35,148 bases of DNA. It comes from Leptolyngbyaceae cyanobacterium T60_A2020_046 (lineage in GTDB: Bacteria > Cyanobacteriota > Cyanobacteriia > Phormidesmidales > Phormidesmidaceae). Shown here one piece after another: positions 1 to 35,148 of this stretch. Position 1 is the stretch's first letter. The number at the start of each line of letters is the position of its first letter. The DNA is taken from positions 1 through 35,148 of the forward strand of contig JACYME010000170.1 in NCBI GenBank assembly GCA_015272155.1. Direction: 5' to 3'. A program made the position numbers and the translations under genes. The notes under the pieces were generated by a model. The model saw nothing but the letters and a program-made list of their open reading frames with translations. It ran no database searches and was not told the DNA's origin.

Positions 1-2
1 GG

Positions 3-254
3 GAGGGATGGCAGGTTCTCAGGCACTGGATTCATCTCTCTGTTAGACCAGATATTTGCTCTCTTGACAACCCCTCTCTCGATTCCATTTCCACCGTCTT
101 ACCAGCGGTTATTGAGAAGTTACTTCTAGGTTATCTGCCGCCGCACAATTTCACCGTTATGCGCCGAGATCTCTCGGCGAAGATAATCCATATAACTAAC
201 TCTCATTCTGCATTCAAGATTGAACTTTTACTGCTTTCCAAGCAAGTGATGTAG
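3..254 (+). CDS. 3' part of an unidentified reading frame (starts before the window)
   Basis: A frame is open from the first bases to a TAG at 252-254, giving 83 codons with no start codon needed inside the window. The translation looks protein-like, with segments such as PSLDSISTVLPAVIEKLLLG and YLPPHNFTVMRRD, and ends in a Leu-rich stretch. I do not recognise a family. The local base composition is more AT-rich than in the rest of the window, so it could be an acquired gene or a decaying one. A chance open frame of this length is possible, so confidence is limited. A perfect 8-bp inverted repeat (CGCCGAGA/TCTCGGCG, 162-179) lies inside it. Confidence 0.4.
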   Translation, partial: EGWQVLRHWIHLSVRPDICSLDNPSLDSISTVLPAVIEKLLLGYLPPHNFTVMRRDLSAKIIHITNSHSAFKIELLLLSKQVM

Positions 255-471
255 GTTGATATCAAGGATGCCAATATAAATGCAAAATCATGCCAACTTC
301 AGCACTTGAATGACCTTAACTTCGGCTTCAAGAGGTAGAGAATTTACAAGCTGTAGGGTGGTGAGTATAGCGATGACATAAGCGGCACTCGAGCCATTAC
401 CGATAGGGCACACTTAAGCACCGCCCTCTCTCAGCAGCGCTTAGGTGTGCGGGGAGGCGGGTTCTGGGAAT

Positions 472-720
472 TCACAGGCGGCTATCGACGTAGCGTTTTC
501 CGCGTCGGATTGCTTCAGCTTGGGTTGGGGCATAGGGTACCGCGATCGCGCATCCGTCTGCATGGCTTGCCCACACCGCGTATGCAACCTGACCTTCCGT
601 TTCACTGCGATCAATTTCCAGCTTCCAACCTCGATAGTTAAAAGCCCAAACAATGTGAGGATAGTCTGGTTCCGCAAAAAACATTGGCCCGGTGCCTAAA
701 ACAATTGGGTGCGATCGCAT
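472..720 (-). CDS. small conserved-type cyanobacterial protein, unknown function
   Basis: An 82-residue protein with no signal peptide or membrane segment. The core has aromatic and acidic residues (FFAEPDYPHIVWAFNYRGWK) followed by a segment ending in AVPYAPTQAEAIRRGKRYVD. This looks like a compact alpha/beta fold of a type I associate with small cyanobacterial hypothetical proteins, but I cannot assign a function. The first ATG lies inside a HIP1 octamer without a clear Shine-Dalgarno, so Met13 (about base 684) is an alternative start. It stands alone, with repeat-rich intergenic DNA upstream. Confidence 0.6.
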   Translation of the reverse strand: MRSHPIVLGTGPMFFAEPDYPHIVWAFNYRGWKLEIDRSETEGQVAYAVWASHADGCAIAVPYAPTQAEAIRRGKRYVDSRL

Positions 721-939
721 CGCAGGTCAACACAATTCCCGAAAGCGGTTGATACCGCCACCCGACAGGGTCGTCCCCTAGAGGCTTTCAATTCCGTCGT
801 CTGTCATGTTTCAAGCATCGTGACAAACGGATTTAATGACTGTGACATGCATTCGCGCAGCAATGCACCCATTGGGAAGATAGCCAGTGACCTCTTATTT
901 ATTTCTCGGTATTGCTGCATCTGGGGACAAACGTTCCCA

Positions 940-1026
940 AACCCCTCACCCGAGTCCTCTCCCTCGGGAGAGGGAAGCTGCCTTTTAAGTCCTTCTCCAA
1001 AGGGAGAAGGGGTTAGGGATGAGGGT
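940..1026. repeat. GC-rich multi-hairpin intergenic repeat
   Basis: Two perfect or near-perfect hairpins lie side by side: CTCTCCC-TC-GGGAGAG (957-972) and CCTTCTCC-AAA-GGGAGAAGG (991-1010). They are bounded by CCCCTCACCC on the left and a partly complementary GGGATGAGGGT on the right. The layout is that of the REP-like palindromic repeats common between cyanobacterial genes. A degenerate relative may be present at 8242-8295. Apart from this and the repeat at 1129-1235, the gene-free stretch 721-1231 shows nothing I recognise. Confidence 0.6.
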
Positions 1027-1128
1027 AATTCATCCTGGAAATCAGCAATGCCAGGTATGCTCCCAACGAGATGCCCAACCTAGTATGACCGTAGGGCACC
1101 TCATCCGATTCATGCCTTGCGGCTACGG

Positions 1129-1235
1129 CTAGAACATCGATACAGAACCCCAGCTTTTTCCAGGGCTGACTCACGAAATGGGGCAAATTGCCAAGGAAAA
1201 ACCGGGGTTCTCGCCATGCTGCAACGGGACTCTAG
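1129..1235 (+). repeat. dispersed CTAG-bounded element, copy A (long form, 107 bp)
   Basis: The element begins CTAGAACATCGATACAG and ends ...GGGACTCTAG. It aligns along its full length with copy B (19938-20044, also 107 bp). The short copy C (28315-28368) matches its two outer parts. The ends are imperfect inverted repeats and the interior carries GAACCCC/GGGGTTC-type palindromes. The last CTAG contains the TAG stop codon of sodB read on the minus strand. It looks like a MITE or REP-like element; no transposase that mobilises it is evident here. Confidence 0.75.
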
Positions 1236-1831
1236 GCAGCGGCCAAATTTTGAGCCGCAAAGTCCCAATTCACCAGATGACTCAAAAAGGTGCTGATGTA
1301 ATCAGGGCGCTTGTTCTGATAGTCCAGATAGTAAGCATGTTCCCAAACATCCATCGTCAAGAGCGGCACCTGACCACTCGTAAGCGGGTTGTCCGCATTC
1401 AGGGTCTTAGTAACTTTGAGGGTGCCGCCATCTAACACGAGCCATGCCCAGCCACTCCCAAATTGAGTCGCCCCTGCGGTTTTGAAGGCTTCTGCAAACT
1501 GATCAAAACTGCCGAAATCGGCCTCAATTTTCTTCGCCAAGTCACCCGTGGGCTGACCACCACCACCGGGCTTCATGCTGTTCCAGTAAAAGGTGTGGTT
1601 CCAGGCTTGGGCCGCGTTGTTAAACACGCCGTTTTTGGCGGGATCGCTCGCCAGCGCCTTAATCGCAGCTTCGATAGATTGGCTGTCGAGATCGGTGCCT
1701 TTCACTGCGTCATTGAACTTGCTGACATAGGCCGCGTGGTGCTTATCGTGGTGAAACTCTAGGGTGCTTTTGGAAATGTAAGGCTCAAGAGCCGTGTAGT
1801 CATAGGGCAATGGGGCAAGCTCGTATGCCAT
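1232..1831 (-). CDS. sodB: iron superoxide dismutase
   Basis: Converts superoxide to peroxide and oxygen in the cytoplasm. The 199 residues are a typical length for the Fe/Mn SOD family. Visible landmarks are the N-terminal metal His in LEFHHDKHHAAYV, the AWNHTFYWNSM segment, QFGSGWAWLV, and the C-terminal DVWEHAYYLDYQNKRPDYI that supplies Asp and His ligands. The AWNHTFYW pattern and lack of a leader favour the cytosolic Fe type. An AGAGGAGA Shine-Dalgarno lies about 11 bases before the ATG. The stop codon TAG belongs to the terminal CTAG of dispersed element copy A, so the transcript runs straight into that element. The gene is divergent from the hli gene, with about 390 bp between them. 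Confidence 0.96.
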   Translation of the reverse strand: MAYELAPLPYDYTALEPYISKSTLEFHHDKHHAAYVSKFNDAVKGTDLDSQSIEAAIKALASDPAKNGVFNNAAQAWNHTFYWNSMKPGGGGQPTGDLAKKIEADFGSFDQFAEAFKTAGATQFGSGWAWLVLDGGTLKVTKTLNADNPLTSGQVPLLTMDVWEHAYYLDYQNKRPDYISTFLSHLVNWDFAAQNLAAA

Positions 1832-2173
1832 AACCGTTGAAGTCTCCTCTCAGTTGGCTGCTAGGGCTCAGAAGGCCGTAGCTCGGGCTGGCTACGGGCG
1901 ATCGCACATGGGAGAACCCCAATGATCACCGCTTCCCTAGACCCAAGTGCAACCGCAAACAGCGTCGTGGACACGACTCGGCCATTGTGATGAACTGGCC
2001 TTCTGCGCCTCTCTAGGTCGGAGAATAGCTCACTCCCTTGTCCTCGACTATCCGCCCCAGGGGCATTCTGCGGGGTTTTCGATCAAGCGATGGCGCAGAT
2101 TTTTAGGAAATCGCGATCGCCGCCCCCTCGCTCGGAAGTTCTGTCAAGCATCCTCTAATCTTTGCAATATTTA

Positions 2174-2191
2174 TTTACATTGTGTTACAAT
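2174..2191 (+). promoter_or_regulatory. HLR1 motif, probable RpaB binding site of the hli gene
   Basis: TTTACATT-GT-GTTACAAT is a full match to the cyanobacterial HLR1 pattern, (G/T)TTACA(T/A)(T/A) repeated after two bases. It lies 27 bases before the hli start codon. HLR1 is known as the binding site of the response regulator RpaB at high-light genes, hli genes among them. Binding here is inferred from the motif. Confidence 0.8.
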
Positions 2192-2218
2192 TAGTGCAAT
2201 CGCAAAGGAAAACTAAAC

Positions 2219-2431
2219 ATGACAACTCGCGGATACACCACCGAAGAAGGTAATCGTCTCAATAATTTCGCAATTGAGCCTAAGGTTTATGTCGATGACT
2301 CCCAGCAGTTTGGGTTCAATACCTATGCAGAAAAGCTGAACGGGCGTCTTGCTATGGTTGGTTTTATCTCTGCCATTGCCTTTGAAGCGCTGACCGGCCA
2401 AGGCATCATTAGCTGGTTAACCCACCTCTAA
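2219..2431 (+). CDS. hli: high-light-inducible protein (Hlip, one-helix CAB-like)
   Basis: A 70-residue thylakoid protein of the HliA/HliB class. The N-terminal [17 protein letters not shown] is the class signature. The single transmembrane helix carries the chlorophyll-binding motif [13 protein letters not shown] (the ExxNxR-type motif, about residues 38-50), and the tail is [11 protein letters not shown]. Members of this family bind chlorophyll and carotenoid and protect photosystem II assembly intermediates under excess light. A good Shine-Dalgarno (AAGGAA, 2205-2210) and an HLR1 site precede it, and a Rho-independent terminator follows. It is therefore probably a monocistronic, light-stress-regulated gene. 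Confidence 0.95.
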
Positions 2432-2477
2432 GGCACGCTTTGACGGTCACCGTCTGACTTTTAGAGAAGTTTGTAGG

Positions 2478-2508
2478 GCCGCTCCAGAATTGTTTGGGGC
2501 GGCTTTTC
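2478..2508 (+). terminator. Rho-independent terminator of hli
   Basis: GCCGCTCC (2478-2485) can pair with GGGGCGGC (2496-2503), with one G-U pair and a 10-base loop. TTTTCT follows directly. It lies 46 bases after the hli stop codon on the same strand. Confidence 0.8.
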
Positions 2509-2521
2509 TAGTAGTTCTAGA

Positions 2522-3398
2522 TAAGAATGAGAAGCGGCGGCATACAGTTTAGACTTACGGCAACGGGCGATTGATCGGGCAATCAAGGCCACTCAGTGAA
2601 AGCAACGGCTAAGCTGTTTCAAATCAGTGTGGCAATCCTTTATCGTTGGCGAAAACGTCCCACGTTGGAGCGGACTGTGGTGCGCCAATGCCGCCGGAAG
2701 CTGAACCCAGAAGCCCTCCGTCAGCCTGTGTGGGACTATCCTGAGGCGCGGTTGCAAGGCCGGGCTAAGCAGTTTGGCGTCTATCCCAGTGCCATTGGTT
2801 ACGCCTTCAAACGCCACCGCATGACCGTAAAAAAGCAGTTCCGCTCCCGACAGCGCGACCATCAGCAACGGCAAGTCTTTCTCGCCCGGTTGCGTCAGTT
2901 CCTCCTGCAATGGGGTCGCACTGCCATCATCTATCTCGACGAGAGTGGTTTTGAACTAGCGTATCCAACACGGTTTGCCTGCTCTGCTCGGGGTCAACCG
3001 GTCTACGGCAAACGCTCCAGCCAAAGGCGATCGCAGCAAAATCTCATCGCGGCTCGCACCCCTCAGGCATTTTGAGCCTCCATGATGGTCGCGGGCAGCG
3101 TTCCGGCGATCGTCCTTGAAACCTGGCTAGCAGAGCATCTCTGTCCCGTTTTAGCGCCGCACTCCCTCCTAGTTTTAGATAATGCTCGCGTTCATCGACC
3201 GGAGCAGGCCAACGAGATTGCGGCAGCGGCTGGCCATCAGGTGGTGTTCTTGCCGCCCTATTCCCCTAATTTCAACGAAATCGAGGATGACTTTGCGGCG
3301 TTGAAAAAGATTCTGGCCTATGCCCCTGAGGGCACTACGTTGGATGAAGTCGTGGCTAGCTATCGATGTGCCTGAAGCTAACCCGATTCTCATTCTTA
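2522..3398 (+). mobile_element. IS630-family insertion sequence, decayed
   Basis: The ends carry matching terminal inverted repeats: AGAATGAGAA at 2524-2533 and TTCTCATTCT at 3387-3396. Each is flanked by the dinucleotide TA (2522-2523 and 3397-3398), the target duplication expected of IS630/Tc1-type elements. The span of about 0.88 kb encloses a single transposase frame that is damaged in two places. The right TA lies within the stop codon of the neighbouring Nudix gene, so the insertion went in at that gene's 3' end. Confidence 0.85.
2540..3375 (+). pseudogene. IS630-family transposase, frameshifted and with an in-frame stop
   Basis: The N-terminal helix-turn-helix begins as AYSLDLRQRAIDRAIKA in one frame (2540-2590). 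It continues as HSVKATAKLFQISVAILYRWRK in another frame from about 2590, implying one lost base. That second frame meets TGA at 3073-3075 and then continues unshifted to 3375. The DDE catalytic residues can all be seen: IIYLDESGF, LLVLDNARVH and FNEIEDDFAALKK. The usual initiator ATG before AYSLDLR is also gone (GCG in its place). With a missing start, a frameshift and a nonsense codon, the enzyme cannot be made intact. Confidence 0.88.
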
Positions 3399-3407
3399 AT
3401 GAGAATC
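3385..3407. repeat. perfect 10-bp palindrome across the IS630 right junction
   Basis: GATTCTCATT (3385-3394), the spacer CTT, then AATGAGAATC (3398-3407). One arm is the IS terminal repeat and the other is host sequence inside the Nudix gene end. See the findings for possible explanations. Confidence 0.7.
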
Positions 3408-3887
3408 ACTATAGTTTGACAAGCGGCGATCGCCTTGCAGCAGGCTGACCAAGCTGTCGAGAAACGGGATTTGAGCCTTAATAATGTAGTGTTTTGCCGT
3501 GGGGATAGAGAACCACGCGGCCCGGTCGATTTCGGGAAACTCCTTCATCTGGCCTGATCGCGGCGGCCACTCTAGGGTAAAGGTGTTGCTTTTCACCAGG
3601 GCGGGATCACAATCGCCTTCAAAGGCCCAGGCTTTGACTCGTTTGTTGGACTGACGAATTTCGGGCAATTCTAAAAACGGGGCGGTGGGCGTCAGGCCCG
3701 TTTCTTCCATAAACTCGCGGCGGGCGGTTTCAAACAGGTCTTCCCCGGCTTCGGTTAATCCCTTAGGAATCGTCCACACGCCGGTTTCTCGTTTTAGCCA
3801 AAACGGCCCGCCCGGGTGCACGAGCAGCACCTCAACGCCCTGGGGCGTCTGGCGATACATCAGCATTCCAGCGCTTTGCTTTGCCAT
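3396..3887 (-). CDS. Nudix hydrolase
   Basis: A 163-residue member of the Nudix superfamily, enzymes that hydrolyse a nucleoside diphosphate linked to another moiety. The Nudix box is complete at residues 43-65: G-x5-E-x7-R-E-x2-E-E-x-G-L (GLTEAGED..ARREFMEETGL). The preceding strand FWLKRETGVWTIPKG and the later NKRVKAWAFEGD resemble the bis(5'-nucleosyl)-tetraphosphatase/NTP pyrophosphohydrolase-like subgroup, but the substrate cannot be read from sequence. The TAA stop codon lies exactly at the TA target of the IS630 element, so the last residues (about NYSDSH) may have been altered by the insertion. It is divergent from the deacetylase gene. Confidence 0.88.
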   Translation of the reverse strand: MAKQSAGMLMYRQTPQGVEVLLVHPGGPFWLKRETGVWTIPKGLTEAGEDLFETARREFMEETGLTPTAPFLELPEIRQSNKRVKAWAFEGDCDPALVKSNTFTLEWPPRSGQMKEFPEIDRAAWFSIPTAKHYIIKAQIPFLDSLVSLLQGDRRLSNYSDSH

Positions 3888-4027
3888 GATGTCAGAGGGC
3901 GCGATCGCAACCTCTTAAATAGCCCTGATTGACCTTGAAAAAACCGTGGCGCATTGGGGCGAGGCCCAACGGAAAACACGATTCTATCGAGATTCGAGAT
4001 TCACGTTACACCAAGGAGATGGCTGGG

Positions 4028-4792
4028 ATGCCGCAGGTTCTACAACGAGTTGTGGAAGGGCTTGCACAGCGCTTTCCCAATGCAATTTTCTACAAGCGTA
4101 CCAATGGGAAGGCCATTGCGTTGACGATTGACGACATTCCGACGCCCTTTGGGGGCGATCGCAATGCAACGCGCTGGATCTTGGACGCGATCGCCCGCCA
4201 TAACGCCCACTCCAGCGCCTCTCCGGCCCAAGCGACCTGGTTTGTGATTGGCAGCCATGTGGGGGGCGATCGCGCCCTGCTGCCCGACATCTTGGCCCAG
4301 GGGCACGAGCTGGGAAATCACGGCTGGGTTGATGCCTGGGCCTTTCGCGAGTCGCCCGATGCCTTTGTGGACAGCGTGACACGTACCCATGCGGTGCTGC
4401 AAGCCGCCGCCCCAGCCGCCACCCTCCAGTGGTATTGCCCCGGACGCGCCCTCTACCCCCCCCCCATGGTGACGTCGCTGCGATCGCTGCCCGGCTATCA
4501 GCCGCGCCTAGCCTTAGCCTCCATGCTGCCCCTCGACACGCGATTTCCAACCGCCGCCCCCGGCTTCACGCGACGCTATGCCCTGGCCCACACCTTCCCC
4601 GGCGCGATTTTGCTGCTGCATGGCGGCTCCACCGCGCAAGCCCAAAATACCGCACGGGTGTTGACGGATCTACTGCCTCGCCTTTGCGATCGCGGCTACC
4701 GCATCCTCACCTTGAGCGACCTGTGGGCGCTGCCGCCCGAGTGTGCTGGAGGTCAGGTTTGGCAAAAGCCAGTGGATCGCTGCTCGGCATAG
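4028..4792 (+). CDS. polysaccharide deacetylase family protein (NodB fold)
   Basis: A predicted metal-dependent carbohydrate esterase of the NodB/CE4 superfamily, which removes N- or O-acetyl groups from polysaccharides. Motif 1 is ALTIDDIP, supplying the catalytic and metal Asp pair. Motif 2 is GHELGNHGWVD: the first metal His is present, but Asp stands where many members have the second His. Motif 3 is WYCPGRALY, with Cys where Arg of R-P-G/P is common. The last motif is GAILLLHGG. I chose the ATG at 4028 because AAGGAG (4013-4018) lies 9 bases upstream; an upstream TTG at 3929 would give 287 residues but has no such support. No clear signal peptide is seen with this start. The 3' end overlaps the convergent amine oxidase gene by 40 bp. 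Confidence 0.85.
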   Translation: MPQVLQRVVEGLAQRFPNAIFYKRTNGKAIALTIDDIPTPFGGDRNATRWILDAIARHNAHSSASPAQATWFVIGSHVGGDRALLPDILAQGHELGNHGWVDAWAFRESPDAFVDSVTRTHAVLQAAAPAATLQWYCPGRALYPPPMVTSLRSLPGYQPRLALASMLPLDTRFPTAAPGFTRRYALAHTFPGAILLLHGGSTAQAQNTARVLTDLLPRLCDRGYRILTLSDLWALPPECAGGQVWQKPVDRCSA

Positions 4793-6237
4793 GTGGCAAG
4801 GCGTGATCGCTGAGTCGCTGCGGCCTCGGCTTGGCCCAGTTCTTCAAGCAGCGTAAGGGCGACCTGTTCCGCCGTTTCGCAGGCTCCTTCCATGTAGCCC
4901 TGATAGCGGCGCGAGCAGTGCTCTCCGGCAAAGAAGAGATTGCCGACGCGATCGCCCTCGCAGCCATAGAGCTGCGACCACTGCCCCACCCGATAGCAAG
5001 AATAGGCTCCACGCAGCCGGGGATCCTCTAGCCACGGGCTTCTCAGGCCATCATGGCGATCGGTCGCGGCAGCAACACCGGGAAAGATTTGGTCGAGCTG
5101 ATGGATCACGGCCTCCGTAGCCGCCGGCAGGTCAGCTTCAGACAGTTCGTGCCCCGCCGCCCCACCGGGATAGCTCACCAGCAGTCCGGCGGTGTCAGAA
5201 AAAAGGCTATCGCTGGCTTCCCAGCAGTGCTGCAAAGGCAGGTCGGTGTAGGCGAGGCCGTTGCGATGGTTGGCTTGCCAGGGCTTGTGGTGATGGGCAG
5301 TGATTAGCTTGGTGGGGCTGTTGTAAGACAATTCGGCGATTGCGCGGCGTTTGGCCTCGGGTAGGGGCACCGTCAAGTCGATTTGGCGCAGGGCGGTGAA
5401 GGGTAGGGTCAGCACGAGGCGATCGCAAACCCCTTCCTTCAAATCATCGCCCTGGCGCACGCGGAGGCGATAGCCACCGTCAGGATTCGGGGCGATCGCC
5501 TCCACAACGGATTGGAACTGGACACACTCGCCCACCGCCGCCGCCAGCGCATCGGGAAGCTGCTGATTGCCGCCCCGCAGGTAATAGCGCTCGTCGCTGG
5601 TGCCCCACAGAACGGCGCAGTCCTCTGGCTGACGAAAAAAGCACAGTAGATTTAGGCAAGATTGGTCAGTTGCAGCCATGCCGTACTTAATGGTGTAGGC
5701 CACTGCAATGACCCGCTGGAGCTGGGGCGACGCGCCAATTTTCGCCAGATAGTCGGGGATGGACAGGGCATCGAGGGTGGCGATCGCGGGGGTCACCACC
5801 GCCGTATCGAAAAAGGTTTGCACCGCCTCCCAATCGTCCTGGTGGGCCTGCATCACGGTGGCAAACTCCGCCATGATGGCTGTGCTATCCAACCGCGCTC
5901 CGTTAAAGAAAAAGGTTTCCTCTGCATCCGGGGCCATGACTGCACCTACATCGGCAATGGGCAGGCCGAAGGTTTGGGCTAAATTCAGGCAGGCCACATG
6001 ATCGGAGTCAAAGGCTTCGCCGCCGAGCTCTGCGGTGATGCTGGTGCCCAAGGCGTTGGGGATGCTGTAGATTCGTCCGCCGGTGCGATCGCTGGCCTCT
6101 AGACAACAGACGGGCACCCTCGCCTGCCAGAGCCGATAGGTAGCCACCAGCCCTGCCAAGCCCGCCCCGACCACCACCACCGGAGCCGACTCAGCGGTTC
6201 CTCCCGCCTGAGAAAAGTTGAGGAATGAGTTCACCAT
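4753..6237 (-). CDS. FAD-dependent amine oxidase family protein
   Basis: A 494-residue flavoprotein of the monoamine oxidase/polyamine oxidase/L-amino-acid oxidase/phytoene-desaturase superfamily. The N-terminal dinucleotide-binding motif is VVVVGAGLAGLVATYRL (about residues 20-36), followed by LEASDRTGGRIYS, the GG-R signature after the FAD ribose-binding Glu. The C-terminal FAD segment is NLFFAGEHCSRRYQGYMEGA. There is no transmembrane helix or convincing signal peptide. Amine oxidases of this type deaminate amines or amino acids and release peroxide; the exact substrate is unknown. The gene is divergent from the spermidine-forming fusion gene at 6931, which makes a polyamine substrate worth testing. 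The 3' end overlaps the deacetylase gene. Confidence 0.88.
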   Translation of the reverse strand: MVNSFLNFSQAGGTAESAPVVVVGAGLAGLVATYRLWQARVPVCCLEASDRTGGRIYSIPNALGTSITAELGGEAFDSDHVACLNLAQTFGLPIADVGAVMAPDAEETFFFNGARLDSTAIMAEFATVMQAHQDDWEAVQTFFDTAVVTPAIATLDALSIPDYLAKIGASPQLQRVIAVAYTIKYGMAATDQSCLNLLCFFRQPEDCAVLWGTSDERYYLRGGNQQLPDALAAAVGECVQFQSVVEAIAPNPDGGYRLRVRQGDDLKEGVCDRLVLTLPFTALRQIDLTVPLPEAKRRAIAELSYNSPTKLITAHHHKPWQANHRNGLAYTDLPLQHCWEASDSLFSDTAGLLVSYPGGAAGHELSEADLPAATEAVIHQLDQIFPGVAAATDRHDGLRSPWLEDPRLRGAYSCYRVGQWSQLYGCEGDRVGNLFFAGEHCSRRYQGYMEGACETAEQVALTLLEELGQAEAAATQRSRLATYAEQRSTGFCQT

Positions 6238-6930
6238 GCAACTGAACGCAGTAAGCTAAAAGACCTGCCTCAACCATACGCTGTGGCGAGTGCGATCGCG
6301 CCGATACGAGGGGGGCTGGGGCTTGATCGTGGGCAGTGCAGACAACCACTGCCGCAAGCGAGTGGACAGATTGGTCTAGAGATCGCAGGTTATCCCTAGG
6401 TTAACGCCAATCGTCCAATCTTCCGCCATATTTGGGGTGACTTCGGGCTTGAAACATTGCAGATTTCAACCGCAATTCATGACCGTTGCTTGTGCCCCGT
6501 TTGGCGTTGAGAGCAATGGTGTCACCGCGATCGTCTCTAACGCCAGGTTTGACCTTACACTTTGACAAGGGCCTTCCCGCGATCGCGGGCGGTGATTATT
6601 TTTTTCAACCTAGGGCTCAATCACCATTTATCATCAAGCCCCCTTTAAATCCGATTCATCATGCCAACGACTGTGAGATAAGCGTCAAGCTTCACAAGCT
6701 CTACCGCGATTTCTCACAACTTCAAAACCACACTGAAAGGCACGAATTTTCGGCCTTCGCGCCGTTTGCAAATCCCCTCTTACAGCATTTCCTTGCTTAG
6801 TGAGATCCCCCTTGTCCCCTGATGCCAATGGTTACTTGACTATTTTTGCACCTCACTGGCTTCAGGAATGCGGTAATGCGATATCTTGATTGGGGTTTGC
6901 ATCCACTTCTTGGAGGGATTAGGACGCAAA
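6238..6930. other. long intergenic region between divergent amine oxidase and speDE genes
   Basis: About 690 bp without a gene I can support. It contains some HIP1 sites and a T-rich stretch near 6597-6605. The only sizeable open frame (6486-6800) has poor composition and no ribosome-binding site. Near the right end is the Shine-Dalgarno AGGA, six bases before the speDE start codon at 6931. Promoters for both flanking genes must lie here, but I cannot place them. Confidence 0.5.
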
Positions 6931-8220
6931 ATGAACTCTCTTGGACGCCATATTCTCGTTGAATTTTACGGTTGCTCAACCGAGGTACTCAATGACGTGC
7001 CTCGCATTGAGTCCAGCATGTTAGAAGCTGCAAAGGAAGCTGGGGCAACTATCATCAGCTCAGTTTTTCATCATTTCTCACCCTTTGGCGTCTCTGGCGT
7101 CGTGGTGATTCAAGAAAGTCACCTCGCCATTCACACCTGGCCCGAATATCGCTACGCAGCGGTTGATTTGTTCACCTGTGGCTATTCTGTGAATCCGTGG
7201 GTGTCCTATGAGATTTTGAAGAATGCCTTTGAGGCCGAACACGGCTCCGCAATTGAGCTAAATCGCGGTCAGCTTGAATTGTTGGAGCGATCGGAAATTG
7301 ACCTGGGTGAACTGCGCGATGAAGCCACCCAAAAACTCGTGACACCGCGCTATAGCCGTAGCGTTTGGTTCACCGATCGCAACGAAAATATTGCCCTCTC
7401 GATTCGTCACAAGGGCGATCGCGTTTTTCGTGAAAAATCCCCCTATCAAACGGTCGAGATTTTCGACACCTTTGAGTACGGCAAAATGCTCACCGTAGAC
7501 AACATGGTGATGTGCTCAGAGAATGATGAAAAGGCCTACCACGAGATGATTATTCACGTGCCGATGCTGGTGCAGCCCGCCATCAAAGATGTGCTGGTAA
7601 TTGGCGGCGGCGACGGCGGCAGCGTGCGCGAAATTCTCAAACATCCCGGCGTCGAATCCATCACGATGGTTGAAATTGATGAGGTGGTGGTGCGTGCCTC
7701 CCGCGAATTTTTGCCCTCGCTATCTTCAGGGCTGGATGATCCCAAACTGAAGCTGATCATCGGCGACGGCATTGAGTTTGTGAATCAGGCGGCGTCAGGC
7801 TCCTACGACCTAATTGTGGTGGATTCTTCTGACCCCGTTGGCCCTTCGGAAGGACTCTTTAGCAAGAGTTTTTACACCGATGTGCATCGCTGTTTGCGTC
7901 CCGACGGCTTGATGACAGCCCAGAGCGAATCACCCCGCTTTAATCAGCGCGCCTTTGTGGATCTCAACCATTGCCTGAAGGATATTTTTGGGGAAGACCA
8001 AGTGCAGTGCTATTTGGCCTTTATTCCCACCTATCCGACGGGGATGTGGAGCTTCTCTTTTTGCTCGAAGAATGGCGTTCACCCGGTGCAAGATTTGGAG
8101 CGCGATCGCGCCGCCAAATTTGCAGAAGCCAACGGCTTGCAATACTACAACGCCGACATGCACCAGGCTGCCTTCTGCCTGCCCACCTTCATTCGCACCA
8201 TGCTTAACCGCACGGCGTAG
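6931..8220 (+). CDS. fused S-adenosylmethionine decarboxylase - spermidine synthase
   Basis: One 429-residue protein joins two consecutive steps of spermidine synthesis. Residues 1 to about 125 are a bacterial SpeD/SpeH-type AdoMet decarboxylase. The self-cleavage site is Glu62-Ser63 in [13 protein letters not shown], where Ser63 becomes the pyruvoyl group; His68 and Cys83 (FTCGY) are the expected processing and catalytic residues. After a linker, residues about 138-429 are an aminopropyltransferase (SpeE): [22 protein letters not shown] (225-230) for the decarboxylated AdoMet site, MVEIDE (Glu248) and [13 protein letters not shown] with the catalytic Asp. I chose the ATG at 6931, which has AGGA six bases upstream and begins the family's usual [12 protein letters not shown]. 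No intervening stop or frameshift is present. An in-frame alternative start at 6886 adds 15 residues unlike the family. Confidence 0.95.
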
Positions 8221-8241
8221 CACTCCCAACGTCGCTTTGCG

Positions 8242-8295
8242 AGCCCCTCGCCCTCACCCTCAATCCCACTCCCAAAGGCAAGAAGGGTGGGGGCT
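8242..8295. repeat. imperfect GC-rich hairpin after speDE
   Basis: AGCCCC (8242-8247) pairs with GGGGCT (8290-8295), enclosing C-rich CCCTCACCCTC runs and a later GAAGGGTGGG. It resembles a degraded copy of the repeat at 940-1026. It lies 22 bases after the speDE stop codon and could act as a transcript end, although no T-tract follows. Confidence 0.4.
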
Positions 8296-8473
8296 GTTGA
8301 CTTGGCAATCAGGCCCATGCCGCAGAGGGGTCAGAAGCGGGCGCAGATGTCGCTCAATGGGTGTTCGATCAGGTGACAGAACTTGATTGACGACGACGTT
8401 GTAGGTGCTGGGTTGAAGGTTCTATGGCTTCTCGCAAAGCAATGATTCGCAGTTTTGATCCCAGTGGCTTGCC

Positions 8474-8881
8474 CTAGGGCTGGGCATCCTGCGTGGTGCA
8501 ACTGAGCACTGCATCCACGGGGCCGTAGCCCTCTGGGGCGTCGTAGCCCACCAGCGTGTCGTAGAGTGCGGAGGAGTTGCGCAGACGTTGACGGGCGATG
8601 TCGAGGGGCGTGTCATAAAACGTCAGGGTGCGCGTCACCGTCAGCGCGATCGGGGCATCGGGATTTGGCACAATCGAGCCCAACTGCTCGTAGGTAAAGG
8701 TGGTGGTGCCATCTGCCTCGGTAATGGTGATGTAGGCGCGCATCCCAAGGGGGTTGTTGCCCAGGTCTGGATCGTAGCCGCAGTAGCGGGTAGATTCCGC
8801 GATCGCCCCAGCGCTGCCCAGTGTCGTCAGCAACACCCCGCCCAAGCCGACCTGTGCCATCCTAAAAAAGCTTTTCCCCAT
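8474..8881 (-). CDS. small secreted protein, unknown function
   Basis: A 135-residue protein with a likely Sec signal peptide: a basic start (MGKSFFRMAQ), a hydrophobic core (VGLGGVLLTTLGSAG) and probable cleavage after AIAES or nearby. The mature part is acidic. It has two cysteines (RYCGYDPD near the start, SCTT near the end) that could form a disulphide, and a strand-rich middle (ITITEADGTTTFTYEQLG, ALTVTRTLTFYD). I do not recognise a family. It is divergent from the threonine aldolase gene, with 46 bp between the starts. Confidence 0.65.
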   Translation of the reverse strand: MGKSFFRMAQVGLGGVLLTTLGSAGAIAESTRYCGYDPDLGNNPLGMRAYITITEADGTTTFTYEQLGSIVPNPDAPIALTVTRTLTFYDTPLDIARQRLRNSSALYDTLVGYDAPEGYGPVDAVLSCTTQDAQP

Positions 8882-8927
8882 GACATCCTCCGTTTGAGTC
8901 GTTGGGACTGATATCCTTTAATACGCC

Positions 8928-9965
8928 ATGCAGACGATTGATTTCCGGTCAGATACCGTAACGTGGCCGACCCCAGCCATGCGCGAGGCGATGGCCGCCG
9001 CCCAAGTGGGGGATGATGTCTACGGCGAAGACCCGACGGTGATCGAGCTTGAAGCCCTGGCCGCAGAGATGCTTGGCAAGCCTGCCGGACTGTTTGTGAG
9101 CAGCGGCACCCAGGGCAACCTCATTGCGGCCCTGACCCATGCCCAGCGCGGCGACGAGGCAATTTTGGGCGAAGATGCCCACACCTTTTGTTGGGAAGCG
9201 GGGGGCATCGCCGTGCTGGGCGGCATTACGCCGCGCCCCCTGCCGACGGATCACATCGGTCGGCTAGATCTTGATCAGGTGCGGCAGGCCATTCGCGGCG
9301 ACAATCCGCACTGGCCGCGCAGCCGCCTGATTTTGACGGAAAACAGCTCTGGCGGAAACCACGGCGCGGCGATTCCGCCGGACTATTTTGCTGAACTGCG
9401 GGCGATCGCAGAGGCCCATGACCTGCGCCTGCACCTCGACGGAGCCCGTCTGTTCAATGCCACCACGGCGCTCCAGCTTGACCCGACGGAAATCACGCGC
9501 CATGTGGATTCGGTCAGCATTTGCCTGAGTAAGGGGCTGTGTGCTCCGGTGGGGTCTGTGTTGGTGGGCGATCGCGACTTCATTGCCCAGGCGCGTCGCC
9601 AACGCAAGCTGCTCGGCGGCGGGATGCGCCAGGCCGGGATTTTGGCCGCGGCGGGGCTCATTGCCCTGCGCGACATGACCCAGCGCCTGACAGAAGACCA
9701 CGATCGCGCCCAACGGCTGGCCACGGGGTTGGCCAATCTGGACGCGATCGCCATTGACCCTACCGTTGTGCAAACCAACATGGTCTTCTTTGCCCTGGCC
9801 CCAGATGCGTCCCTCAGCCCCCCCGAGGTGATTGAGAAACTTAAGGCCCACTCCGGCATTCAGCTCGGGTTTTATGGCGATCGCACCTTCCGCGCCGTCA
9901 CCCATTATTGGATTCGCGATGAGCACGTCGATGCCTTGGTGGCGGCGCTGGGCGAAATCCTCTAA
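8928..9965 (+). CDS. ltaE: low-specificity L-threonine aldolase
   Basis: A 345-residue PLP enzyme of fold type I (beta-eliminating lyase family) that cleaves L-threonine or allo-threonine to glycine and acetaldehyde. The N-terminal IDFRSDTVTWPTPAM and GDDVYGEDPTV are the family signature. The PLP-binding Asp-Gly-Ala-Arg is LHLDGARLFN (Asp171, Arg174), and the Schiff-base lysine is Lys202 in ICLSKGLCAPVGS. The length and both ends fit the family. It ends in a 4-bp overlap with the convergent glycosyltransferase gene. Confidence 0.94.
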   Translation: MQTIDFRSDTVTWPTPAMREAMAAAQVGDDVYGEDPTVIELEALAAEMLGKPAGLFVSSGTQGNLIAALTHAQRGDEAILGEDAHTFCWEAGGIAVLGGITPRPLPTDHIGRLDLDQVRQAIRGDNPHWPRSRLILTENSSGGNHGAAIPPDYFAELRAIAEAHDLRLHLDGARLFNATTALQLDPTEITRHVDSVSICLSKGLCAPVGSVLVGDRDFIAQARRQRKLLGGGMRQAGILAAAGLIALRDMTQRLTEDHDRAQRLATGLANLDAIAIDPTVVQTNMVFFALAPDASLSPPEVIEKLKAHSGIQLGFYGDRTFRAVTHYWIRDEHVDALVAALGEIL

Positions 9966-12256
9966 ACCTGGGTGATGGGAAGCGCTTTGATCCGGACGTT
10001 GCCCGTCAAAATGCGTGGGCGGAACAGCGCCCTGACCAAAAGCCAAAGCGATCGCAACTCGCCTGGGCTATCCCAGCGCTTCCACTGTCCGGGCCGACAA
10101 AACAGCAGCTCGACTAGGTGACGATGCTGCTCGACCGTGAGGGGATCAAACCGCACCTCCGCGATCGGGAAGTCACCACCGCACTCCGTCATCACCAGCC
10201 GTCCCGGCAACGTCAGCGACGCCTCCGCCAGCACCAGCGACACCGGGCGGTCTTCCCCCGGCTGAATGGGACGAATACCCCGCTGGGTCATTTCAATACG
10301 CGCCCCAACCTCAGACAGGCGATCGGTCACCCCCCACCAAGAATTGATCTGCAATGGGCTGGCATCGGAGCCAGTGCCCGTTTTTTCAATCAGGCGCACC
10401 ACTCGCCGCAGGTCAAACCAGACATCGGGCTCAGGATTCGGCACATCTAGCAAAATCAACAGAGCAATGCCCAGCATCACCAGGTTATAGGCGCTCCATA
10501 TCCAGCCCAGGCTCACGCCCTGCAAATGCTCACCGCTCCAGCCCACGCTCAGGCACCAGCCCAGGTTGCGCCACAGGCTCACCGCCGTCAGGCTGAAAAT
10601 CAGCACCAAGGGCCAACCCAAAGCCCAGTTGAACACAAAACGCTGGCTGCCCAAGCCCTTGGGGGTCACCTTAAATCCTTTGGAAAAGGGACTGATCAGC
10701 GTTTGAATCACCGTCGCAGCGAGGGGGAACACCAGCACCAGGGTGTAGACATCGTTCAGGAGGGCCGATCGCGATCGATGGTTGAGCCAGCCAAACACCG
10801 TCAACTGCACGGCATAGTAGGGCAAGAAAAAGTACAGCACCTCAGCGGTGCTCGCCCGCAGGGGAATCGCCTGCAAAAAGGTGTAGGCAAGGGGCATCAG
10901 CAAAAAGACAATGCGCGGAATGCTGCTAAACCAGTGCAGCAACCCCTCCAGATGGCCCAATCGCTGAATGAGGGTCAACCCTGGAATGGTGAGGGGGTTC
11001 GCTTCAATGAAAAATGCCTGGAGCGTGCCCTGGGCCCAGCGAATGCGCTGGGTCGCGTGGGCGGAAATGTTCTCGGCGGCGAGGCCCGCGCTCAGCTTTT
11101 CGTCGAGGTAGATGACGCGGTTGCCCTGGGCGGCCAGCTTTACCGACGTAAAGTAGTCTTCGCTAAGGGATTCGGTAACAAAGCCGCCGGTTTGTTCAAG
11201 GGCGTGGCGACGTACCACAAAGGACGTGCCCGAGCACACCACGCTGCCCGTGGCGTCGCGCATGGGTTGGATTTGGCGATAAAAGACTTCTTCATCGGGG
11301 GTGAGAATGCCCTCTAGGCCTAGGTTGCGCGCAATGGGGTCGGGGTTGTAGAAGCTCTGGGGGGTTTGCACCAGAGCCACGTTGGGATCCTGGAAAAAGC
11401 CGACGGTGCGCAGCAAGAAGTTACGGGTGGGCACAAAGTCGGCGTCAAAGGAGGCGATGAGTTCGCCGCAGGTGTGGGCGATCGCGTGATTCAGGTTGCC
11501 GGCTTTGGCGTGGCGATTGTCGGGGCGGGTGATGTATTCACAGCCCAGTTCTGCCGCGAGCGCCTTGATTTCGGGGCGGCGCGTATCATCCAACAAGTAA
11601 ACCGTCTTGTGGGGATAGTCCATTGCTTGGCAGCCAATCACCGTCCGCCGCAGGATAAACGCGGGTTCATCATAGGTGGGAATAAACACGTCCACTGGGG
11701 GACAGTAGCGCCCTGCCATCACATCGGCCTGGAGCTGATCGGCCTGGGAACGGCGATCGCCCACCCGCAACAGCAACACCAGTTGAATCGAGCTGGCCAC
11801 TAAGCCCAACATTTCCATACTCAGCAGCAGCAGGCTGAGGCTGCCATTGAGCGGATCCGTCAGATTCAGGGTGGAAAACAACCGCCACGACAGGTATCGC
11901 ACCAACAGCGTCAGCAGAATGGTGATCACCACAAAGCGCGACCAGCGCCGGGGCTGGCTGGAGGTTTTGGTAATCGCCCAGGCAATGACCGACAAAATGA
12001 CCGTTGGAGCCAGCAAATATTTGCCCGTGACCATCGGCACCTCGGCCCAGAAGGGGGGCTGGGCCTGAATGGCGGCGAGTTGCGCAAAAATCGCGTTGAT
12101 TTGGTTTTGTCCGGCAAACCAAGCGGCCACGATCGCCGCTGCCCCAAACACAATCCCAAACATGACGAAGGTGGCCCACTGGATGCGGGACTGGGCATTG
12201 ACCACCGGGGGACTCAGGGTGGGGTCAACCGCCTTGGGGGTTGAGGAAGTTGTCAT
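9962..12256 (-). CDS. cellulose synthase catalytic subunit-like glycosyltransferase (GT2)
   Basis: A 764-residue processive beta-glycosyltransferase of the BcsA type, inserted in the inner membrane. It uses UDP-glucose (by homology) to extend and export a beta-1,4-glucan. Several transmembrane helices lie in the first 165 residues. The GT2 domain then shows the substrate Asp pair (LLDDTRRPE, 223-224), DAD (271-273, SFDADFVPT), the catalytic-base motif LSEDYF (about 364-368) and QRIRW (403-407), the hallmark of cellulose-type synthases. More membrane helices follow (about 430-600). The C-terminal region (about 620-760) has the layout of a PilZ-like domain, but the c-di-GMP motif is imperfect (RRVVR, then RLSEVGA lacking the usual Asp/Asn). 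No bcsB or other cellulose-operon partner is adjacent. Confidence 0.92.
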   Translation of the reverse strand: MTTSSTPKAVDPTLSPPVVNAQSRIQWATFVMFGIVFGAAAIVAAWFAGQNQINAIFAQLAAIQAQPPFWAEVPMVTGKYLLAPTVILSVIAWAITKTSSQPRRWSRFVVITILLTLLVRYLSWRLFSTLNLTDPLNGSLSLLLLSMEMLGLVASSIQLVLLLRVGDRRSQADQLQADVMAGRYCPPVDVFIPTYDEPAFILRRTVIGCQAMDYPHKTVYLLDDTRRPEIKALAAELGCEYITRPDNRHAKAGNLNHAIAHTCGELIASFDADFVPTRNFLLRTVGFFQDPNVALVQTPQSFYNPDPIARNLGLEGILTPDEEVFYRQIQPMRDATGSVVCSGTSFVVRRHALEQTGGFVTESLSEDYFTSVKLAAQGNRVIYLDEKLSAGLAAENISAHATQRIRWAQGTLQAFFIEANPLTIPGLTLIQRLGHLEGLLHWFSSIPRIVFLLMPLAYTFLQAIPLRASTAEVLYFFLPYYAVQLTVFGWLNHRSRSALLNDVYTLVLVFPLAATVIQTLISPFSKGFKVTPKGLGSQRFVFNWALGWPLVLIFSLTAVSLWRNLGWCLSVGWSGEHLQGVSLGWIWSAYNLVMLGIALLILLDVPNPEPDVWFDLRRVVRLIEKTGTGSDASPLQINSWWGVTDRLSEVGARIEMTQRGIRPIQPGEDRPVSLVLAEASLTLPGRLVMTECGGDFPIAEVRFDPLTVEQHRHLVELLFCRPGQWKRWDSPGELRSLWLLVRALFRPRILTGNVRIKALPITQV

Positions 12257-12781
12257 GGATCTTGGGTCACACTTGACGATAGGGTAAAGGTTCAGTCACG
12301 CTTTGGCGGTGGGCAAATTCCCAAACGGTCAAAGCATTCCCGGAAAGCGAATGGGGCATTCTGTGCCCGAGTGTGCGCGATCGCCCGATGGAACACAGTG
12401 CGCCTGCTCACACTTCACGACTGGGGTCGCCTCGCCTATCGTGCCAGAGTCGCGCTGCGGTACGATGAGATGACGCTAAGAATTTGCCCGCCTCTCAGGG
12501 GACGCATTGCCCCTCAACTGGGCTGCATCGCCCTGACGACATCGGTAAGGGCTCTGCTTCCTGAGAAGCTCCTGGGACACCAGAAGGCAGAGCGGGCCGT
12601 GAGGGCAGGCCGTAAGGGCTGGGGCGAGCGCTCCTTGGCTAGAGTGGATGACAAGTCCCCGATGCTCGACGGTAGTGATACTGGATCTCAAAGGTTTTGG
12701 GGATGAATGGATGACGTGCCCTAGGTGGGTTAACCTAAGCCCAAGCGTCTAAATCCTTGAGTTTGATGCGGCCAGAACATC
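12257..12781. other. intergenic region, no gene recognised
   Basis: About 525 bp between divergent genes. The open frames here have no ribosome-binding site or protein-like composition. The part from about 12480 to 12700 is GC-rich with several short complementary runs (for example AGGGG-ACGCATTG-CCCCT), so a structured RNA is possible. I could not match it to RNase P RNA, tmRNA, SRP RNA or 6S RNA. Confidence 0.4.
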
Positions 12782-13741
12782 ATGGTTGACCCAAAACTTT
12801 TCACCCAAGCTCAGCAGGGCGACCCGGTGGCGATCGCAGCCCTGATCAACCAATCACTTCAACCCCTTGGGGTGTGGGCGCGGGCAATACGGCAGGATGC
12901 GACCCTGCACATTGAGCTAGAGGGGGCTCAAGCGCCGGAGCCGGCGGGGGTGTTGCCACGACTCACCCAGGGAATGCGCCAGCTCTCGCCCCGTGGAATT
13001 GCCCAGGTCTATGTTTTTGGCTTTGTGCTGCGGGAAATCCAGCCCGCGTGGCGGCGCGGGATTGAGCTGGGCGTCGCAGCGGGGGGCGATCGCGCAACGG
13101 CGGAACTCGATCCCCCGAATCTGTCACCGCTGACGATGCCAAATCCTCCGGCGCGATCGCGGGTCACGGTGGGGCAGGGGGGGCAGCGCCGGGCGAAACG
13201 CCGCAAGCCGTTTGTGATCAAGGCGTCAGACTTTGAGCCGATGAAGACGGCGGTGATTCTGGCGATCGCGGTGTACGGCTGTCTCGGTGCTTTGAATCCG
13301 AGCTATGATGGCCCCTTTTTCTGGATTCATTTCCCGAATCTCGCCATTCATGAAACGGGGCATTTGCTGTTTATGCCCTTTGGCTGGTTTTTGTTTGTGC
13401 TGGGCGGGTCGCTGACGCAAATCCTCTTTCCGGCGGCGTTTACAGTGTATTTTTTCAAAACCCAGCAGCGGTTTGCCAGTGCCGTCACCCTGTTTTGGAC
13501 GGGGCAGAATTTTATGGACGTGGCGGTCTACATTCGCGATGCACCCGTGCGTCTGCTGCCCCTCATAGTGGACAACATCGACGCCCACGACTGGTGGCAA
13601 TTGCTGAGCGTGATGGGCCGTTTGAATGAGGCTGGCGCGATCGCGAATTGCGTTCACGGCCTGGGCGTCGTGATTTACCTGGTGTCCGTGGGGGCGGGGC
13701 TAGTCTTTGCCCGTAAGGCGGCTACGGCAGCGTTTCGTTGA
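12782..13741 (+). CDS. membrane protein with HETGH motif fused to a cyanobacterial N-terminal domain
   Basis: A 319-residue protein in two parts. Residues 1 to about 105 begin FTQAQQGDPVAIAALINQSL and resemble a soluble domain found at the N-terminus of various cyanobacterial proteins. A basic, Pro-rich linker (about 115-148) follows. Residues about 155-315 are hydrophobic with several membrane segments and contain HETGH (near residues 190-194, after FPNLAIHE). HExxH normally marks zinc metallopeptidases; its placement in a membrane helix region is reminiscent of M50-type proteases. No second ligand motif typical of S2P proteases (such as NxxPxxxxDG) is obvious, so catalysis is uncertain. The 3' end overlaps the convergent helicase gene by 20 bp. 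Confidence 0.7.
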   Translation: MVDPKLFTQAQQGDPVAIAALINQSLQPLGVWARAIRQDATLHIELEGAQAPEPAGVLPRLTQGMRQLSPRGIAQVYVFGFVLREIQPAWRRGIELGVAAGGDRATAELDPPNLSPLTMPNPPARSRVTVGQGGQRRAKRRKPFVIKASDFEPMKTAVILAIAVYGCLGALNPSYDGPFFWIHFPNLAIHETGHLLFMPFGWFLFVLGGSLTQILFPAAFTVYFFKTQQRFASAVTLFWTGQNFMDVAVYIRDAPVRLLPLIVDNIDAHDWWQLLSVMGRLNEAGAIANCVHGLGVVIYLVSVGAGLVFARKAATAAFR

Positions 13742-16460
13742 CCGGAAAGCGGTTCATCCAGGCGACGGCTTGGCGGGCGGTGTTTTTGAGGGTGGCGGGC
13801 AGGTGGGGTACGTGGGGAATTTGCGACAGCACATCCAGGGTGCGGCGCAGCACGCGCACCACATCGCCCTCGTCGAGGCTGGTATTGCGGCAGAGTTCTG
13901 CCCAGTCGCCGTGATCGCCCTCCGAGTCTTCGGCCTTGGGAGTTGGCGCAAACCCGGCGGTAGTGTGTGTGCCCTTCTGTTCGGCCTCGGCCCCCATTTC
14001 GGCCCAGCGCTCCACAAGCCCAATCAGCTCGTACTCTTGCCACACCGGGAACATCACCTGCTGCCGCCGCTGCTGTTGAAATAGTTCGCGCCGCAGCCCT
14101 CGCAAGCCTTCGAGGGCGTGCTCCACGGAGACGGAAGGCTCGTAGCGTGTCCAGGTATCAGGGCGGGTGGTTTCGGTGACTAGGGCGGCACAGGCGGCGG
14201 CTAACTGCGACGGCGTGAGAGGGTCTAGCTCGCCAGAGGCCAGGGCAAGCCCGAGCCATAGCTCGTTGTCGCCACGGATGGCAGCGGCAATTTCCCCAAG
14301 CTCTGTGGGGGTGTGGTCGGCGGTGAGGCCACCAAAATGTTCGAGCACGGCCATGATGCTGACAAATTCTTGCCAGTAGCGATCGGCGGAGTTGGCCAGG
14401 GCGTGGAGCCGCTCCTCCAGTTCCGCTTCCATGCGCTGGAGCCGTCGCCGCTGTTTAAGCAACAGTTTAGGATTGCCAAACTGTCGTGCCGGGTGAGCGG
14501 CGATGCGATCTTCAACGGCCTGCACCCGGGCAAGCTGGTCTTTGACTTCGGGGGCAATGCTTTCGAGGGGCGGCGGCTGGGGAATGGCGCGGGCGATCGC
14601 GGCGGTTTTGTCATCCCCCTTGCGGTGTTGTCCGGGCTTGGGGGGCATGTCCGCAGGGAGCGTGAGGTGATCCACCGCTACCAGGCGTGGATATTCCGCA
14701 TGGAGCCCCACCACATCCGACACTGTGACCACGTACCACTGGTTCTGCTTGGTGAGGCAAATCAGATAGGGAAACTGACCGCTGCCGTGGACCTTGGTGA
14801 CGATGGTGGCGGGAATGGGGTCTGATACGGGGATGTGCTTGCCCTTGAGGGATAGGGTGGTGCCCGCGATCGCGAAGGCCAGAGCAGTGCCCATGTCGCT
14901 TACCAAAACTTCGGCGGCTTGGTGTTGCAGGGTTTTGAGCAGGCGTTTTTCTTCCCGAAGGCGTTCTCGCAGCTTTTCATAGTCGGCGACGATTTCCTCA
15001 TCAAAGTCGATGGTTTGGGCACGCTGATGCTCGATTTGATACTTGAGGGTGTCGATCGCCGCCTGCTGGGGCGCAAGGTGCAGGTTTGCGAGATATTGCC
15101 CAAAGCTGCGCTCAATCAGCGATCGCGCCTCCTCTAGGCTGTGGCGTTGCAGCAGGTTGAGCACCATGCCATAGCTGGGGGTAAACTGGCTGACCAATGG
15201 ATCTGGCCCCACCGTCGCCAGGTAAGCCGCCTCCTTGGCCCCCTCAAAGGGTGACTCCACCGTGACGACGTGGCCGATGTCATCCATCCCGCGACGGCCC
15301 GCCCGCCCCGACATCTGCAAAAATTCCGACGCCATCAGCAACCGATGGCCGGTATCCGTCCGCTTCGACAGGCTAGAAATGACCGTGGTGCGGGCGGGCA
15401 TGTTGATCCCAGCGGCGAGGGTTTCCGTGGCGAATACCACTTTGATCAACCCCTGCTGAAACAGTTCTTCCACCAGGCTCTTCCATGCCGGCAAAATTCC
15501 CGCATGGTGGGCGGCAATGCCGCGATAGAGGGGCTCTACTTGACCTTCCCGAGCCGCTTCAGGGTTCCACGTTAGAAACTCGTCGATGTAGCGCTTGAGC
15601 AGCGCAGCCTCTTGCTCGTTCACCAAGGGCAGGTGACCCATCTCTTGCACCGCGCGATCGCACCCCCGGCGGCTAAAGATGAAATAAATCGCAGGCAGCA
15701 TATTCCGCTGCTGCAACTGCCCCACCACGTAGGGAATGCCCAGCGCATCCTTGCGACTGTGCCGTCCACGCTGGGCTGCACCCTTGGGGCTCCGTTGCTT
15801 AAGGCGCGGGTTCAGCCGCTGACCACCTTGATCCAACAGCGGAAACAAGCCCTTGCTATTGCAATAGTGAAACTCCAGCGGAACGGGGCGAAAGTCGGAA
15901 TAGATGAGCTTGGTGGGGCCATGCACCCGGCTCAGCCAGTCCGTGAGCTGATCGCCGTTTTCCACCGTGGCCGACAGCGCCAACACCTGAATTTCCCGAG
16001 GACAGTAGATAATCGACTCTTCCCAAACGGTGCCACGTTGACGATCATTCATGTAGTGGCATTCGTCGAGTACCACCGCTTCCACATCCTGGAGCGAGGT
16101 GCCGACTTCGCCGATGCGCGTGCCATAGAGCATGTTGCGAAAGATTTCCGTGGTCATCACCACAATGGGGGCATCCCGATTGATAGCAATGTCTCCGGTC
16201 AGCAGCCCGACCTTCTCAGGGCCAAACTGGTCGCGAAAGTCGCGCAGCTTTTGATTAGAAAGCGCCTTGAGGGGAGTGGTGTAAAACACCCGCTTATTTT
16301 GGGCGAGGGCGCGGTAGATGGCATATTCCCCAATCAGGGTTTTGCCAGACCCGGTGGGAGCACAAACGACAACAGACTGCCCGGCATCCAGTGCTTTCAC
16401 TGCATCGTGCTGAAAATCATCAAGGGGAAACGGAAACAGCTCGGCTGGGTCAAGAAGCAC
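13722..16460 (-). CDS. Ski2/Mtr4-like DExH-box RNA helicase
   Basis: A 912-residue ATP-dependent helicase. The N-terminal RecA domain has the Q-like start FPLDDFQHDAV, Walker A APTGSGKT (34-41), the DECHYM box (about 132-137, the DExH motif II) and LALSATVEN (motif III). The second RecA domain has VFATETLAAGINMPARTTV and QMSGRAGRRGMD (motif VI). The C-terminal third resembles the arch/DSHCT part of the Ski2/Mtr4/Dob1 group (for example the coiled-coil-like RLREEKRLLKTLQHQ and the end LEEVHALANS-type helices). Such cyanobacterial proteins are thought to act in RNA processing or turnover; substrates are unknown. The start at 16460 places the first motif at the usual distance. It converges on the HETGH gene. 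Confidence 0.92.
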   Translation of the reverse strand: MLLDPAELFPFPLDDFQHDAVKALDAGQSVVVCAPTGSGKTLIGEYAIYRALAQNKRVFYTTPLKALSNQKLRDFRDQFGPEKVGLLTGDIAINRDAPIVVMTTEIFRNMLYGTRIGEVGTSLQDVEAVVLDECHYMNDRQRGTVWEESIIYCPREIQVLALSATVENGDQLTDWLSRVHGPTKLIYSDFRPVPLEFHYCNSKGLFPLLDQGGQRLNPRLKQRSPKGAAQRGRHSRKDALGIPYVVGQLQQRNMLPAIYFIFSRRGCDRAVQEMGHLPLVNEQEAALLKRYIDEFLTWNPEAAREGQVEPLYRGIAAHHAGILPAWKSLVEELFQQGLIKVVFATETLAAGINMPARTTVISSLSKRTDTGHRLLMASEFLQMSGRAGRRGMDDIGHVVTVESPFEGAKEAAYLATVGPDPLVSQFTPSYGMVLNLLQRHSLEEARSLIERSFGQYLANLHLAPQQAAIDTLKYQIEHQRAQTIDFDEEIVADYEKLRERLREEKRLLKTLQHQAAEVLVSDMGTALAFAIAGTTLSLKGKHIPVSDPIPATIVTKVHGSGQFPYLICLTKQNQWYVVTVSDVVGLHAEYPRLVAVDHLTLPADMPPKPGQHRKGDDKTAAIARAIPQPPPLESIAPEVKDQLARVQAVEDRIAAHPARQFGNPKLLLKQRRRLQRMEAELEERLHALANSADRYWQEFVSIMAVLEHFGGLTADHTPTELGEIAAAIRGDNELWLGLALASGELDPLTPSQLAAACAALVTETTRPDTWTRYEPSVSVEHALEGLRGLRRELFQQQRRQQVMFPVWQEYELIGLVERWAEMGAEAEQKGTHTTAGFAPTPKAEDSEGDHGDWAELCRNTSLDEGDVVRVLRRTLDVLSQIPHVPHLPATLKNTARQAVAWMNRFPVNETLP

Positions 16461-16506
16461 TGGACGCCTATCACATATAGAACACGCTTATTCTATTGTG
16501 TCTTAC

Positions 16507-16740
16507 CTAACTGTCTTGCAAGTCGGAGAGCGAGAGTCGCTTGGTGAGGATGCGCAGAATCTGCCCTGGATGGGGCGTGGGCAGCGGTGGCGACCAGGTC
16601 ATGGCCTCGGCATAGCCCAGTCGATGCTGGGTGTAAATGAAGTTTTCGACCGCTTGGGGGCTGCCGACGACAAGGATACGAATGCTATCTGGCCCAGGTG
16701 CGGCAGGCACCTGAACCACCGGAGGAGTGGAATGGGTCAT
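16507..16740 (-). CDS. small conserved-type cyanobacterial protein
   Basis: A 77-residue protein with a Pro-rich N-terminus (residues 1-18), then DSIRILVVGSPQAVENFIYTQH and a basic segment (ILRILTKRLSLS). The SIRILVVGS strand followed by a helix suggests a small alpha/beta fold. I recall similar short proteins in many cyanobacteria, all of unknown function. It lies upstream of the helicase gene on the same strand, 46 bp before its start, so the two may be co-transcribed. Confidence 0.7.
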   Translation of the reverse strand: MTHSTPPVVQVPAAPGPDSIRILVVGSPQAVENFIYTQHRLGYAEAMTWSPPLPTPHPGQILRILTKRLSLSDLQDS

Positions 16741-16920
16741 GGTTGTAAAGACGGAAGGGCGAAATGGTCGAGACGCGATCGCGCCTCTTTATAATGCCCG
16801 CTTGCCGGACAAATGTCAATTCACTCTGTTTAGCCTGGGAAAATCCAGGATGGAGAACTGTCACACGTACTGGACGGGGGGTTGAAAGGTTTTCCAAGAT
16901 GGTGGATACCCTCTCCAAGC

Positions 16921-17968
16921 TTAGTCTGCAACGCTGAGAAGGGGGTGGGTGGGCGATCGCGGCTTAGGAGTATCGTCTGTGCACCAGATTTGTCCAATTT
17001 GGCTGGCGGGCACCGTCAGATACAGCACGTGGGGCTGTAGAACGTGGCGCAGGAGGGCAAATCCGTGGATGGTGCCCCGGGACGTTTTGATATAAAGAGG
17101 CACTAGATCGATAGCTTGGGAGATGGCTGCGATGGATTTGCCGCAGAGGGGATGGTCAGGCGAGATGAGCGTCTCGAGCGCTGCCCATAGGCTGTTGTTG
17201 AGCAGGCCATTGCCCAAGATGCGCCCACTTGCGGCGGCGAAGGCGGGCGCGGCTAGTTCTGTAGGGCTCATGACGCGCTCAAACTGGAAGACCTGCTGAA
17301 CCTGGGCCGCAAATTCTGGGTTTTGGTTGCGCACTACGAGGGGCAGGTTGGGGGCGAGGCTTTTGGCCGTGAGGGCGATTTCTAGGTTGGCGGTGTCGTG
17401 GCTGGTGACGGCAAGCAGGGCGGCAGCTTTTGATCGGCAAGCAGAGTAAATCAGCAGGCGATCGCGATTTTCCCACAACTGCCGCAGGGGCAGCCCCCGC
17501 CAGGGATGCGCCACATCAATGCGCTCTTCGTACATGGGCCAGGTGGCGTGCATCAGTTGAAGCTGACCAATGGCCCGGTTGCCGAGGGCGGCAAAGGCAA
17601 ACAGCGGGCCAGAGAGTGACGACACGCTCATGGTGACGTGGTAAGGCAGGGTTTGATCCAGCCGCCGCCCCAGGCGCGTGTTGAGCAGGCGGTTGATGAT
17701 GCGGATTTTGGGATTAAGGATGCGGGCTTGGGTCAAGATCGCCAGGTTGAGGGCATCGTCGGAGGTGGCGAGCAGCGGCGTCGTCGCGGTTTGGATGCCT
17801 GCCTGTTGGAGGGTGACGGGCGATCGCAGATCACCCACAATGACATCAGGCTCTTGGGGCAAGGGATGATCGCTAATGCCACAACCTGCGCCCCTTGTTG
17901 CCTAAGCAGGGTGAAAATGCGGTAGCCGTGCGCCCAAGTCCACAAACGATGATGGTGGGTTTGCCCAT
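16921..17968 (-). pseudogene. TrkA/RCK-type NAD-binding protein, frameshifted and internally shortened
   Basis: Read from ATG 17968, the product starts with a Rossmann motif PTIIVCGLGRT. The natural continuation GYRIFTLLRQQGAQVV lies in the next frame (one base missing near 17926). The following PLPQEPDVIVGDLRSPVTLQ lies in the third frame (one base missing near 17878). From there 313 residues are open and include the rest of the first TrkA-N domain (DDALNLAILTQARILNPKIRIINR). Around residue 140 of that frame (near base 17440) RLLIYS jumps directly to AALLAVTSHDTANLEIALTAKS, which is the second half of another Rossmann domain whose GxGxxG half is absent. A deletion of some 60 or more codons is the simplest reading. 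Intact relatives regulate or form part of potassium transport systems. Two single-base errors in the assembly would explain only the N-terminal part. Confidence 0.8.
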
Positions 17969-18181
17969 AGTGGCCGAGTGGTGCCCCGTATCTGAGCGGG
18001 ACGGTGTGCTCGCGGGGGCGATCGCAACAGGCCTACCTGAGCCCGCGATCGCAGATCTGCCTTCTGTCCCCACTGTGGGGGCGATCAGACTCCTAACTTT
18101 CTGCTGCTACCGATGTTTTCTCTGTCGCCCTCGATACGAAGCCGAGGAGACGTAACGATTTTTCATGATGGGGTCTCCCGC

Positions 18182-18970
18182 TTAGCGGCAGGTGCCGTTG
18201 GGGTTGCTGCACTGGTGTTCAAAGGCAAGCCAGCCCGTCGTGCCGTCGGTTTGCACCTGAAGCCACTCAGCCTGACAGCCGACCAAGGTCACCTCGGTGT
18301 CTTGGGGGAGGGTGGCGGCGATCGCGCTGGTGCGATCGGCAGCGGTATATAGCGGCACTTGGCCAACCGTAGCTTCTGAATCGCGCGTTTTGAGTCTCAA
18401 GGTCGGCGCTTCGACCCATCCGGTTTCTGTCAACGCATGACCCGGCGATCGTGCTGCCCCTGAAATTCTCAACCAGCCTGCCTCTTGCCCCAAGATCACA
18501 ACTTCCACCGGAGCCTCGGGCAACATCCCCACCGTGGAAAACTCCGGCCCCGGGCCATGATGCAGGGCAATCTCACCCTCGGCATCGGTCACGTAGGCTT
18601 TGGCAAGACAAGGCTGCTCGGTCGGGGTTTTGGGCCGGGCCGGAGCCGGGGTAGTGGTGCCTGTCAAACTGCGACGCTCTAGGCTGGCGGCTGCTCCAGT
18701 TGCGTGATGGGTGATGGTCAGATGGGGCGTTGAGGCGCGATCACCCTTGGGCTGGGGCGATCGCTGCGCCATTGAATCTGGGGATGAAGCGGCTTTTTCG
18801 TCAACGGCAGATGGGGCGGCCTTGGGTTCCGCAGCGATCGTGGCCTCCTCCTCCACGGCAGCGGGTGGAACCTCGTGATCGCAGCTTAAGATTCCGCCCC
18901 CCAGCAACGCGAGGGCAAGACCCGCCTGAAGTCCAGCGATTTTAGCGATGCGAAGTGTGTCAATGGTCAT
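18182..18970 (-). CDS. SH3b-domain lipoprotein-like protein
   Basis: A 262-residue exported protein. The N-terminus has a hydrophobic stretch ending GGGILSC, an approximate lipobox with Cys30, so membrane anchoring by a lipid is likely but not certain. A low-complexity region rich in Ala, Glu, Pro and Ser follows (about 31-115). Two bacterial SH3 (SH3b)-like domains come next: one with ALHHGPGPEFSTVGMLPEAPVEVV...GWLRIS (about 130-175), the other with PLYTAADRTSAIAATLPQDTEVTLV...EWLQVQTDGTTGWLAF (about 203-252). SH3b domains usually bind cell-wall or peptide ligands. It could be an envelope sensor or wall-binding protein. It is divergent from the HEAT-repeat gene. Confidence 0.75.
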   Translation of the reverse strand: MTIDTLRIAKIAGLQAGLALALLGGGILSCDHEVPPAAVEEEATIAAEPKAAPSAVDEKAASSPDSMAQRSPQPKGDRASTPHLTITHHATGAAASLERRSLTGTTTPAPARPKTPTEQPCLAKAYVTDAEGEIALHHGPGPEFSTVGMLPEAPVEVVILGQEAGWLRISGAARSPGHALTETGWVEAPTLRLKTRDSEATVGQVPLYTAADRTSAIAATLPQDTEVTLVGCQAEWLQVQTDGTTGWLAFEHQCSNPNGTCR

Positions 18971-19140
18971 AGGGAATCATCGCGATTGCTCTTATTGTGA
19001 CGGGTTGGATGGAAGCGGCTTGCCGCGATCGCGGCAAAAATTGACGGTGGACTGCCTCCGTCCTAGACCGTAACAATATCCAGCACACCAAACCCGGCCC
19101 AGGGCTCGATTGCGCTGGTGCAGTGCTGTAAAGTGGCAGT

Positions 19141-19890
19141 ATGTATGACGATGAGCTATCCACCCTTGATCTAGAGGCTGAACTCCAGGATCCCCTTGAC
19201 AGCCTCGATGTTCCCACAGATACCGCTGGGGTTCAGGCTGACCCAGAGGAACTGTTGGTAATGCTGCAATCGCCAACGGCTCAACAGCGGATGTTGGCAG
19301 CCCGTGCCTTTTGTGAATTGGAAGATGAACGGGCGGTTCCTCGCTTGATTGAGCTGCTAGAAGACCCGTGCCCGTTGGTGCGGGTCAGTGCAGCCTATGC
19401 TCTGGGCCGAAACTTTGCCGCGATCGCGCTGCCACCCCTCATCCAGCGCCTCACGGATTGGAATGGCTATGTCCGCAAAGGCATCGTCTGGGCCTTGGGC
19501 AACAGCCGTGCCCCCGAAGCGCTAGATCCATTGATTGATGCGCTCAAAACCGATATCCCCGCAGTGCGGCTCTGGGCGGCTAGCGCCCTCGCCCAAATGA
19601 CCCATGTGGGTTACGAGGCCGTTGTCGCCGCGATCGCTCCTCTGATCGAAGTCATGCGCCGCGACCCTATCGCCGCCGTGCGCAGCAACTGCGCTTGGGC
19701 CGTTGGGCAGCTCTGCCGCGAACTGCCCTCGAATGTGGTCTATGCCACCGCGATCGATGCGCTGATCGAAACCTTTGCCGAAGATGACGACCTCGGTGTT
19801 CGCGAAGATGCCCGCAGCGCCATCTTGCGGGTGGGCGATCCTCGTGGTTTGCAAACCATTGAAGAACTGGAGCAGGACGGCTGGTTTTAA
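19141..19890 (+). CDS. HEAT-repeat protein
   Basis: A 249-residue all-helical repeat protein. After an acidic N-terminus (about residues 1-38, rich in Asp, Glu and Leu) there are five to six HEAT/PBS-lyase-like repeats, for example AVPRLIELLEDPCPLVRVSAAYALGR, ALDPLIDALKTDIPAVRLWAASALAQ and ALIETFAEDDDLGVREDARSAILRVGD. The conserved Asp-x-x-x-x-V-R pattern is clear. Cyanobacterial relatives include phycobilin lyases (CpcE/F) and the NblB family, but the lyase-specific context is missing, so a scaffold or protein-binding role is the safe inference. It is a single gene followed by dispersed element copy B. Confidence 0.88.
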   Translation: MYDDELSTLDLEAELQDPLDSLDVPTDTAGVQADPEELLVMLQSPTAQQRMLAARAFCELEDERAVPRLIELLEDPCPLVRVSAAYALGRNFAAIALPPLIQRLTDWNGYVRKGIVWALGNSRAPEALDPLIDALKTDIPAVRLWAASALAQMTHVGYEAVVAAIAPLIEVMRRDPIAAVRSNCAWAVGQLCRELPSNVVYATAIDALIETFAEDDDLGVREDARSAILRVGDPRGLQTIEELEQDGWF

Positions 19891-19937
19891 GGGCCGCGAT
19901 CGCGCGCCTGAGTCAGTCGATAATCGCGGCGGCAGAA

Positions 19938-20044
19938 CGAGAACATCGGGACAGAAACCCGGTTTCTTCCAAGGCTGGTTCACAAAACGGGGCGAATCGC
20001 CGAGGAGAAACCCGGTTTCTCACCATCCTGTATCGGTGCCCTAG
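19938..20044 (+). repeat. dispersed CTAG-bounded element, copy B (long form, 107 bp)
   Basis: Same length and orientation as copy A (1129-1235) and alignable from end to end. It starts CGAGAACATCGGGACAG and ends ATCGGTGCCCTAG. It contains two palindromic cores, AAACCCGGTTTCTT (19957-19970) and GAGAAACCCGGTTTCTC (20005-20021). The terminal CTAG (20041-20044) contains the stop codon of purU read on the minus strand. The left end is CGAG, one change from CTAG. Confidence 0.78.
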
Positions 20045-20901
20045 GCAAACACCACCGTGCGGTTGCCATAGACCAGCGTGCGGTTTTGCAGATGCAGCCG
20101 CACCGCCCGCGCCAACACAATGCGCTCCAGGTCTTTGCCTTTGCGCACCAGATCCGCCACGCCATCACGGTGGCTGACGCGCACCACATCTTGCTCGATA
20201 ATCGGCCCTGCATCTAAGTCTTCAGTAACATAGTGGGCCGTTGCACCGATAATTTTGACGCCCCGCTCGTAGGCTCGGTGGTAGGGATTTGCCCCCACAA
20301 AAGCTGGCAAAAAAGAGTGGTGAATGTTGATGACCTTCGGAAACTGGCGAATGAAATCGCCGCTGAGAATTTGCATATATTTCGCCAGCACAACAAGGTC
20401 GATATTGTAGTGCTGGAGAAGGGCGAGTTGCTGGGCTTCGCTGTCGGCTTTGGTGTCGCGCGTGATTGGGATGTGGTGATAGTCAATGCCAAATTGTTCG
20501 GCGATCGCGGCGAGATCGGGATGATTGCTAATGATGAGGGGAATTTCTGCGGCAAACTCTCGGGCCTGATACCGCCACAGCAGATCAAGCAGGCAGTGGT
20601 CTTGGCGGCTGACCCAAATGGCAATGCGGGGCACCGCGTCAGAAAAGTGCAGTTGCCACTTGGCCTGGAGGGGTTGCGCGATCGCGCTAAACGCTGGCCC
20701 AATCAGATCCTTCGGCAAATTAAAGCCCGCCAACTGCCATTCAATCCGCGATAGAAACAGACTCGATTCTTCATCGCGATGTTGATCCGCATGGACGATA
20801 TTGCCGCCATTGGCGTAGATAAAGTTGGCAATCTTCGCCACCAGCCCCTGTTGGTCAGGGCAGGAAATCAAAAGGGTTGCAGTGGGCGATTTCGTCGTCA
20901 T
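20041..20901 (-). CDS. purU: formyltetrahydrofolate deformylase
   Basis: Hydrolyses 10-formyltetrahydrofolate to formate and tetrahydrofolate, balancing one-carbon pools and feeding formate to purine synthesis. The 286 residues match the family length. The N-terminal ACT domain (about 1-85: LLISCPDQQGLVAKIANFIYANGGNI) is the regulatory part. The C-terminal formyltransferase-like domain has VINIHHSFLPAFVGANPYHRAYERGVK with the catalytic Asn/His, and YVTEDLDAGPIIEQ with the catalytic Asp. The stop codon TAG lies in the terminal CTAG of repeat copy B. A 16-bp direct duplication lies just before the start codon. Confidence 0.95.
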   Translation of the reverse strand: MTTKSPTATLLISCPDQQGLVAKIANFIYANGGNIVHADQHRDEESSLFLSRIEWQLAGFNLPKDLIGPAFSAIAQPLQAKWQLHFSDAVPRIAIWVSRQDHCLLDLLWRYQAREFAAEIPLIISNHPDLAAIAEQFGIDYHHIPITRDTKADSEAQQLALLQHYNIDLVVLAKYMQILSGDFIRQFPKVINIHHSFLPAFVGANPYHRAYERGVKIIGATAHYVTEDLDAGPIIEQDVVRVSHRDGVADLVRKGKDLERIVLARAVRLHLQNRTLVYGNRTVVFA

Positions 20902-20927
20902 GACAGTAAGGCAATCTGCACGCCCAG

Positions 20928-20959
20928 GTGGACGAAATTAGTGGTGGACGGAATTAGTG
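20928..20959. repeat. 16-bp tandem duplication upstream of purU
   Basis: GTGGACGAAATTAGTG (20928-20943) is followed directly by GTGGACGGAATTAGTG (20944-20959), a 15/16 match. It lies 27-58 bases before the purU start, in the leader or promoter region. It could be a paired operator or a chance slippage duplication. Confidence 0.7.
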
Positions 20960-21091
20960 ACAGAGATAGGCACGACTCGCACTGTGCAACGCCGCAACGC
21001 CCAAAGTTGTACATTTTCCCCGCCACTTCTCCACAGGAGAAAAGCGGCGGAGATAAGAGGGCGATCGCGTGAGCTATCGCTGCACCTTAGA

Positions 21092-21799
21092 CTACAGTTT
21101 GCGTACCGTAGCCTGTCCATCCTTGACCTCACCGACCAGAACTTCGGTCGCAAGGCTCACAAACAAGCCATTTTCGAGAACGCCGGGAATGTTGTTGATG
21201 GTGGTTTCTAGGCTGGCAGGATCTGCGATCGCCTCGAACTTTACATCCAGCACCATGTTGCCCTGATCCGTAATCACCGGGCCGTCCTTCTTCACGCCCA
21301 TGCGGAGGTCAACGGTGCCCCCGAGGGCTTCGAGGGCGCGAGTCACCGGCGCGATCGCCATCGGCAACACCTCCACCGGCAGGGGAAACGTACTGCCCAG
21401 GACATCTACCAGCTTCGAGCTATCGACGACGACGATAAATTGCTCCGCCAGACCATCCACGATTTTTTCGCGGGTGTGGGCCGCACCGCCGCCCTTAATC
21501 AGGTTGAACTGAGGATCGACCTCATCCGCGCCATCGATCGCGATGTGAATGGTGTCCACCTCATCCAACGTCGTCAGCGGAATGCCGTACTTTTTCGCCA
21601 GCACCGACGCTTGGAACGAAGTCGGCACGCCCTTAATATCCTGAAGTTCGCCAGAAGCGAGGCGATCGCCAATAAACTGAATCGCAAAGGCCGTTGTTGA
21701 GCCCGTCCCCAACCCGACCACCGTGCCCGACTGCACACGCGCCGCCGCCGCACGCCCCACTTCCTGCTTCATCAACTTCACGGGATCCATCTCAGCCAT
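21092..21799 (-). CDS. rpiA: ribose-5-phosphate isomerase A
   Basis: Interconverts ribose 5-phosphate and ribulose 5-phosphate in the pentose phosphate and Calvin cycles. The 235 residues from the ATG at 21799 fit RpiA. Motifs are [18 protein letters not shown] (phosphate-binding loop), [29 protein letters not shown] (active-site Asp and Lys region) and [11 protein letters not shown] chose 21799 because AGGAG lies seven bases upstream; a further in-frame ATG at 21850 lacks such support. A PRK-like gene precedes it on the same strand with a strong inverted repeat between. RpiA makes the ribulose 5-phosphate that a PRK would phosphorylate. Confidence 0.94.
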
Positions 21800-21925
21800 A
21801 AGCCTTCTCCTGGGATAACTCCGGTAATTAGCATGACCCAAAGTGGGCACGGTGCCTAGAGTGTGGCGTGAATTGGCGCTGCAACCACAACGGAGTCAAG
21901 AGGACTGCGCCCGCCCCACAAAATT

Positions 21926-21986
21926 GCTCGGGGCTGTCACCGTAAGCTGGTCAGAACTCTGACGCTCATCAATGACAGCCCCGAGC
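21926..21986 (-). terminator. large hairpin between the PRK-like gene and rpiA, probable terminator
   Basis: GCTCGGGGCTGTCA (21926-21939) and TGACAGCCCCGAGC (21973-21986) form a perfect 14-bp stem. The 33-base loop can make a second small stem (GTCAG/CTGAC). Read on the minus strand it ends in AATTTTGT, a short T-run. It lies 17 bp after the PRK-like stop codon and so probably ends that transcript. Confidence 0.75.
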
Positions 21987-22002
21987 TGTCCAGGACAACA
22001 GT

Positions 22003-22968
22003 CTAGAAGGTGATGGCCTTCAACTGGTCGGCGATCTTTTCAGCCTTGAGCATGTGATAAGTAATCAGCAACTGCGTGAGGGCTAGGGGATAGCTTTGCA
22101 AGGTTTCTCCCGTCGTGCCCACCACTTTACCGATATCTTGATTCCCTTCAAGGCTGCAAAACTGGCCGAGAAAAGGCACCTCACTGCACAGGATCCGCTC
22201 CAGTTCTTGCACCTGTTCTTGAGTGGCACCGCCATCAATTTCGAGCACATCCACCGGCTTGCCCATGTCGCGATCGAGCCCCAGACGAATCGCGTCGCCC
22301 AGGTGGTTGCCCGTATCACTCAAAATGTGGGTGAAATCAGGATGGGGAATGGTAGGCCGCAGCACCAGCCGCACATTCAAAAGCAAGTCATCATTATTTT
22401 TGTCCGTTTCATCCTCGGGATAAAACGTGACAACGACATCCGCCCACTGGCGCTGGGGACGAATGAACGCCTCGGAGTCCGGTTCGCGCTGGCGGAGCTG
22501 ATCGAGCACCTGATCTTCGGTGTAGCCCCGTTTGCGGGTATCGCGCTTGATTTTCCACTGGGCCCGCAGGGACTCGGGCGGGGCCAAGTACACCATCACG
22601 TCATAGCAGTCGCGGGCCGCAGCGGTTGAATACCCCAATAGCCCTTCAACAATGACAAACTTATTCGGTTTGATATATTCTGGCGGGTCAAAAGTCCCAG
22701 AGGTGTGATTATAAATCGGCTTGAGGATGGGCCGACCTTCGCGCAGTAGCTCTAGATGTTGCTCAATAATGTCAAGATAATTACAGTCAGGATGGAGGGC
22801 TGAAATGCCCATCTCTTTGCGCTGTTGACGGTCGTATTTGTGGTAGTCGTCGGTGCAAATTGCGGTCACCTGATCTTCGCCAAGGATTTGGGCAATCCCG
22901 CGTGTCAGCGTGGTTTTACCGGCTGCACTATCGCCCACAATACCGAGAATGATGGGACGGCTGGGCAT
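22003..22968 (-). CDS. phosphoribulokinase-like kinase, redox-cysteine-free type
   Basis: A 321-residue member of the PRK/uridine kinase family. The P-loop is GDSAAGKTT (about 12-20), followed by ICTDDYHKYDRQQRKEMGISALHPDCNYLD, KPIYNHTSGTFDPPEYI and KFVIVEGLLGYST, all hallmarks of phosphoribulokinase, which makes ribulose 1,5-bisphosphate. The main cyanobacterial enzyme has Cys19 in the P-loop (SGCGKS) and Cys41 in ICLDDYH as a thioredoxin-regulated pair. Here Ala-Ala replaces Gly-Cys, although Cys38 remains. It therefore lacks that switch and belongs to a separate PRK-like clade. The start has a strong AGGAGGA and a possible promoter. It may be a second PRK or a kinase for a related sugar phosphate or nucleoside. 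Confidence 0.85.
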   Translation of the reverse strand: MPSRPIILGIVGDSAAGKTTLTRGIAQILGEDQVTAICTDDYHKYDRQQRKEMGISALHPDCNYLDIIEQHLELLREGRPILKPIYNHTSGTFDPPEYIKPNKFVIVEGLLGYSTAAARDCYDVMVYLAPPESLRAQWKIKRDTRKRGYTEDQVLDQLRQREPDSEAFIRPQRQWADVVVTFYPEDETDKNNDDLLLNVRLVLRPTIPHPDFTHILSDTGNHLGDAIRLGLDRDMGKPVDVLEIDGGATQEQVQELERILCSEVPFLGQFCSLEGNQDIGKVVGTTGETLQSYPLALTQLLITYHMLKAEKIADQLKAITF

Positions 22969-22991
22969 AATTCCTCCTGACCAAAATGCGT

Positions 22992-23020
22992 ATCAATACT
23001 CATGATTGAGTTGTTTTCAA
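22992..23020 (-). promoter_or_regulatory. possible promoter of the PRK-like gene
   Basis: On the minus strand TTGAAA (23020-23015) is followed, 16 bases later, by TATTGAT (22998-22992), an acceptable -35/-10 pair. The start codon at 22968 and its Shine-Dalgarno AGGAGGA (22972-22978) lie just downstream. This is prediction from sequence only. Confidence 0.4.
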
Positions 23021-23149
23021 TTGTAGGGATCAATGTTCCCGCGCTCAAGGAACTTTACGGTATCCTGGCGGTTTGCTGAATCTTGAAGTCCGATCGTGGC
23101 TGGGAATGCTCTTTGCCCCGATTTTTCGTTACCCAGTGAAGTCTCTGTC

Positions 23150-25726
23150 ATGCCGATGCGATCGCCCGTTTCTGCCCAATCTACGGAGATGACGCCCGCG
23201 TGGACGCGCCCGGAGCTGCTGGCCCCAGCGGGGAACTGGGCCTGTGCCAAAGCCGCCGTGGAGAATGGGGCAGATGCGATTTACTTTGGCCTCGATCGCT
23301 TCAATGCTCGGATGCGGGCCGACAACTTTACCGAAGCCGACTTGCCAGCGCTGATGGCTTTTTTGCACCAGCGGGGGGTGAAAGGTTATGTCACCTTCAA
23401 CACGCTGGTCTTCACGGCGGAGCTGGCGGCGGCGGAGCAATATCTGCGGACGTTGATTGCAGCGGGGGTGGATGCGGCGATTGTGCAGGATGTTGGCCTA
23501 TGTCGCCTGATTCGCCAAATCTCGCCAGATTTTCCCATCCACGCCTCGACGCAGATGACCATCACCAGCGCGGCGGGCGTCGCCTTTGCCCACGGGCTGG
23601 GTTGTCAGTTGGTGGTGCTGGCGCGGGAGTGTTCGCTGAAGGAAATTCACAAAATCCAGACTCAGCTTGCCCAAACGCCGATGGCGCTGCCATTGGAGGT
23701 CTTTGTGCATGGGGCGCTGTGTGTGGCCTATTCAGGCCAGTGTTTGACCAGTGAAGCCTTGGGGGGGCGATCGGCCAATCGGGGGGAGTGTGCCCAGGCG
23801 TGCCGGATGACCTATGACCTGTTTGCGGATGGGCAGCCTGTGGCGCTGGGCGATCGCCGCTACCTGTTGAGCCCCCAAGATCTGTCGGGCCTTGCGGTTT
23901 TGCCGGATTTGGTGAAAGCGGGGGTCACCAGTCTCAAGATTGAGGGTCGCCTCAAAACGCCAGAATACGTCGCCAATGCGACCCAGGTTTATCGCCAAGC
24001 GCTAGATCGGGTCATGGCTGAGTTGGAAAAATCGGGCGTTGCGCCAAATGCCCCAGACGCCCCAGCCGCGATCGCCTATCAGCCCACCCCGGAGGAACGC
24101 TATCGCCTGGAGATGATGTTTTCACGGGGGCTGTATTCTGGCTGGTTTCGCGGTATTGATAACCAAGCCCTGGTGCATGCTCGCTTTGGCAAAAAGCGCG
24201 GCGTCTATCTCGGGCGGGTGGAGGCGGTGATGGGCGATCGCGTGCTGATTCGCCTTGAAGCGCCGCTCAAGCCGGGGGATGGCGTTGTGTTTGACCAAGG
24301 CAACCCCGGCGATCGCGAGGAAGGCGGTCGGGTGTATCAGGTGGAACTCCACGGCGGGCTGAGCCAGCTCCGCTTTGGCCGCCATGATGTCAACCTGAAT
24401 CGGGTGCAGGTGGGCGATCGCCTTTGGAAGACCAGTGATCCTGAGCTTGAAAAGCACCTGCGGCAGAGTTTTGCAGGCGACTTGCCCCACTTTCAGCGTC
24501 CCATTGATGTGGAACTCTATGGCGAAGTTGGGCAGCCCTTGGTAGCGATCGCCCGCGACGACCTGGGCCACATTGCCCAAGCCACCGCCAAAATGCCCCT
24601 CGTGGCGGCCCAGACGACACCTCTCACCCGCGATCGCTTCATCCAGCAATTTGCGCGATTGGGGAATACGCCCTTTTCCCTGCGTCAGTTGGAGAGCCAC
24701 GTCCAGGACGACGTGATGCTCCCCGTTAGTGAGTTGAACCGACTGCGGCGATCGCTCGTCACCCAGCTCGAACAACAGCGATCGCAGCCGCCCCGCTGGC
24801 ACATGACCCCGCTGACCCGGGGCCGCGCCGTCGAGGCCCTCCAGCCCCAGGCCGATGCCACCGCCCCGCCCACCGCGCCGCAGCTCATCGCCCTCGTACG
24901 CAATTTCTCCCAGCTTGTCGCTGCGGTTGAAGCCGGAGTAGACACCCTCTACTGTGAGTTAGAAAACCCCGCCCGCTACAAGGAGATGGTGCGATGGTTT
25001 CGACACCATCAACAGCCCCAGCAGACCCTGTGGCTTGTGCCGCCGCGCATCACAAAACCTGCCGAAACCTACATTCTGGCTCAGGTACGCCGGGGCGAGG
25101 CCGATGGCTACCTGGTGCGTAACTATGACCACTTGGCCTATTTTGCAGGCGATCGCTGCATCGGCGACTTTTCGCTCAATGTAGCAAACCCGCTCACCGC
25201 CGATTATTTCAAAACCCACTACCACCTCGAACGCCTCACCGCCTCCTACGACCTCAACAGCGATCAACTACAAGCCCTGCTCAGCAGCACCCCCCTCGGC
25301 TGGCTCGAAATCACCCTCCATCAACACATGCCCCTTTTTCATATGGAGCACTGTGTATTCTGTGCCTTTTTGTCCACAGGTAAGGATTTTCGCGACTGTG
25401 GACGACCCTGCGAAAGCCAATCTGTCACGCTGCGCGATCGCGTCGGCACGCACCATATTTTGCAGGCCGATGCAGGCTGTCGAAATACCCTCTTCAACGG
25501 CGTTCCCCAAACCGGAGCCGAGTATGCCCAGCGCCTCATTCGCGCCGGAGCCCGCTACTTTCGCATCGAGTTTCTGCAAGAATCGCCCCAGCAGGTGACG
25601 CACATCCTCGATCGCTACCGCCAACTCCTCGCCGGACGCATCAGCGGCACCCAGCTTTGGCAAGAGCTAAAGCTCCAAAGCAAGCTGGGCGTCACCCGTG
25701 GCCCCCTAGACAGCGCCCAAGGGTAG
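23150..25726 (+). CDS. U32 family protein (RlhA/TrhP-like), large two-part form
   Basis: An 858-residue protein related to the U32 'peptidase/collagenase' family. Its bacterial members RlhA and TrhP are now known to hydroxylate 23S rRNA or tRNA rather than digest protein. The N-terminal TIM-barrel-like part starts RPELLAPAGNWACAKAAVENGADAIYFGL. The family signature is PLEVFVHGALCVAYSGQCLTS, with CAQACR soon after, which gives four cysteines for an iron-sulphur cluster. A middle domain of the DUF3656 type follows. The last 230 residues resemble a second U32 unit: HMEHCVFCAFL, RDCGRPCE, then a C-terminal ADAGCRNTLFNG. The ATG at 23150 is preferred; an in-frame GTG at 23096 is possible. Confidence 0.88.
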   Translation: MPMRSPVSAQSTEMTPAWTRPELLAPAGNWACAKAAVENGADAIYFGLDRFNARMRADNFTEADLPALMAFLHQRGVKGYVTFNTLVFTAELAAAEQYLRTLIAAGVDAAIVQDVGLCRLIRQISPDFPIHASTQMTITSAAGVAFAHGLGCQLVVLARECSLKEIHKIQTQLAQTPMALPLEVFVHGALCVAYSGQCLTSEALGGRSANRGECAQACRMTYDLFADGQPVALGDRRYLLSPQDLSGLAVLPDLVKAGVTSLKIEGRLKTPEYVANATQVYRQALDRVMAELEKSGVAPNAPDAPAAIAYQPTPEERYRLEMMFSRGLYSGWFRGIDNQALVHARFGKKRGVYLGRVEAVMGDRVLIRLEAPLKPGDGVVFDQGNPGDREEGGRVYQVELHGGLSQLRFGRHDVNLNRVQVGDRLWKTSDPELEKHLRQSFAGDLPHFQRPIDVELYGEVGQPLVAIARDDLGHIAQATAKMPLVAAQTTPLTRDRFIQQFARLGNTPFSLRQLESHVQDDVMLPVSELNRLRRSLVTQLEQQRSQPPRWHMTPLTRGRAVEALQPQADATAPPTAPQLIALVRNFSQLVAAVEAGVDTLYCELENPARYKEMVRWFRHHQQPQQTLWLVPPRITKPAETYILAQVRRGEADGYLVRNYDHLAYFAGDRCIGDFSLNVANPLTADYFKTHYHLERLTASYDLNSDQLQALLSSTPLGWLEITLHQHMPLFHMEHCVFCAFLSTGKDFRDCGRPCESQSVTLRDRVGTHHILQADAGCRNTLFNGVPQTGAEYAQRLIRAGARYFRIEFLQESPQQVTHILDRYRQLLAGRISGTQLWQELKLQSKLGVTRGPLDSAQG

Positions 25727-25764
25727 CGTCATTTTGCCGCGATCGAGGCCCCTTCCACGCTAAC

Positions 25765-26354
25765 GGTAGTGCATTTTAGTAAAGGACAGTGGAAAAGATA
25801 GGGGCTTCCCTTTCTGCCAGCTTCTCTCTGACTCGGCGATTGTATTCATGGATGAACGTCCAGATTGCCCCGATGTGATTCTCTAGCTTCTTCGAGAAGG
25901 ATAGTGTCCTCCTCGCCAGCCGAGCAATCCGCTGCCTCAGGGTGTTGTTCAGTCTTTCGATGTAACTCGTCAAGCCACTGCCCTTGCCGGCAGCCCTATG
26001 CCGTTTACTCGGAATGACCTCGACATCAGCCTGCCAGTAGTCGGTGTAGACCTTGGCGCATGGTCGGTATACCGCCGGGATGGACTGCCATAAGGCGATC
26101 GCCGATTCCCTAGAACGGTCGCCAATATGACAGTCGATGATCTCTCGGGTGTCTGCATCGATTGCTAACCAGACCCACTGCGGGTTGCCTTTGTTGGCGA
26201 CAAATGACCAGAGTTCATCCATCTGCACAGTTAGCTTGCCTTTGGCCTTGGGGACGACGTCTGCCGTTTTGACGACCGCTGATGCCGCAAGGCGTTTCCT
26301 GCTCAGCACAGCAGCACACTGGCTCACAGATTTGTTCTCATCAGAGACTGGCCA
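25765..26354 (-). mobile_element. IS1-family element remnant
   Basis: The transposase frame ends at 25776 inside an inverted-repeat-like end, GGTAGTGCATTTTAGTAAAG (25765-25784). The opposite end is not found; the element runs into the gvpF stop codon at 26355 and lacks the N-terminal zinc-binding part of IS1-type transposases. I therefore read it as a one-ended remnant next to the gas-vesicle operon. Confidence 0.65.
25776..26327 (-). pseudogene. IS1-family transposase, 5'-truncated
   Basis: 183 codons from a GTG cover the IS1-type catalytic domain: LTVQMDELWSFVANKGNPQWVW (first Asp), KVYTDYWQADVEVIPSKRHR (second Asp), SYIERLNNTLRQRI (Glu) and SKKLENHIGAIWTFIHEYNR. The N-terminal Cys-rich zinc finger and helix-turn-helix usual in this family are missing. 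The frame is open upstream exactly back to the gvpF stop codon, in the same frame as gvpF. The catalytic residues are intact, but without the DNA-binding half it is unlikely to transpose. Confidence 0.75.
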
Positions 26355-27095
26355 CTACAAGTAATCAAGCTGAGCAAAGTTGTAGGGCGCGGTGAAATTG
26401 TTATACCGAATCCGCAACCGATCTTCAAACTGCTCATCCAGCGCCTCGATCACGGCGCTAAACTGAGGCTCCGAGTCCCACGGAATCAAAAAAGCCGCGT
26501 TATAAATCATCGCGTCCGTCATCGGGTCATTCTCAATGACCGCCGTCGCCAGTGGACTCAGCCCCACCCGAAAAGCATCCATCACCGCCTCCTTGCGTTG
26601 GGCAACCCCACGCTCAATCGCCTGCCCAATGGTGACAACCTCATCCATACTCAGCAGACGCCCTTCGAGGCGATCGCGCTGTTGCCGCAGCCCCTCATTT
26701 TCCGCCATCAGCTGATTCAGTTCATAGTCAGCCTGCCAAAGCACCTTCACACTTACCTCGCGCTGCCCTTCCAGCCGTGCAAACAACTGCTTTAGCCCTG
26801 CCCCGTGGGGCGTAATCAGGTCGCGGGTCACCCGCTCCCAAGTCTCGATCATCAGCCCAAACTGAAGCGGCAGCAGGGTGCGATAGCCCTTGTGCATAGC
26901 CGCCTCTAGTACCCGCTCATGCCCGAGGAGATGCTTGCGGCTAGCGAGATAACGCTCCTGCTGCGCAGCGGAATAAAGGAAGACAAAATCCTCGATCGCG
27001 TGGGCTTTGACCGCCTGATCGTCCAACCCCGTCACCACCAAATCAACGGGGCCAGGGGCCGGAAAAATGCCGTATAGATAGAGCAACTCAGCCAT
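26355..27095 (-). CDS. gvpF: gas vesicle protein GvpF/GvpL family
   Basis: A 246-residue protein of the GvpF/GvpL family, needed for gas-vesicle assembly and located at the gas-facing surface or nucleation complex in studied species. Diagnostic segments are LYLYGIFPAPGP (start), FVFLYSAAQQERYLASRKHLLGHERVLE, TLLPLQFGLMIETWE and the C-terminal NDPMTDAMIYNAAFLIPWDSEPQF..LRIRYNNFTAPYNFAQL. I chose Met at 27095 because family members begin just before LYLYGIF; 27113 is an alternative and neither has a good ribosome site. It follows gvpK by about 43 bp. Downstream the operon is interrupted by an IS1-family fragment. Confidence 0.93.
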   Translation of the reverse strand: MAELLYLYGIFPAPGPVDLVVTGLDDQAVKAHAIEDFVFLYSAAQQERYLASRKHLLGHERVLEAAMHKGYRTLLPLQFGLMIETWERVTRDLITPHGAGLKQLFARLEGQREVSVKVLWQADYELNQLMAENEGLRQQRDRLEGRLLSMDEVVTIGQAIERGVAQRKEAVMDAFRVGLSPLATAVIENDPMTDAMIYNAAFLIPWDSEPQFSAVIEALDEQFEDRLRIRYNNFTAPYNFAQLDYL

Positions 27096-27138
27096 CGGGA
27101 AAAGCAATCCCATTGCAGCAGAACGCTGTTAGCGTAGC

Positions 27139-27636
27139 TCAGTTCAACGGTTTCGAGGTTAATACCAGGCGCAACTTTGCTTGAATCAAGTTCAACTGGG
27201 CCAGCCCGAGATCCACATCCCCTTCCACCACAATGCCCGTATCCAACAAGCGATCGAGCAACTCCAGCAAACTTGGCTCCGCCGAAGTTTCCCCCGGATA
27301 GTAGCCCCCCTCGCGGGGCAATAGCGTCCCGATTTCACCCAAATCGAGATTGAGATCAGCGGGATCAACCTCAAAAATTTCGCACAGGCGCACAATTTCG
27401 GTTTCCAGCCTGCGGAGACTGTCAGCGGCGCGATCCAAGTCTTCCTCAGCGAGGCGACCCGCCTCCATCCGGCGAATCACCTGGGCCTCCATCAACTGGC
27501 GCACAAGCTCAACTACCGTAAGCAGCAGCGGAGCCAACCCCGCCTTAGAGGTTGACGCGGGCTGGGCAGGCAAGGGCAAATTAGAATGGGCGGTCGCGCG
27601 ATCGCGCTGGGGCAATGCAGGGTCAGATGAAGTCAT
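27139..27636 (-). CDS. gvpK: gas vesicle protein GvpK
   Basis: A 165-residue protein of the GvpK family, a minor component needed for gas-vesicle formation. After a low-complexity N-terminus (about 1-35) the conserved core runs LTVVELVRQLMEAQVIRRMEAGRLAEEDLDRAADSL. The C-terminal ends LLELLDRLLDTGIVVEGDVDLGLAQLNLIQAKLRLVLTS, the GvpA-like helix pair typical of GvpK and GvpJ. It begins 9 bp after a small upstream gene and precedes gvpF, so the four genes form an operon. Confidence 0.93.
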   Translation of the reverse strand: MTSSDPALPQRDRATAHSNLPLPAQPASTSKAGLAPLLLTVVELVRQLMEAQVIRRMEAGRLAEEDLDRAADSLRRLETEIVRLCEIFEVDPADLNLDLGEIGTLLPREGGYYPGETSAEPSLLELLDRLLDTGIVVEGDVDLGLAQLNLIQAKLRLVLTSKPLN

Positions 27637-27645
27637 GGCTTCAGG

Positions 27646-27825
27646 CTACCCGCTGCGCCGCTGATGCATCTCCGCTAGAAATGCTTTTTGATACTTCAGA
27701 AAAGCCGTATGCCATTCTCGAAACCGCCGCTCACCATCCTTGACCAACAGAGCGCGGTATTCTTCCGAAGAGAGGTAGCGTTGGGATTTGGGTTGGGAAT
27801 GCACAGCCTGGTGGTGATCGCTCAT
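27646..27825 (-). CDS. small unknown protein Y in the gas-vesicle operon
   Basis: 59 residues from the ATG at 27825. That ATG overlaps the upstream gene's stop codon in an ATGA arrangement, a sign of translational coupling. It is charged and helical, with EEYRALLVKDGERRFREWHT and the tail FLKYQKAFLAEMHQRR; the Phe-Leu/Ala-Phe-Leu-Ala pattern faintly recalls GvpC repeats. gvpK starts 9 bp after its stop codon. I do not recognise a family. A longer frame to 27954 exists but would overlap the upstream gene fully. Confidence 0.55.
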   Translation of the reverse strand: MSDHHQAVHSQPKSQRYLSSEEYRALLVKDGERRFREWHTAFLKYQKAFLAEMHQRRSG

Positions 27826-28016
27826 CGTCGCACCTGCCAAAGGCCATTCCGCCATTTGCGATGGGCATCTTGGGTCAAGACTTGGGCATAGCCCCACATC
27901 ATCCGCCCCTGATCCAAAATCATGCCTTGATTTGCCCGGTTTGCACTGCGGCACGACCGAAAGCTCGGAATCGTGCGACTGCTAGCAATATGCTTCATCG
28001 TCCGAACTGAAATCAT
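27822..28016 (-). CDS. small basic unknown protein X, first gene of the gas-vesicle operon
   Basis: 64 residues from an ATG preceded by GAGAAG (5-base spacing). It is rich in Arg and Ser at the start (SSRTIPSFRSCRSANRANQ), then has MILDQGRMMWGYAQVLTQDA and a Trp/Arg tail. No family is recognised. It ends in an ATGA overlap with the next gene. The coupling and the position directly before Y, gvpK and gvpF support a real gene and a link to gas vesicles, but the function is unknown. The two small genes could also be parts of one gene split by a frameshift. Confidence 0.5.
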   Translation of the reverse strand: MISVRTMKHIASSRTIPSFRSCRSANRANQGMILDQGRMMWGYAQVLTQDAHRKWRNGLWQVRR

Positions 28017-28141
28017 GGTTTCTTCTCAACGCTGCATGTATCGCGAATTCGCTGCACGCGATCGCCGCTTTAGCGCAGGGAACCCATTGGGCGCGATCGC
28101 GCAGATTCAGTGCTCTCTCCAGGATGCCTTACTTTCACAGA

Positions 28142-28174
28142 AGAAAAAATACCCTCCCCAAAACTTGAGGAGGG
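28142..28174 (-). terminator. Rho-independent terminator on the minus strand
   Basis: CCCTCC (28152-28157) and GGAGGG (28169-28174) form the stem. Reading the minus strand, the stem is followed by TATTTTTTCT, a strong T-run. It lies about 190 bp downstream of the short ORF at 28365-28451 and upstream of gene X, so it separates that transcript from the gas-vesicle operon. Confidence 0.8.
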
Positions 28175-28314
28175 CAACAAACTGAGCAGGATCTATCAAC
28201 AAACTTTCGAGGAATCGGAGCCGGAGCGATCGCAAGGCGCAGCATCAACGAAGCATGAAGCGACTCAGGAGACTAACCGCAGCGCAGCAAAAGACCCAAT
28301 GAGAACCACCGCCC

Positions 28315-28368
28315 TTAGGATACCAATACAGCATGGCGAGAAACTGGGGTTCTGTGCCGATGTTCTAG
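28315..28368 (-). repeat. dispersed CTAG-bounded element, copy C (short form, 54 bp)
   Basis: Read on the minus strand it begins CTAGAACATCGGCACAG and continues AACCCCAGTTTCTCGCCATG, then ends CTGTATTGGTATCCTAA. This is copies A and B with the central 53 bases removed. The CTAG at its start (28365-28368) contains the stop codon of the short ORF. Here the opposite end of the element faces the gene compared with sodB and purU. Confidence 0.72.
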
Positions 28369-28451
28369 GCAAGAATCACAATCAAGAGCAGAAATCCAAA
28401 GACGGATGCACCAGACTGCCAAAAAATTGAAACTGCGGGATTATCTTTCAT
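28365..28451 (-). CDS. 28-residue single-membrane-helix peptide candidate
   Basis: ATG at 28451 with GAGG eight bases upstream, then 28 codons and TAG. The peptide has a short polar start (MKDNPAVS), a Phe-Trp-Gln-Ser-Gly-Ala segment and a strongly hydrophobic end (SVFGFLLLIVILA), as in the one-helix subunits of photosynthetic complexes, though I cannot match it to a known one. A ribosome-binding site, a downstream terminator (28142-28174) and the shared repeat arrangement seen at sodB and purU favour a real gene. The short length keeps confidence moderate. Confidence 0.5.
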   Translation of the reverse strand: MKDNPAVSIFWQSGASVFGFLLLIVILA

Positions 28452-28792
28452 GGGACTGACCTCAATACAGCGAGGGGAGAAGCCGGGCTAGGGAGCAGTG
28501 ATTTGCAACGCTTAACTTTGAGCTAACTTGAGCTTATCTTGCCCGATGGGCTGAAGGTTGGCGTGATGACCGCCCAGTCTTTACCGTGGCTTTATGGTAA
28601 GAGGCAAGTTTGCCAGCCCTTCCTTCATCTTGGGGCAGAAGTTCGCGTAATTTCCCTGATTGCTCCTACCCATTGCTTCCCGGTTAAGTTGTGCAATTCC
28701 TGAAAATCCCGACGCGGATTTCTCGAATCCTCTGGGTATGCTCTGAGTACGCTGGACGGGGACGGTTGTGTTTCCCCCGCTGGCCCGTTGCC
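28452..28792. other. intergenic region between divergent short ORF and gvpV-like gene
   Basis: About 340 bp. The left part holds the Shine-Dalgarno of the short minus-strand ORF and must hold its promoter. The right part must hold the promoter of the gvpV-like gene. An in-frame GTG at 28691 could extend the gvpV-like protein by 34 residues, but the added sequence looks unlike the family. No other feature was seen. Confidence 0.4.
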
Positions 28793-29140
28793 ATGTCTTC
28801 CCTTCGCCCCCCGATCCGTATTCATCCCAAAATCAGCACCATGCCGCGTCAGCAGACAGAGGCGTCCCATTACCTCGATATTTATAAGCTGACGGTCGAG
28901 AAAAAGCGCTTGCAGCAGGAACTCACGGCCCTTGATCAACGGCGCGATCGCATTCAAGACCGCCTGACCACCCTGGAGCGTCAAATCACGGAGCTAGACC
29001 ACAACGCCCAGCGATTGCGGGAGTCTGGCTCTGATGCCGAGCCCCACAGCGTGGTCTATCAGCCGAGCCCGCGCTATGCGGCTGCACCCCATGCTGCATC
29101 ATCGCCGACGGATTTCAGCATGCTGACTCTGGATTATTAG
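28793..29140 (+). CDS. gvpV: gas vesicle protein, GvpV-like
   Basis: A 115-residue protein with a basic start (RPPIRIHPKISTMPRQQTEA), then YLDIYKLTVEKKRLQQELTALDQRRDRIQDRLTTLERQITELD, a clear coiled coil (about residues 27-75), and a low-complexity C-terminus. The STMPRxxTEAxxYLDIYKLxxEKxRLQQEL pattern matches what I recall of cyanobacterial GvpV, a minor gas-vesicle protein of unclear role. It is on the opposite strand to the gvpK-gvpF operon, about 0.8 kb away, and ends 15 bp from the convergent PPK1-like gene. Confidence 0.72.
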   Translation: MSSLRPPIRIHPKISTMPRQQTEASHYLDIYKLTVEKKRLQQELTALDQRRDRIQDRLTTLERQITELDHNAQRLRESGSDAEPHSVVYQPSPRYAAAPHAASSPTDFSMLTLDY

Positions 29141-29155
29141 CCCTTGTCTTGGCAC

Positions 29156-31342
29156 TCAAGCCGATGGGTTTTGGGGCGTTGCCAACGGGGCGATCGCGGA
29201 CGTTGGCGACTTGGCCGCCTGCATGAGGTAATCGTGAACGGAGAACGCTGGAGTCTGTGCTGTCGGCACGCGGCGCATATAGTCCCCATTGGCCGCCAGT
29301 TGCCAACTGTCGCGGGTATCTGCCAGCCACAGGTGCAGCAGTTGAATCAGCGTCGCCTTCACCTGGGCGTCGTGAATGGGGGCTAAAACTTCCACCCGTT
29401 GGTCGAGGCCGCGCTGGGTCCAATCGACGCTGCCCATCCAGACTTGGGGATCGCCGCCATTCTCGACGTAAACGAGGCGGCTGTGCTCGACATAGCGGCC
29501 CAGCAGGCTGGTGACTTGGATGCGATCGCTGAGCCCTGGCACGCCAGGACGCAGGCAGCAGACGCCGCGCACCATCAGGTCAATCTGCACCCCCGCCTGG
29601 GAGGCTTGGTAGAGCACGTTGATGATATCGGGGTCGGCCAGGACGTTGAGCTTGGCGATGAGTCTGGCGGCTCGACCGGCTTTGGCATGGTCAACCTCGC
29701 GCTGAATCAGGGCGGTGAGCTGCGATCGCAACCCCCCTGGGGCCACCATCAAACAGCGATAGCGGCTAGGCCGTGAATAGCCCGTCAGGAAGTTGAACAG
29801 GTGGCTGAGGTCTGTGCTCAGGGCTGGGTGGCTGGTGAGCAAGCCCAAGTCGGCGTAGGGCTGGGGCCGATTGGGCAAATAGTCTCCCGTGCCGACGTAG
29901 GCATATTGCCGAATGCGTTTGCCTTCCCGACGCACCACGAGGGCCAAGTTGGTGTGGGTTTTGAGGCCAACGACCCCATACACAACGTGGGCTCCGGCTT
30001 TTTCGAGGCTGCGCGCCCAGTGAATGTTGGTTTCTTCGTCTAGGGCGGCAGTGAGCTCCACAAGGACGACGATTTGCTTACCCGCCTTGGCGGCATCCAT
30101 CAGCGATCGCACGATGGGCACATCCCCCGCCGTGCGATACAGCGTCACCTTGATCCCCAACACCGCTGGGTCTTGGGCTGCCCCTGCAATAAACTGTTCC
30201 ACCGTGGCGCTAAAGGAGTGATAGGGCAAATGCACCAGCAGGTCTTGAGTTTGCAACAGACCGAATAGGTTGAGTGGCTCGGGCGCAGCGGCAAACATCG
30301 GCTGGGCCATCACAGTGGGCACCAGGGCGGGGGGCAGGGCAGGCACCCAGGGCGGTTCGGCAAGGTCGGGGCGCGGCAGCATGGTGAGTTCCATCAGGTC
30401 GCGATAGCCGAGCCAGCCGGGGGTGCGATACAGGTCTGTGGTGGTCAGGCCCAGGCTATTCATCAGCCGCGATTGCAGCGCTGCTGGCATGTCTCGCGTC
30501 ACCTCAAGGCGTACGGCCTGCCCCTGGGAGTGGCGCTGCTGGAGGCTCTCTTGCACCCACTCGATTAAGGTGATCGCCGCTGACTCAAGGTCGTCAATGT
30601 CGATGCGATCAAGCTCGGCGCTGCGGGTTACCCGAAAGGGATAAATTCCCTGGATGGAAAATGCGGGAAGCAATGCCGAGACGTGGGCAGCAATGACCTG
30701 CTCTAGGGGAACGGCTTGCCAGCGATCGTGCGCGGCCCCAGCGTGAAGGGGTAAAAAGCGAGGCAGCGATCGCGGCACCTTGAGCCAGATCACCTGATCC
30801 GTGTGGTGATGGGAACCCGCGATCGCCAGATGCAAGCTCAGGTTAGAAAAATCAGGGCAATCTTCCCCCGCAGCCGTCACCAGCGGCGCAATCATCGGCG
30901 CGATCTCCGCCTCAAAGCGGCGTTGCAAGCCCACTCGCTGGGCATCCGTCAACTCCTGCACATCCAGCAAAGTCACCCCTGCCGCCGCCAATTGGGGCCG
31001 CAATTGACCTTTGAAATAAGCATTTTGACAATGCAGCAGCGGCACAATCGCCGATCGCACCTGTCGAATTTGCCGACTTGGGCTGAGGCCATCTGGGCTC
31101 AGCTCACCGCTGACAGACACCTGCGCCTGCTTCAGCGCCGCCATCCGCACCATGAAATACTCATCAAGCTGAACGCTGGCCTGGGCAAACCGACAGACCC
31201 GCTCCAGCAGTGGCAGCCGCCCTGCCATTAACTCATCCAGCATCCGGCGATTAAAGGTGATCCAGCTTAGTTCTCGATTGAAGTAGAAGGGGAGCGTACC
31301 AATCTGCACCGACGAAGCACGCAGATCAGAGATGGGCATCAC
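29156..31342 (-). CDS. polyphosphate kinase 1 homologue with altered active site
   Basis: 728 residues with the full PPK1 architecture: N-terminal FYFNRELSWITFNRRMLDE, middle domain with YPFRVTRSAELDRIDIDDLE, then the catalytic domains. PPK1 transfers the terminal phosphate of ATP to polyphosphate through a phosphohistidine. The two active-site histidines are kept: His463 in GLKTHTNLAL and His620 in RYVEHSR. Other positions differ from the usual family. KARFDEE is TAALDEE (430-437, catalytic Arg replaced by Ala433), the HxK lysine is Asn465, and GTGNYNPKTARLYTDLGL is GTGDYLPNRPQPYADLGL. The frame is intact. It may be a divergent paralogue with changed or lost activity rather than the main kinase, so I give no gene symbol. 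Confidence 0.9.
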   Translation of the reverse strand: MMPISDLRASSVQIGTLPFYFNRELSWITFNRRMLDELMAGRLPLLERVCRFAQASVQLDEYFMVRMAALKQAQVSVSGELSPDGLSPSRQIRQVRSAIVPLLHCQNAYFKGQLRPQLAAAGVTLLDVQELTDAQRVGLQRRFEAEIAPMIAPLVTAAGEDCPDFSNLSLHLAIAGSHHHTDQVIWLKVPRSLPRFLPLHAGAAHDRWQAVPLEQVIAAHVSALLPAFSIQGIYPFRVTRSAELDRIDIDDLESAAITLIEWVQESLQQRHSQGQAVRLEVTRDMPAALQSRLMNSLGLTTTDLYRTPGWLGYRDLMELTMLPRPDLAEPPWVPALPPALVPTVMAQPMFAAAPEPLNLFGLLQTQDLLVHLPYHSFSATVEQFIAGAAQDPAVLGIKVTLYRTAGDVPIVRSLMDAAKAGKQIVVLVELTAALDEETNIHWARSLEKAGAHVVYGVVGLKTHTNLALVVRREGKRIRQYAYVGTGDYLPNRPQPYADLGLLTSHPALSTDLSHLFNFLTGYSRPSRYRCLMVAPGGLRSQLTALIQREVDHAKAGRAARLIAKLNVLADPDIINVLYQASQAGVQIDLMVRGVCCLRPGVPGLSDRIQVTSLLGRYVEHSRLVYVENGGDPQVWMGSVDWTQRGLDQRVEVLAPIHDAQVKATLIQLLHLWLADTRDSWQLAANGDYMRRVPTAQTPAFSVHDYLMQAAKSPTSAIAPLATPQNPSA

Positions 31343-31502
31343 CGTTTCCTTTCCTTGAACAATCCTTCCGGGGGATCATCAGCATCTTAAGAAGCGCCGC
31401 ATTCAGAATTTGGGGCTAGAAACGAAGCCCCGATATCTAACAAGGCATCCCTCAAAGTTTGCGTTCACTTTAGCGCCTCTGGGGATGGATAGCGGGCGAT
31501 CG

Positions 31503-31712
31503 CTACTTAAAAAACTCGTCTTCACGACCCACCCACCATTCACCCAGATCCATCAGCGACTTATGCAGGGCTGCAATCTCCGTCATGTACTCTTCTTCAG
31601 ACATAGTGGAGCGAACTTCTTGGAGCTTTTTTACCCGCCATTGAATCAACAACCAGGGCTGAGACAGCCCGTCTGTTTGTTCGATGTAGCGCGCCATGTC
31701 ATCACTATTCAT
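31503..31712 (-). CDS. small unknown protein
   Basis: 69 residues from an ATG. It starts MNSDDMARYIEQTDG, then has WLLIQWRVKKLQEVRSTMSEEEYMTEI and ends LMDLGEWWVGREDEFFK. It is acidic and helical without signal or membrane segments. An upstream in-frame TTG would add seven residues. I do not know the function. It lies 160 bp upstream of the PPK1-like gene on the same strand and may be expressed separately. Confidence 0.65.
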   Translation of the reverse strand: MNSDDMARYIEQTDGLSQPWLLIQWRVKKLQEVRSTMSEEEYMTEIAALHKSLMDLGEWWVGREDEFFK

Positions 31713-31777
31713 GAAAACTGTGGAGGTAATCAACGGTAGGGCGGATTACTGATCACTGTAACGCTCCCATCCTAGAA

Positions 31778-31811
31778 ACGCACCCCCGCCAAAGTTTTGA
31801 CGGGGGTGCGT
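31778..31811. terminator. 11-bp perfect hairpin between two minus-strand genes
   Basis: ACGCACCCCCG (31778-31788) and CGGGGGTGCGT (31801-31811) form a perfect stem with a 12-base loop. No T-run follows on either strand, so it may be a factor-dependent terminator or an RNA-stabilising hairpin for the channel gene that ends at 31913. Confidence 0.5.
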
Positions 31812-31912
31812 GGGACGCTAGCCCACGGATTTAGGTCTTGAATGCTGAGGGGGTGGGGAAGGTTCACCCCCATGCCAGTTCTCTGGCTGAGAATGTGGTA
31901 TGTGGGCGGGCC

Positions 31913-33565
31913 TTAGCGTTGTTTGAAGGCGTTCAGCCACTCGCGAATTTGCTCGGAGGCGACTTCGCGCCCACCCAGGCCAAAGGCGATCGCGATCGCA
32001 ACGGCGATCGCACCCAGCAGCAGCCCAAAGGCAAGGTTCACAATATCGGTGGCAACGCCCATCTGCTGTAGACCCATTGCCCCCACCAAAATGATGATGG
32101 CAACCCGGGATGCCTGCGCTAAAAAGCGCGCCTGGGAGCCCCCCATGCTGTTGACTAACCGGAAGGCTAGGTTGGCAAAATAGAGGCCCACGGCAAAGAC
32201 CAGCACCCCGCTAAAGACCCGAGCCGAGATGCGCAAAATGGCTTGCACAATATTCGTCAGGGTGGCAAATTGCAGAATCTCCGTCGCCGTGACTGCACCA
32301 AACAGCACAATGCCGACGAGGGCGACCAAGCCCGCGATATCAGAGGGCGATCGCATCGCATCATTCACACGCACCTCAGGCTCACCCTCCGCATTCAGCG
32401 CGGGTTGAGCATCCGTCGGCACCGACAATTCCGGCAGACCCAAAATGCTCAAAATGTTGTCGAAACCAACACTGCGCAGCACATTGGTCAGCAACTCGGC
32501 GACAAAGCGCCCAACCGCATAGAAAAAGACCAGCACCAAGCCCGCCGTCAACACCTGGGGCACTGCGGCGAGGATCCGCTCCAGCATTAGGATGGCAGGC
32601 CCAGAGATAGCATCAATATCCAACTCATTGAGGGCTGCTACCGCCGCCGGGATCAAAATCAAGACGTACACGACCGTGCCAACGAGGCCAGACAGCGAAA
32701 CCCCGTCCTCCTCAGCCGCCGCCAGCCCGACCTTGGTGCCAACCTGATCGGCCCGAGTCGCCTTGAGCAAGTTGGTCACGATGCCGCGCACAATCCGCGC
32801 GACAAACCAGCCCGCCGCAATGATGATGCTGGCGGTCACAATGCGCGGGATCGCCTGCAAGAACTGGTTAATCAGTGCTTCGACAGGCGTCAGCAACCCC
32901 GGCAGGTTTAGGGCGCTGAGCACCAGCGGTACAAACAGCAGGAAAATGAACCAATATAGGACGTTCCCAATGGTTTCATTCAGCATAAAGGGGTTCTGCT
33001 GAGGAGCGGTGGAAGAAGTCGCGGTTTGCTGGGCTAAGCGATCGTCCAGGTTAAACCGCGCCAGACCTTGCACCACCAGCAACCGCACCACCGTTGCAGT
33101 GGCCCAGGCAATGCCCAACAGTAGGGCAGCCCCCCCAATGCGCGGCAGGTATTGGAAGATTTGCTGTAAGAAGTTGTTCAGCGGTTCTGAAACAACCTCT
33201 AGGTTCAAGGCGTTGAGAAAGGCGACCAGGGTAAAGGTCATGATGACCCAATACACCGTGGCGGCGGCCCAGGTTTCAATGGGCACATCCGAAGTGGTAG
33301 AACCCGTCACCCAGTTGGCAATGCGGTTGTCAAAATTGGTTCGTTTGAGAATGTTCTTGGTGGTGAAGGCGGCAACGCTGGCGATAATCCACCCGACGAG
33401 GAGGACTACAACCGCCCAGATGAGGCTGGGCAAGAAGACGCCAAGCTGGCCGACCAACTCACTCACTAACCGATCCATCGGTGGAATATCAAACTGAGCA
33501 AGGCAGGAAGATGCATTTAGGGGAGGGGGCATCCAACTTGGAAGAGGAGTTGTTGCGATGAGCAT
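31913..33565 (-). CDS. mechanosensitive channel-like membrane protein (TM_helix repeats)
   Basis: A 550-residue integral membrane protein. Repeated units of two hydrophobic helices separated by amphipathic segments occur five times, for example LPSLIWAVVVLLVGWIIASVAAF, LPRIGGAALLLGIAWATATVVRLLV, IPRIVTASIIIAAGWFVARIVRGIV and VPQVLTAGLVLVFFYAVGRFVAELL. This matches the conserved TM-helix family of small-conductance mechanosensitive channel-like proteins (CmpX type). The last segment ends in GLLLGAIAVAIAIAFGLGGREVASEQIREWL, like the pore-lining helix of MscS. The MscS soluble beta-domain is absent. Met30 (33478) is an alternative start. Its gene is divergent from the SRPBCC gene. Confidence 0.85.
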   Translation of the reverse strand: MLIATTPLPSWMPPPLNASSCLAQFDIPPMDRLVSELVGQLGVFLPSLIWAVVVLLVGWIIASVAAFTTKNILKRTNFDNRIANWVTGSTTSDVPIETWAAATVYWVIMTFTLVAFLNALNLEVVSEPLNNFLQQIFQYLPRIGGAALLLGIAWATATVVRLLVVQGLARFNLDDRLAQQTATSSTAPQQNPFMLNETIGNVLYWFIFLLFVPLVLSALNLPGLLTPVEALINQFLQAIPRIVTASIIIAAGWFVARIVRGIVTNLLKATRADQVGTKVGLAAAEEDGVSLSGLVGTVVYVLILIPAAVAALNELDIDAISGPAILMLERILAAVPQVLTAGLVLVFFYAVGRFVAELLTNVLRSVGFDNILSILGLPELSVPTDAQPALNAEGEPEVRVNDAMRSPSDIAGLVALVGIVLFGAVTATEILQFATLTNIVQAILRISARVFSGVLVFAVGLYFANLAFRLVNSMGGSQARFLAQASRVAIIILVGAMGLQQMGVATDIVNLAFGLLLGAIAVAIAIAFGLGGREVASEQIREWLNAFKQR

Positions 33566-33721
33566 ATTTCGTTTCGGATTAGCAATATTGAGGATTTCTG
33601 CAGATTTTGACTGCTGGGGGCAGTCTGCTGACCTTTAGTATGCTATTACAGCTTCCGGAGATATCCTGACGCGAATTTATGATCAACACAAATCAAATTC
33701 ATCTACTGTAGGATAAACACT

Positions 33722-34201
33722 GTGCCTCCATCGCTGAAGTCCCTATCCACTGACCGATCGCAGTTTTTTGAACAAACTGTTATCATTCGCGTGCCAGCTT
33801 CGGTTGTGGAACACTGCATCGTCGATCGCGAGTTGATGCATCGCTGGCTCAACCCGGTGTTGCGCTGCGAGCCTGTGGGCGATCGCTGGGATACGTCCCT
33901 GGGGGGCAAAAGTCGGTTCGTCATTCAAACGCCACTCTGGCAGCCCACCCTGATCAGCACCGTGGTAGAGCGTGAGCCAGGGCTAATTGTGTGGGGCTTT
34001 GAGGGCTTCTTTCGGGGGCGTGATCGCTGGGAATGTGTCCCCACCAAAGGGGGCACCCAGCTCATCAACCGATTTGAGTTTGTAATCCCCAACCCGCTGG
34101 TGGCCTTTGGCTTCCAGACCTTTGCAGCGCGGTGGACCCAGGCCGATATGCAAGCCCAGCTTCAGCGCCTCAAGCAGGTGGCAGAGCGGCTGACGGTTTG
34201 A
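33722..34201 (+). CDS. SRPBCC (START-like) domain protein
   Basis: A 159-residue protein from a GTG start. It has the SRPBCC/polyketide-cyclase helix-grip pattern: VIIRVPASVVEHCIVDRELMHRWLNPVLRCEP, then strands with GKSRFVIQTP, EREPGLIVWGFEGFFRGRDRWECVP and TQLINRFEFVIPNPLVAFGFQTFAARWT, and a final helix QAQLQRLKQVAERL. This fold binds small hydrophobic ligands in a cavity; no catalytic residues can be named. It is conserved-looking and convergent with the next gene, 42 bp away. Confidence 0.82.
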   Translation: MPPSLKSLSTDRSQFFEQTVIIRVPASVVEHCIVDRELMHRWLNPVLRCEPVGDRWDTSLGGKSRFVIQTPLWQPTLISTVVEREPGLIVWGFEGFFRGRDRWECVPTKGGTQLINRFEFVIPNPLVAFGFQTFAARWTQADMQAQLQRLKQVAERLTV

Positions 34202-34243
34202 GGGGCGCGCTGTTTTAGGATGGGGCGGGACGGCTGCGGTGCC

Positions 34244-34576
34244 CTAGCCCGCGCCGCAGCAGCGATCAATGCCGAGGCTGTCGAGCAGTAGATCGCTGAC
34301 GGCATTGGCGATCGCAAATTCCCCATAAAAGCTTTTAGAAAAGTCGAATGCCTGCATTTCGGTAAGCACGGCAATCACCAGAGATCCTAGGTCGTTTTCC
34401 CCTTCCATGCGTTGGCGCACAAATACCTGGGCCGCCCGCTCTGCGATCGCGGCATTCACCGCCTCAGGCGGAAACTCCGTATCCAGCCATCGGTGCAGGG
34501 CCGCCTTCAACCATTCCCCCTCTTGGATGGGATCGGTCGGGGGGGGCAGCGTAATGGGCTCAATGGGCTGAGTCAT
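34244..34576 (-). CDS. small conserved-type cyanobacterial protein
   Basis: 110 residues from the ATG at 34576 (an upstream ATG adds four residues). It starts MTQPIEPITLPPPTDPIQEG, has WLKAALHRWLDTEFPPEAVNAAIAERAAQVFVRQRMEGENDLGSLVIAVLTEMQAFDF, and ends SDLLLDSLGIDRCCGAG. I recall this pattern in many cyanobacteria; the function is unknown. The C-terminal Cys-Cys pair may be functional. No membrane segment is present. Confidence 0.8.
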   Translation of the reverse strand: MTQPIEPITLPPPTDPIQEGEWLKAALHRWLDTEFPPEAVNAAIAERAAQVFVRQRMEGENDLGSLVIAVLTEMQAFDFSKSFYGEFAIANAVSDLLLDSLGIDRCCGAG

Positions 34577-35148
34577 AGGGCAAAACAACGTCCAACAGTG
34601 CGACCTGGGAAATTCAACCTAGGCCGTCTTACTCGCCGCACATCCTTAGGTCACATTACCCGACATCCATTAAACGGCATAGAGGCAGCGCGGCTGGGTT
34701 CATCGTGCCAAATTTTAGCCCCCATCTTCAGACTTTGTAACGACTCCTCATAGAGGGCGTTACCATTGCAGGCCAATTTCCCCGCCCGGTGAAGGCAAGC
34801 AGCGCGATCGCTCCCCCGACACCCCTACTGCAACTGTTGTTGAAACTCCTGGGCCTTGCACGTATCGGGAATTTCCGTCGCCAACTGCGCCACCAACCCC
34901 TGCGGCCCCAAATTGAGGTAATCCGCTGCCAACTATCTAGCGTCGCCGCGATCGCCCCATTACCTGACTCCTTTACCGAATCCTCGGCGCTCCCTAGTTT
35001 GGAGGGTAGCGGCTTGCTTCGCGAAATGGGGAGTCCCTACGTTTTTCTTAGGATTACGGCAGGTCTGCCGGCCCCCCGCGACCAGAAGGTTTCACCCTTA
35101 CCCTCACGGCGACAGAACCGCCCGTGGCGCTTCCCATCCAGACATGAG
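34577..35148. other. gene-free end of the window
   Basis: About 570 bp without an intact gene. It contains a gene remnant (34825-35009, listed separately) and a short hairpin-like segment (about 34990-35037) with CTCCCTA and AGTCCCTACG runs. No open frame has a start codon with ribosome-binding support. Confidence 0.4.
34825..35009 (-). pseudogene. C-terminal remnant of an unidentified protein, with a frameshift
   Basis: On the minus strand the sequence LAADYLNLGPQGLVAQLATE and IPDTCKAQEFQQQLQ then TAG is open from 34932 to 34825 and looks like a protein C-terminus. Just upstream, one frame over, SVKESGNGAIAATLD leads smoothly into it, suggesting a single-base change near 34935. No start codon is found. 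The parent family is unknown to me. It may be a relic of a deleted gene. Confidence 0.35.

Follow-up and report, generated by a model that had tools for sequence, protein, structure and literature searches.

A 35,148-nt contig from the Leptolyngbyaceae cyanobacterium T60_A2020_046 (the window; contig C12 in a draft genome of 4.2 Mb and 250 contigs that is 99.9% complete) carries gvpK and gvpF behind two small ORFs, X and Y, and in front of an IS1-family remnant. This arrangement raises the questions of what X and Y are, and whether the gas-vesicle locus has lost genes. We find an ordinary, complete gas-vesicle set that includes gvpX (X), a known but uncharacterised gene, and Y, a conserved gene that is unnamed in the papers searched. 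Most probably, the window is one of three dispersed pieces of this set, with gvpV on the plus strand and the divergent gvpX(X)-Y-gvpK-gvpF unit on the minus strand, and Y serves as an accessory gas-vesicle protein. The features are listed in Table 1.

Table 1. Positions, strands and supporting evidence of the features around the gas-vesicle genes of the window.
Feature	Position	Strand	Evidence
X: gvpX-family gene, 64 aa	27822..28016	minus	family alignment, J-X-K slot, N-terminal GvpX match, dN/dS ~0.08
Y: unnamed gas-vesicle-associated helical protein, 59 aa	27646..27825	minus	family, gvpK co-occurrence, dN/dS ~0.06
gvpK (GvpK domain and C-terminal Gas_vesicle domain)	27139..27636	minus	PF05121 E 3.9e-32, PF00741 E 3.6e-14
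gvpF	26355..27095	minus	NF052351 (NCBIfam GvpF-cyano equivalog) E 1.1e-110
gvpV, divergent from X	28793..29140	plus	37% identity over 115 columns to Microcystis GvpV, E 1e-22
5'-truncated IS1-family transposase remnant	25776..26327	minus	NF033558 positions 84-199/199
terminator-like hairpin in X leader, 12 pairs and T run, putative	28150..28176	minus	
polyphosphate kinase gene, convergent after gvpV	29156-31342	minus	

The minus-strand ORFs agree with the preliminary description of the unit: the order is X, Y, gvpK, gvpF with all frames open, the stop codon of X and the start codon of Y overlap by 4 bases (ATGA), and 9 bp separate the end of Y from the ATG of gvpK (27636). The GvpK domain scores 110.6 bits against a cut-off of 25 and the GvpF model scores 368.9 bits against a cut-off of 350; the assignment of the unit to gas vesicles is borne out. 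The start of gvpF is likely at 27095 rather than at the ORF opening at 27113, because the related genome G392 begins the gene there. A further gene, gvpV, was missing from the earlier gene list and was found by BLASTP as a full-length match to GvpV of Microcystis, a protein also known from Anabaena PCC 7120 (alr2246). The window gvpV adjoins gvpX divergently, not gvpG and gvpW. In Microcystis, gvpG and gvpW flank the gene, which is on the opposite strand, and this agrees with PMC6362013 on that species. The leader of X contains a strong terminator-like hairpin followed by a T run, ~135 bp upstream of X, that could shield X from read-through or act as an attenuator of the operon. No comparable hairpin was found upstream of X in G392, and terminator-like sites are no more frequent in the region than in shuffles. 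A promoter scan of the leader returned no site, and an Rfam search returned nothing.

The preliminary description correctly placed gvpA, gvpC, gvpN and gvpJ outside the window, which holds for gvpG as well, and a search of the genome located all five. The genes gvpA, gvpC, gvpN and gvpJ lie in that order on contig C217, with two Gas_vesicle domain matches there, and the same contig carries a convergent GvpF/L-family gene that fits gvpW; gvpG is intact on contig C190. Judged from the assembly, no expected gvp gene is missing, and the set is complete in three dispersed pieces (C12, C217 and C190). The locus had been called split or partly lost; it is split, but the suspected loss is contradicted by the presence of A, C, N, J, a W-like gene, G and V. 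The part of the set in the window looks functional. The dispersal is common to relatives. In G392 and G170, genomes of the same family, the pair A/J, the unit K-F and gvpG are likewise separate, with ~125 kb between A/J and gvpG on one contig of G392. G392 also retains ppk, gvpV and X-Y-K-F in a neighbourhood like that of the window; there, other genes separate gvpV from X.

These layouts bear directly on the IS1 remnant, which the preliminary description took as a scar marking the loss of gvpG. The remnant does follow gvpF and is indeed truncated at its 5' end, the first 83 model positions being absent, and no near-identical full IS1 copy occurs elsewhere in the genome. Because it starts 28 bp past gvpF, at the usual position of gvpG, an IS1 insertion could be imagined to have split the locus and removed gvpG and the genes downstream. 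We regard this history as very improbable. gvpG is intact on C190, and G392, G170 and others keep the gene groups apart without IS1, with no IS among the listed ORFs flanking gvpF in G392 and G170; the intact gvpG and the layout of these two genomes contradict IS1 as the cause of the split. Since relatives show the dispersal too, the remnant is not needed to explain it, and it is incidental to the operon.

X has no match in Pfam or NCBIfam. In a profile search, X occupies the gvpJ-gvpK slot in Leptolyngbya sp. PCC 6406 (G391), G419, G420, G286 and G060, and ahead of gvpK-gvpF in the window, G392 and G170; the X of the window precedes Y-gvpK, and gvpJ is on another contig. gvpX of Microcystis is described between gvpJ and gvpK in PMC6362013. 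In each of seven Microcystis species (including M. aeruginosa G097, G253 and G357), the ORF in this slot, whose product starts MIPVRTMKHIPQMREIP, is the best genome-wide match to the X profile (E ~1e-3). The match is weak and covers only ~38 N-terminal residues (E 2.5e-4 to 2e-3 in the locus sets, ~1e-3 per genome), and the C-terminus of X is unrelated to that of Microcystis GvpX. A similar short ORF occupies the J-K slot in the Oscillatoriales genome G262, of the same genus as Planktothrix rubescens G255. GvpX of M. aeruginosa (cluster A-C-N-J-X-K-F-G-V-W) shares with X the slot, the strand and, as a weak match, the N-terminus MI.[VI][RK]TMK.I...R.IP, but it has 107 aa compared with 64 aa for X, which has its own conserved C-terminal helix ending RKW...W, whereas the Microcystis tail resembles the C-terminus of GvpJ. 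AlphaFold models X with low confidence as mostly helical, with an N-terminal segment and a long C-terminal helix. We read X as a short member of the GvpX family, as its place in the J-K slot makes convincing what is a weak match by sequence alone. The earlier statement that X and Y match no Gvp protein thus fails for X and stands for Y, which belongs to an unnamed family.

In the ORF translations of three Microcystis loci (L063, L073 and L077), GvpX seems to combine an N-terminus of the X type with a duplicate of the GvpJ C-terminus, and a second, degraded copy of the GvpJ tail follows it between gvpJ and gvpK. Such a copied tail would explain the remark, in the review PMC11267810, that GvpX resembles GvpJ.

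In 14 loci with strong matches, Y immediately follows X on the same strand, and so it does in two more with very weak X matches; some of these loci may be close relatives of each other. Two architectures are observed: J-X-Y-K (Leptolyngbya PCC 6406, G419, G420 and G286) and N-X-Y (Iningainema, Rhizonema, Hassallia and Scytonema); the window and G392 have X-Y-K-F. A comparison of the window with G392 shows 6, 6 and 26 differences in X at first, second and third codon positions, respectively, and 7, 11 and 28 in Y. The dN/dS values, ~0.08 for X and ~0.06 for Y, are similar to that of gvpF, and they are rough ratios, with dS near saturation. X and Y are therefore not chance ORFs but real genes under purifying selection, because their order and place are kept in other genomes and their differences concentrate at third positions. 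The preliminary claim that they are real coupled genes is supported, and X and Y are present in the gvp clusters of relatives rather than confined to the window. Translation of the two would be coupled. It had also been considered that X and Y might be one frameshifted known gene or an untranslated spacer, as the 4-base overlap and the lack of a database family for either might suggest. The chance of this is negligible: elsewhere the two stand as separate ORFs whose conserved regions lie ~40-260 bp apart, G170 and G060 have X but no Y, Roseofilum and G131 have Y but no detected X, and both genes carry the third-position bias and low dN/dS. Nor do we claim that X and Y are paralogues, the motif comparison of YRQMLVRDGERRF with YAQVLTQEAHRQW giving p ~0.03 with column shuffles and 0.19 with block shuffles, and hhalign giving E 0.15.

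Y has no relative in Pfam, NCBIfam or the PDB; its matches to PDB sequences are chance-like, and its predicted fold matches nothing in the PDB, as expected for a lone helix. AlphaFold models a single helix over residues 20-58 with a pLDDT of ~95 (>90 over most of it), and the amphipathicity of this helix is not above that of shuffles (p 0.47). The passages on cyanobacterial gvp genes in the papers searched contain no name for Y. Y is present in Planktothrix genomes, and the part of PMC5259702 that lists Planktothrix gvp genes omits it. Of 386 cyanobacterial genomes searched with a Y profile, 22 have the gene, and every one of these belongs to the 56 that carry gvpK, including those in which Y lies far from the cluster (hypergeometric 6e-21 by species and 6e-8 by genus, uncorrected for deeper relatedness). 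A search of relatives yields further strong Y genomes, all seven with gvpK; three borderline matches (E ~0.05), two of them in genomes without gvpK, were left uncounted. When 84,980 bacterial and archaeal species genomes were scanned with one peptide pattern, 49 Y loci were found, all under cyanobacterial titles: Planktothrix, Pseudanabaena, Microcystis, Roseofilum, Leptolyngbya and the nostocalean Rhizonema, Hassallia, Iningainema and Scytonema. That Y belongs to gas-vesicle biology is our best-supported claim. Many gas-vesicle genomes of the Nostocaceae-like family f7 carry neither X nor Y, so the two are not universally required; the GvpC of some of these genomes is what we take to be the Anabaena flos-aquae type.

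The copy number of Y varies. Most genomes have one copy, Microcystis has two, and G320 has about six in an array beside gvpF/gvpW. The Microcystis ORF, for which no name was found, consists of two copies of the same helix and lies before gvpA, whereas the Y of the window lies between gvpX and gvpK. The G320 array (L150 4355-4924) includes a run of N, and its copy number is uncertain.

From the linkage, the start-stop overlap and the tandem copies, we infer that Y may take part in assembly with X, GvpK and GvpF. Our best reading is that Y would be an accessory assembly or shell factor acting with GvpX. X and Y, as small helical proteins produced alongside GvpK and GvpF, would enter the assembly complex responsible for nucleating or extending the GvpA shell; the conserved aromatic/arginine helix of Y, SE.YR..LV.DG.RRF.EW, might be its binding site, and where the copies are in tandem Y could bridge neighbouring subunits. 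More specifically, and tentatively, Y could be an undescribed structural or assembly component, a one-helix module that is tandem in some lineages and paired with GvpX, and that sets nucleation, width or strength; we give this version a little less than an even chance.

Two other readings of Y were weighed, and we consider each unlikely. Y might be a minimal GvpC-type protein whose helix, single or in tandem, is related to the GvpC repeats, binds the ribs and strengthens the shell. GvpC, the cyanobacterial shell protein with 33-residue repeats, is like Y helical, variable in repeat number and specific to gas vesicles; Y is predicted as a single long helix, its tandem copies number from 1 to ~6, and in the best ungapped phase of Y on the GvpC repeat 40 of 42 columns align, so that W/F-H and F-L-A are in register (p 0.04 with column and 0.005 with block shuffles). 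However, hhalign of Y against GvpC finds nothing (E 0.24 over one column), the top 100 of 17,028 non-Y frames ranked by the Y profile include 1 of 63 GvpC frames, about as many as expected by chance, and the Y repeat is ~36-46 residues long, not 33. Moreover, gvpC exists as a gene of its own in the genome of the window, as in many others that have Y. Y as a GvpC repeat was rejected on these grounds, since neither hhalign nor profile ranking supports homology beyond the weak ungapped register match. The other reading, to which we attach a similarly low probability, makes Y a regulator or a cell-cycle or differentiation factor that is co-inherited with buoyancy and is not a vesicle component. 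In Planktothrix, Pseudanabaena and others Y is found at a distance from the gvp cluster, which would fit such a role, as would its small, charged and helical character, but Y is tightly and repeatedly linked with gvpX, gvpJ or gvpK in many lineages, Pfam and NCBIfam recognise no DNA-binding domain in it, and tandem repeats are unusual in regulators.

Gas vesicles serve as a model organelle and in ultrasound imaging, and heterologous gas-vesicle clusters are built from the gvp genes that published inventories list. The cyanobacterial inventories in the papers searched do not include Y, an accessory gene that is confined to gas-vesicle genomes, lies beside the uncharacterised gvpX and is directly testable.

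Some further features were observed in the gas-vesicle loci. On C217, the C-termini of GvpC and GvpN (L004 10417-12527) look alike and might have a winged-helix domain in common (LTEIE..L.INRFQAVDALRSLI...); GvpN matches PF01978 TrmB (E 9.5e-6) and is also matched by the GvpC profile. The same contig contains a 616-aa ORF of unknown family (L004 13675-15525, minus strand) that overlaps the start of the gvpW-like gene and has no match in the other gvp loci examined. P. rubescens G255 (L060) has three tandem copies of gvpK exactly 2020 bp apart, two of which are shown with gvpF, and this triplication is either a recent amplification or an assembly effect.
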